A stretch of DNA of 64,000 nt from Diphasiastrum complanatum (taxonomy: Eukaryota; Streptophyta; Lycopodiopsida; Lycopodiales; Lycopodiaceae). The position numbers and the translations under genes were made by a program. The DNA lies in assembly GCA_029204225.1 (NCBI GenBank), contig CM055095.1:75407672-75471671 (forward strand), in the 5' to 3' direction. The notes under the pieces are model-generated. The model worked only from the letters and a program-made list of their open reading frames with translations, was not told where the DNA came from and did not search any database. Position 1 is the stretch's first letter. Each line of letters starts with the position of its first letter. Below are positions 1-64,000 of the stretch, piece after piece.

Positions 1-130
1 GCTTAAAAAGAACTCAAAGGGCTCGTAAAAGAAAGACAACCCGATAATTCTAGAACTAAGCACATGTGTGCCGTTGAGATAAGAAAGCACTGTATAAGTC
101 AATCATTGTTATTTTAACTCTCTTCCTCAA
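1..130 (-). mobile_element. LTR fragment and purine tract of copia element 1
   Basis: Read on the minus strand, a purine-rich tract (about 117-130, GAGGAAGAGAGT) follows the end of the element 1 pol frame and leads into sequence running off the window edge. The same tract (AAGGAAGAGAGTTA) occurs at 52601 after the related element F, so I read it as the polypurine tract plus the start of the 3' LTR. The LTR end is not in the window. Confidence 0.4.
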
Positions 131-210
131 TGATCAACGTCTCTCTTTATTTTAGAGTTTACTCTATTCATGGAACATACCTCCATGATAGTATTACAAG
201 TAAAGGCTTT

Positions 211-1848
211 CTACATAACTAGATCAAAGCCAAGTTTGGCTCTAAAAGTCTCAAACTTTTCTTTACTTAAAGCTTTCGTAAATATATCAGCAACTTGTAA
301 TAATGTAGAACAATGTACAATACTTATATCTTCGGATTGTAGCTTCTCATGCACGAAGTGATATTTTACCTCAATATGTTTTGTCCTTGTGTGAAAGATA
401 GGATTCTTAGCCAATTGTATTTCACTTTGACTGTCACAGAAAATAACAGAAGGATTTACCTATTTCATGCCAATCTCACATAACAACTTAAGTAGCCAAA
501 CAGCTTTCTGGGTAGCAGAACTCAACACTTTATATTCAGCTTCCGTAGAAGAAAGAGAAATAGTATCTTGCTTCTTGCTAGACCATGAAAAACAACCGCT
601 ACCAAAATTGAAGGCATAACCTGTTGTTGACTTTCTATCATCTATACTTCCTGCCCAATCAGCGTCAACATAACCCTGCAACTTAGGTAAAACACTTTGT
701 CTTTTGTAAATTAGGCCAAGGTTAGGTGTACCCTTTACATACCTCAAAATCCTTTTCACAGCTTTCCAATGGTCCATAATGGGTGATGACATGAATTGAC
801 TAATCAAACTTATAGCATAGCAGATATTAGGATGTGTAGTCATAAGATATATCAAACTCCCAACTAGCTGACGAAATAGAGTAGCGTCAACATATGCGCT
901 ATCATCAATACGAGATAATTTCTTACCAGCTTCTCAAGGGGTGATGGAAGGTTTTCACTCTGTCATGTGAAATCTCTCCAATACCTTGCCCACATACTTG
1001 GTTTGACATAACTTGATATCACTGCCAGTTTGCCATACTTCAACACCCCAACAGTAGTGCATAAGATCTAAATCTGTTATCTCAAACTGCTTGCATAAGT
1101 TGGCTTTGATGGAACGAGTGAGGTTCTCGTCATTGCCCATGATAATGATATCGTCAACATAAAGTACAATCAAGGCAATGTTGTCATCGTTTATAAGAAC
1201 ATACAGATTTGGATCTGAATTTGTTCTTACAAAACCATGAGAAAGAAAGTAATTGTCAATGCATCCATACCATGCGCGTGGCGCTTGCTTAAGGCCATAA
1301 AGTGCTTTGTGTAGTTTACATACCTTCTGTTCTTGCCCTTTTGCCATGAAGCCTTGCGGTTGGACCATGTAAACTTCTTCCTCTAAGTCACCATTCAAAA
1401 ATGCGAATTTCACATCCATTTGATGGATCTTCCACCCAAAATGAGATGCTAGGGCAATGATAAGGCGTAGCGTAGTCCACTTAGCCACTGGAGCAAATGT
1501 CTCTTCATAGTCAATTCCTTTGCTTTGCTCATAACCCTTCACTACTATGCATGTCTTATGCTTTGTTATCATGCCATCCGCATGAAACTTTGTTCTAAAC
1601 ACCCATTTATTGTCAATGGGTTTCTTTCCAAGTGGTAGATCAACTACCTCCCATGTATCATGCATGTGGATGGATTCCATCTCCTCTTCCATTGCCCTTT
1701 GCCACTCTTTGTGATCTTTTGCCTCATCAAAGGTTGATGGCTCTCGACACTTCAAAATGTCACTCATTAGGGCATATTTCACATGATAACGATCGGGAGA
1801 CTTCCTTTCCCGCGTTGATCTTCGAAAATTAGATTCATCATTCAACAT
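211..1848 (-). pseudogene. Ty1/copia pol relic: reverse transcriptase and RNase H (element 1)
   Basis: One minus-strand frame covers the end of the integrase-RT linker, a full copia reverse transcriptase and the RNase H tail. Seen: GIDYEETFAPVAK, QMDVKFAFLNGDLEEEVYM, YGLKQAPRAWY, catalytic LYVDD, then DADWAGSIDDRKSTTGY and SSTEAEY of RNase H, then RTKHIE and ADIFTKAL at the C-end. The frame is constant but broken by stop codons at 955-957, 934-936 and 460-462, so it is a dead copy whose YVDD box is intact. Gag, protease and integrase are absent: the relic starts abruptly at about 1848, against an LTR of another element. The linker and the C-tail match element F (50.8-52.6 kb), so the two belong to the same family. 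Confidence 0.93.
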
Positions 1849-2000
1849 CGAAACATTCTATATGTAACATAATACATTAAATTATAAATACCAAAATCGA
1901 AATCGTAAAACCATTAGTAATTACTGAATCCTAATCACTGATATTAGATAATCGACTAACATTAATATTATCATTTATTATTTCTAACACCCCCTTTAAA
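1849..2000 (-). mobile_element. Truncated LTR start with polypurine tract
   Basis: On the minus strand TTTAAAGGGGG (1990-2000) is directly followed by TGTTAG (starting at 1989), the usual junction of a polypurine tract and a 3' LTR in plant copia elements. Only about 140 bp of LTR remain before the sequence passes into the element 1 RT relic at about 1849. Confidence 0.6.
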
Positions 2001-3154
2001 TGATAATGTGAAAAACATAACATGACATGAAGTAGAATGGAAAAAATTGCAACAAAATACAAAATGTTGCTTGCTGCCCAAAACTTCATGTAGCCAAAAA
2101 AACTCCAAGTCGAAGTAGTTGAACTAGCCGAAATCTCAGCCCCAATCATGCTCGATGTAGAAGAGATGTAGAATACGAAGAGCGGTAGCATCAAGTCAAA
2201 GAGTGAAGACAAGCATGCTCCATCCAAAGTAGGTAACCAAAAAACCAGCCACAAGCCGAAATATGGATTTGCAATCCATCAATGGTTCCCACATGATTCC
2301 ATAAGTCTTCTTACCACAAGAAACATAAATAAGAGTATGATACTCTTTTACCATCACATCCTCCCGAATCTTACTATCAATGATCTACTCACCAACACTA
2401 GGTAAGGCCACACCGTCATTATAAGAAGTAAGCATCAAAACAGGAAAATCAGCATAAGGTAGTGATTTTGGTGAGGCATGTGTGTTTTCTCCAAGGTAAA
2501 AAGATGCTTTGCTATCCCGCAAAGACTCGGATGGCCAAAAGAGACTGTAGCAGGCTGTCAACAACCACAAAATCACCAGCACTTTGCTATCCAAAGTGTT
2601 CCAAATGTGGACCTTGGTGTCCAAAAACCTTCCGTGGGTCGTTCCTAATGCATAATAGGATGCTCACGATGTAACATAGGCTGAAAATGATCAATAAACC
2701 ATGGTTGAATCTGCTATCTACCATCTTCAAGAAAAAAAACCAACAGCTTGCCACTTTGAACACCCAAAATATCCAACAACACACCACTTTGAACCAATGT
2801 ACTAATTGACATGATTTTTTTCCCTCCTCCATTAGTGCAAAATGACTTCAAAAAATGCCTGATTTCAATCTTTTCCAAAACATTAACTTGAGAAGCTTTC
2901 TCATAAAGTTCTTCACTAATGCGTCCATCATTTGCAACAAATGGCTCAAGAGAAGAAGAATGCTCTACCATACCAGTATTCTGATGCAAACTTGTACTTG
3001 TAGAAAGACAATGATCAACCCAATGAAAGAGCTTGATCATCACGTTGATGCCAAACCTCAGCTTGAAACTCCATGAAGAATAATTGGTGCCATCCAACAT
3101 ATCTTCGTCCGAACAACTACAAATTGCTCTTAAATCTCTTGCCATAAGAACCAA
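2001..3154 (-). pseudogene. Degenerate retroelement interior with a gag-like N-terminal scrap
   Basis: Minus-strand residues coded at about 3056-3097 read LDGTNYSSWSFKLR, which resembles the start of copia gag (L-x-G-x-N-Y-x-x-W). The rest of the 146-codon frame (2714-3154) and the minus frames down to the tract at 1990 have no domain I recognise and contain many stops. By position this would be the interior of the element whose LTR starts at 1989, but only the gag-like motif supports it. It could be unrelated sequence. Confidence 0.35.
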
Positions 3155-3651
3155 CCAAGAAGATAAAATTTTTCAAATCCTAAAAGACACAAAAACCAGC
3201 AAGTTATTAAATCAAAGTGCCAAGATCATTTTAACATTCAATATCCATATACAAGAAGAAGAAGGCGATGTTATCGTGATTGCATTTCAATCTACCAAAA
3301 AAAAAATTACAATACAATTAATAAATTATATGATCAATGATCATTGAACTTGAAACTTGAAACTTGATGTGAGTAAAAATAGAAGTGTAAGAGTTGAATG
3401 TTTACCTCTATGTCTGGGCCCCATCCTCCAAGGGCCAGCCTCCTCCGATGTAATATGAGTGAGTATCGTGTCAGGAGCATGCATGCAAGCGGCAATCTCA
3501 TACCTCCTCAAATGTAACAAATGTGTCCTATTGCGTGTGGGCCCTCCAGTGTAAGACTGATGACAGCATCTGCAACTCCATCTCTTCGTGCTCGATGTGT
3601 CATAGGCCACAGAGGGATCCCTATCCCGCGACATGGTGGCCCTCTCTCAAT

Positions 3652-3654
<3 letters not shown>
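3155..3654. other. Stretch with no recognised feature
   Basis: AT-rich to about 3400, then more GC-balanced up to the microsatellite. No frame here has a motif I recognise. Confidence 0.5.

Positions 3655-3711
<57 letters not shown>
3655..3711. repeat. (TC)n-(AC)n compound microsatellite
   Basis: About 34 bp of uninterrupted TC followed by about 23 bp of AC. Confidence 0.97.
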
Positions 3712-3892
3712 ACTCTCGAGTGACGAGTCTCTAATATCTTTGTAGTATGTCCTAAACTCTAAATTCTAAGTTCTAACTAGTAACTCCTAAGTTCTAACTT
3801 CTAACTCAGTAGTAAGTAGTAAGTACCTACTACCCAGGTCCCACACCCCTCTTATAATGCACATGCCCCATACTGAACCCCATCAAGATTCA

Positions 3893-5408
<1,516 letters not shown>

Positions 5409-7244
5409 TGTTAAAATCACACAAGCTAGTTTGATATTTTCACTTGTAGATTGCATTGAGGCCATGTTGTGGGATGTCACACATGCCAAGAACATATAAT
5501 ACTTCTTCTAAGTCAAATCAATAACCTAGCTTTGGAATGGTACCTTTGGAATGAGGCCAAAATGTGCATAGATAGGCTAGAGAGATTCTAGGAGCTAAAG
5601 ATAGCAATTTTTATATTGTTTTGGATCTCAAGATTATGACACCCAATTAGGGTGGATCTTATGACCTAATAGGTTAAAAATTAGGTTTAGGTTATGGATG
5701 GATAAGAGGAAGCCCTAAATGAACTCTACAATTTGGCCCCAAATTCATGCAAAGAGGCTCACACGTGTGAAAGTACGCTCTGTTGTTGCCTGTGTACTGT
5801 ATCAGTACCTTCAAACTCATCTAATGATTACAAAAAAGACCATATGCCAATAGCAATCATGATTCAAATGATAGACAAAAGCTAGTCGTGAAGGAAGATC
5901 TCGATTTTACTCATAATTGGATGGATGATCCATCACATATTTATACATAAGTGCCTCATATTTGAGCATTTAGGGTTTCTTCTGATCCATCCATAAACTA
6001 AACCTAATTTGGCTCTAAATGGTACCTTTGCAATGAGGCCAAAATGTGCATAGATAGGCTAGAGAGATTCTAGGAGCTAAAGATAGCAATGTTTATATTG
6101 TTTTGGATCTCAAGATTATGACACCCAATCAGGGTGGATCTTATGACCTAATAGGTTAAAAATTAGATCTAGGTTATGGATGGATAAGAGGAAGCCCTAA
6201 ATGAACTCTACAATTTGGCTCCAAATTCATGCAAAGAGGCTGACACGTGTGAAAGTACGATCTGTTGTTGCCTGTGTACTGTATCAGTACCTTCAAACTC
6301 ATCTAATGATTACAAAAAAAACCATATGCCAATAGCAATCATGATTCAAATAATAGACAAAAGCTAGTCGTGAAGGAAGATCTCTATTTTACTCATAATT
6401 GGATGGATGATCCATCACATATTTATACATAAGTGCGTCATAGTTGAGCATTTAGGGTTTCTTCTGATCCATCCATAAACTAAACCTAATTTGGCTCTAA
6501 ATGGTACCTTTGGAATGAGGCCAAAATGTGCATAGATAGGCTAGAGAGATTCTAGGAGTTAAAAATAGCAATTTTTACATTGTTTTGGATCTCAAGATTT
6601 TTTCACCCAATTAGGGTGGATCTTATGACCTAATAGATTAAAAATTAGGTTTAGGTTATGGATAGATAAGAGGAAGCCCTAAATGAACTCTACAATTTGG
6701 CTCCAAATTCATGCAAAGAGGCTCACAAGTGTGAAAGTACGGTCTGTTGTTGCATGTGTACTGTATCAGTACCTTCAAACTCATCTAATGATTACAAAAA
6801 AAACCATATGCTAATAGCAATCATGTTGCAAATGATAGACAAAAGCTAGTCATGAAGGAAGATCTTGATTTTACTCATAATTGGATGGATGATCCATCAC
6901 ATATTTATACATAAGTGCCTCATATTTGAGAATTTAGGGCTTCTTTTGATCCATTCATAAACTAAACCTAATTTCTAACCTATTAGGTCATAATAGCCAC
7001 CCTAATTGAGGGTCAAGATCTTGAGATCCAAAACAATGTAAAATTTTCTAATTTTAGCTCCTAGAATCTCTCTAGCCTACTTGTGCACATTTTGGCCTCA
7101 TTCCAAAGATACAATTCCAAAGCAAGGTTATTGATTTGACTTAGAAGAAAGTATCGTATGCTTTTGGCACGTGTGAAATCCCACAACATGGCCTCAATGC
7201 AATTTACAATTGAAAATATCAAACTAGCTCGTGTAATTTTAACA
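5409..7244 (-). mobile_element. Palindromic LTR-like structure of element A with internal tandem array
   Basis: The 1836-bp block begins TGTTAAAATCACACAAGC and ends with the inverted form of TGTTAAAATTACACGAGC. Inward from each end about 260-300 bp are inverted copies of one another (5409 to about 5690 against about 6960-7244), including CATTGAGGCCATGTTGTGGG and AATGAGGCCAAAATGTGC. The right end abuts the minus-strand end of element A through GCTGTGAGGAG (7245-7255), so this is where its 3' LTR should start. Ordinary LTRs have only a few inverted terminal bases. Alternatives are two LTRs head to head with their inner ends lost, or a foldback element inserted at the LTR border. Confidence 0.75.
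5538..6975 (+). repeat. Three tandem 482-bp units
   Basis: Units start with TGGTACCTTTG(G/C)AATGAGG at 5538, 6020 and 6502, giving an exact 482-bp spacing twice; the third unit stops at about 6975 where the inverted arm takes over. Units differ by a few percent. Within each unit a segment near its first third (AAATTAGGTTTAGG..ATGGATGGAT) is present inverted near its end (ATCCATCCATAAACTAAACC), so every unit can fold on itself. Confidence 0.9.
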
Positions 7245-7590
7245 CTCCTCACAGCTAGTTTGTAGATAGCATAGACTTGCTTATCAACCCAAGGGCTGAC
7301 CTTGACTTTACAAATGAAGCTCTTTAAAGTGGTCTAGTGAGGATATTAGCAACACATTCACTACTTGCCACATGCTCCAAAGATACCTCCTTTGATTGCA
7401 CCTTTTCTCTCACAAAATGATGAGAGATCTCAATATGCTTTGATCATGCATGGAAGATTGGGTTGGTTGCAAGATGTTGGGCTGAAATGTTGTCATTATA
7501 AATGATTGGAACCACATCTAAACTCATGACTTCAACTCCTCTATAGAGAACTCCATGATCGAGAGTGCCCGAGAGGTATCTCAAGATCAT
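7245..7590 (-). pseudogene. Element A: RNase H tail and polypurine tract
   Basis: Minus-strand sequence keeps the copia C-terminal signature (SKHIEISHHFVREKVQSKE, then VANILTRPL) ahead of the purine-rich GCTGTGAGGAG at 7245-7255. Before it RYLSGTLDHGVLY is followed directly by the late NDNISAQHLATNPIFHA segment, so the RNase H core with its DADWA and STEAEY boxes has been deleted. A stop lies in the NPIFHA*SKH stretch. Confidence 0.8.
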
Positions 7591-8760
7591 TTTTGCACTT
7601 TTCCAATATGTATGACCAATGGATCTTGCATATATTGACTTAGCCTACACAAGCATAGATTAGGCCTAGTTATGGTGATCCACATTAAGGAGCCTATAAT
7701 TTGCCTATAAAGAGTGATTTCCATAAATGATGCTTCATCACTTTTATTGAGCACTTTTATATTTTGCTCCATTGGTGTTTCTGTATGCTTGCAATCTTGC
7801 ATCTTAAATCTATTGAGCAAAATTTGAGCATGCTTAGATTGACTAATGAAGATAAAATCTGGACCTCTAAGTAGTTCTATGCCCAATTTAAAGTGAAGTT
7901 GACCAAGATCTACCATCTTAAACTCTAGAGAGAGATTTATCTTGGTTTTCTCTACGACATCAATGTTACCACCACCAAGTATGATGTCATATGCATAAAT
8001 TAATAAAAGTACAATGCCATTTACATCAAACTTTATGTACAGGTTTCACTTTGAGTGAATCCAATAGAAACTAGAAAACCATTGAGTCTTGAATTCCAAG
8101 ACCTTGATGCTTGCTTCAAGCCACACAAGCTCCTTTGAAGATGACATACTTTACCTTCCATCTTGAGCAACTTGATGAAGCCTTGGGGTTGCTCCATGAA
8201 AATGTCCTCCTCTAAATAACCATTAAGTAATCCATTTGAACATCCATTTGGAAAAGCATCCAACCAAAATGTGAGGCAAGTGCTAGCTAGGAGTAACCTT
8301 ATTGTCACCATCTTGGTCACAGGTGCAAATGTTTCCTCATAGTCTATGCCCCTATCTTGGGCATATCCCTTGGCAACTAACCTTGCCTTGTGCTTGCTTA
8401 CACTTCCATCCATGTTTAGTTTTAGCTTAAAAACTCATTTACATCCAATCACATTCTTAAGTGGTCTATCAACAAGGATCCATGTGCCATTTTCCATCAA
8501 AGCATTGTATTCATCTAACATTGCTTGGAACCACTCTTTGGAACTTAATGCATCTTCCACAGATGAAGGTTCTTTGAAATTTGAAATGAGTGCAAAGAAT
8601 GAAGATGGATTACTCTCGGCTTGCTTGCCCTTGTCTTGGTATGTGAGCCTCATTAGCTGCATTCTTACCCAGGATGACCTTGTTGGAGTGATTGATACAC
8701 TTGGCTCTTGCTCCTTCTCAAGATCTTGATTATCTTGATCCTCGGTGACCTCGCTCTTGA
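7587..8760 (-). pseudogene. Element A: copia reverse transcriptase, inactive
   Basis: Minus-strand frames give WFQAMLDEYNALMENGTW, then KHKARLVAKGYAQDRGIDYEETFAPV, LNGYLEEDIFMEQPQGF, LCGLKQAS and, after a break, MVDLGQLHFKLGIELL with TPMEQN. The stretch linking the frames (7917-8032) reads LLLIYAYDIILGGG where an active copia enzyme has YVDD, so the first catalytic aspartate is a tyrosine. Several frameshifts and stops separate the frames. The usual DVSNAFLNG box has also decayed. Confidence 0.9.
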
Positions 8761-9700
8761 TAGGTGATTTGATTGAGCCACTAACAAGCTTATGCATCTT
8801 ATTCTCATCAAATATGACATCTCTAGAAACCACAAACTTTTTTGACGATGGAATGTATACCTTGTATCCTTTGCTTGCATTGCCATACCCAATCATGATC
8901 TCCTTGATTATTGATGGATCTCCCTTGGTCCTTGTCTCCAAAGGTGTATGCACATAGAAAATGCATCCAAAAACCATTGAGCTTCCTCCCATACAAGACT
9001 TCAATTGTGTTTTGCCTTCAATAGAGCTACATGGAACTCTATTCATCAAATGGTTAGCACAAGTGAGGGCTTCTCCCCAAAAAGACCTTGGTTAACATGC
9101 ACCAATCCTTAAAGCTTTAGAACATTCACATAATGTCCTATTCCTTCTCTCGGCTACTTCGCTTTGTTGAGGGGTATAGGGACAAAAAAGATCATTTTTA
9201 ATCCCCTCTAGATCACAAAAATCCTTAAATTTATTGGAGATATACTTTCCATTATCACTCCTAAAGTCTTGATCTTGTGATCATGATGCTTTTCGACAAA
9301 GGCTTTGAACTTTGGAAAAATTTCAAACACTAGTTCTTTAGATGTAAGCAAGAAAACCCAACAAAACCAATAATCATCAATCAATGTAACAAACATGGTG
9401 GCACCTCCATTAGACTTAGTACTTGCAAAGTGTACATCCAAATGTATCAACTCAAGCTGGGGAGTTAACTTTGTGATGGAGCTTGAGAATGCTTTCTTAT
9501 GTGCCTTTGAAAGGGCACATGTTTCACTTTCTCCTCTTTTTCCAAGGATCTTGGAAGTCCCAAGGCAAGCTCCTCCTTGCACATGACCTCCATTGAGCTT
9601 GAGTTGATGTGGCCAAGCCTTTTGTTCTGCAAATCATAGTTGGAAAACTTGGTCTCCTTGGCTAGCATCACAACATTAGCATCCACATAGGCATCTAGTT
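8761..9700 (-). pseudogene. Element A: gag-pre-integrase and integrase
   Basis: The minus strand gives LQNKRLGHINSSSMEVM (start of the zinc-binding H-H region), LELIHLDVHFASTKSNGG with VTLIDDYWFCWVF (first catalytic Asp region), then a decayed second Asp box (LGVIMESIS where LRSDNGGEY is expected). After a broken NGVAER-like stretch follow MNRVPCSSIEGKTQLKSC, VFGCIFYVHTP and VVSRDVIFDENKMH of the integrase C-terminus. Frames shift near 9200 and 9465-9580. Confidence 0.88.
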
Positions 9701-10110
9701 TAACAATCTTCCAAACCTTATGCCTCTAGCGATGATCTTGCCATCCTTCTTGATGTTACATGCATTTGTGGTGAACTCCACAAGAAATCCATTATCAAAG
9801 CAATTGACCTACACTAATCAAGTTCTTAGTGATGCTAGGAATGTAAAATACACCATATATCTTGATGTTCCTTGAAGATCCCAAGCATAAAGGTATTGAT
9901 CCTATGCCTTTTACCTTACAATCATAATCATTTGCTGTAAAAATTGACTTGATAGGACCATCATAGCCAGATTAGGTTGAAAAATGCTCTCTCTTACTTG
10001 TCATGTGGGAGCTAGCCCCACTATCTATCCACCAAGGGTTTTCTCCTCTCATGCTTGAAGATTGGAAACTGGACATCATGAGAGAGTCTTCATGTGAACT
10101 CTCCTCTGCA
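9700..10110 (-). pseudogene. Element A: aspartic protease
   Basis: ENPWWIDSGASSHMTSKREHFS is coded at about 9972-10040 on the minus strand; the copia protease triad DSGA is intact, with the Asp codon at about 10023-10025. The sequence that follows down to 9700 is degenerate, with broken remains of the protease end and the linker to the gag-pre-integrase region. Confidence 0.85.
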
Positions 10111-10790
10111 ACCTTGACTTTAAGCTTGCTCTCTCTTGAAGCACTCAGAGACATAATGCCCCATGTTGCTACAATAGTAGCACTTGATCTTTGACTTGTC
10201 CTTCTTGGGCTTGCTTGAGCTTGGACTTGAAGATCCTTCTTGATCTTCACCTTTTGACTTGGTTCTTCTTGAATGCACCTCCTTTGCATTTTGATTTGAC
10301 TTTTCTCTTGATGAAAAGAGCCTTGTCATCTCCATCATTGAGGGAGAGCTTCTCCATCCTTGACTTGATGTGAGTTCTCCTACTCTCCTCGGCCATGAGG
10401 ACTCCTTGGAGATCTTCAAGAGAGGGCAACTTGCCCATGATTGCATAGCCTTGCACAAAGCTAGCAAAATCCACACTTAGTCCATTCATCAAAACGTATG
10501 AATGACCACTCTCTCCCTTGGCTTGAAAGCATCAAAGTATTTGGATTATCAAGGATAGAAACCTTGAACTGTTCTTAAATTTATATATTTTTTTAAGGGT
10601 TTCCCATGCTTCTTGAGTTGAGGTGCAAGCGCTTACCTCCTTAAAAAGCTCATTTGCTACATTCATTTTTATACAATGGAGGGCAATCTTGCACCTCGTC
10701 TTGTATTTTGTAGCTTTTTGAGGGTGAATAGGCTCATCCTCTGCACCACTCACAATATCCATAGATCTTTAGAATTAAAAGCATTCAATG
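10111..10790 (-). pseudogene. Element A: gag with CCHC zinc knuckle
   Basis: Minus-strand frames contain TRCKIALHCIKMNVANELFKEV and EAWETLKKIYKF (gag core), DFASFVQGYAIMGKLPSLED with VLMAEESRR, a Lys-rich linker, and a canonical CX2CX4HX4C knuckle (CYYCSNMGHYVSEC, 10141-10182). The N-terminal SNYSxWKVRME motif is missing: the element is cut at about 10765-10790, where it joins an integrase fragment of another family. Frame changes separate the parts. Confidence 0.88.
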
Positions 10791-10792
10791 TA

Positions 10793-11105
10793 TCATTTGG
10801 ATCCAAGAGATATGCATTTATGAAAGCCATCTCTCTTTTTTGGAAGCTTATCAAGAATATGTGCATAAGATGCACAGCCAAAAATCCGAACATATGTCAG
10901 ATTGGGCTTTCTACGCCACCATAGTTCGTGTGGTGTCATGTGAGGAACACCTGCTTTGCCTATCCTGATCTGGATATAGATAGTTGTAGCTACTGCTTCA
11001 CTCCATAGCACTCTTGGTACCTTCGAGTAGGCCATCATGCACCTTGCGGCTTCTATGAGTGTCCTGTACTTTCTCTTAGCCACACCATTGTGTTGTGGTG
11101 GGTAT
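10793..11105 (-). pseudogene. Integrase fragment of a different copia family
   Basis: The minus-strand frame reads PPQHNGVAKRKYRTLIEAARCM, VLWSEAVATTIYIQIR, TPHELWWRRKPNLTYVRIFGC, which is the third catalytic (Glu) region and C-terminus of copia integrase. It is not the same family as element A, which has its own integrase, and it is fused to the 5'-truncated gag of A at about 10765-10793. Confidence 0.88.
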
Positions 11106-11242
11106 CCTTAAGTCAACGAACATTTGACCACTACTGAAGATGAAAGCAATGCATATGAAAGAATCAAAGGGAGTAGGTACACACTTAAGCCCTTCTATTA
11201 TTCATCCAATTAGCCTAAAAACTCATGATGAATTTTTAAAAT

Positions 11243-12035
11243 TTGTGTGTATTGAGGACCTTGAAGAGATCTACCATGATCTACATGCATGAGAGTTTGC
11301 ACAAGTCTACCAAATCTATCTTGATCAACTCGGATTTTGATAGGCTATCAACTAAGATTTGGATCTAGGCAAGAGCTATTGTAAACAAAAAGTAATCATC
11401 CATCAAAGACAAGCCATTTCCATGCTCATACATGAAAAAACTAAGTGTTACTCAAGATTTTAGAGACATACAAACATCCTACTCTTGGGTAGAGAGAGAA
11501 AAACCAAGAGCTCTCGAGAAGCCTAGAGCATTCAATAAGAGAATTTGACTCAAAACAATTCTATCTCTCAAAAGTTTTCAAAAGTACAATGAGAGTCCAA
11601 ATCCATATAGTGGTACCTCAAGTTCCTAATCCATAAAGTAAGTGGTGACCTCTATAAATATGATTGGATCCATGATTTGTAGCTCTCAATTTGATTGGAC
11701 CTCAATAACCAATAGGATCAGGATTTTTTATGGTGCACCACTTAAAATTTTGCACTCCTACAATTTAGAACATCTATCAAGACCTCATAGGATTTGAGAT
11801 GGATGTCTATTTGCCTATTCTAATCACACATTTTGATTTCTACAAGTCATGAGAAGATTGAGGCCCAACCTCATGATGACACTTGACATGATTCTACTTG
11901 ACTTTTGTCTACTTTCACATTGCTTTGTAAAACAAGCTATTCTAAGGCATGAATTAGCTAATGCAAATAGGCGGGAACATGCCCTGTGATTTATATATGT
12001 ACATAAAAATAAAAATAATCAAGCTAAATTTTGCA
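11243..12035 (-). mobile_element. Solo LTR of family X, most diverged copy
   Basis: Matches the LTRs at 15717 and 17622 along its length in the same order: ATTGAG..GACC, CATGCATG.GAGTTTGCACA, GGCAAGAGCT, GGTAGAGAGAGA, TGATTGGA motifs, and the end AAGCTAAATTTTGCA. It is the most diverged copy and has no PBS on its inner side, so it is likely a solo LTR. Confidence 0.7.
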
Positions 12036-12517
12036 CATTTTCCAGAGAACATAGACTTTTAAAAAAAATCAAATCTATAGTATCGACAAAAAATTCATTA
12101 GATATGCCTTTTAATGATGCTCTCATTAATCAGTACCAAAATATTTTCTAAAGTTCTTGATACCAAGACAATTTCTACTTAAAAATTTTAACTTTCAATG
12201 TTTTTGGCTGAAAATTTTGGAAATAGTATATTAAATATTCCTAAATTACTATGTTTTTAGGTTAATGTAATTAAATATATTTAGCTTCAAAACTTTGATA
12301 ACACTCTTTAAACAATCAAATATTCACATGTCTAATGTAGATGAATTTTTTCTCAAGAGTTTTAGAGATTTAATTATGTGTGTGGGGTTTAGAATAATTG
12401 TCTTGAGTATAGGAGAATACATTTAGAATCTAAGATCTAGGGTATGTGTGTAGGATTTATTTTTTTATTAAGGGTATAGGATATAGAGTTTAGGATAAGG
12501 AATCTAAATTTTAGGAC
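12036..12517. other. AT-rich stretch with telomere-like degenerate words
   Basis: No coding motif. From about 12360 words such as TAGGGTAT, TTTAGGAT and TAGGATTTA recur. Confidence 0.5.
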
Positions 12518-12935
12518 TGTGAAGAATTAGATTTGATCTGATATTTTTATATATGCTCGAAATGCACTATTGTACAGTTAAATTAGATTTACAGTTTTTA
12601 GTTTACCATTTTTGGTAGTAATCGGGACTTGACTCGCAATTAATGTATTGGTCGGACGCTCGTCCCATAGCTGGCTACTTGGATTAGATGAGTAGCCACA
12701 TTAAAAGGAAATTAGTTTGTACACTATTATTTTTATGGCTTTTGCTATGCTCAAGAGCATGTCAAATGGACAAGTGCTGATTTAGTTAGATGACACTTGT
12801 CGAGACCATGCAGTTTGGGGCTTTTGCTATATGTACATTGTTTCTTTGTTATTTAGTAACTTTTGTTGTGCCATCTTTGAGAGCTTGAGGTACTTGAGCT
12901 ATGGTGGGTGTTACTAGATCTTTAAAAAGTTAACA
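12518..12935 (+). mobile_element. LTR of family Y, copy 1
   Basis: Homologous in order to 58990-59457: GGCTACTTGG.TTAG..GAGTAGCCAC, AATTAG(C/T)TTGTACA, CTTTTGTTGTGCCATCTTTG. Starts TGTGAAGAAT and ends TTAACA directly before a PBS-like site. Confidence 0.78.
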
Positions 12936-13160
12936 TGGTATTAGAGCGGTAGGGTGTTGCAGGTATGCACGATTTAATGGAGCCATTGTCGACATTTCTC
13001 ATCAAAAGAGCTAGAACGTGAGGTGTCTCAGGAGAGAGGACTCCATACGGGGGGTATAGGTAGTCCAGATGGCAAGGATCAACAAATATTCTTCAATCGA
13101 ATCTTTAGGGACACATTCAGAACGATCGGAATAAGATAATTTGTGAAGAAGTTGGAGAAA
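12936..13160 (+). mobile_element. PBS and leader of family Y, copy 1
   Basis: TGGTATTAGAGC (12936-12947) is the tRNA-Met primer-binding site with one change. The leader after it matches 59473-59660, including CTCAGGAGAGAGGACTCC and AGTCCAGATGGC. No gag follows; homology fades by about 13160. Confidence 0.75.
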
Positions 13161-15716
13161 AACCTTGCAGATTTGATAAGTTTCTCCATGCTGGTCCTGC
13201 TATATATAACAACAAAATGTCATTTGGCTACTTGTCAAATATTTCCCCAATTGGCAATTTGAAGTACTTAACAAAACCCTAATTTTAATTGACTAGCTTC
13301 AATGTATCTCAATCAACCAATAGAAATAGGTCCGAATCTGATTTATCATTTCACCTACTTGCTAAAATTAGGTAAGACACTCCTTTTAGGCCTTATTGAC
13401 GTAAACAAATATATCTCTAACTTTAAATCTAGCTTTGGCCTCCAAATTGCCAAATAAAACCAACAAAACTAGTTGACAATTTTCACATGAAATATAGAGT
13501 TTAGGAAAAGGTATCTTGAGTTTATGGTATAGGGTTTATAGGCTAGACTTTAGTATAATTTGACTAGACTACATGCGACCACTATCAGATTCATTAATCT
13601 CACATATATAGTTCAAGAGTTAGATTTTGTGTAGAGTTTATTATGTGTGTAGGCTAAGGGGGTTAGGATTTAGGGTTTATGGCAAGGGTTCTAGAGAAAA
13701 GGATTTAGGGTAAGGGATATAGGGTTTAGTTTCTCAAATTAGGGGTTTGATTATGTGTGTAGGGTATATTATGTGCGTAGGCTAAGACATTTAGAATTCA
13801 GGGTTTAGAGTAAGGGGCCAAGGGTTTGAGATTAAGAATTGGGGGTTCCAATATATGTGTGGGATTTTTTTTTGTTTTGTTATAATAGAATATCAGTTAT
13901 AGGGTTTATGGTAAGGTATCTAGGATTTAGGTTAAAGGAATTATGGGCTAGGGTTTAGGGTTTAGGATTTAGTGTTTAAGATTTAAGGCAAGAGATCTAA
14001 GGTTAGGATTTAGAGTCAAGAATTTAGTGTTTAGAGCTCGGATTTTGAGCTTGCCTATTACTTCTAAACTTGCAAATTAAATATAGATGGTAAAATGTGA
14101 GTGTCACAGATTATTCAGATGAGCTAGTTTATCATTTAATATAATGTTCAAGTCAAATTTTATTTTGTGCTTCATATAATATGAAATAGATGCATGGCAA
14201 GCAAAGAATATTGTTGCCGCCACAATTATGACAGATAAGAAGCCAAGAATATATTGTCAACTATCGACATGGATTACAAAAGTATTCATTTGTGTCCCAA
14301 TGATTACAAAAGTATTAATGTGTCTCAATGATTGCATTCTTTACTGGCACAGGTTTGGAGAGGTGAGCACATGTCCACATTGTGGGGATCATCATTGTAG
14401 ACAAGATAAATAGGCAGACACCATATTCACAATTTTGGGGAGGCGAGCACATGTCCACATTGGTGCAAGTGCATGGCAAAGCTTATGACATGGCAAGCAA
14501 CCAATCGTTCAACAGATGATACTATGAAACATGAGTCTCTTAGATTTTTTTGAAGTTGACAAATCGACACAAGCATTCCAAAGTTTATAGGAATACACGT
14601 AAAGTTGGCATAAAGCTTAAAAGTTTTCATTTTTGACCCATCATTCAAAATGAAGATTTTTCTCTTTCACAACAAATGTGACCAATGGTTTTAACAAGCA
14701 TGACTTGTATACCAAGAAAACGCTTGATTGCTACTTAGTTAAATAATCTACTAATGTAAACTAGTTTACGCTTATCTTAAAAGACTCCATGACTATAAAC
14801 AATGATGAGTACAACTTATAAATTATTTCTTTTAAGTGATAACTATACAAATTCTCCAGAGGATCAAACTACTAATGATCTGAAATTTCTTATCTATAAA
14901 TATAGGATGAAGTCAATACTACACAAAATAAAAAGAAATAAAATTTGACTTATTCTCTTGATAATTATGTAGTGGCACTCAATATTTTAGAAAATAATCT
15001 AAAAATATATCATATATTTCTATAATATTTATCGATATCTAATATTTTGCATGACCATCTAATACATCAAAATTTTTACGTCACATTTTCTATTCGTCCA
15101 TTTTCCACCTTGATTGTCCTACATAGATATCTGACATTATGAATGTAACTAATTTCATCGATTAAGGGAGTTTATTCAAATAATGAATAATGATGTCAAT
15201 TTCTTTTCACACTCTTATGACTACGTGTTTGACCAACTTGTGGCCATTATTGAGTTTATTTATCTCAAAATTCAAATATGTATAATACCATGCGTTTGGT
15301 GATATTTCATCTAATAAAATATGCAACCAAGATACATCATATTCTATCTTATTAGCATCCTAGTAATTTTTAAAAATATTGGCTAAAGTAAATCTTTAGT
15401 AAGAGAAATACTTCCATTATAGAAATAGAATCAACTCGCTAAGATTGTACACCTATACATTAGTTGATATATTTTATTTCGAATTGGATTGTTTGCCTTA
15501 TTCATAGATTTTTGATCTCTTATCATGGCATTGTACCTTTAGATACCTCATCCTCAACTTGAGTTTATAGACTTCCAAAAGAAAATATAGCAGTGAAAAT
15601 ATAGTGTGGCCAGCTAATTGCTATATGGATAAAAATTTTGGCAAGCAATTTACAAGAAATTGAACCAATTCATTTGTGAGAATTGTCCAATTGCATCACA
15701 TAATTTGATTGAGAAA
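13161..15716. other. Gene-free stretch with interstitial telomere-like tract
   Basis: About 13500-14040 is rich in degenerate TTTAGGG units (for example GGGTTTAGGGTTTAGG at about 13950) mixed with TAGGATT and AAGGGAT variants. A short direct repeat (GAGCACATGTCCACATTG) occurs at about 14366 and 14447. Elsewhere I see nothing coding. Confidence 0.6.
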
Positions 15717-16529
15717 TATCAAAAATTGAGATTTTAGGACCATGCAAAGATCTACGACGACCTCCATGCATGTGAGGTTGCACAAAATGCATCTATGATA
15801 TATCAAATCGGATTTACAAGGGCTATCTATCGAGCTTTGAATCAAGGCAAGAGCTCATCTACAACAAAATTTATGATCATCCAAAGAGAAGCTAGTTTTT
15901 CACATCCACATGAAAAAACAAAGTAAAATTCACTATGAGAGGCAAAACCAAGCATGTTGCTCTCGGATAGCGAGACAAAATGTGCACACACTCGGGTAGA
16001 GAGAGAATAGACCAAAAAGTGTATGAGAACCAAATTGTACTAACTCTCAACTTCAATGTATGTACAAAGAGAGAGCTCTTCTATATAGTGTTTTGAGACC
16101 CAAGAGGAGTAGTAGGCAAGTAAAAATGATTGGATCTCTTACATAGCACCTCTAAATTTGATTGGTCCATTGAGTTGTCATCTCCTACATTGATTGGACC
16201 ATTTATTATGCATCTCTCTTTTGTGATTGGTCACATGACAACATTACAACATTAAAAGACATGTCACTAAACCTCTATCATTATGCCAAATGTCAAAGGC
16301 CTACACTTCTTCAAGCTAAGTCAAAGCAACTTTTGGCCTAATCACCTACAAACATGTGTACAGCGGATATTTTTGGCATAGGACCCCAAAATTCAAGTTT
16401 AAGGCCTATTGACTATTCAAACTCAACTAAGATGATTATGCCTACCCTCCAAACATGGGAAAATGTGCCACACATGTGAGATTTACATATGTACATGAAA
16501 TTGCAAAATACTCAAGCTAGATTTTTAAG
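15717..16529 (-). mobile_element. 3' LTR of the family X mini-element
   Basis: About 810 bp closely matching 17622-18424 in the same orientation, including GGCAAAACCAAGCATGTTG, CTCCTACATTGATTGGACC and CAAACATGTGTACA. On the minus strand it begins at about 16529 (AAAATCTAGCTTGAG) immediately after the gag fragment, with no purine tract, and ends at about 15717. Confidence 0.88.
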
Positions 16530-16830
16530 AAGTGTTTTTAGACTCATAAATAGTTTTCAAAGTATCCCAAGCCTCCTTGGCTGAGACACACTCCAATTTC
16601 TCTCAAGAGTTCATTGGACACATTCCATTTGATGCAATGGAGAGCCAACCTTGCTCTTTTCTTGAACTTTATGGATTCTTGAGGCACTTGAGGCTCCTCA
16701 TTGCCAAGCACAATATCCATAATGTCTTGAAGCACCAAAATAGATTCCATCCTAACCTTCCAAATAGAATAGTTGGAGGAATTCAACCTTTCACTTGCCT
16801 TGAATAGATACCCCCCCTATTGATGCCATG
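16530..16830 (-). pseudogene. gag N-terminal fragment of the X mini-element
   Basis: The minus strand carries an ATG at about 16830, a frameshift in a run of seven G at about 16812-16818, then the copia gag start (SSNYSIWKVRMES, MDIVLGNEEP, ARLALHCIKWNVSNELLREI). The frame is lost near 16560 and runs directly into the LTR, so the rest of gag and all of pol are deleted. The start resembles element E gag at 48278. Confidence 0.85.
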
Positions 16831-17608
16831 ATGAGACAAATGAAAATGTACACAAAGTACAAGCTTGTGAAATGACTCTACAAAGTGATTTTGTGATTCC
16901 CAAGGCCTAGACTTGAACAAATCAAAGATCTAGCAAGATCTAAGCAAGATCTCCATCACAAATCCTAGAATCAATCTTCACCAAAAGCTTTTCTTGTACA
17001 CAAAGTACATACATGCGAAAGGACTCCAATAATACTTTTTTGACCCTTAAAACACTAGATTTGAACACATTATGGACTACACAAAAACCAATGACTCTAA
17101 CTCTTTAAAGCTGGAATGGATTTGAAAAGATTTGATTACAAACAATGTCTAGATCCTTGTCACTTGAATAGAATTGACAGAACCTTTCAATTTTGGACAT
17201 AACACTCAAGATCAAGGGCATTAAACCATAAAGATCCAAAAATCACCCAATGGGCACACTTACCTACCCTCAAACATTGGAGCCATACATCAACAAGATG
17301 CATCAATAACCCTTGGGATCTTGGTCTTCTCAATCTACACTTGATGCTCTTTCCAACAAATGTCTACTTGGGCTAAATGGATCAAAGATTAGTTTGCTAG
17401 AAAATTCCAAAGTGGATACAACTCACACGTGGACTGTACTTTCCATACATTAAATGATCACATATGATCCAAGAAATCACTCAAACCAAGCAATCATTAG
17501 CCAATTTGAATCTAGAAGACAATTGGGATGCAAGAGCACTCTCAAATCTAGAATTTTCACTCAAGATCTTGCTTCATGGAGATGAAACTTCATGCATGCA
17601 TGTACCTA
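16831..17608 (-). mobile_element. 5' leader of the X mini-element
   Basis: Untranslated sequence between the PBS and the gag start; no open frame of note. ACTCACACGTGGA at 17422 contains a G-box core. Confidence 0.6.
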
Positions 17609-17621
17609 GGCTCTGATACCA
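17609..17621 (-). promoter_or_regulatory. Primer-binding site
   Basis: Minus-strand TGGTATCAGAGCC, the standard plant copia tRNA-Met primer site, one base inside the 5' LTR end (TTGACA). Confidence 0.9.
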
Positions 17622-18426
17622 TGTCAATTATTGAGATTTTAGGACCACCCAAAGATCTACAATGAGCTTTATGCATGTGAGGTTGAACAAAATGCATCTA
17701 TGATAGATCAAATTGAATTTTCAAGGGCTATCTATCGAGCTTTGAATCAAGACAAGAGCTCATCTATAACAAAAGTTATGATCATCCAAAGAGAAGCTAG
17801 TTTCTCACAGCCACCTGAGAAAACAAAGTAAAATTCACTATTAGAGGCAAAACCAAGCATGTTGTTCTCGGGTAGAGAGAGAAAATGTGTACACACTCGA
17901 GTAGAGAGAGAATAGACCAAAAAGTGTATGAGAATCAAAATTGCATTAACTCTCAACTCCATTTTATGTACAAAAATAGAGCTCCTCTATATAGTGTTTT
18001 GAGATCCAAGAGGAGGCAAGTAAAATAATTGGATCTCTTACATAGAACCTTTAAATTTGATTGGTTCATTGATTTGTCATCTCCTACATTGATTGGACCA
18101 TTAATTATGCACCTCTCCCTTGTGATTGGTCACATGACAACATTACAACATCAAAAGACATGTCACTAAACCTCTATCATCATGCCAAATGTCAAAGGCC
18201 TATACTTCTTCAAGCTAAGTCAAAGCTACTTTTGGCCTAATCACCTACAAACATGTGTACAACGGATATTTTTGGCATAGGACCCCAAAACTCAAGTTTA
18301 AGGCCTATTGACTATTCAAACTCAACTAAGATGATTATGCCTACCCTCCACACGTGGGAAAATGCGCCACACATGTGAGATTTACATATGTACATGAAAT
18401 TGCAAAATACTCAAGCTAGATTTTGC
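17622..18426 (-). mobile_element. 5' LTR of the family X mini-element
   Basis: Directly adjacent to the PBS on the minus strand and matching the 15717-16529 LTR at an apparent few percent divergence. With the other LTR it delimits a 2.7-kb element with only about 1.1 kb of interior. No clear target-site duplication was seen at the outer edges. Confidence 0.88.
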
Positions 18427-19984
18427 CTTTTCTTCACAAGAAAGTCGTCCAATCAAAAAGACTTATGAAGTAAGAAAGTACTCCCAAGAAGTAGGCTAAA
18501 TGAAAATAAAAGTAATTTTGACATGCTCTTAATGATGGTGTCTTAAGTGATACAAACTTAAAAGTAAATCAAATAATTTGATGGTCATTGTTAAAGCATT
18601 GATAAGAAAATATCATATTTCATGTTGTAGAATTGATGGACGTCCAATGCCTTCGAGAGACAAGGATATGAAAGGTTTTTCCTAAGAATTTGTGTCAATA
18701 GAGGTTATGAAATCTCGACCCTCAGTTATTTTTCAATGAAAAGACAATTCATGTATCGTTCTATGCTTGGAAAATTGGTTATTATTTAGATTTAGTCAAA
18801 GACGAGAGATGATGTCAGAGATATTGGATATTAGTATTTTTCCTAAATCTTGATGATTATGCAAAGCTTATTGATGTATACATTCAAAAGCTAATAAAGG
18901 TGTAGGAAGCCATTGGTAATCTGGAACACCAATTATTCATGTCTTGTTTATAACAAAGCTCAAATAAAAATATCAAATGTTCTATTAAATAAATTTTGAT
19001 TAACTAATATGAATGTAAATCCATTTTAGATCTAAACCTTGGAAAAGTTAGATCAAAACAACATAGTGATGAATATTGTTCATGGAGATTTTCTCCTAGT
19101 CGTTTTTTGTTAAATGGGGAGAAGATCCTATGTTTTATGAAAACTCATAAGAGTTAAGAGATATGGTGTAGGTGTGAGCTTATCTAGCTATGTCTTTGAG
19201 AGAGCACTTGTATTGTGGCACACAAATGCTGGCAAGATATCAGCCTCAAAGATGGAGGTCTTAGGCTTCAAGAGTAAGTCTTGGATGGACAGATAATGGA
19301 CGAGCAGAGAGACCATTGGCAGTAACTATGTAGCTAGCATGCTAGACCATGCACATGACACAGATGAACAAAGGAGCACAATAACAAGGTCATAATGTTT
19401 GGTTGTTTTTAGGAACTACATTCAAGGGAGAGGACACAAATGGTTTAGAAGATTGTTGTTGGCAGAAGAGAGGAGAAGGCTTACACGAGTTCTAGTGTGA
19501 GAAAAACCCAAGTGTTTAATAGAAGATAAGGAAGGTAAGGGTGCATTGTAACATGAATGGGAGAGGAAGTCTTTCGAAATCTTAACCTTTCGTAGTCAAT
19601 AACAACTTTAGAGCTAGCGTTCAGATCATGAGAATATATGCATAAAAGAAAACATACCATTTCACAACAGAAGTAAGGAGCTGGAGAAGGCTTTAGGATC
19701 CCACAATGACAAGAACCAAACAGATCATACAAATGCCTCAAAGAAGTAGCTACGTTTAACATTTTGGGAAGAGTTTCAAATCTTACATGTCACCACATTG
19801 CATAAGGTTTTAGAATGCATGGCATTAGATGCAAGAAAATTGAAAAGGCAATGAGCCTGAGTTTACTGGGATTCCATTTCCAATTGGCCATCTCAGCTTT
19901 TTGAAATCTCCTAAAAGATGCTTTTTTTGAAATCCTTCCGGATATATTGATGAGGGCCAACTATAAAAAATATCAATAATTTCA
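18427..19984. other. Gene-free stretch
   Basis: No conserved motif, LTR edge or long credible frame recognised. Confidence 0.5.
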
Positions 19985-22770
19985 GGATCCGACATTCACC
20001 ACAGCAGCTTACATAATTTCTCCAAAAACTGACGTGAAGATTCTAAAGTTTATGGAGTGTGAGGAATCGTGCGAATGCAATGTCAGAGACTTTTTCTGTG
20101 CACATACCTGGTGGCAAACGCCGCCGTGAGCTCCAGTAAACTCAGATCAGTTGTTCATCGAAGTGGCCTCACAATATCTGCAAAAGGAATGAGATTGTAA
20201 CCCAGATTACTCGAAATCTGAAGTCAGTCACTTCAGCTCAAATTTCCTCTGCCCCTTTTGTGATCATGATATGTAACAGCTTACTGTCCAATCAATCAAC
20301 CATTCACCAGAATGACACGTACCTGTACTCATATACAATCATATTAGGTGATCCCGTGAATGCCAGTTATTTTGTAAAGTTTGTCAGACTGCCCAGTAAG
20401 CTTTCAGCTTGATGATTAGCCAAAGGAACGGCAACGGCTAACCATTATCGTACCGACTGGAATAACAGATAAAAGTCTTTTTATCGAATGCACGCTTTGT
20501 ACAGTACGAGTCTCAGCATGGCAGATGAGTCAACGACGGATAATCCTATGTAAACATGTTCTTGAATGCACTCTTCTTGGTATATAATTTTCAATGAGTA
20601 ACATGAGATCCAATAGCCTTTTAAAACTGTGCCAACTTCCTTTTAAGAAAACTAGTACTGCAGTCATTCAGTCTACTTGTTTGAGCTTCTCGCCGTCGTG
20701 AGCATATTGCACGAATATATCTGGTGACTGATGATACCGGCAATACATAGGCATATTCATAACGTAGTTGTGAAACAAAATTTCAGCATCGAACTGTAAC
20801 GCACTTCCTCCTTAAAACAATTTGTGACTATGAATGTTATTACCTTGCCTCGTTCTGGACAGCCCTTCACAGCCAGTTCCTTCATAAAAATGCAGCGTTT
20901 TTAATCTTTCCAGGTGGATGGGTCGCAAAATCCCTTATATGACTAAAACCTATGATAATGACAGTCCCTTTTGGTTTTCTACCTTTCACAGAGAAAATAT
21001 ACCTGGCTCTTAAAACGCAGCCTGGAACTTGTGGGTCCAAGAATACCACCAACGCCAGAGTTTTAAGATTTATTTACTATGAATGTTGAGTTTATTCAAG
21101 TATAATACCACGCTGTCGAGTATCTATAAACTTATACACGAAAATCATGTCTCAGGAGACAATTCCGAGACAGGTGCTACTAGTGACAAGAAATTAACTA
21201 TCATGTTTTGTTTCGAAGCAAATGACCAGTAGTAAGTAGGCAAAGCTTTTCTTCAAAAGAGTACCTATGAAATTTTCTCAAACATCCTGTACAAAATCGT
21301 TAAGGACCTGGTATCTGACTTCGATTTGGAAACAAGGGAACCTGGAAACGTGAGGCTCATACAAGGCGTAGGCAGAATACAAGAAGAGGCTTACTTGCAA
21401 AGAAGGAGATGTAGCGTTGCATCTAAGTCGACCAAGCTATAAAGGAATAATTTATAAATAGCATCGCCAATGGGCTCAGGCCGGTAGACAGAGGCACTAA
21501 GTTATCGAAACTTTCATGATCAAAAGGTCGAGGTAATCAAGTGGTTTGAGAATTTACAGAAGGTGGCTAGGGCCGTTTCGTCAAAGTAGAAAATTGAAAT
21601 AGAATCATCACGGTCTAGGTTCCCCTGCTTCCATATCAAAACCAGACACCAATGTTCAGGGATTAGATCAGTAAGAGCGTAATACATGTATGCCATCTCA
21701 GCTTCCCTCGCAATGACCATAAGCTGTTCGTGTAAGATGGACTACTGTTGAAACTATAACCGATACCATAAACAACCGAAACGTGAACTCTCTGATGTGC
21801 TGAAGTGTAAGCACAACAGAATAGCTTAACGAAAAGTAACTTTTATTGCAAGATCGAAGACAACAGTGGAAGACCACACGAAACTGGCCACAAGTAGACA
21901 CTTAGATAGTATATTTGTAGACGCATATACTGATTCATTTATCTGCATACATTTAGAGGTACTTTTAGACTCGGTCTCTCTTGTCACACTGGCATCACTA
22001 TAGACAATGGATGCTGCCTCTATTTGATGTCTACACAACTGCAACTACAAGTAAAATGTCATCAACTTTTCTGTCCATCGTCTATTTATCAGCCCAGTGA
22101 TCTAACACGAACAGAGAACTTTTGTTAAGCATCTTCATGTGACTCCGGCAAGTCTGTTGAGACGGATTATGCTACGTCCTGTGGGCCTGTCACTTAAACT
22201 TTTCGATAACCCATACTCGAGTAGAGAACGGCATAGCTCATTCCTAATGTTCTCCTAACTCACGTTACGGGTCAGCTTTCTCTTTTGTGAAACAGTGGAA
22301 GAAGATCTGTAACTGAGCTACTCCTAGCTCCAAACACCGACACGGGTGACGGACTAAAGACTTAAGCTGCATAGATCGACAGAGACTGAAGTTGCAGACT
22401 AACTTAAAGTGCACGCTCACCTCCAAATCTTAAGTAGAAAATGTCAGCAAGAGATTTTGTAAAAACCGTGTCCCAGTTCATATTTGGAGAGGTATAAAAT
22501 ATCACAATCAGCTTACTTTTGTAAACTCGCTATACAAGCTCTTCCCTACTAGATAATATCTATTGTCTACGGCAAGACGGCCATATGACGAAGGTAGGTA
22601 GTGGAAAACTGTCAAACAAACAGAAAGCAAAGCAGCATCAACAGATCTCACAGAAATCTCAGAGTCGTCGATTAAGCCTTAAGGTGTTCATCTTTTGATG
22701 TCTGATAAAAAACAATCATCGCAACACGAACATTGGCCCGAGAAGATGATGGGTTATCCGTGAAATTTGC
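19985..22770. repeat. 2.7-kb duplicated unit, copy 1
   Basis: Collinear and same-direction with 55325-57955. Matching blocks include TGTAACCCAGATTACTC, TTCACCAGAATGA, AGCTTCTCGCC, TGTAACGCA.TTCCTCCTTAAA, the 33-bp block at about 21317-21349, AGGTTCCCCTG.TTCCATATC and GCTTAAGGTGT near the right end. Between blocks the copies differ by substitutions and indels. On the minus strand splice-like CACCAG|GTATG sites are kept in both copies, but short exons inferred from them have stops in all frames. A 66-codon minus frame (21520-21720) is not kept in copy 2. It may be a non-coding transcription unit, an old mobile element or a decayed gene. Confidence 0.8.
21323..21637. ncRNA. Candidate long hairpin, copy 1
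   Basis: Arm 1 (21323-21345, GATTTGGAAACAAGGGAACC..) pairs with arm 2 (21615-21637) over 23 positions with four non-identities, some of which could be wobble pairs, around a loop of about 270 nt. The arms lie in the best conserved parts of the duplicated unit. That this is an RNA gene is inference; transcription is not shown. Confidence 0.3.
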
Positions 22771-25365
22771 AGTCAGTCAAGTCACACCCCAAGAACCACC
22801 AGCTGTAGCATCAAGTACATATCACAAAGGACGCTACATTTCACAAAGAAGGACGCTGGGGGTACCTAATCAAACCCAGCAATGATCAAGTCCTAGAACT
22901 TACAAGGAAATCCAAAACGCAGAGGAGTTATTTCCCGTGAACCAAAGAGCGAACGGGCCATAATCACAAGTGGAATGAAACTAGGAAGTTTCTGGAATGT
23001 CGATGAAACAAATGATGATCATAAATCGACGAACGGAGGCGCAGCGCGCTGCCTTGGATGTTCGCAACGGATAAGACTTGAGGAGCCTGGCTATGATCTA
23101 TCCAGCAGCACAATCATCCCATTACCCCGCCGCTATATGAGCAAGACAGAATAAATCATAAAGGATGTGTAGTGGATCCGTACTGTTGTCACTTGTTTCG
23201 TATGACATAGATTCTAGAACGTCGTTGAGTAGCAAGTTGCGCGTCCCATCCAGTCATCCACAGATAAAAGGAAGGTTAGGAGATAAGGTGTACTATGTAC
23301 TCGCCCTAACATTGGCATTTCATGTCGAACTCTTATTTGCCTTTCAACAAGGGTACAATTTGAAATCACTTTTTACTTTTAAAATTCAAATTCATGACAC
23401 CGCCGCATCTACTATGCTTTTGCCGAGATAAGAGTTTACATTTCTGATCTTTTGACATATATATATAAGCCTAGTATATATAAGGCTAGCATAAAGTTTA
23501 CATTTATCCTTTGACCTATAGTCACATATAAGCCATAAAGGCACTTGAGATTTCAAATTTTAATAGCTCTTCAATTTGAAAGAAGGATCTTCCCTGCAAG
23601 TTTCAATCCCCATGCTACCCCATGGCTAACACATTAGCATGATTATATATAGTGGTAAAGCAAATGGTGATCCACATTCACACAACCACCCTTAACTCAC
23701 AATCCACCACATGATATTTGAGATAAAAACATACAACAAGATAACAAAGAGAGAGATGGCCTAGCACATGGAGGTTTACAAAGGATGAAATCTAATCTAA
23801 TGAGGTTGGATGAGCATGGGTGTTCCACAATGAAAACAATCAAAGCTCTAAGATTTGTGTGCTTCGCCAAGCAACTCTAGCTAAAAAGAAACTTTAGAAC
23901 GTGGTTTATGATTATGTGGCCAAGCTAACACATTCTTATGTTTCGAGCCTATCTCTCAAAAAAACATTAGTTGCAATTAATGTTTGGATCATTTTCTTTT
24001 TTGTAGTAGAAGGCTAGATTAATGCTGACCATTCCTGCTATCTGCAATATATCTTAGCTTGATTTATGCTTTTATATATATGTTTTAAATTAAAACTGTC
24101 ATCATGACTTACAATCATTGCACTTTTGTTGTTATGAAATCCTAGTGTCAATATCGTACTTTGACAAAAACACAATTACTATACAAAATGTCAATGCCAA
24201 CCTCCTTAACCTCATGGTCCATTGCTCCAATCAACAATGCTAGTCTTGAAGATATATGAGACAATTGGCAATGTAATGGTCCTTCGAGAGGCAAGTAAAC
24301 ACAAAAAGTTGTCGAATTGTGGGGAGACAAATAAACTCATGAGTTTCTTTGCATGTACAATGAGAAATGAAACAACTTAAATAAGGGTAACACAACCACC
24401 AAGCAATGACAAAGATAGCAATTGAACTATCAATTGGATGTAATATTTCCACACCAAGATTGAGTATACATTGTGGAGAAAAAATTGAAGAAATGAACAA
24501 GAACTTCCATGAAGAAAAGGCCAACAAAATTTGAAACTAGTGCCAATCCTTCTCTTTTAAGACAAGTGCTCTTCTATATTTACATCCACTCCTAAGTTCA
24601 ATTACATCTCTGATGCAATAAATTGTGGGGAGAAACATTAGTCTAGAGGTAAAGGTGATTCCAAACTCCCCTCCAAGATCTTCAACACACAATAATGCCA
24701 ACAACATATTCCTACTTCAAGAGGGCAACAAGACCTTAATGAGGAGGTTTCATCCATCCCACCACAAGTATCTTGTAAACATAGTAATCTATAAATTACT
24801 TTGCTCAACATGAAATTAATGTAATAGGGCCTACAATGGCTTTGGTGGTTGTGTTTTTCAAAAATCTCTTACATGTATTGACATGATTTGATGTCAAGTG
24901 ACGGCTGATTCAACTAAGAATATTTTTAAAATGTTCTTCGCACCTTACACAAACCATGTCTAACACTAAAGCCAAAAACATAAATCATTAGAGAAGTTCC
25001 CGATGTTACAAGGGCCTCTTGTCAAGATTTTTTTTTTTTTTTTCACTTTTATGTCCATGTGACCCAATGCATTTCTTGATATTGTGGCCTCTACGTAACA
25101 TAACTCGTTTGACCCAAAAAGAACACAATTCATATTTGCAACGATTTGAATTTCCGGTCTGGCAGATTAAAAGCATATTATTGGCTGGCATGTGTAGCCC
25201 ATGGTTGTACTAAACTGCTTGGGTTAGCTCAAGTTAAAGCTATCTTGGAACTTCGAAATAACAATTACTACAATAGAGCACGAAATTGTAATGCTTTAGT
25301 TCCTATTATGCCCTCAACTCTCATATTGGCATATTCAAACATGAGACTCTTCAAGCTATTGCAAT
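22771..25365. other. Gene-free stretch
   Basis: 22.8-23.2 kb is less AT-rich than its surroundings but has no recognised product. At about 23468-23492 a short hairpin (AGCCTAGTATATATAAGGCT) occurs, and a T17 run at about 25028. An 88-codon frame at 23165-23431 shows no motif. Confidence 0.45.
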
Positions 25366-25564
25366 GAGAAGGAGACCAAGATCCTTGATCTGCTCTGCAA
25401 TTTTTATAATGAGAAGAAATACAATGGCACATGGATTGCCCGTGAATATCATAAGGCTTCTTGGGTACCAATGCATCCACTAGCAAGAGGGGCATTTCGG
25501 CAAAAGAAAAAGACAAAGTATAAATATGGATCTTATTGGAAAAGTCAGATTGCTGATTTCAAAG
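25366..25564 (+). pseudogene. Unknown ORF block shared with 61132-61332, copy 1
   Basis: Starts ATG-RRRPRS, loses one base soon after, then reads NGTWIAREYHKASWVPMHP, RGAFRQKKKTKYKYGSYWK and IADF. The copy at 61132 starts ATG-ARRPRSK and goes on LHNEKDDA, SWVLLHPSSKGMFRPKTKTK and ILDF with the same spacing. The family is not known to me. The pattern SWV-x2-HP-x3-G-x-FR-x-K-x-KTK-x4-SYWK-x2-I-x-DF looks like a real protein family. Here it runs straight into the gag zinc-knuckle region of copia element B, so it may be a captured piece or an insertion-site remnant. Confidence 0.55.
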
Positions 25565-25599
25565 TATCAAAGAAAGGCCTTCGACGAAGGGCAACTATA

Positions 25600-25790
25600 G
25601 CAAAGAAACTTCTACCTATAATCAATGTCACGAGTCGGGACACTCATAAGACAGATGTTGGTTCAATCCGACAATAGCTTCCACACACTGCAAGAAAAAG
25701 AGACATTCAGCATATGAATGTTGGCACAATTCCAAAGAAAAGCACAGATGCGAAAAACCAAATGTAGCAAAATCATCCAAAGGTGGCGAG
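25600..25790 (+). pseudogene. Element B: gag end with two decayed zinc knuckles
   Basis: One plus frame reads TYNQCHESGHS*DRCW and, shortly after, THCKKKRHSAYECWHN, which fit two successive CX2CX4HX4C knuckles each missing its first cysteine and the first with a stop. A Lys-rich tail (EKPNVAKSSKGGEKNDN) follows. The N-terminal two thirds of gag are not found upstream. Confidence 0.65.
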
Positions 25791-25839
25791 AAGAACGACA
25801 ATGCATTCACAGTCATCGATGAAGAGCCGACCACCTACA

Positions 25840-26130
25840 CGTAGAGCATGATTATGACATAGTGATTGACTCAGGAGCTACATCTCATATAACTTGCAAC
25901 AAGAATGTCTTGATCAACTACAGAGCATTGGAAAACACAAGAACAATGACACTGGGCAATGGGAGCAGACACGATGTCAAAGGTATCATAACTCTATAGT
26001 TCTGAACACTGTCAGGATATGTAGAGCTTTAAGGAGCACTCTATGTGCCTACGTTGAGAAGAGATCTACTCTCTGTATCGAGGATAGCAAACCTTGGAAT
26101 ACGAGTCCTATTCGATCATAATGCATGCTG
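25840..26130 (+). pseudogene. Element B: protease and start of gag-pre-integrase
   Basis: Plus strand HDYDIVIDSGATSHITCN gives the copia protease active site, with the DSGAT codons at 25868-25882, followed by TMTLGNGSRHDVKG. After a frame change GALYVPTLRRDLLSVSRIAN and FDHNAC are the usual lead into the gag-pre-integrase domain. Confidence 0.85.
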
Positions 26131-27117
26131 AATGGTTGAATAAGCTGTTGACTGTTGGATCAAGACAAGGTAATCTATACCAAGCAAAAATCATTAGCAG
26201 CTACGATAACATATTGAATGCATCCGAGAATGAAAATCATCTCTAGCATAGATGAATGTATCATCTGAACATAGGGAGTCTCTACGACATGAGCAAAATG
26301 GAAATCATGAGTGGTCTGAAAATTACAAGTCTGGACTCCGACTCCTATGAAGCTTGTTAGAAGAGTAAGTAGCATCGAAGTCCATTTGTACATGAAGGAA
26401 GGAGATCCAAGGAAATCCTTGAGCTAGTTCACTCAGATGTCTATGGATCGATGAAAGCTGGCTCCGTTTTAGGATCAAGATATTTTCTGCCATTCATAGA
26501 TGACTATATCAAGATGAAAACAATATACTATTTAAGAAAAAATATGAAGTGTTCGATGGATTCAAGAAGTTCATAGCATTTACAGAGCAGCACACTTCCA
26601 GGAATTGTAGACCCTCAGGTCCAATAATGGACGCAAGTATTTGAGAAAAGAATTTTCAAGCTTCTGCCAAGATAGAGGAATCGAGCATCAATTGACACAT
26701 GCCTATACACCACAATATAATGGTGTAGCAGAAAGACAAAATCGAACTCTTGTCGAAGGAGCTAAATGCATGATGGATCAAGCACAATTGCCAAGTCAGT
26801 TTTGGGCTGAGGCAATTGCAATTGTTGTACACCTTCAGAACCAATCGACAATGACAACATTGGATAATAAGACGTCATATGAAATGTGGATGGGTGAGAA
26901 GCTTGATCTGTCATATGTATGAGTGTTTGGATGTGTAGCATACATGCACATAACAAAAGAAAGGAGAAGCAAACTAGATGAGAAGTCACTGCAGACAATT
27001 ATGGTCAGATATTCAAATGCATCACAGATCTATCGACTCTACAATCCAACCTCAAACAAGGTGGTAATGAACGGAGATGTAAAGTTTGACGAATCGACAT
27101 TTCTAGGAGCCAAATAA
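26130..27117 (+). pseudogene. Element B: integrase, second catalytic Asp lost
   Basis: EILELVHSDVYGSMKA holds the first catalytic Asp. The second box reads LRSNNGRKYL where LRSDNGGEY is normal, so that Asp is Asn (about 26615-26630). Then HAYTPQYNGVAERQNRTLVEGAKCM gives the Glu region, and VFGCVAYMHI, RRSKLDEKS and VVMNGDVKFDES the C-terminus. Stops lie at about 26920 and within 26400-26640. Confidence 0.9.
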
Positions 27118-27299
27118 TTAAGAGGCCATGAAATCTACTCAAGAATATCGATTCAAGAGAGAGTTCACGGCCAGACATCGAACCAGAATGTCAAACCACA
27201 GACTCTAGAATAGAAAACAGAAGACCATCATGTCGAAGAATTCGAAGAACAAACATACCAACAATGACAAGACATATACGTCAAATTTTGCAGCTACAT

Positions 27300-28200
27300 T
27301 GAGGAGCCAACGACATATTTGGAAGCAATCCAAAACCCAGAAGGAGAATTTTTAAAGAAAGCAACGTCGGAAGAGATTGAATCGATGAAGCAAAATCAGA
27401 CGTGGACACTTGAACCACTTTTCGAAGGAAACAAAAAAGTCAATTGTGAATGGGTATACAAAAAGAAACTGAGATCAGATGACAGTGTCGGAAGATACAA
27501 AGCTTGACTTGTCGCTAAAGGCTACACTTAGAGGTATGGTATCGACTACTTTGATACATACTCCCTGATGGTCAAGATGTCGAGCATCCGGCTACTCCTC
27601 GCTTATGCTACGAAGTATGATCTAAAAGTACACCATATTGATGTAAGACAACCTTCCTCCATGGAGACCTAGACAAAGACATTTTCATGAAGCAGTCTGA
27701 AGGATACGAAGACTCAAACAATTGAGATTATGCATGTCGGTTGTATCGATGTATCTACGGTCTTAATCACACCTCGCGAGCTTGGTATAAGAAGCTCGAT
27801 GGTCTCTTGAAGTCTCTAGGCTTCACTCCTACACAACCTAACTCCAATGTCTATCTCAAAAGAATAGAAAAGAATTTTGTGATTTTGACAATATTTGTGG
27901 ACGATTCTCTGATGATGGAAAATTGTCTGACAATGATTAATGAAATGAAGAGTCAGATATCTATAAATAACAGGATCATACATGTAGGAGAAGTGACAAA
28001 ATGTATGGGGCTACAAATCAAAAGAGATCAAATAAGAGACCTCACGCACCTGAACCAGTCCGAATATGCTGAAAAAGTATTGAAGTGATATGGGATGATT
28101 GAGTGCAAACAAAAGGTGACATCAATGATAGGCGGAGCCAGATTGTCGAAGCATGATTGCCCAAAAGCACAGATGAGGAGAGACAAAAGATAGAGAGAAT
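27300..28200 (+). pseudogene. Element B: copia reverse transcriptase
   Basis: Reads EEIESMKQNQTWTLEPL, NCEWVYKKKLRSDDSVGRYKA, a stop, GIDYFDTYSLMVKMSSIRLL, HHIDV, DLDKDIFMKQSEGYED, YRCIYGLNHTSRAWYKKLDG and the catalytic box TIFVDDSLMM (FVDD form), then GEVTKCMGLQIKRD. Stops at about 27505 and 28088 and small frame changes near 27640 break it. Confidence 0.9.
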
Positions 28201-28872
28201 ACCATACCAAAATTTGATCGGGAGTCTGATGTATCTTACAATTTGTACAAGACCCGATTTAGCATTCTTTGTCTATTCACTCAGTCAATTCTCCTCGAAT
28301 CCTGGCATGCAACACTGGCTGATGGCAAAATGAATTCTACAATATCTGAAAGACACCCACAATTTCGTATTGATCTACAAAAGAGAGAAAGAATTCATCC
28401 TACAACATTATAGCGATGCAAGCTGGCCTAGCAACAAAGACAACAACAAGTCCGTAACAAGTGGATGTTCGATAGTATGCGGAGCTACAATCAAGAAACA
28501 GACACTCATAGCTCAATCCTCATGCGAAGCTAATGAATACACAATACCTTCAAAGGTGGAAAATGAGGTAGTGTGGTTGAAGAGGATGTTGGAAGGGATT
28601 GGAATACCCAATAAAACCCCTTCCATCATGAAGATGGATTTTCAGAGTGCTATTTATTTAGCCCAGAATCATGTTTTTCATTCCAAAACGAAACATATAC
28701 CTCTAAACTATCGTCATGTTCAAGATCTGATCTCAAAAGGAGAGCTCTGTGTTGAGTTTGTAAAAACAGAGGATATGATTATAGATCTACTGACCAAGCC
28801 GCTAAACAAGCCATTGTTTACAAAACATAGAAGATCAATGGGAATTGGATGAAGAGAAAGGTTACATCCTTC
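28200..28872 (+). pseudogene. Element B: RNase H
   Basis: Plus frame 28370-28852 holds HYSDASWPSNKDNNKSVTSG (DxSW form of the DADWA box), IAQSSCEANEYTIPS (STEAEY counterpart) and HSKTKHIPLNYRHVQDL with DLLTKPLNK at the end, closing with a stop 22 bp before the polypurine tract. The preceding part (28200-28370) is stop-ridden. Confidence 0.9.
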
Positions 28873-29200
28873 AAGAGGGAGTGTTGGAGATGGTGAACTC
28901 ATGCAACCCTTCTCTAGCATTCCCAGAATGCAAGCCAAGAATATTTCCAAAAGTGCTTTTCATTGCTATTGATCCTCCACACATGTCTATAGTTGTCCTA
29001 ACCCATGAAATAGCTTCACACATCACAATATGTGTGACTGGGTCCTCGCAAGATTATTAATTACATTTCTGGCCTAGTTTGGAATAACGAGACGTAACTA
29101 ATAATCTCAAGGACTGGAGTACCGTGTATCCAAGTGTAGGACTATACTGAATCCTATATGCAAGATGTGGACGTATCACTCTTCTCTCCATTGAAATGGT
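28873..29200 (+). mobile_element. Element B: polypurine tract and 3' LTR
   Basis: AAGAGGGAG (28873-28881) followed by TGTTGGAGATGG marks the LTR start at 28882. I cannot place the 3' end; it is at least some 300 bp. The LTR contains the palindromic pair CACAATATGTGTG near 29023. No matching 5' LTR was recognised upstream. Confidence 0.75.
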
Positions 29201-30825
29201 TTTGTCCTCAAAGCAAGAAAGAAAATCATAAACCATTAACTTTCAGATTTATCTAAAAAATCGTTATTCTTAGTCTGACTTTACATATTAGACAAGTACT
29301 TAGAGATAGAAGGATTATTTTATCTCTATTTTGGAGTAAAAATTTAAGTTTGAAAAGTACACTAAGTGATTTCCCGTTTGAATTTCACTCTCTATAAGTT
29401 AGTAATATCACCTTCATGTAAAACACTTTACATGACACACTGGATGAAGCATTATTACCTAACTCATGATATCATAGTTAAAGAAACTGACAATTATAGT
29501 CTATAATTATCCACAACCTCTTGTAGACAATTCATAAATGCTTCTTGGTAAAAATACTCCTAGAATCCAAATTTTAAGGTATAACAATACATTCAACTAG
29601 AATCTCTAGGAGGTCCATTAAGATAGCATATGATCTTAACTCAACTCTGAGTATCCTAGATACTGTCTTGAGTTCAATGCCCCTATTTTTAGCATCTCAT
29701 GCAAGAAACTAACAACCATTTAATCTTAAAAGATTTCTCTTATAACAATTAGAGATCTAGACTAGAAACTGTTCCCAAGCATTTACAAACTATAATCTAT
29801 CATCGAATACCAAACAAGAATGTTTGTGACACTCAAATGTTCTTAGTTCATTGGAGTTAAAAGATTTAGATTTTCAACATACTGATCTGAATTTCTAACT
29901 CATTTAATAGATCAAGAATTACTCAATATATTTAAGAATGGTCATATTTTATTGTAATCTCTTTTTAATAATTAAGTATCTATTTATGATTTGTCGATCA
30001 CAAATACTCAGATTCTTATGATTCGTCAATCATAATTTACTGGAATTCAAGACCAAACTTAATCATTAAAGGATACTAGAGTGTATTTCCAACATAACTC
30101 AGGAAATATAAGAATCATTCCAAAATCTTTTTCCATGAAAGAAATACTGAATTTTTAGAATATTTTCCAAACCAGATTCTTAATAGAAATGCAAGATATT
30201 AAAGTTCTATAGGCCACAGATAAATAAAGATAGAAAGCATACCAAAATAATACTAATAACCATCTTCAACTACGAAGCACTTTAGATTCCTATCTAGAAC
30301 TAAATCTAGACACCCAAAGTTTTGTTGAATATAGATTAAGTTGTCATTCTTAAGTTAAGTGGTCATTCTTAATCATTAATATTTGCTATCCAATTGAGCT
30401 CTCTAGGGTACAATCACTAATGAGCTGAGTCTATTCCTTGACTGAGAAATCCTCTATACCAAGAAAATCGGATATCCTATGTGCATAGCTCACAAATCAT
30501 GCGTCTTACAAGCAATATAACTCCAAACAAATAGTTACTGGTGAATTTTCTTCAGACTGATCATTTTTTTAACTTCATCTAGGAGTAAACCAGCTACTCA
30601 AGGCAATTGCCAATGATTTAGAAATCTCAAATGTCTAGGAGCAAATCTCAATTATACTAGTACAATACCACATTCAGTTTCTCATCCAAACCATTTCTAG
30701 GTTAACTAATAAATCTTCCACAAAAATATCTGTTAACTCTGAAATATCTATTCCAAACAATACTTTGTCATATGTCTATGTTTACCGACTGGTTTGTTTT
30801 TAATTTTGGAACTCCTCTAATGATA
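29201..30825. other. Gene-free AT-rich stretch
   Basis: No domain or LTR edge recognised. By position it could hold decayed sequence of element G, whose readable part begins abruptly at about 30826. Confidence 0.45.
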
Positions 30826-31446
30826 TGCAGTGAGCACATTATCTAAGTATATGTCCAATCCAGGCCTACAACATTGGAAGGCTCTGCAAAGAGTACTAAA
30901 GTACATTCAAGCTACGAAGCACTATGAATTGAGCTATAATGGTAATATAGAAACTGCACTCATTTTAGTCACCTATTCAGATTCGGATTGGGCAGGAGAC
31001 GTGGATACCAGAAAATCCATATCAAGTTATATTCGTTTCCTTGCAGGAGGACCCATTTCATGGAACAACAGAAAGCAAAAATGCAATTCGTTGTCCTCTA
31101 CAGAATCCGAATATGTTGCAGCTACATCAGCAGTGAAGGAGATAATATGGCTAAGAAGGCTACTACAGGATCTGCAATTTCCATAGATCAGTCCAACAAT
31201 ACTCCAGTGCGACAATCAGAGTTGCATAGATCTATCTCTAAACCCATGAACTCATAATAGAACTAAGCATATAGAAGTTCAGTTCCATTTTCTTAGAGAG
31301 TTGGAATAAAGATGTTGTGCTAGTTTACTGTCATACAAACAGTATGTTGGCTGATATTTTGACAACACCATTGTCTAGAGATAAACATTCTACCTTAGTA
31401 GATATCATTAATCTCAGTTGCAGTTCAGATTCATAGCAGTAAGCTT
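30826..31446 (+). pseudogene. Element G: RNase H end of copia pol
   Basis: The frame runs STLSKYMSNPGLQHWKALQRVLKYI, SDSDWAGDVDTRKSISSY and LSSTESEYVAATSAVKEIIWLRRLL, all hallmark copia RNase H boxes with the acidic residues kept. Decayed QCDNQSCIDL and RTKHIEVQFHFLRE follow after a stop at about 31184. Everything upstream of RNase H is missing. Confidence 0.92.
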
Positions 31447-32674
31447 AAGGGGGAGTGTTGGAGTTTAATCTTACTCCTACTCTTCCTGACTGACCTTCTT
31501 CCTTCTCTCAATTTTATTCTCTCAAATGAAACCTGTAGAAAATGAACTGTTTTTCAACAATTTGCATATTTAAACTGTTTGTCTCAACAGTCTACATTTT
31601 TCTTCGCAATTTCTAACAGGCGAAAAACCCGACACCCGACACTGTCGCCTTTCCACCTTCGAGCCATCCTGAACAACTAAGTGTTTTGCGACACTTGTGC
31701 TAACTCGGTTTTTAGACCATTTCAGACACTTCCAGAAATGCGACATTGCTTCATGAAAAATGCAAAAAGACGGCAAAGGCAAAAAATGCGACATTGCATT
31801 TTTACATGCAATTTCTTGACAGGCGACAAAGGCGAAAAATGTGACGCTGCATTTTTACGTGCAATTTTTGACAGGCGACAAAGGCGAAAAGTGCGACATT
31901 GCATTTTTACACGGGATTCCACACAGGCGACAATTGAGAGGTTGCCCTTAAGTAAAGACAAAGGCCAAAATCCAAGGAGTGTCGTGACAACCGTCTGCAA
32001 ATTTACAAGGGATCCCAAGTACAGACCATTCTTTCTTCACGCTCCAATAACAACTGTTCTAATTAGTCAGTTAAGCAGTTGTTAAGCGACCTTGTAAATG
32101 TAAAGCTAGAATAATAAGATCTTCCAGTTGCTATAAGTAAATGAGCGATTGAAGAAGACTAAGCATGCAGAGATGCATGTGGATACTCCAGCAGCGATCA
32201 AACAACCAAAACAGGTCTTCTAGTAGCTGACTCCTCAGAGTTAGTGATTATAGAGAGGGAGATGTATTTAGAACTTTAGCAATTCATTTGAGTATGCAAG
32301 TAGGATCATGCACTTATCAGCACAATTGTATTGTGATCCGATTGTTGTGTTACAACATTATAATACAGATTTGCTACTGTTCTACATCTTTGCATTCTTG
32401 TTGAATGAAACTAACTCTCAATCCTCTTACACAAACATCATTATAAGAAAATGTATGGTTGTCTTGATGCCTAAGTTATTTTTACATTCTCTTCATATCA
32501 GGTTATCAGCATAAGAGGATTGCATCGCTATCTCAGACGTCTAATCATTTTTGCAATCTCTCTTTCATGGTAGTCTAAGACTTCTACACTGATAATCTTA
32601 TTCAGCACAAAAGAACATCGCAATCTCTGATCTCTAAGTTCCGAGATCTTTTAATAAGAATATTGTTTTTATCA
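31447..32674 (+). mobile_element. Element G: polypurine tract and long 3' LTR
   Basis: AAGGGGGAG (31447-31455) and TGTTGGAGTTTAATC mark the LTR start at 31456. A plausible end is TTTATCA at 32674 just before TTGGCATCAACATC, which could be a mutated primer site; that boundary is uncertain. The LTR would be about 1.2 kb and contains the 52-bp tandem repeats. Confidence 0.55.
31769..31928 (+). repeat. Tandem repeat of about 52 bp, three units
   Basis: Units starting GACAAAGGCGAAAA.TG(T/C)GAC begin at 31769, 31825 and 31877 and end at 31928, each including GCATTTTTAC.TGCAATTT and ACAGGC. Looser versions reach back to about 31595. A 134-codon frame through it (31681-32085) is a by-product of the repeat length and has no recognised domain. 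Confidence 0.85.
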
Positions 32675-33199
32675 GTTGGCATCAACATCTAAGCAACAAG
32701 GGCAAGATCATTTATGCCTCACTCAAGAAACAAGAATGATCAAGGAGCTCAAGGATGCATCAAACTTATGGAAGCTATTCTCATTAAAGCCTGGAATAGA
32801 TGCATTACACAAAAAGCTCCCTTCTACAAAGGGGGAGTCTCTTAAATAAGCAAGAGAGCTCCTTAGGTGGCATTTCCACATTACAAAAATTACAAGTGGA
32901 ATTATCCTCTCCACTAGAGATCACCATCAAAAGGCGGCTCACTTTACTTTTCTAAAAGGTGCCTACTTGCATTTAGTACATTTGCCTAGAAATTCTAGTT
33001 CCTACATGGTCATTCCATATTTTGGGATTCACCGTGAGGCTTACACAATTTATGTCCGTCATGCTTAACTAGTACTTCTTGGCTCTCATGCTCAGCTCTC
33101 AGTCTTCATTTATCTCGTCTTCTCATAGACCTCCTCGATCTAAGGTGAGAGGTTCTCTTGGGTAGCTCTAGCGAGTATCTTGGGGATTCGTCAGAATCA
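32675..33199. other. Stretch with no recognised feature
   Basis: No motif seen. It could be leader sequence if 32674 is a true LTR end. Confidence 0.4.
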
Positions 33200-34500
33200 A
33201 CCAACAACATCCCACCCCTATGTGTTGCAGGACCCACTATAACTCATATTGGATGATATTGCTCCACTTCCGCATTGGCATCTTTAATTGTCACTTGGAA
33301 AAGCGTAGATCCACATTTGCTTTTGTAAAATCAAGTGCTTATTTCCACCGTTCTTTACCAAAAAACTATTTCCACAAATTTCTACAATTTAACCAAAATG
33401 TCCTATTGTTACAAATGGTTGCTTTTTTCAAAATTGGAGAGCTCCCAGCAACTTCACAACCTTGCATGCTTGAGTGCTTCCTTTTTGCCTTTTTTTTCTC
33501 TTTTTGTAACCTGTATCTGCCATGGATGGCTTCACTTCTAGTTGCTTTGTAGATTCTATTTTTCTTGGAGGTCTTGCCAGATATTCATCAATTGTCTTGG
33601 CACTCTTTGTATCCTCCATTTGCTTCTAGGTGTTTCCTTAGTTCTTCTCCCAGTTGAAGTTCCATTCTTGTCGATGCTCTTCCCTTGATGACAGGAGGAT
33701 AATCTTCGATTGATAGTTTGCACAAATCTTGGTTATCAATCTTAGTGAATTCAAACATTTTGGTGGATACTTGGTTAGAAGGTAAAGACGGGTTCTGGAA
33801 GTTGGATTGGCTAGGGGTTTAGTAGAAGGGCAAAGGAACTGATAATACTACTACTACATCCTTGGACCCTTGCAATGTCGAGCTTTGACCACTACTTAAT
33901 TTGGTGAGGTGCTCACTTTGTCCTACAGACTCATTGTTGTCTTTGTTTTTTTCTTTTCTACAGTTTCTTCTTCCTTTGATCCATTACTTTTGGATCTCTT
34001 TGGGCTTCATAGGAGCGGATTCAGCAATCATTTCTCCAAAGAGTTTCTTTTGATCAAGATCAAATGGACTCATCTATTGCTTAGGTTTCTTCCTTTCCTC
34101 CTCAGCCTCTTGGCTCTTTCTCTTTATTTTTTCGAGTTGCTTCATCTGCTTCCTTAAATCTTGTTTCTAGCCAACCATCCATTGTAGGTGGTAGTTGGTC
34201 TCTGCAAGACACTTGTAATGATCTCTTAGCCATTTCGGTAAAACTATTAGGATTTGAAAAAATTGGGGATTTCTTTGATGGAACGATGATAGACAAAGAG
34301 ATGGAAGGTAGGATGGTAGTGGTGGCATTGATAGATGGTGTAAACGATAGCCATGAGAGTAGTAAATGTAGATGTTGTGGAAAGAGTGCTGGTTAATGGG
34401 AATATGGATGATGTGGATGAAATTTTCCAATGCTTGTACTTTCCATCTTTTGAAGGATCTCCGTCATGACTGGGGTACTTCTTCTGATTGAGTCACTTTG
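33200..34500 (-). pseudogene. Degenerate minus-strand coding sequence, family unknown
   Basis: Minus frames give hydrophilic, coding-like stretches: MDGWLETRFKEADEATRKNK near 34120-34180 and MEDTKSAKTIDEYLARPPRK (33560-33619) followed by Lys-rich KKRKKRQKG. Between them are many stops. The composition would fit a decayed gag or transposon ORF, and Ty3/gypsy pieces lie just upstream on the same strand, but I recognise no domain. Confidence 0.35.
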
Positions 34501-35640
34501 GATTGCCCATATGCCTTCTTAGCCTTGTCTTTTTCGTCTTTAATGTTGTGGCCTTGGCTGTCGATTTTGCTCATGTTGTTGTTTTCAATGTGGCTTCTCC
34601 CGTGGAGGCCTACAAACCCATACTCTCCTCCCAAAAAAAAATCTGTTGGTGGAAATTTTGTTACCCAGAACCTGCATGCTCAAGATTGAATCATCATTTG
34701 GAACACGTAGTTGAAACATGTTGAACATGTAGATTGAACAAATTTTAACTAAATTTGTCTCAATTTTGTTGTAGTTGACTCAAAATCTAATATGGCAATG
34801 AGATTCAAGAATCAAGTTTGAAGTGACATGGATTTTGCAAATCTGTAATATGCAGAAAAAAATCCTAAACTCACTACAAGGTGATCTGGAGATGGATAGA
34901 TGGATGAGAATACATTCTTGAGATACTCTACAAGATGACTCTCATGCAATGGCTAACCCTTGTGAAATAAAAGTAAATCCAAAAATGACATGCAAGCACA
35001 AGAAAATAACATGTGAAGGAGACACTGAAAAAGTGGATCACATAAAAAATAAATAAGGTAAAGAGTTGATATTTGCAGAGCAGCATGTGGAACAAAAATT
35101 TCATTGATCAATTTTGATACGGCACCATGATAATTGCAATTGTCCACTGTGAGTTAGAGTAATGAAAAATTCAGACATTCCCTTGTCAAAAACAAGGCAG
35201 GATTGGGTACACTAAATCTACTGTCATTGATAGCAAATGTTGTAAGATATAAGTGGAAATGCATGGAATGGGAAGATACTATTTCCTAAGTACTTCTTTG
35301 ATCAAGAGATTTATAAATGAATTTCATATAGATTTCTTATTCCCATAGTTGTTTGGTATATCTACTTTTTGGAAAATTAAATGATCAAATTTGTCTAAGG
35401 CCTTTGAAATTTTTTCAAAATGTGGAATGGCAAATAGATCTGAGGTTGCAGAAGGGCAAAGAAAAGTTCAATTCCCTAAAGAGGGTGCTCTTAGTTGGAA
35501 ATTGTAGCAAGTGACGGAATATCTATTTCACCGTCTTTTGGCAAGAACTCATTTCATCATTGGTGTCTCTGTTCCATTATTGATTTGGGTAATCTCATAG
35601 TAATGTAGCAACAGGGTTAGCGTTTGGTGGATATGGTGCT
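34501..35640. other. Stretch with no recognised feature
   Basis: No conserved motif or repeat edge seen on either strand. Confidence 0.45.
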
Positions 35641-35649
35641 CATGGTGTG

Positions 35650-36250
35650 TGGTCGTGAGAATCCTAACCGGATTCGTATCTGATGTGGCGGGTAGGTAGG
35701 ACCTTACTTGGTTGCTTTGGACAGTCTTTGAAACTGTGTTTTCTAACACGGTCAAGACATTTGGCATGGTGCTTTGTTTTGACCATACAATTAACCATAA
35801 AGTGGCATGATTCATTGTAGATGAAGCATATGTTTTTCAGTGGCCCTTGTGAATCTCATAACCATGTTGTATGTCTAGGAGTTCTGGATTGTCTGGACGG
35901 TGTTGTGATAAGGCAAGGATTGTCCAGAGTTGGATGGTTGGTTTTCATGTCATTGTATGGAATGGACTTGAATATGCTGATATGAAGGGCAATCATTAAC
36001 AGGATGTGTAGCCCGGTAGTGTGGGCACCAGATATTTCATCTATAAGATACTTGTTCAGTGGGTAGGTGACTAGGCATATGGCTTTGGATAGACGTCAAG
36101 GTGTCTCAAAACTCCTTAGTGAGTTTCTCCATTTGCAGTTGGTGTTGCTAGTTAAGCAACTCCATCTGTGATTTCCAAAGCTATTCTCAAGTACCCTCGT
36201 TCAGCTTCAATTCAGGGATAGAAACACGATGTGCTTTCCGTTCCTAGAGT
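35650..36250 (-). pseudogene. Gag-like relic with decayed zinc knuckles
   Basis: Minus strand at 35721-35828 reads CFIYNESCHFMVNC and then KCLDRVRKHSFKDCPKQP. These fit two successive CCHC knuckles in which the second cysteine of each is replaced (Tyr, Arg). Upstream on the same strand, KSQMELLN*QHQLQMEKLTKE resembles a coiled-coil gag segment, and a third cysteine/histidine cluster (CPHYRATHPVNDC) lies near 36000-36030. Stops are frequent. It could belong to a Ty3/gypsy-type element. Confidence 0.5.
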
Positions 36251-36379
36251 CATCAACATCAGATCCTTTGTCTTCCTTCTGGATGGCATCAAACATAGCT
36301 AACTTCAAGCTCGTATATTTGTCATTGGATCTAAGCTCGCATCTAATCCATCTTGGAACGACTAAAAACCAGATGATTT

Positions 36380-36730
36380 TGGTACTGTACTAATATAGAA
36401 CAAGGCAACATCCAGTAACTCATCATCAGGTTGGGTTGTAGTTCTTCTCTTTGATTCGCGACACATGATCTACCATATAACATGGCTTTTCCTTGCATAC
36501 CACTATCCAGAAATCAAACTTCAACAATACTAGCAACCAATGAGTGATTCACCCTGTGTTGCAAGTTTTATTAAATAGATAGAACAAGGGTTGATGGTCC
36601 GTATAAAATGCAAAATGTGTGGCCATCAAAGAGTGTCTAAACTTCTTGAACACATAGATCATGGCCAGTGCTTCCCGCTCTATGGTTGAGTAGTTCATTT
36701 CTGATTCACTGAGATGTCGGCATCGAATTT
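36380..36730 (-). pseudogene. Ty3/gypsy RNase H fragment
   Basis: Minus strand reads RHLSESEMNYSTIEREALAM, then YVFKKFRHSLMATHFAFYTD, HQPLFYLFN, and after a stop HWLLVLLKFDFWIVV and VDHVSRIKE. This is the Ty3/gypsy RNase H pattern (N-Y-S-x-x-E-R-E-x-L-A, K-F-R, T/Y-D-H-x-x-L, and F-x-I-V). RT proper is not found upstream. The gag-like relic lies downstream of it on the same strand, which is the wrong order for one intact element. Confidence 0.88.
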
Positions 36731-37470
36731 TCTAGTATTGTATGTCTGGATGAATCCCATTTTAATACTTTTGGCACTTTTGTTTCAACACTATTGAGTT
36801 GAACATGTGTGTTTATTAGCTCACAATTTGTGTGTCTTTTACTCCCATGTTTGGGATATACAGAAATTCAATGGAAAGTATTAATTCAGCAATGTTGGTT
36901 TGTGTGCAAGTTGTTTGAGAAAGAGAAAGAGAGAGTTTTTTGAAGATAGTCAACATTCCCAATTCTAGAAAGGAGTGTAGCCCTTGTTTTTTCCCTGTTG
37001 AAGGCATGGTATCATAAACGGTTCTTTGCTGAACTTGAAACATCTACAAAGAAGGCCATGCTGATGGGAGGGAGCATTGTGGTGACATTCTTGAATAGGA
37101 TACAACCATATGGTTCAAGAATTTTGACTAACACTCTTCATGCTTTCTTTCTATCTCTTTCATTCTTGGTGTGTTCTTGGTACTTTTGGTTCTCCTAGAG
37201 TACCAAAGTTTTGTGGGTTGTTGGTACTTTTTTGTTCGTGGTACTCCAAGATATTTTTGTTCTTGGTTCTATAATTTTTTGTGTTTGAGATACTTATTTG
37301 TTATACTAAAGTATCGAAATTGGTACTATTGGTTGTTGTCTTAGTCTAAATCTCAATAAAAAAGACTTACCAGAATTGAGCTGAGATCTAAAATCTGATA
37401 CTACTGAGCTAAAATTTGAAATCTATCATTTTCCTTCTCTGATCTCGCATAATCAAGTACAAATAGCCGT
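36731..37470. other. Stretch with TTGGTACT-like words
   Basis: Between about 37170 and 37345 the words TGGTACT, GTACTCC and TACCAAAG recur; a second cluster lies at 38770-38960. No coding motif. Confidence 0.4.
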
Positions 37471-38052
37471 ATGTCGACTAAGAGCCACCCTGTGGGTAGT
37501 TTCTTGCATGAAGACCAGCAGTTGAACAAGGACCCAAACGTGGATTCAACGATAAATGAAGTACTGGAAGAACTTTCAAAGCTCAAGGATGATATAGACA
37601 ACCTTACCGTAGAACAGCCCCACCATCAGACAGCAGAGGGCAAAACAGACAAGGAAAAAATCACTATTGACATAGATGAGTTGGATGAAGATATGGAGAA
37701 AGAGCGGGACCAGCAGGAGCATCAAGAGCAGGACCATCATCAAGACCATGCATAGCAAGACCAGCAACAAGACCAAGAGCAGCAAGACTAGCAAAATCAG
37801 CAACAAGACCAAGAGTAGAAAGGCCAGACACAGCAGGACCACCAGACAGCGCAAGACCAACAGGAGAATGTGTATGTGGATGTAGAAAATGAAGGGGTAG
37901 GTGATGAAGCTGAAGGGCCCCAAATAGGGGAAACAATAGGGGAGGAGGCCAGAGTGGAGAAGCTAAAACACCGCACACTTATGAACGTAAGGCAGGTGAA
38001 GATCTGTGTGATGATACTCTGTTATCAGAGTTATATCCCCTTAAAAAAATAA
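37471..38052 (+). pseudogene. Gln/Asp-rich N-terminal frame, possibly of the NIF-like gene
   Basis: A single frame from ATG (37471) codes an acidic protein: NEVLEELSKLKDDIDNL, DIDELDEDMEKERDQQ, then a Gln/Asp/His repeat (QDQQQDQEQQD), then DVENEGVGDEAEGPQIGE. Three TAG codons interrupt the repeat at about 37753, 37789 and 37816, each where CAG would fit. The frame ends at 38052. It lies on the same strand about 300 bp before the HAD-type exon, so it may be the N-terminal part of that gene, but splicing between them is not shown. Confidence 0.5.
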
Positions 38053-38370
38053 AGTGCTCCAGACCATATAACATTAAAACTTGTGCAAGCAAAATATAAC
38101 ACGTGCACAATCTATTGCACTAAAAGTAGAATAATGCTACCTATCGTGTTATGAAGTGTGACCAAATTCACCGAGTGATCAGTGTCACCGCTATCTGATA
38201 TGTTAAAAAGACACTTGTTATTATTAAAAAAGAAACAAGGCATTTCTTTTTTCTATTGCACAATGTGAATCTCATTATGGTGATGTCATTTTATTATCTT
38301 ATGTGTTTGTAACACATAACCCTTGGTGGATAAAAGACGAGAATCCAACGACCACCAGTGCCCACAATGT

Positions 38371-38700
38371 TGTTGACATTCCAGCTAGGGCCGGTAGGTT
38401 GGTCGTTCTCGATATAAACGGGGTGTTGTTAAACACTTACCAAAAATTTTATGAATGGCATTTTTGTAAATTGCTTTAAAAGAAACGTAATCCAAGTGCA
38501 CGAACACTACTATTGTTTTCTGAGGCCCAACTGAAACTAGATGAGGCAGGAGTGCAAATCATTATATGGAGCAGCATGAGATGTTCAAAGGTCATGAAAA
38601 TACTGCGTACCTGCATCTGTGAAGAAATGCAACAAAGAATTTTCAAAGGTTGCTCAACATTTAACATATTAACACTTGTGATCACATTGTCATCTCAGGG
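38371..38700 (+). pseudogene. FCP1/NIF-like HAD phosphatase domain, first part
   Basis: Reading frame DIPARAGRLVVLDINGVLLN contains HAD motif I in the form D-I-N-G-V-L. After one in-frame TAA (38477-38479) follow KKRNPSARTLLLFSEAQ and AGVQIIIWSSMRCSKVMKIL, matching the R-P-G-x-x-x-F-L and I-x-x-W-S-S boxes of the FCP1/NLI-interacting-factor family. The second motif I aspartate, the general acid in active FCP1 enzymes, is Asn, as in a DxNGLL-type plant subgroup I recall. The frame is lost after IFKGCS, where an intron may start. Confidence 0.75.
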
Positions 38701-39019
38701 TTATTAAAGCATATGAGCTCAATTAACTCATAACAATGTATTAAGCAATACCTGCAAAATAAATTATCAATAATTTTGTGGTACTTTCTACTAGTTATTT
38801 TGTGTTTTTAATACCAATTGTCTAAATTTTGGTACATTTTGGTAGTATTTTAGACCCAAGCTGAAACTATTTCGAATTATTTTGGATATAATTCTTAATG
38901 TATTGTACCTATTGCCTCTCTTTTGGTACTATATGTACTAATATTTGGTACTATTAATATGCTCCATCAGAATCGTGAGGGTAGTTTTTGGTAGTGTCTG
39001 ATATTTACCTTTTGTTTCT

Positions 39020-39520
39020 GTAGATTTTTTTACCTAAAATAAGTGTGAGATCTGGCGTAAAGACTTCAAGGAGATTCCTTACTTCAGCGAGGATAAACTA
39101 GGGGTGCCAGTATTTCTAAAAACCTGCAGGAGGTATGGAAATTATGGCCAGAGTTCGACGCATCCAACACCATACTTGTAGACGATAAACGCTACAAGTC
39201 GTTAAAAAAACAACTACGAGAACTGCTTGGCCATAAAATATTTTGACCTTTCCGTAAAGTTCAATGCTGAAACGGCCCCCTGGTATCTGAAGGAGGTTCT
39301 GTACTCATGGCTCATGGGCTGGATCCATGCGCGAATCCCTATCGCCTTTACTAGAAGAAACCCTTTGTTCGATTGTGAGGACGATATGTCCCCTCTTGTT
39401 GTGAACTACTTTGTTGAGGTCGAAGCGGTATGTCCTATCGCCTTTACTAGAAGAAACCCTTTGTTCGATTGTGAGGACGATATGTCCCCTCTTGTTGTGA
39501 ACTACTTTGTTGAGGTCTAA
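39020..39520 (+). pseudogene. FCP1/NIF-like HAD domain, second part, with 96-bp in-frame duplication
   Basis: After an acceptor-like AAATAAG, the frame reads CEIWRKDFKEIPYFSEDKLG, then with a one-base slip near 39118 QEVWKLWPEFDASNTILVDD (the HAD DD motif) and KRYKSLK. A second slip in a seven-A run near 39207 leads to YENCLAIKYFDLSVKF and LKEVLYSWLMGWIHA. The last 32 codons (39338-39433) are repeated in tandem (39434-39518) just before the stop. Two homopolymer shifts and the TAA upstream make it a pseudogene unless introns or sequencing errors explain them. Confidence 0.75.
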
Positions 39521-41224
39521 GGGTACTCATACCGCTTCGACCCCCCTACAGACTAGACTTGTACAGCCCAGCTTGGGCTGTAGCTAATTTTCTATACATG
39601 TTACATATTCAAAAAGTCAATATACGATATACTGCATATATTTGAATGGCTACTTCATTCTTGAACAACTTTGAGTTTCATTTGCAGCTTCTTGATTTAT
39701 TGGGATGAAGGGTGAAAAGACGAGGCATTCTTCAACCTGTAAATCCTATGTTGGTACTTTGTAAATGTTCTGCAAGCCTATAGATAGTTCTTCGGGTAGT
39801 GACAAATGACCCATGAATCCAAGGTCAAAAACTCATTATGGCCATTGTGTAAGGGTTTTGCATAGTGCAAAAAGCTACATTTCATGTCCGTTCCTATGAT
39901 AACAGGTGGGATGGCATGAATGACACGCCGTCATGACTCGCGGAAGTTCATTGAGTCTGTCTACAATGTCCATTGGGGGCCAAGAGTCTAGTGGACTAAA
40001 ACAAGCGCTCTTCCAAGGCAAACCTACATTTGATTTTTTGGTCCTACTTTGACACATTATGGTCGATGACTCTGATGCCAGAATGGCAACAATGCAAGTC
40101 ATTTTGCAAGCCTATAGATATTTCTCAATCAGCGATAGACGACCTGCAAATCCGAGGTCAAAAACTGATTATGGTCATTGTGTTTCTTGTGTCACAATTT
40201 AGGGTTTTGCATGGTCTAAAGCTGCATTTCATGCTTGAAGTTGTCGAAAAGTTGAAGACTTCAGATGACTAAAAGAAGTCGGACACTTCGGTTGATCAAC
40301 GAAGTTGGACACTGTCGATGCAGTCGAATACTTTGAAGACTTTGATGTCGAGTGACATAATTGTTGAAGAAGTCGAGGGTGATCAGGCCTTCGATATTCT
40401 TCATGATGCTTTGCCATTCGAATGTAGAAGTAGACAAGAATGGATATCCTTTGATGTAGATCAGCCGGAAAGTGAATGAAGTCGACTTTCAAATAGTTCG
40501 GCTGATTTGATAAAGATTAGCAGAATAGAAAACCTTTGTGATTCTTGCACAAGGAAGAAGGAAATACTTGCAGAATAACTCTCTTGTTGTTATGGGTTGC
40601 TACATACAAGAAAAGCTGAAGGAATGTAAATGCCAAATTACAACCACAGCTCAATCGCTCTACCCAACAGGATCTTAAAATTTTGATTCATACTAAAAAA
40701 CAAATGGATGAGTGCAGTCCACTGAAGAGATTAGAAATGGTGTGACGTATTACTGAAAAATAGATTGAATAAGAAATTCAGTTATGAAAATCAAAACAAT
40801 AAAGCAGTGTGACAATGCAAGTTCCTCAGACATCAAAGGCAGCCATCATTTGATCAAAAACTGAGGAGTCATAGACATCCGTGTTCTTATCAGAGTGAGA
40901 AAACGAGCATGGTCAAATAGAAGCGAAGTGCATTCAAATAACAACAAGCATTCATCTATGTTATACATAGATAGAAAAGCGTATTGCTGATATATTACAC
41001 TGAAGCATAACAATGAGTTATAACCAAAATGGCGGCATAACTTGGAGGCTCAAAATCTTTTGTCTCATGGACAGAGCATCACGTAGATTGTGCTATGAAG
41101 GTGTATTTATACACCAGATCTATGTATCTAATTACAATAAATGTTTGTCATCTAATAAAGTACTTTGTTGTACTTAGGGAGTAGTTGAACCACAATAACA
41201 AAATGACAACTATACATTAAATAC
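39521..41224. other. Stretch with a diverged direct repeat
   Basis: About 39765-39890 and 40098-40246 share TGCAAGCCTATAGATA, GAGGTCAAAAACT.ATTATGG and GGGTTTTGCAT, in the same order and direction. From 40245 to 40480 GAAG and GTCGA words are very frequent. No gene recognised. Confidence 0.55.
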
Positions 41225-42180
41225 GTGGTCAGGCGATCGGGGATTAAACTGTCTACTAACTGCCTATATAAGTATGCATCAACTCTCTCGGCTTCATCCG
41301 ATGCAGAAAGTTTGGTATTGGCCTCCATTGGAGTACTTAGTGACTTGCAATCCTACATATTGAACTTATACAATAGATCGCGTGCATACTTGCTTTGCAT
41401 AATAATAACATTGTCAAACTTCAATACCAAGACAATAATGCATCAACCCTAAATCGCTCATGTCAAAGGTATTGGGAAGCTATGATTTGATTTCATTAAG
41501 TAAGCCCATATTACTTTCTGTAATAATCAAATCATTGACATAGAGGACAACGAACACTATATTTGAGTTTTTTCTAAGAATGTAAAGATTAGGATCAACA
41601 TCACTCTTTACCATTCCCCTTCACTTGAAGTGTTTATCAATGCAAGAGTACCATGCTTGTGGCGCTTGCTTCAATCCATATACGGCTTTGTTTAGTATAC
41701 AAACCAAATGATCTCTCCCTGGCTTGACAAACCCTTGAGGTTGCTCTAAATATACCTTTTCATCCAACACTCCATTAAGAAAAGTAGATTTGACATCCAC
41801 TTGTTGGATTTTCCAACCATAGAAAGCATAAATTGCAACGATAGAACAAATAATTACCATTTTGGCTACGGGTGCGAAGGTCTTCTCAAAATCTATACCT
41901 TCTTGCTGCTCAAAACCTCTTGCAACTAGTTGTGCCTTGTACTTGTTGAGTTGCCCATCTGCTCCATACTTCGTCTTGTAGATCCACTTAATGTGATAGG
42001 CAACTTACCATCAGGTAGCTCAACCAAGTCCCACATTTTGTTTTGCGATATAGCCTCCATTTCTGTTTCCATAGCTGCATGCCACACCTTGTGTTCTTTT
42101 GCCTCATCAAAAGTTTTAGATTCTTGAGCCGTTAACATGGATCCCATTAGGACTAGATTCATCTCTAGTCGAGCTGGAGG
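41225..42180 (-). pseudogene. Element C: copia reverse transcriptase with YVND
   Basis: The minus strand gives EAKEHKVWHAAMETEMEAIS, WKIQQVDVKSTFLNGVLDEK, VYLEQPQGFVKPG, YGLKQAPQAWYSCIDKHF, DPNLYILRKN, then VVLYVNDLIIT: the catalytic box is YVND instead of YVDD. GLMHYCLGIEV and STPMEANTKL follow. Several stops and shifts occur, for example at about 41980 and 41620. The pol breaks off after YRQLVDSL at about 41240, so RNase H and the 3' LTR are missing. Confidence 0.92.
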
Positions 42181-43240
42181 TTTTTGATTTCAGCTTGATC
42201 TCCTTAGCTCTCCCTACTCACTTGATTCGGGAGTATCTCCCTTATTAGCATCACCTGTCATTGACAAGTACCACTTAGGCACTCTCCTAGGAGACTCATT
42301 ATTAATCCTGTCTTTTTTCTTCACCTGTACTTTGTCTTTATCATCAAAGGAATCAATTGTCAGTTTCATTTGGCCATTTTGACCCATCTTATCAAAAGTA
42401 GCATCTCTAGAAATCACAATCTTTTGTGAATTTGTGTCATACATCATGTATGCCTTGGCTTTTTCATCATATCCAAGGAAAATACACTTAACAGCTTTTG
42501 CATCCAATTTTTTTTGTTTTTCATCAGGCACAAGAGCGTAAGCATCACAATCAAACACTCGTAAATGAGAAACATTAGGTTTCTTTCCTATAAAAGCTTC
42601 ATAAGGTGTCTTTCCCTCCACATACTTCGTAGGACACTGATTCAAGATATGAGTAGTTGTGTTGCATGCTTCTATGCAAAAGGTATATGGAAGACCCTTG
42701 CTCTTAAGCATTGCCCATCCATCTCCACAATGGATCTATTTTTTTGTTCTACAACTCCATTTTGTTGTGATGAATAGGGTGCAGTAGTTTGTCTCTTTAT
42801 CCCTCGATCCTTGCAAAAATCTATGAACTTTGTTGAAAAATACTCACCACCACCATCTAATTTGAGAGTCTTAATATAACAACCTATTTGTTTTTCAACT
42901 AGAGCCTTGAACCCTCTAAACTTGGCAAAAGCATCAGATTTCTTGCTTATGAAATAAATCCAGATATGTCTACTGTAGTCATCAATGAATGTGATGAAAT
43001 AATAACAACCACTAATGGACCTAGTTTGTATTGGTCCACAAAGATCACTATGAACAAGATCAAGGATGCCATTGGCTCTTCTTGTTCCACCTTTGGGAAA
43101 TCTCTCTCTATGCTATTTTCACAAAATGCAACTCTCATTGAATTTTTCTTTCAAAAGAGATATCAGGCAATCCCACAACTAGATTACCTCTTTTAAGGAT
43201 TTGCAAGCTTTGAGCCGCTAATATGACCAAACCTTTGATG
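42181..43240 (-). pseudogene. Element C: integrase
   Basis: Minus frame 42214-42711 reads KGLPYTFCIEACNTTTHILN, YEAFIGKKPNVSHLRVFDCD, KLDAKAVKCIFLGYDEKAKA and VISRDATF (integrase C-terminus). From 42720 to 43200 decayed frames keep parts of the catalytic core: the LKLDGGGEY region at about 42850, and the remains of QNGVVEQKNRSIVE at about 42720-42780. The gene order on this strand is right for one element. Confidence 0.88.
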
Positions 43241-43740
43241 CTAAAGATCACTTCGACTATCAATAGTGCTTACCATAGCTTGAGTAAAAGATCTCGCATT
43301 CAATTTATAGAGTCGATTCTCGTTGACTCTAGCTCCTGTAGCAATCACTTTGTAGTGATTTTTGATGTCCTTGACGAGACATTTGTCACTGTCAAACTCA
43401 ACCTTGAGCTGTTGATCAGCCATTGTCCCAATAGATAGTAGATTGTTAGCTTTATTTCACATTGCTTATCCACTTTATCTTCCCGCTGGCTAACTTCACT
43501 GGTACCACTCCATTTTGAAAACCACTCTTTCCTTGAAGTCATGTGTTTGGATGCACCACAATCAATGTACCAGGTATCCGTGGCTTCATCAGTTGTCATT
43601 AATGTTGTAATGAACAAGTTTGAGCTCTCACCTGTATCATCTTCATGTTGATCAACAATCATGTGGATGTTAATCAGCATAGTTGTCTTCATAATAATAG
43701 TCATCAAATTGATGTTGATTAGCATAATTGTCTGCTTGCC
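43241..43740 (-). pseudogene. Element C: protease and gag-pre-integrase
   Basis: Minus strand: TDEATDTWYIDCGASKHMTS carries the protease site as DCGA (Ser to Cys in DSGA), followed by EWFSKW. After a break come MADQQLKVEFDSDKCLVKD and YKVIATGARVNENRLYKLNA of the gag-pre-integrase lead. Gag is not found upstream of 43740. Confidence 0.85.
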
Positions 43741-43959
43741 AAATATCTGGTGGTTGGCAGCTTTCTAGGTATATTTGCTCATTCAATAATGAATATGACT
43801 GAAGTTTTAAATCAAACTAACTAGCTATGTTGATTTTTGATTTTAATGGTACATTTCCGTTGATAATTTTTGAAAGAGGATCATGATATTTTATCATGGA
43901 TATTCTACTGAACATCTTAACTCTGAAATGCATGTCTAATGTTTCTCATGGAGCCACAT

Positions 43960-44340
43960 CTAAGCATCCATGCATATGTTGCATGAAACTAGCGAAAGAT
44001 GTTACAAGAAGTACATGTATAACAAGAGAAAAAATGGATGCTATAAGCTGCGAACGGCAGATCAAAGAGTCACCGACTTTGCTGGACATCTTTCAAATTT
44101 TTCTATTTGGATTGCAGGTGTTAAATTTATTATTGAATGTGTTATATTCGACCTACCCGACAATGTACATACTTACAATGTCTTTCTTGGTATGCCCTGG
44201 CTATAGATGGCAGGAGTCGTTCAAGATTGGAAAATAAGTAAGATCACCTTTGGCAATACTGATAAGAGAGTCACTGTTGACTCGACAAGCCAAGTAAAGC
44301 TAGCCAAAGTTAATGACGATTGGTCATCAACCACCTATGT
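43960..44340 (+). pseudogene. Ty3/gypsy protease C-terminal fragment
   Basis: The plus frame reads GHLSNFSIWIAGVKFIIECV, IFDLPDNVHTYNVFLGMPWL, a stop, then GVVQDWKISKITFG and VTVDST. The LGMPWL box followed by DW and the beta-strand ITF is the hallmark of Ty3/gypsy-type retropepsin ends. The active-site Asp part and the RT are missing. The fragment ends shortly before the LTR of element D. Confidence 0.78.
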
Positions 44341-44505
44341 GTGTTGATTCCAGCAAATGCCTTATAGAGACCATTGAAGAAGAAGACACCCATATCCTAT
44401 CACCTTCTACTAATATCGAGGCCCCTATCATTCCTTTTATTATGATTGATCCTACTCCCATAGCCTAGTGTCCAAGGGAAACCCTTGTTTCTGCAACCCA
44501 CGTAT

Positions 44506-45154
44506 TGTGAAAAAATTCAACTCGTTTAGTCAAATTTGCTATATTTGTTTTTTTGGCAATTGAGGCCAGTTTCATATTAGACTTAGAGTTTGACTTTTAA
44601 AAGCTATATTGGTCTAAAATCATGTGAATAAACACTTTTTTAAAGTGTGTAAAAGTGTAGTACACGAGTTTTGGTAGATTCAATTTGAATGTGGAGACAT
44701 TTGAATCTAGTCCACATTAATGCTAGGGTTTTTGTTATGGAGGGAAACCAAACTCATTTATAAGTCATGGATCTGTTATATATAGGTGTACACACATGTG
44801 AGGAGAATCATTCTCTCTCTCTCATGTCATTTCATGCTTATACATGAGTTCTCTTTGGTTCATCTATCCATTGGTGCACTATATTGGTGATATCTTGCAA
44901 TTTTGTGTGTTGAATGCTCAATTTATTCTATATTCGGATCCACATGTGTGAAATATAGTAGCTTACTGTTTTTGTATGGAAAGAAACTTCATTTCATGTT
45001 TTGATTGAATTTTGATCAAGATCTATTAGAGTTTGCATCTCATTCATAGAGTAGATATTGATTTTTCTACACTGGCAAGGTTGGAGATTTGTTGCCTTTC
45101 TAACCAAAGATCAAAGGGATGATTTTGGATCTTAATGATCTGAAATTCTTTACA
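44506..45154 (+). mobile_element. 5' LTR of element D
   Basis: The end (TTTACA at 45154) is fixed by the adjacent primer site. The start is set at TGTGAAAAAATTC (44506) as the most likely TG, which is uncertain. CACACATGTGAG (44791) and CACATGTGTGAAA (44941) palindromic words lie inside. The last 135 bp recur at 53482-53621. Confidence 0.7.
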
Positions 45155-45166
45155 TGGTATCAGAGC
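45155..45166 (+). promoter_or_regulatory. Primer-binding site of element D
   Basis: TGGTATCAGAGC directly after the LTR end ACA. Confidence 0.92.
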
Positions 45167-45750
45167 TCTTGTGTTTCAGGTTATGAAGGACTCAATCATA
45201 TCTATCAAGCATTTGGAGGAGACATCAATGCTAGAGCATGCTCGATTGACTTCTACTCAAAAATCAAGTTCTTTGCATATGTAGATTGGATATTTTGTAG
45301 ATCAAAACTTAAATTAGGCTAATATACTTGATCAACTCTGATTTCACACTTCACGTACTAGATTTTCCGATTATTGATGCATTAGAAAATCCTAAGTGGT
45401 GGCTACAAAATTGCATATCAAGTTTTAGGCAATTGCATGTAGAATTTGAAATATTCAATTTTTTGTGATTTTGTCAAAACTCTAATTTTGATTGGATCTC
45501 TATTTGTGAGGTTTCTAAAATTCATTTGAGTGTGTTTCAATCTTAGTAAGTGGCAAGAGTCATTAGATTGAGGCCCAGATCATAGGTTGATCAAGATTTC
45601 ACTATTCTATGTGTTTATTTGCTTGATTTAAGTGCTAGAAGAGAATTGAAAGGTTCCATATCTTTGTGATTTCTTTTTGGAAACATTTGTTGTATCTCAA
45701 AAGAATGATTTGTGCATTGGAATAGGTTGAAAGAGAAGGATCAGGTCATT
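45167..45750 (+). mobile_element. Leader of element D
   Basis: Untranslated sequence between the primer site and gag; no conserved frame. Confidence 0.6.
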
Positions 45751-46640
45751 GCTACCTAGCTACATCAAGTGGATTCATGCTAGAAGACAATGATAGGCTT
45801 ACCTCAAGCAACTATTCATTGTGGAAAGTGAGGATGGGATCACTCCTTGAGATGAATGATGTTTTGGATATTGTTGTAGGTTTGTAGGAGAGGCCACCAA
45901 CACAACAAGAACAACTGAGGTATGACAAGAGGGCCAAAACAACATATGATTAAGATGAATGTTACCAATGAACTTCTCAAGGAAGTTGGTAAGAGTACTT
46001 TATCAAAGGATGCATGAGATTCATTATTTATGAATCTGAGTCTACTTCTAGAGTGTTGACTCTAAGAAGACAAATCTTTCAATGTTTGTAAAAGGGTGAA
46101 GAGAGTCCAAATATACTTTTGTTTTGAGAGTAAAAGCTTTGAATGATGAGTTGCCTTACATTGATGAGAGCATTAAGGAAGGAGAGCTTGTTCAAGTTAT
46201 TCTTAGTAGTTTGTTGGATGCTCATGCTAACATTGTACAAAGGATTTCTATTCAAAGGACTTTGCCAAGTTTGATGGATCTTGAAGAGATCTTGATCAAT
46301 GAAAAATATAGGCTTCAAGCAAGAGGTGGATCATCATCAACATCTCAAGTTGGAGAGGAGGCTATGTTCATCAAGGGCAAAAACAAAAGAAAGTGGTCTA
46401 AAGGGCAAGATCAAGGGGAAGCTTCTTCAAATGACAAGAAGAAAAATAGGTCAAAGCTCAAGTGCTTCTATTGTGGCATCAAAAGACACTCTGCAAGTGA
46501 TTGCTATAAGAAGAAGAGAGATAAAGGAGACAAGCAAGGTAATCTGACTCATGATGAGGATGGTTTGGATGTTCAAAACTCAAATAATGATGCTTTTGTG
46601 ATGTCTTCATGTATGCCTACTAATGATGGAGATCTAGATC
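45750..46640 (+). pseudogene. Element D: gag
   Basis: SSGFMLEDNDRLTSSNYSLW and KVRMGSLLEMNDVLDIVVGL begin gag, then a stop and shifts (45880-46120) interrupt it. The open frame from 46124 gives MRVKALNDELPYIDES, KEGELVQVILSSLLDAH, SIQRTLPSLMDLEEILINEK, a Lys-rich linker and a perfect CX2CX4HX4C knuckle (46462-46503). It resembles element Z gag at 60.3-60.6 kb closely enough to be the same family. Confidence 0.9.
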
Positions 46641-46842
46641 CATGGTGGATTGATAGTGGAGCAAGTTCACACATGACTTTTCACAAAGCGTATTTCACTT
46701 CTTTGTTGGCATATGGAGATGACAAGAGGGAGATCTACATAGCCAATGATGGTGAGTGTGCAATCAAAGGGATTGGCACAATTTATATTTCTCTCTCTAC
46801 AAATAGGAATGTTCATTTGGAGAATATTTTAATCATTATATA
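46640..46842 (+). pseudogene. Element D: protease, cut by element E
   Basis: DPWWIDSGASSHMTFHKAYF has the intact DSGA site (Asp codon 46652-46654). GIGTIYISLSTNRNVHLENI follows, the segment that in Z leads directly into IPSITKNFLSVSQ. Here the sequence passes into the LTR of element E at 46843. The continuation is found at 53244. Confidence 0.9.
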
Positions 46843-47683
46843 TGTTGAAATGTCACTTCTAGCTTGTTGATCATACTTGATAATCTTATGGTTCAATGTT
46901 CACATTCTGGTCCCACATGTGTGGAACCTGTTCACACGTGTGAATGGAAGCCAACAGATTTTTTGTATATAGTTAGATCTAAGTTAGATATACACTAGTA
47001 TGAACTAGATTTTTGACTACCATCTATGAAATTGCCATTTGGCACTGTTTCCTTGTATGTAGCTAGCACTTCCATGTGAATGAGTTAATGCTCCTACATG
47101 CTAAGATGTTGTTCAAACGTGTGAAGTTGGTTGTACCTTATCACATGTACATATTCTCCTATTTTGTAGGGAAGATTTCTATTTTCTAGGAAGTAGTTGG
47201 ATTCTAGCTAGTAGCATAAGTCAACTTAGTGATATCGGAATAACTTGCTCCCATTGGTGGATCTAAATGATGTGGCACTTTTTACACGTGCCAAACCTAT
47301 TGAATCAACATACATGTCATGTGTGTACTTGATCTATAAGTAGATCCCCTTAATCAATGAAAAGTTGATGAGACATTGAGATCTTAAGCATTTTGCTTGT
47401 GATTTCACCATTAGAATTGTGATTTTATGCTTTGTATGCTATCATTGAGTCTTGTAATTTGCTCTCTTCTCAAAGTCCATATAGGGACTATTTTCCACAT
47501 GTGTGAGGCTTTTCATGACATTTATTGATGTTTGCACATGTTGATCTTGCTAAATAGTTAAGAATCTACATCTAGATCTTGATCTAATCAATAGAACTTG
47601 TTAGATCACTTGATTTGGCAATCAACACCTCTTGAGGATTGTTTAGTACAATCAATCATTGTCCTAAAATCAAAAAATTCACA
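46843..47683 (+). mobile_element. 5' LTR of element E
   Basis: Starts TGTTGAAATG and ends AATTCACA against a primer site: 841 bp. It contains several palindromic G-box-like words (TTCACACGTGTGAA at 46931-46944, CACATGTGTGG, AACGTGTGAAG, ACACGTGCC). Its last part matches 52879-53243. Confidence 0.85.
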
Positions 47684-47696
47684 TGGTATCAGAGCC
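47684..47696 (+). promoter_or_regulatory. Primer-binding site of element E
   Basis: TGGTATCAGAGCC directly after the LTR end. Confidence 0.93.
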
Positions 47697-48277
47697 TAGT
47701 ACAAGAGGCATGTAAATGAATCATTGATCATAACCAAATTGTTGGAATTCTGTGTTTTTTGATCTAATCTTGAGTGGGCGATCTTGAAGAGAGAGATAGC
47801 ATCATTACTTCTGGATGAAATCGAGTTGTGGGTTGTAGGTGTATTGTCCACATATGTGAGACCATACAGTACCTATGTGGAAGTGTTCCATCTTTGAATT
47901 TGTCCAAAATCTTGCATATACTAGTCCAATTTTCATGCTTTTTAGTGCATTGTCTAGATCTAGGTTCAATCTATCAAATGCTAATGATCAAATAGAGGTT
48001 TGAATCATTGATGCATTTAATTTGAAACATTAGATTAGATCATTAAGGCTAATTTGTTCAGATCTTAGAGAGTGAAGTAATTCCAAGCAAGAGAGTGCTA
48101 AAATCAATTTTTGAGGAGTGAATTGCTAGGAATTTTGAGTAAATCTATTATACCATCATCCAAGCTTGGGCTAGGTTGATTGGGCCGAGACTAGAAGCTT
48201 CTTAGTGAGCTAGAATTCTATCTTAGATTATTCATTTTCAAGAAATCTTTGTGCATTTCATAAGAAACTCATTCAAT
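47697..48277 (+). mobile_element. Leader of element E
   Basis: No conserved frame; CACATATGTGAGACC at about 47850 repeats the palindromic word theme. Confidence 0.6.
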
Positions 48278-49015
48278 ATGTCATCCATGGGTGGATTCTT
48301 GTTAGAATTTAGTGAGAGACTAACATCCACGAATTACTCCACATGGAAAGTGAGGATGGAATCACTAATGGTGATCCATGACCTCAATGATATAGTTCTT
48401 GGAGAGGAGGTGGAACCTCAAGGAAAAGAGGCTTGGGATTCACTTAAAGGCATTTATGAATCCAACAACACTTCTAGGATACTCATGCTAAATAATCAAG
48501 TGCTCCAAAGCATGAAGGGAAGTGTAGAGAGTGCACAAGAATATGTGTTAAGGATTAAATCTCTAAACAAAAAATTGGCTTCAATAGGAGATAAAATCCA
48601 AGATAATGAATTGGTACAAGTCATTTTAAATGGACTTGGCGATGAGTTCACCAATCTTGTTCAGTCATTTGCCATCCAAGGCCAACTTCTTATAGTTGAC
48701 AAGTTACATAATGTACTTGTGGCCGAGGAGAGTAGGATGCTACACCTCAAAGCAAGGATGGGGTCTATGTCACTACAAGTTGTTGATGATAAGGTACACT
48801 TCACATCCAAAGGCAAAAAAAAGTTCCAATCATCCAAGAAGCACCAAGTCAAGGAGGCCGAGGGCAAAGATGGTGGATCTACCTCCAAAGGGAAGTACAA
48901 GAACAAAGCAAAGTTAAAGTGTTTCTTTTGTGGAAAGAAAGGACACTTTGCTTCCGAATGCTCAAAGCTAACAAAGATCGTGGAAATCTTGCACAAGAGG
49001 AGGAGGAGGGGCTAG
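48278..49015 (+). pseudogene. Element E: gag with internal deletion
   Basis: The start is taken at the ATG at 48278 (SSMGGFLLEFSERLTSTNYS), which matches the X mini-element start. The frame is open for about 245 codons: KVRMESLMVIHDLNDIVLGE, then at EVEPQ it jumps to KEAWDSLKGIYESNNTSRI, so the KRAxxALHxIKxNVxNE segment of the related Z and D gags (about 40 residues) is missing. QDNELVQVILNGLGDEF, VAEESRMLHLKARM and the knuckle CFFCGKKGHFASEC (48920-48961) follow. It is the best preserved gag here. Confidence 0.92.
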
Positions 49016-49290
49016 TTCCCACATGTCATTCAACAAGGAATTTTTCTCTACTTTACTTTCTTGTAATGATTCTAAGAAATCTATCTACAGTGCTAGTGAT
49101 CAGGAATATAAAATACATGGTATTGGATCTATTACATTATGCTTAGAATCATCTAAGAGGATAGATCTACATAATTCTTGTATGTTCCACTCATTACTAA
49201 AACTTTGCTTAGTGTTGGACAATTGATGGATAATAGACTAGATGTATATTTCAAGAATGGAGTGTGTTCCATCTTGAAAAATGATAAGTG
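49016..49290 (+). pseudogene. Element E: protease remnant without the catalytic Asp
   Basis: GASSHMSFNKEFFSTLLSC follows a short Glu-rich stretch in another frame. The WWIDS part of WWIDSGASSH, with the catalytic aspartate, is missing, apparently through a small deletion joining knuckle tail and protease. YKIHGIGSITLCLESSKRID and a stop at 49224-49226 follow. Confidence 0.8.
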
Positions 49291-49800
49291 CATGGCATTA
49301 AGCAAGGAAGAATTTTTACATTGGATGCTAATGTGGCCATTGAAAGTGTGAACATGGTTAGGGAGGAGTTATGGCATAAAAGATTAGGCCATCCTAATCT
49401 GCAAGCAATGGAGTCCATGGTCTCCAAGGAGCTTGCTCTCAACCTCCCCAAATCATTCTCAAGATGTGGCAAAGTATGTGAGGCTTGTGGCCTTTCAAAG
49501 TCTCATACCTTGACAAGATCTACCTCTCCTTTAGATCTCATTCATTCTGATGTACATTCCTTTTCACATGAAAGTAATGGAGGTGTCTTAATGTATGTGA
49601 CTTTCATAGATGATTGTACTAGATTTACTTGGAAGATCTATTTTCAAAGAAAAGTCTTGTATATGAAGCTTTTGTAAAGTTTAAATCTCTTGTTGAGAAG
49701 AAACTTAGTTCTAGCATCATAGTACTAAGACGTGATAATGGAGGAGAATATATCTCCAACAGAATGAGAGATTTTTGTGAGAGTAATGGCATACATCAAG
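49288..49800 (+). pseudogene. Element E: gag-pre-integrase and integrase, truncated
   Basis: ELWHKRLGHPNLQAMESMVS and CGKVCEACGLSKSH give the HHCC zinc site. PLDLIHSDVHSFSHESNGG has the first catalytic Asp, and after a frame change (about 49629-49677) VLRRDNGGEYISNRMRDFCE the second. At about 49800 the frame passes from SNGIHQ straight into the RT linker, so the catalytic Glu region and the C-terminal domain are deleted. Confidence 0.9.
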
Positions 49801-50781
49801 ATCCAAGAAGTCCAAGAAGATCTACAAGACACAAGGCTGAGCCATCAAGGCTTGTCTACTTTGAGAAGGGAAAGCAAAGGGAAGACTCAAATCCTGCTAC
49901 TTCTTACTCTTTCTTAACCACAATGCTTGAAGAGCCATCTAGTTTTGAAGATGCTAGTAAGTCACAATTTTGGAGAGATGCAATGCAAGTAGAGTTTGAT
50001 ACTTTGCTAGATAATCAAACTTAAGGTCTTGTATACCTTCCACATGGGAAGAAGCCACTTTCTTGTAAGTGGATTTAAAGATTAAAGTACAATCAATTGG
50101 ATGGATCTATAAATAAGTACAAAGCTAGACTTGTTGCAAAGGGTTTTCTTTAAACTAAAGGCATAGATTATGATGAAACCTTTGCACATGTAGCAAAGCT
50201 TGTAACTATAAGATTGATCATTTGTATTGCTACTTTGTTCAAATGGGATCTTTTCCAAATGGATGTGACAAATGCATTCTTAATGGCTACTTGGAGGAGG
50301 AGGTCTACATGTTGCAACCCGAGGGCTTCATCAAAGATGGAGATGAAGACAAAGTTTGCCACTTGAAGAAAAGCTTATATGGCCTTAAGCAAGCACCTAG
50401 AGCTTTGTACTCTAGGTTGCATACCTTCCTCTACTCTTTGGATTTTGTGATAAGCTATTATGAACCTTCTTTGTATATCAAATGCAATGATGGAGAGATC
50501 ATCATCTTGGTTCTTTATGTGGATGATAGATATTGACAAGAAATGATGTTGAAAGCATAAGAAAAGTAAAAGTTACATTGTCTAGTGAATTCAAGATGGT
50601 AGATCTAGGACTTCTTAAGTCTATACTTGGAATAGAAGTTTCTAGAAGTAGTGATTGTACTTTTATTTTTCAATCAAATTATGCTACTTCCATTCTTGAA
50701 AGATTTGGGATGAAAGATTGTAAAGGGATTGACACCACTATGGAACATGGTGTAAAAGTGCTTATAGGCTCCAGGGGATAG
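49801..50781 (+). pseudogene. Element E: copia reverse transcriptase
   Basis: SPRRSTRHKAEPSRLVYFEK and SSFEDASKSQFWRDAMQVEF begin RT. A decayed stretch (50025-50220) with stops precedes CILNGYLEEEVYMLQPEGFI, YGLKQAPRALYSRLHTFLYS and ILVLYVDD (intact catalytic box), broken right after by a frameshift at about 50530. EFKMVDLGLLKSILGIEVSR and DTTMEHGVKVL follow. The sequence changes to element F at about 50782; E RNase H is missing. Confidence 0.92.
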
Positions 50782-51265
50782 GCACAGTTTCAATCCAACT
50801 GCATGATGGCCAAAGCAGGATGATCAGGGAGGTACTTTACGTACCAGGTCTAAGGAAAAATCTACTTTATGTTGGAGTCATTAGTGATCAAAAGTTGAAA
50901 GTAGAATTCGCCCATGATCGTTGCTTTGTGAAGGATGCGAACCAAAAGTTCAAAGTTATTGCGGATGGAGTAAGAGAGCCCAATACAAAATTGTACAAGT
51001 TGAATGCTACAATCAAGGGGCAACATGGACTTGTATCGTTCATTCCTTTGCAAACTGAGTTGTGGCACAAGAGGCTTGGTCACTTGAACTTGGGAAGCCT
51101 CAGTTTGATGAGAAAATTGGAGATGGTAACAGGATTGCCTACCATAGAAGATCACTTGAAATCGATGTGCGAATCTTGTGTATATGGGAAGCAGCATCGA
51201 GAGAAGTTCAATAAAGGGGGTGTTGCAAGAGCAAAGAACATCCTAGATTTAATCCACACAGATTT
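50782..51265 (+). pseudogene. Element F: protease end and gag-pre-integrase
   Basis: Starts abruptly with GIGTVSIQLHDGQSR, MIREVLYVPGLRKNLLYVGV, then ELWHKRLGHLNLGSLSLMRK, CESCVYGKQHREKF and DLIHTDLCGL. The zinc ligands and the first integrase Asp (HTD) are intact. The frame shifts just after LCGL at about 51275. Confidence 0.92.
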
Positions 51266-51900
51266 ATGCGGGCTATGAGAACCATGTCCTTAGGTAAAGC
51301 CTTCTATCTCATGACCTTTATTGATGATATGTCACGTAAGATGTGGATCTACTTCTTGAAGAAGAAATCAGGTGCATTTGATAACTTCAAGAGCTTGAAA
51401 AACTTGGTCGAAAATCAGACAGGTAGGAAGATCAAAGTCCTAAGATCAGATAGTGGAGGTGAGTATAAGTCTAATGACTTCAATGATCTTTGTGATCAAT
51501 GTGGGATTAAAAGACAAATTACGCAAGCTCATACTCCTGCTCTCAATGGTGTAGCTGAGTGCAAAACTCATACGATTGTGGAAAGTGCCAGATCTATGCT
51601 AGTTGAGATGAAACTACCAAAAGAATTTTGGTCAGAATCATGTAGCACGGCAGTCTATCTTCAAAATAGAAGTCCTACCATTGCCATACCAAAGATAACA
51701 CCTGAGGAAGCATTCACGAAGAAGAAACCAAAGGTGAACCACTTGCGAATCTTTCGATGTAAGGCCTTTGTACACATTCATAAGGAAGAGAGACGTAAAC
51801 TCGATGTAAAAGCTATCAAGTGCATATTCCTAGGATATGATGATCATGTGAAGGGATATAGATGTTTGATCCAGTCAAAAACAAAATCCATATAAGTCGT
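51266..51900 (+). pseudogene. Element F: integrase
   Basis: AFYLMTFIDDMSRKMWIYFL, KIKVLRSDSGGEYKSNDF (second Asp), QAHTPALNGVAECKTHTIVE (Glu region) and PKEFWSESCSTAVYLQNRSP form a nearly complete core, with a C-end FRCKAFVHIHKEERRKLDVK and CIFLGYDDHVKGY. A frameshift at about 51858 carries the reading into the next frame. Confidence 0.93.
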
Positions 51901-52600
51901 GATGTTATCTTTGATGAATCCAAGATGTATGAAGACGAGGATGCTGAGAAGATAGACACATCCAGTGGGAAAGATGGTATAGTGAGGATACCACCTGATG
52001 ATGATCCATTCATTGACCTTCCGAGTGATGAACATGAGGATACATCTCAAGATACTACTACTCAACCTCAAGAAACAGGTTGGAGAGGTAGGGACAAACC
52101 TTTTGGTGCAGGAAGGATTGAAGTTATAGGTGACAAAAGCAAGGAGAAGGATGTACCGTGGGATACATTTTCACTAGGAAGCCGATCACCTGATAGAAAG
52201 CTCCCTAAGTGGTTTGAGAGATTGATGGAGAGCCGCGACATAGATGACTTTCCAGGATCATCTAACCAGGGAGAGCTACGAAGATCAACAAGAGAGACGA
52301 TACTACTTGAAAGGTATGAAGCAAATTATGCTCTTTCATCTAGCATCATTCAGCTAGCAAAGAATCCAGTGTTCCATGCGAGAACTAAACACATTGAGAT
52401 TTAGTATCACTTCATACATGAGAGGCTACTGAGTTGTGAAATTCATGTTGTTCATTGTAGCACAGAAGAACAAGTAGCTGATATTTCACTAAGCCACTTA
52501 CTGGAGAAAAGTTTGATAAATTTAGATCAAAGCTTTCTATACTTAAAGTTTGTTTACTTTAAAGCTATGTATATGACTGTATAAAAAGTGACTCTACTTT
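51862..52600 (+). pseudogene. Element F: linker fused directly to RNase H tail, RT deleted
   Basis: One frame reads NKIHISRDVIFDESKMYEDE, a long acidic linker, RKLPKWFERLMESRDIDD and LRRSTRETILLERYEANYAL. It continues without a break into LAKNPVFHARTKHIEI, the extreme end of RNase H. In the related element 1 these two points are about 480 codons apart, so RT and most of RNase H are cleanly deleted, the frame being kept across the joint (about 52353-52357). A stop and decayed VHCSTEEQVADIS follow. Confidence 0.9.
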
Positions 52601-52878
52601 AAGGAAGAGAGTTAGAATTAAAGTTAGAATCACTGTGTTACTGTACTGTGGGTCCTATCGGTGGATAAGGATCAGTTGGCCTCGCCACAAGGCAAGTCCA
52701 TGGGACACGCATCCTGCCAACGGCAACCTGGGTCATGCATGGGTTGCCTGAGTGAATAAATATATGTACAGTGTAATTTCATTTTGTGAAATACAGTTGC
52801 TATGTGAGCTTGCTGAGGAGAGTGTTTTCTGTCTGTGTTACTGTGTAGCATGATCTGTGTTCCTGTGCAAAGCAAATT
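52601..52878 (+). mobile_element. Element F: polypurine tract and LTR
   Basis: AAGGAAGAGAG (52601-52611) is followed by the LTR, which includes GAATAAATATATG (possible TATA region, about 52755) and ends where E LTR sequence resumes at about 52879. No 5' LTR of F is present in the window. Confidence 0.65.
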
Positions 52879-53243
52879 CTAAGTGAAATAACTTGCTCCC
52901 ATTGGTGAATCTAAATGATGTGGCACTTTTCACACATGCCAGACCCGTTGAATCAACATACAGGTCATGCTTGTACTTGATCTATAAGTAGATTTCCTTG
53001 ATCAATGAGAAGTTGATGAGACATTGAGGTCTTATGCATTTTGCTTGTGATTTCACCATTAGAATTGTGATTTTATGCTTTGTATACTATCATTGAGTCT
53101 TGTACTTTGCTCTCTGCTCAAAGTCTCTACATCTAGATCTTGATCAAATCAATAGAACTTGTTAGATCACTTGATTTGGCAATCAACACCTCTTGAGGAT
53201 TGATTAGTACAATCAATCATTTTCATACAACAAAAAATTCACA
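52879..53243 (+). mobile_element. 3' LTR of element E, partial
   Basis: Matches about 47238-47683 of the 5' LTR (AATAACTTGCTCCCATTGGTG through AAAAATTCACA) with its first 390 bp lost and about 105 bp deleted near 53117. The intact end abuts element D sequence at 53244. Confidence 0.88.
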
Positions 53244-53481
53244 CCATCAACTACCAAGAATTTACTTAGTGTGAGTCAATTGCTAAGTAAAGGTCTCAAA
53301 GTGGAGTTGATGGAGATGTTTGCATGATCAAAAGGAAGGATATCTTGATTGCAAAAGTTAAAAGACAAGGAAAATTGTTCAAACTAGATGCTTGTGTTAT
53401 TGCTAACCAAGTTGGATGTGTTGCAAGAGAACAAATATCTATTCAAGAGGTTTGGCGTAAAAGGATGGGGCACCTCAACTT
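53244..53481 (+). pseudogene. Element D: continuation in gag-pre-integrase
   Basis: TTKNLLSVSQLLSKGLKVE continues the D protease end cut at 46842, judged against element Z where the same segments are adjacent. KLDVLQENKYLFKRFG-like remains of the AREQxxIQEVW segment follow with frame changes. Integrase and RT of D are absent. Confidence 0.82.
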
Positions 53482-53621
53482 TTGATTGATGTTCTATTAG
53501 AGTTTGCGTCTCATTCATAGAGTAGATGTTGATTTTTCTACATTGGCAATGTTGGTGATTTGTTGTCTTTCTAACCAAAGATCAAAGGGATGATTTTGGA
53601 TCTTAATGATCTAAAACCTCT
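53482..53621 (+). mobile_element. Partial LTR of element D
   Basis: About 135 bp match the end of the D LTR (CTATTAGAGTTTGC.TCTCATTCATAGAGTAGAT, ACCAAAGATCAAAGGGATGA). It follows the D pol piece directly, so it may be the remnant of its 3' LTR. Confidence 0.8.
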
Positions 53622-54235
53622 TCACGTGTATCGAAATATGGAACTCTTTCAGAGAATGGTGAGGAGATGAGTGACGAACAAGCTCTCAATTATCTCGATA
53701 GTAAATGTTTCGCACCTAAATCGGTCCCTAAGGAGACCACCAGGATAATCCTCTGAATCAATGGTATATTATTAGTATGATCCTAATGCCCCGATCTACG
53801 ATCCAAACCAAGCTGTGTTTATGATGCAACAATTTCCCATAATACGTGGATGCTTTATCTTTGTAGGTAAACATCCTAGTATTCGCTGCCCAGGCAAACT
53901 TAGTTTTTCACTACTGAGAGATTTACTGATTGACATTGTTATGTGAGTTTGAATATGTGTTTGTAAGTCCGTAACCTATGTCTTTTTGTGATCATGATCT
54001 TTTAGTTTGCTCATTTTTTTACTTTTCTTTTTACACACTTTTACGTTATGTTTTTTCTTGCATGTCTGTCAATCAAACGCTAGGCCCTATTGCTCATGTG
54101 CAATTTTCATACAAGGTAAATTCCACCGTGGCCTACAGGCCTAAACCAAAAGTCTACCAATGGGAAGAGCTTCCAGATGAAGTCTGCGATGTCATCAACG
54201 AAGAACTAAGAACTAGTCCTACGCATTCATTTTGA
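53622..54235 (+). other. Open coding-like segments of unknown family
   Basis: Three plus-strand stretches look coding: EEMSDEQALNYLDSKCFAPK (about 53665-53730), YDPNAPIYDPNQAVFMMQQF with FPIIRGCFIFVGKHPSIRC (about 53775-53945), and PKPKVYQWEELPDEVCDVIN ending in a stop at 54233. They are separated by stops. They could be exons of a host gene or the continuation of the Ty3/gypsy element into which D inserted. Confidence 0.3.
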
Positions 54236-55324
54236 GATCAGGCAGTTCAAGTATATGACATGCATCACAATACTAGAGATGGTTTATTTGTGGGTCAAAT
54301 TTGGGCAAAATATGAAAATTGGAATAGTACAACTACGTAAGGAAAATATTTGAAATTTATAGCCGACTTGTTTTTTTAAGCAACCAACTTGTTATGTTTC
54401 ACTACCTCATGTAATAACTTCTATTTCTATCAAATCAATTTATTACTCTCATAATATGTCGTGAATGCCTTCTCATAATGCTAAAATTGTTGACATAAAG
54501 TAAATAAAAGACAATATGACATTTTCATTAAACCTCAAAGAAAAAAATAAAAAATTGAGATAATTTTTATTTTTCAATCCAAATTTTCACTTTGATGGCA
54601 AGGCCTTTGTGGCATAATGCCACAACATTCTTGTTCCAAGTAATTTCCATGAGAGTATGCTCTCCACCAATACAATAGGTTGGATTGCGGATCCTTGACC
54701 TTAGAGTAAGAGCCATGCAATTATTAACTTCAATTTTTTTTTCCATTTAAACCTTGGATCTACCTTGCAAAATGCTTTTGTCCATACGTTATGTAGTCTC
54801 TTCAACTAGGTTGGCCTACCCCACACGAAAACCTTTATGTTCTCCAACAAGATAGGCCCACCATCACATGAAAATCTCTATCAATGCTTTTCGTGCATCA
54901 TTAGGCTAATGTTAAAACATCGTGCCTCTTTATGCCATGTAAGGGCCATAGTCATATGCAACATAATGCTTACACTTTCTCTAATATTAGTGAGAACACA
55001 AAGCTGGATTGTAAGTTATTCTGTTTCCAATATCTTCAAGTTCCAAGATACTTGTTGGGAGTCAAGTAGTAGTTCGTGCTTCAAGAAAGTATGAAGGTAT
55101 GTGTTCAACATCTCATACCAACTTGATGCAAAACATAAAAAACTACCCAACTCAGATTAATATATCACTTGGTTGGTGAATTTGAAGTTTCGGTTAGACA
55201 ATTGCAAGATGGTTACATTACATTTTTAACATTTGTATATATATAGTTCTAGTTTTCAATACAATATGTCGAAAAAAAGACCACCACATATTCTTGGGCA
55301 CCACATCTTTTTAAATATAACAAG
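54236..55324. other. Gene-free stretch
   Basis: AT-rich. A short local duplication (CCACACGAAAA / CATCACATGAAAA context near 54820 and 54850) is the only pattern seen. Confidence 0.45.
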
Positions 55325-57955
55325 AATTCCAGGAGCCGTTGTCAGCTTATAGAATTCTGAATACCGTAAATTAGCCTTTTGGCAGTGTGAGAGATCGTAA
55401 GAGTGCAATATTGTCAGAAGCTTGACAAAACTATTTTAGCAGAAATTTCTAGATGCGCATACCTGGTGGGCCGGTGGCAAACGGCACAGAAAACCTCAGT
55501 ATACTTGGATCAAAGATCCATGAAGTGGCTGACAATATGTGCAAGCTGAGAATGAGGCTGTAACCCAGATTACTCAATATTTAGAAGTCCGTCACTTTCA
55601 ACTTTCCTTTGTTCCTTCCGTAGTACATTGAAACCTTACAGATTCACCAGAATGAAGCTTACCAGCACGACGTCATTTATATCCAATCATAGTAAGTCAT
55701 CTCGTAATTGACCAACAGTAATTTTCTAAAGTTTGTCAGATTGTCTTAGAGTAATACTGAACTTGGAACACAAATTTCAGTACGACACATGAATTACAGA
55801 TAAAATACATTAGCCTGTCAAAACTGTTCCCACTTCTCCATAAGCAAACTAGTACCACAGTCGTTCAGTCTGCTTGCTTGAGCTTCTCGCCATCGAGTCC
55901 TTACAGGATACTCGGGGAAGATGACACTACAATGTCATATACATATATTGTCAAAAAAGACGTTGTGTCAGCAATAATTTAACAACCAGCTGTAACGCAT
56001 TTCCTCCTTAAACAACAGTTAGTATCGTTGTTAGTGCCTTGCCGCTTTACTGATTTAGAGTACAAAGAAAAATATTGAAATTTTATTATTACAAAGGTTG
56101 ACGTTCTTCTAGCATAATGTACCACTTTGCCGTATCTCTATAAACTTACCAACGACCCTGGAAATCCCAGACGGATGATACTCGTAGCAAGAAGACGACT
56201 CTCGTGTTCCTTTGAAAGCAAGTCATAAGTAGGCGAAGTTTTCTTTCGGAAAAAAAAAAACATGTACCTGTGAAGTCCTCTCAAACATCTTCAAAAAATT
56301 CGTTAAGCACCTGGTATTTGACTTCGATTTGGAAACAAGGGAACCTGGAAACATGACGTTCATACTAAAAAGGCATATGCAGCATTGAAAAGCAAGAGAC
56401 TCAATGGCAGAATCGCAGATGTCATGTCCCGTCTAAGACCAAGCTGCACAAAAAAAATTAATGAATAGCAATGACAGTGACCTCAATCAAGCCACCAGAC
56501 AGACGTTCTAAGTCGTCGAAATTTTCACGATAGAAAGGTCGAGGTCCTAGGTTCCCCTGTTTCCATATCAAAACCAGCCACCAATATTTCTGAGAATAGA
56601 TCATAGAGAACGAAATACATATATATTCGCCATCTCAGGTTTCCATCGCAATAATTTGGCAATGATATAAGTTCTTCTTAGAAGATGGAAATGCTATTGA
56701 GACAAAGACCTATAGCATAATCGGCCAAAACGTAAACCTTGTGATATCCTGGAAAGCGCCAACAAATCGCTTATCCAAAACATTATCGCTATTGCAATCT
56801 CGAAGAGACAGCTGGAGAGAGACCATTAAACTGGTTACAGGCGGGCAGGTGAATAGTGACGTGCAGAATGTATTCGCATATGAGCCTATTGCGTCATGCT
56901 TTGCGAGCCTCCTTAGTCTCGGGAAACTGGCAAAGTATAGGAATAAAATCTACATAATTTCTCATAAATCGATATTATAAAATCTTCATCGAAAAGTTAA
57001 AAAAATGCAGCCCTTTTTTAAATAACTCAAAAGAGGTTTCCCAGCCGGGAGCCCTGGTCACTCACCCAGGTGCTTTCTTCTTGCTACACTGGTAGCACTG
57101 CACTCACGTTATAATATCAAACAAACAATTTATAATATCAAACAAACAATGGATGATGCTCCGATTTTAGGTCTGCTGGTCTGCACAACTAAGACTACAA
57201 AAAATGCGATCAATTGTGCTGTCCGACGTGTCCGTCATCTATTTCTCAATCCAGTGTTTTGACCAGAACACTAAACTTCGGCGAAGGATCTTTCTAGCTC
57301 AGGTAAGTCTACTTAAATGAAGAATACTCATTGGTATAGAGTCTTAAGGACCTGCCACTAAATCCTTTCAAAACCACATACTAGATACCGACGCAGCTCA
57401 TCCTGTCATCAGTGTAATGCAGCGTTCTCCTAACTTGCATTGTTGGTCAACTTTCCGTTACAGGAAAGCGGCAAGAGATCTGTATCTAAGATATTGCGAG
57501 CTCCACGAGGACGAAAGACTCAGCTCCACTGCCTCCACACACCGAAACCGAAAGGACTCGAGAGTCGACACTCAGATCAATTTAGAATAGCCGGAAGACT
57601 TAAGTCAACAAAGGCACACTGACACGGACTGAAGACTCAGACTCAAGTCTACGCTCCAAGTCATATCCAGATGCCACCAATGATCAGGTATCACAATCAG
57701 CTTTCATATAAAATAGTTAGGCAAACTGTTCTTTCCTAGTAGACAACGCTATGCAGCTGCTAATGCAGGCGACGGCAGACAAATTCTGCCTCGAACATAA
57801 TCAGCAATTGCCAAGCAGCCAGAAAGCAAAACTCTAGCAACGGATCATCAAAGATAACTGAGAAAATCAATCCATAGCTTAAGGTGTGTGATCCAAAACA
57901 CTAGCGAAAGGAGCAGTCGTCATGAACGTGATTGATATTTTTTATCCGTAACTGT
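55325..57955. repeat. 2.7-kb duplicated unit, copy 2
   Basis: Same direction as copy 1 at 19985-22770, about 35 kb away. Block order is conserved from CAGGA.CCG near 55330 to GCTTAAGGTGT near 57880. About 70 bp between GTCGAGGT and CTAGGTTCCCC present in copy 1 are missing here. A short tandem (TTTATAATATCAAACAAACAA, about 57110-57148) is private to this copy. No recognised gene. Confidence 0.8.
56326..56569. ncRNA. Candidate long hairpin, copy 2
   Basis: Arm 1 (56326-56348) is identical to the copy 1 arm. Arm 2 (56547-56569) differs from its copy 1 counterpart by one base, and pairs with arm 1 over 23 positions with three non-identities. The loop is about 198 nt. Inference only. Confidence 0.3.
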
Positions 57956-58182
57956 GATCGATGTCCCAGTGGAAAAACACAAAGCCGAATCCACATGAAG
58001 AATAACAGGTGCATCACCATTGTGTATTAGGTAATGGCCAATTGGAGGGCCATTACCACAAAATAATCGGACCAAATAAATAATGGGCATTGAGGCCATT
58101 ATTGCCCAACCAAATGGCCTTTACTGTGCTTAATTTGACGTTCGCCTAATTTTTCTCTCTTGCAATGTCTTTCTCTCTCTTG

Positions 58183-58185
<3 letters not shown>
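57956..58185. other. Stretch with inverted words
   Basis: TAATGGCCAATTGGAGGGCCATTA (about 58032-58055) is a near palindrome, and GGCCATTA-type words recur up to 58130. Confidence 0.5.

Positions 58186-58220
<35 letters not shown>
58186..58220. repeat. (CT)n microsatellite
   Basis: 35-bp CT run immediately at the broken end of the element Z integrase. Confidence 0.97.
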
Positions 58221-58221
<1 letters not shown>

Positions 58222-58223
<2 letters not shown>

Positions 58224-58680
58224 GGCTTTAACACTTTCACATAAAGTCCTATCCTTCCTTTCAGCCACTCCATTTTGTTGTGGGGTCCTTGATGTTGTGT
58301 ACTCGCTCTTGATCCCATACTCATCACAAAAGGCCTTGAACTTGGTAGATATGTACTCACCACCATTGTCATTCCTTAAGCACTTGATCCTTGTGGGAAA
58401 TTAGTTCTCCCTTGCATTCTTGAACTTAACAAAGACATCATACATTTCGTCTTTGCTTTTAGTAGATAGATCCAACAAAATCTACTAAGATCATTAATGA
58501 AAGTTACATACATCTTAGCTCCACTATTGAAAAGGCTTTGTAGATCTAGATGTAGATATAGTATAAGGTAGTCTATGTGACTTAGACAAAGCACAAGACT
58601 TGCCACTTAAAGAACTTGGAAGACCTATCACAACCTTCTTTCTAGCCATTACCTCCAATGACTTGAAGTTGAGGTGTCAC
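58222..58680 (-). pseudogene. Element Z: integrase core
   Basis: Minus strand: AKMYVTFINDLSRFCWIYLL (58500-58560 region), then after a shift KCLRNDNGGEYISTKFKAFC, DEYGIK and TPQQNGVAERKDRTL (to about 58235), so the second Asp and the Glu region are present. The decayed HKRM..HLNFKSLEVMARKK zinc region lies at about 58640-58690. The element stops at the CT microsatellite, so RT and RNase H are missing. Confidence 0.87.
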
Positions 58681-58989
58681 ATCCTTTTATGCAAACCTCT
58701 TGAATAGGTAACTGCTCTCTTGCAACACATCCAACTTGGTTAGCAATAACACAAGCATCTAGTTTGAACACCTTCCCTTGCCTTTTACCTTTTCTAATTA
58801 AGACATCCTTCCTTTTGATCATACAAGCATCTCCATCACACTCAACCTTGAGGCCTTTACTTAGCATTTGACTCACACTAAGAAAATTCTTGGTAATAGA
58901 TGGAATAGACAAGACATCCTCCAAATGAACATTTCTATTTGTAGAGAGAGAAATAGGAATTGTGCAAATCCCTTTGATTGCACACTCAC
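58649..58989 (-). pseudogene. Element Z: protease end and gag-pre-integrase
   Basis: Minus strand: GECAIKGICTIPISLSTNRN, VHLEDVLSIPSITKNFLSVS, LKVECDGDACMIKRKDVLIR and KLDACVIANQVGCVAREQLP. It corresponds to the element D segments split at 46842/53244 and shows how they join. The protease active site is not present here: the sequence breaks at 58990 where LTR Y begins. Confidence 0.9.
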
Positions 58990-59457
58990 CAGTTAAAAAT
59001 CAGTTCTAATCTGATTCATTAGTATAAGCTCTAAATGTGATGATGTAATTAGTGTACAGTTTATTTGGTTTACTGTATATGGTTGTGATCAAGATGTGAC
59101 CTGTTAGGATATATTGATCGGGCACTGATCCCGTATCCGGCTACTTGGGTTAGCCGAGTAGCCACACATAGAAAAAATTAGCTTGTACAGAGTTATTTAC
59201 AGTACTTGCTATACTTGGGGGCATGTCCCAAGTTTGTCAGTCGAATTTGGCCATATTGGGCCCGACCTTAATTTGACAGGTGGTAGGCCAATTTTAGGAC
59301 ACTTGCCTTTTCATGTAGTTTGTGAATACCCTATATGTACAGTGTTTCTTTGTAATCTATTAACTTTTGTTGTGCCATCTTTGAGAGCTTGTGAGGAGTG
59401 GCTATGGTGATTGTGTGATATGATCTGCATACAGCACTAGATTCTATTGGAATTTCA
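58990..59457 (+). mobile_element. LTR of family Y, copy 2, inside element Z
   Basis: Homologous to 12518-12935 (see GGCTACTTGGGTTAGCCGAGTAGCCAC and TTTTGTTGTGCCATCTTTGAGAG). Starts within the Z protease frame and ends a few bases before a perfect primer site. Confidence 0.82.
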
Positions 59458-59460
59458 ACT

Positions 59461-59472
59461 TGGTATCAGAGC
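59461..59472 (+). promoter_or_regulatory. Primer-binding site of family Y
   Basis: TGGTATCAGAGC, after GGAATTTCAACT. Confidence 0.92.
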
Positions 59473-60265
59473 ATCAGGGTGATGCAAGTATGCACGATTC
59501 GGTGGAGCTATGGGATAGCGTCTTTCACTAAGAAAAAAAGCACTCGGAGTGTCTCAGGAGAGAGGACTCCATACGGGATATCGACAGTCCAGATGGCGGG
59601 AGACAGCAAAGTTCCTTCGATCGGAGCTTTGGGGAAGATCATAATGATCGTCTAGGTGACTTTCAGGGAGAATTTACGGAAAATCTTGCAGTTTCGGTGG
59701 TTTCGGGAAAATCATCGACAGTGGGTTCAGAATTCACTGTGTTGACAGCCGTTTGACGCAACAGGGCTGCATGAGAATGCAAAGAGCAGTGATGGAGAGC
59801 CATGGCAATTTATAGGAGCAAATTTGGTTGAAAACGGAGGAAATTTGAGAAATTTCCAGTTTCATGGGGTGTTGACGGATTTCTAAAAAATTCTGCTTGT
59901 TTGTAGTCAATACCGCATCAATCAAAGAGCCGTAAATTGCATTAGATGCCTTGAGGTAGGGCGACCTCATCCAGGTAGGGAGCTGCAAGAAGATCTCAGT
60001 ATAAGACTGAGCAGAGCCCAAGAAACCTCCAGTCTTCTATCTGCTAGGGTTTTCTTCAAGGCAACAACCCTGGTTCTCTCTCAATAGAAAGCAGATTTTG
60101 TTGCTGTAGAAGTAGAAGGCAGGGCACCCTGGTACTATGTGGATGCTAGCAAAAGGCCGTGGGTGGCCGTGGAGAGGCAAGCATGCTAGAGCATATCTTC
60201 TTGAAGACATCCATAGCTATGAGAGAGAACCAGGGTTTTTGCCCTGAAAAAAACCCTAGCAGTGT
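59473..60265 (+). mobile_element. Leader of family Y copy 2 and undefined interior
   Basis: The first 190 bp match the copy 1 leader. The rest has no gag motif. A 42-bp inverted repeat (60041-60082 and 60220-60262, CTGCTAGGGTTTT.TTCA..GCAA.AACCCTGG) ends precisely where the Z gag resumes, so it may mark the right end of the inserted sequence. Confidence 0.6.
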
Positions 60266-60633
60266 TGACTCATCATTCAATGCTTTCATCCTCAAAATAA
60301 AAGTACTTGGACTTTCTTCACTCTTTTGCAAACAAGAAAAGATTTGTCTTCTTAGAGTCAACACTATAGAACTAGACTTGGATTCATAAAGCTTCTTCAA
60401 TGAATCCCAAGCCTCACTTGATGAAGTACACTTACCAACTTCCTTGAGAAACTCATTGGTAACATTCATTTTGATCATGTGTAGAGCCCTTTTGGCCCTC
60501 TTATCATGCCTCAATTGTTCTTGTTGTGTTGCTAGTCTCTCCTCCAAACCTACAACAATATCCAAAACATCATTCATCTCAAGAAGTGATTCCATCCTCA
60601 CTTTCTACAATGAATAGTTACTTGAGGTAATCA
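60266..60633 (-). pseudogene. Element Z: gag N-terminal half
   Basis: Minus strand: TSSNYSL*KVRMESLLEMND (stop in place of the usual Trp), VLDIVVGLEERLATQQEQLR, DKRAKRALHMIKMNVTNEFL, SSSEAWDSLKKLYESKSSS and FILRMKALNDES, after which the family Y insertion begins at about 60265. The gag C-end, knuckle and protease site are missing on the far side, so the insertion came with, or was followed by, a deletion. Confidence 0.9.
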
Positions 60634-61131
60634 TTAGAGGAGTTTCAAAATTAAAAAAAGACTCTTCCTAAAGATGCTTTTTATTTTTTTCTTAGTTTCA
60701 TCCGCCATGTGGCCCAATGAAATTGCATATATTTGAAATCTACGTAACGTAAATAGAAATAATAAAGTTATAAAAATCAACTTTTAAAAATTTTGAATTT
60801 GCCACCGGGCAGGATGGGAAAATGCTATTGGTGGATAGTGTCTGCCCTGAACGTGTGAATATGCCTGACAACATTGTCTATAGTTAATTATTTAACCACA
60901 CCGGTTAATATGCTCATAAATTTCAAACTACACAGGTTTGCCAACAGTAAGTCATCACATGCATAGGAATTGGTGACATGCATCACAGTTAGACAATAAG
61001 CATAGTTACCACATGTTGTTACTATTGTGGTCCAGTTATCCATTCACATTGAATAAGTATCATAAAACATTGAGTCGATTTGGCATTTTATAGATTTGAG
61101 AATTTGGCGCTAAACTTTGGAAGCAATCGGT
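60634..61131. other. Stretch with no recognised feature
   Basis: AT-rich; no motif or repeat edge seen. Confidence 0.45.
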
Positions 61132-62261
61132 ATGGCCAGGAGACCAAGATCTAAAATTGAATTAGTGATTCTTCACAATGAAAAGGATGATGCTTGATTT
61201 TGATAACCAACAAGATATATAAAAAACTCATGGGTTCTACTGCATCCATCCTCAAAAGGCATGTTTAGACCAAAAACGAAAACAAAGATGACATTCAAAT
61301 CATATTGAAAAGCAAAGATCCTTGACTTTATGACTTCTCCAGGAGGGCAATCAATCTCAGAAGTCTTGGTTCAACATGTCTATATGCATTCGGAGTTGTA
61401 TCTACAAGATTTCAATATTCATGATCGCCAAAAATGTAACTGTAAGTTTAAAAAAAATTGGGATCTTTATTATAACATTCATGCTTTTGAAACTTGTTGA
61501 AATCATATCAGTTATCATATATGTATTGCATTCTTGCAGATTTATATCCATCCAACATAAGCAAATGGGAGCCAACACAATCCCTAGCAGGTATATTGGA
61601 TGTGATTCATTCGGATATTGGAAAATTACAATACAGAGGAAGAACTTCTAAGGAGCTTACAGATAGTGGTATATTTTTCTATAAGTCCAAGTACATTCCA
61701 GATATGCATGGAGGTTTCGGAAAGCTTGAAGATATACCACTACCACATTTTGGAAGTGATGAATGGCTTGCACCTAATAGTATGGTGTCAGAATCTTATA
61801 GATAAAAATTACTTTTAGATTTGAAAAACTCAATGAAAGCTAGCACTGGATCAAAAGTCAATAGACTAAGTTGGTTCCTATTCTTATATGTATTTGTAGA
61901 TTTTTTTTCAAATGCAAATGTTCGTAGAACACCAACATTATTTCTTTGAAAGGAAGTGCCAGATGACACTCTTTCAGATCTGATGGATGTGGGTTGGGAA
62001 TGCAAGGTAGTTGGAGATATTGAATGTAGAATTAAGAAATCATCTACGATATTTTGTAATTGCATTGCAAGACAAATGCTTAGTCTTACATTCAGTTACC
62101 AGAGATGGAAACGAATAAGTGGGAGATGGATGCCACTCGATCAAGATCTTCAAATGGATGATTACACAGATAAAAAAGAAATCCACATTTTCAACAATGA
62201 AGATATGCTAACTACAATTATAGTGGAGGATCATTGGAGCTCGAGTTATATCTGGTCTTAA
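61132..62261 (+). pseudogene. Spliced gene model of unknown family, partly decayed
   Basis: The first block starts ATG-ARRPRSKIELVILHNEKDDA, then has TGA, TGA and TAA in place of residues that are open at 25366, then SWVLLHPSSKGMFRPKTKTK and KILDFMTSPGGQSISEV. A clean model follows: the exon to 61441 joins 61540 (intron GTAAGT..TTGCAG, 98 bp) and keeps frame into YLYPSNISKWEPTQSLAGIL, GKLQYRGRTSKELTDSGIFF and DIPLPHFGSDEWLAPN. A second intron (61780-61956) leads into DDTLSDLMDVGWECKVVGDI to the stop at 62259. I do not recognise the protein. It converges on the Ulp1-like gene. Confidence 0.5.
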
Positions 62262-62760
62262 TGCACAATAAAATTCTACCAGAACACTTCGGATTCATTA
62301 TCAAAGGAAAGCTCGTAAGATTTTGATCTGATTTGCAAATCAGTCAATGATCATATATGTAACTTTATTAGAGAATAGACAAATTAACAAGTTGCTTATC
62401 TTTCATGCAAATACAAAAAAGACAGGAAAACACAACACCCTGCAAGGATCTTCCAACAGATATTAGCATTGTAGAAGAACAATGAAAATCCATACAATCA
62501 ATTGTACAAATTGGTATCTGTATTCAATAAAAGATCACTTGAACTTGGGGATTTTGTACATCTGTTCAAATGATTTTGTTTCTGTATGTCTATATCTCTA
62601 TAATTCTATTTCTATATGTTTATATGTCTATCTATTCAGCTTGGGTATTTACAAATTGCCCAGTCTCATTCAAAATCTGAACATCGTTTGGCTTAGATGG
62701 CCCAACATCAGTCTTTGGTCTATCAGTTGACCAGGCCAATAGACTAAGAATGATCTCCTG
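62262..62760. other. Intergenic stretch between converging genes
   Basis: No motif; T-rich short repeats of TATATCTATA type near 62590-62640. Confidence 0.45.
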
Positions 62761-63971
62761 TCAAAATCTGTACACTTCGCCAGCGATATAATCACTGAGG
62801 GCAAACTGCAATAAACACTATATTAGATGAATATTAATAACAAACAATAGTTTACATAAAGATAAAATAGAAAGGGCTAATAACTCACCTTCGAAATATC
62901 AACATCCTCCTGAAGATTGTACCACTGGAAAAATAACTTTGCATTGTATAGAGTACACCATGCACAGCTAAATGAGTCATTTTGATGGCGTGTCTACAAT
63001 ACATTCAATTGATTAATAATGTGATGAAGGTACTAATGCTTAACAATGATGATAAACAAAAATACACCAGAAATGTTCAATGATTATCTCAATGCTCACA
63101 TTTTCACATTTTTATGCCGTGGGATTCTCTATTGGAAAATATTTACATATTTCCAGCAACAGCGAGTCAATATTCTTATGTGTATTGCTGGCAGAATTCA
63201 TCTTTACACAAAGAAGATTTACAATATTATTATCTGTGATTTTTACAAAAATTACAATTAAGCTCCAGTGATCACTACAAAAAATCATGAAGAATGTCAT
63301 TAGATAAACGATACGATAATTACAAGTAAAGAAGTAGACAAGTAATGAATTTGACAAATAAAGAGGTAGACATACTTGGTATGATATGGCATCAACAAAA
63401 ACCTCACAGCAGGTGAGCAAGCACCAAGGATACAGTGTGATAAAGTGTCGTTGTTGTCCTTGATGCCTTGCAGGAAAAAATTGTTGAGAAGCGCCACTAC
63501 TTTCATTGAAACCCTTGCTATATCATACTGTAGTAAGGGAAGACCAGCCTCAATCATTGGATCGCTAATAGAGGCCCTTCTATCCTTCATCTGCAAGAAA
63601 TCTGGAATTTTAAAACTAAGAGTAAAACCAATCTCTTCTATTTGGAAGAGGATTGGCATGCCGATACTATCTATCGCATCTAAAATATCTTTCTCAAACT
63701 TTAAATAATCATCAGAATCTAAATATGATATAGGTTTGACATTAACGGGAGTAGGCAGGAGAGTATCTACAATGGAGGGAATGTCCAAAATTTTTGTGGC
63801 CGAATCAACCACAATATCAAGAGCTACAATATTTACAATTCCATCATCTCGAGATGTGGAAGCTTGGAGGGTCATACGTCGGATCTTTTTGGGAGCCTGA
63901 GAAGAGGATGGCTTGCTTCGAGGCGTTTAAAATGCTCAATGTAGTTTCGGACAGACTCTTTGCGACGCATC
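62761..63971 (-). CDS. Ulp1-like (peptidase C48) cysteine protease gene, partial
   Basis: Minus-strand spliced model. The exon ending at 63376 codes KPSSSQAPKKIRR, an unknown N-terminal part and AVRFLLMPYHT. Splicing over 63275-63375 (GTATGT..TGTAG) joins it to exon 2 as PYHT-N-DHWSLI, the Ulp1 His box. Exon 2 goes on to LLLEICKYFPIE; the usual LHLDS Asp is not found (NLLCVKM in its place). Exon 3 (62889-62993) reads TRHQNDSFSCAWCTLYNAKL, with Gln and the nucleophile Cys six apart as in Ulp1; it joins exon 4 (62761-62805, FALSDYIAGEVYRF, stop) across an 83-bp intron. The join of exons 2 and 3 is unresolved and may hide a break. A possible start at 63971 (MRRKESVRNY) is out of frame with the main exon. 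C48 domains occur both in host deSUMOylases and in plant transposons; I cannot tell which this is. Confidence 0.6.
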
Positions 63972-64000
63972 TTGATATGAGTAATTTGAATGAATGGGCT
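63972..64000. other. Window edge
   Basis: Too short to interpret; probably 5' sequence of the Ulp1-like gene. Confidence 0.4.

Follow-up and report, generated by a model that had tools for sequence, protein, structure and literature searches.

Two decayed blocks of reading frame in Diphasiastrum complanatum most probably belong to a high-copy DNA transposon that also carries a histone H3-Ulp1 gene

In a 64,000-nucleotide stretch of Diphasiastrum complanatum DNA (assembly GCA_029204225.1, contig CM055095.1; hereafter the window), a short reading frame occurs beside a copia retrotransposon and again some distance downstream. This raises the questions of what the two blocks are and how one of them came to lie against a retroelement. 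A sequence-only reading of the window had described them as one ORF family and suggested that a retroelement had taken up one copy. Our analysis identified A and B as old copies of a single DNA transposon, and we consider it highly probable that this transposon is a high-copy element with CATTA inverted-repeat ends, of which both are degraded copies.

The alignment of block A (25364..25568, plus strand) and block B, which begins exon 1 of what we call gene X (61132..61441, plus strand), starts from an ATG in each (25364 and 61132) and runs over ~72 codons. The local score was 135, whereas the best of 2000 shuffles reached 48, which bore out the claim that one ORF family occurs twice in the window (25.4 kb and 61.1 kb). 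The codon-for-codon alignment from the ATG, earlier described over ~66 codons, was recovered at the greater length; block A had been located correctly, but its start had been put at 25366, 2 bases after the ATG. The conserved motifs MRRRPRS/MARRPRS, SWV..HP...G.FR.K.KTK and SY(W/stop)K..I.DF were also present as described. A tblastx comparison of A with B gave 22/44 identical residues (E ~1e-9). In 20,000 neutral simulations at equal DNA divergence, the number of identical codons averaged 12 and reached 21 at most, compared with the 22 of 44 observed, and P was 0.00005 to 0.00015 when the block was cut shorter or longer. The remaining two frames showed no excess identity in the neutral simulation. 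Since the identity exceeded the simulations in one frame only, A and B diverged as coding sequence, and the two blocks are homologous coding sequence. Each copy was damaged differently, as the sequence-only reading had noticed: block A carries a one-base frame change past RRPRS, after codon 7, and the first 73 codons of block B are interrupted by four in-frame stops. An AlphaFold model of the 64-residue block, made with two sequences, had a mean pLDDT of 48.8 and was set aside.

The homology between A and B extended upstream of the ATG (71% over 125 bp), back to a common CATTA terminus at 24986 and 60632, respectively. The terminus reads CATTAGAG(G/A)AGTT at both positions, and a third one was found on the minus strand at 30822. 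Copy A of the transposon (24986..25568, plus strand) comprises the left end (CATTAG...), the gene X upstream region and the start of exon 1. Copy B (60632..63926) has its left end inside a copia gag on the minus strand (Pfam E 2e-10), which is split by the terminus at 60632; a related copia at 45.8 kb has its gag unbroken. The right part of copy B is cut by gypsy-gag-like sequence at ~63.93-64.0 kb, as judged by eye. The third terminus (CATTAGAGGAGTTCC..., 30795..30822, minus strand) abuts the RNase H frame of a copia. Read as opposite ends of a single element, 24986 and 30822 had neither flanks that match by eye nor a common interior, and the interior beside 30795-30822 showed no match to A or B. 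Besides this terminus at window 30795-30822 (minus strand), CATTAGAGGAGTT termini were observed at L017:9841 and L026:2727, where L numbers denote genomic loci; they possibly belong to a wider group of CATTA elements.

Block A directly abuts the zinc-knuckle part of a 5'-truncated copia (25569..28882, plus strand) with matched IN, RT and RNase H, in which the zinc knuckles at ~25.6 kb and the start of the 3' LTR at ~28883 were assigned by eye. This abutment and the known occurrence of additional ORFs in plant LTR elements are in line with an alternative in which the copia acquired the 5' portion of gene X to serve as an extra gag-like ORF and then spread it. We searched the genome (1.745 Gb) with block A (25366-25600) and obtained 347 candidates, 40 of which were scored. 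In 38 of these 40 (identity 87-88%), the match ended at query position 202-203, corresponding to 25567-25568, where the copia starts. The whole query including the copia junction was covered by two scored copies, locus A itself and a second copy ~335 kb off. This second copy (C4 ~75.097-75.100 Mb, inverted orientation; window 23842-27344) was 99.6% identical across the 3.5 kb compared, flanks included, and therefore stems from a duplication of the entire locus. Furthermore, the gene X frame is open to 25674 and the zinc knuckles are read in another frame. The junction is thus out of frame and the present sequence encodes no fused gene X/gag protein; the knuckles do start soon after block A, as reported earlier, but no fusion was found. 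Neither a 5' LTR (in a repeat search) nor a gag N-terminus of this copia was found, and a Pfam search of the block gave no match to Retrotran_gag_2. The block is part of another repeat and not ordinary gag of the adjoining copia lineage; it does match a transposon ORF, that of a transposon absent from all libraries searched. With nearly all scored copies stopping at the junction, one of the two junction-bearing copies being a locus duplication, the frame broken and the 5' LTR missing, the suggested uptake by a retroelement was not borne out, and we regard capture followed by spread as extremely improbable. One insertion and one deletion account for the junction between A and the copia; capture and spread do not. 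The copia would be a separate, single arrival, in the simplest case an insertion followed by a deletion in which the copia lost its 5' end and the remainder of gene X was removed.

For the ends of the transposon, 17 of 38 copies were read with long flanks and adjoining stretches, with the short loci L005 and L006 left out. Among the first 11 long copies, 7 have a left end that starts at the same base, CATTAC, beside unrelated flanks; the other 4 are without that part. Three copies, L11 (L011 joined with L023), L20/L025 and L30, extend to a common right end, ...GTAA(C/T)TCCTCTAATG (...CTAATG), and the right ends differ among copies because of internal deletions and truncations. The right end repeats the left one in inverted orientation (CATTACAGGAGTTCTCAAACTTAGAAGGGCCGT versus CATTAGAGGAGTTACAAACATCAAAAGGGCCGT), giving imperfect inverted repeats of ~33 bp. 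The inverted-repeat score was reached by none of 1000 shuffles in 8 of 12 left/right pairs; one other pair was matched by 1 of 1000, and the three with the altered left end of L30 were matched by 3, 5 and 229. L30 carries both ends in 7,125 bp and, compared with L11, has lost one large internal stretch. From L11, which is without the first ~140 bp and ends at 12986, a complete element would measure ~8.7 kb, a length pieced together from alignments of incomplete copies. A string search of 7 copies revealed no clear target-site duplication, and the flanks of L30, the sole copy with both ends read, are ATC and ATT. The differing flanks, the defined ends, the ends inside copia genes and the internal deletions show that the element moves.

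All three ends in the window read A|TCATTAG, and gene fragments are typical Helitron cargo, so the element might be taken for a Helitron with captured gene fragments. However, CATTAC is preceded elsewhere by G, T, C or A, leaving no fixed TC end, and the right end is an inverted repeat of the left one. A Helitron is hence scarcely credible, and a DNA transposon with CATTA inverted-repeat ends remains our assignment. The inferred full-length element of ~8.7 kb would hold, from the left end, gene X (plus strand, two exons, ~376 aa) and a convergent minus-strand H3-Ulp1 gene, with additional ORFs on the plus strand and, in the right half, a transposase candidate on the minus strand. Repeated units containing CACGTG, possibly a protein-binding array, were seen by eye at L011:8091-8311, which separates the region upstream of the H3 from the right half. 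Elsewhere in the window, at ~5530-6990, we saw by eye a repeat of at least three units with ~482 bp spacing (matches at 5828, 6310 and 6792), and an Rfam search of the window returned nothing.

The block is part of exon 1 of gene X (~376 aa). In full copies, exon 1 extends past the block (MAMRRRPRSLICSAIFYNE...) and exon 2 runs to a stop, and the layout is the same in copy B at 61132-62261. Exon 2 of copy B (61540..62261, plus strand) contains further in-frame stops, and its splice sites were inferred from GT..AG and the relatives. The earlier observation that block B precedes a further exon therefore stands, with the same exon in the relatives. Gene X of copy B, with exons joined by hand, was 54% identical to that of L016, and the gene X exons together with the middle and Ulp1 parts of copy B showed 24-57% protein identity to full copies. 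Searches of gene X pieces against Pfam, PHROGs, NCBIfam, PDB, IMG/VR and GTDB gave nothing beyond chance (best E values of 0.033 in Pfam, 0.1 in PHROGs and 0.057 in PDB), in agreement with the earlier remark that the family is unfamiliar. Beside the main-family copy in L017, a second, diverged copy of gene X and Ulp1 was observed in the same order (1831-2975 and 3810-4223; 33-61% protein identity).

With its intron and host-like structure, gene X could pass for an ordinary host gene family whose dispersed pseudogenes include A and B. However, the genome holds hundreds of candidates, the copies have termini in common, and a convergent second gene lies within the same repeat, which makes a host gene family very unlikely. 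Gene X, present in no protein library searched, belongs to the transposon, and annotation could count it as a host gene. Its product would most likely serve the element in an accessory or regulatory role.

The relatives carry, convergent with gene X, a minus-strand gene whose product combines a histone H3 domain with a linker, a middle domain and an Ulp1-type cysteine protease. The H3 domain at L011:7454-7816 (minus strand) matched Histone in Pfam (E 7.4e-16) and H3.3 in PDB (E 4.7e-17), with an N-terminal ARTK..TAR. Among the 17 long copies, six (L11, L016, L018, L20, L30 and L027) hold all or nearly all of the H3, L029 holds its first 24 residues only, L017 its last 28 only, and nine have none. 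The complete H3 and the linker are open in one 227-codon frame in L018, and one 356-codon frame in L30 runs from mid-H3 through the linker into the middle domain, indicating that the H3 and protease gene was once a single reading frame. None of the six copies holding most of the H3 has the whole H3-Ulp1 gene open throughout. All seven copies that have the tail retain K4 and carry leucine at position 9, and in the six copies having all of the tail it is shortened, with the K27 and K36 motifs absent (by eye). The residues TNLLIP and VTLM resemble plant CENH3, loop 1 has the canonical length, and the overall scores favor H3.1 over CENH3 (191 versus 162 and 175 versus 157) with provisional reference sequences. 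The region just upstream of the H3 gave 232 candidates in the genome, and the 40 scored were at 86-100%.

What copy B retains of this gene is the middle part and the Ulp1-type protease, at 62883..63728 (minus strand); the H3 part is absent, and gypsy-gag-like sequence occupies its place (by eye). The peptide MRRKESVRNYIEHFKR, considered as the start of the Ulp1 gene in copy B, was dropped because it proved gypsy-gag-like, by eye, once the sequence past the window end was read. Joined L016 exons matched Peptidase_C48 with an E value of 1.2e-4, above the curated cut-off, and three of five members matched, with 6.5e-7 as the best value. Single pieces were weak against Pfam, with E values of 0.042 for one L016 piece and 0.3 for copy B alone, in a query that still included the peptide later dropped. 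PDB searches with the Ulp1 part, including a profile search, gave chance matches only, and nothing was found in IMG/VR with the middle part. Of the catalytic residues, His-Trp and Gln were present in 5/5 rows of the alignment and Cys in 4/5, and Asn occupied 5/5 rows in the column that we take to be the site of the catalytic Asp.

The H3 sequences were compared by codon position. Among the five closer copies, variable sites numbered 19/27/27, and this even spread indicates that these copies drift neutrally. The H3 of the diverged copy L027 differed from that of L018 at 28/18/52 sites, with a third-position P of 4.5e-5, and P was 2.5e-5 to 6.6e-4 for L027 against the five copies compared. In addition, 98/131 residues were identical between L027 and L018, whereas 10,000 neutral simulations gave a mean of 72 and a maximum of 84. 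The H3 evolved under protein constraint between the two lineages, L027 and the main family, and the codon pattern supports the view that a working H3 protein was maintained in the past. Because the L9 tail and the linker are also present in L027, it is simplest to assume one capture, with constraint acting afterwards within the element; two separate captures from a host gene under constraint would be another, less simple reading.

Plant DNA transposons are well known to transduplicate genes (PMC13317346). Together with the neutral codon pattern of the five closer H3 copies, this is consistent with gene X and the H3-Ulp1 gene being passive cargo, host fragments that the transposon acquired and that had no role in it at any time. 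However, three diverged lineages (the main family, copy B and the second copy in L017) all combine gene X with Ulp1 in one and the same arrangement, the divergence of A from B shows protein-level constraint, and so does that of the L027 H3 from the main-family H3. The constraint on the L027 H3 raises the odds of a functional reading somewhat and makes passive cargo unlikely.

The best transposase candidate is a minus-strand ORF of 282 codons in the right half (L023:403-1248), present in part in L12, L20 and L30. Three candidate minus-strand ORFs, which are pieces of a broken copy, had no Pfam match at E<=1, Transposase_21 and MULE included, and the longest gave nothing better than E 0.23 against PDB. 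A six-frame scan of 60600-64000 likewise gave no match to a MULE transposase. The candidate shows C-x2-C and H-x4-H near acidic residues, presumably the pattern of CACTA/CMC and Transib transposases, which we treat as a lead only. A fragment at 43860..44039 (plus strand) is 43% identical to the candidate over 60 codons, indicating that a more distant relative of the transposon is also present in the window. Transposition would probably proceed by cut-and-paste through this candidate.

The block itself is ordinary transposon decay, yet it leads to a multi-gene transposon with constrained H3-Ulp1 cargo, and the H3-Ulp1 neighbor gene is the part worth following. Its protein would most likely counter host silencing of the element. 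Tentatively, we consider it possible that it acts against silencing through the nucleosome, by a K4-keeping H3 that cannot be methylated at K9 or K27 and a protease that strips SUMO-like modifiers from silencing factors. Such an H3, in element chromatin or as a decoy, would block silencing based on H3K9 and H3K27, and the Ulp1 part would remove SUMO or similar modifiers from silencing factors.

CACTA elements (En/Spm, CMC) have CACTA ends, short inverted repeats, several genes and a 3-bp target duplication. The element described here resembles them in its CATTA ends close to CACTA, its short inverted repeats, its several genes and the C-x2-C/H-x4-H candidate. It differs in that its ~33-bp inverted repeats begin with CATTA and not CACTA, and in the absence of a Pfam transposase match; the flanks of L30, ATC and ATT, give no clear 3-bp duplication. 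Fungal DNA transposons reportedly encode TET/JBP dioxygenases; they are alike in carrying a gene for DNA or chromatin modification and unlike in cargo and host. In Dothideomycete fungi, hAT transposons with a captured H3 gene are described for Pyrenophora tritici-repentis (PMC3538342) and Pseudocercospora fijiensis (PMC6710886). These are also DNA transposons that amplify an H3-like sequence, and the P. tritici-repentis element has a further ORF with no assigned function (PMC3538342); however, the host is a fungus, the transposase is of the hAT type, and the available parts of both papers describe no H3-Ulp1 fusion. Captured H3 in fungal hAT elements and Ulp1 in plant MULEs are thus known separately, and in the open-licence literature searched we found no report of an H3-Ulp1 fusion or of a plant transposon with an H3-Ulp1 gene. 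According to PMC13317346, the VANDAL and Kaonashi non-TIR MULEs of plants are several-gene transposons with one Ulp1-domain gene (KIU/VANC), and VANC proteins counter silencing. Compared with these MULEs, the present element has clear inverted-repeat ends and an N-terminal histone H3, and no MULE domain was found in it. Anti-silencing by a transposon's own protein is known from VANC; a route through a modified histone, if true, would be new and is directly testable.
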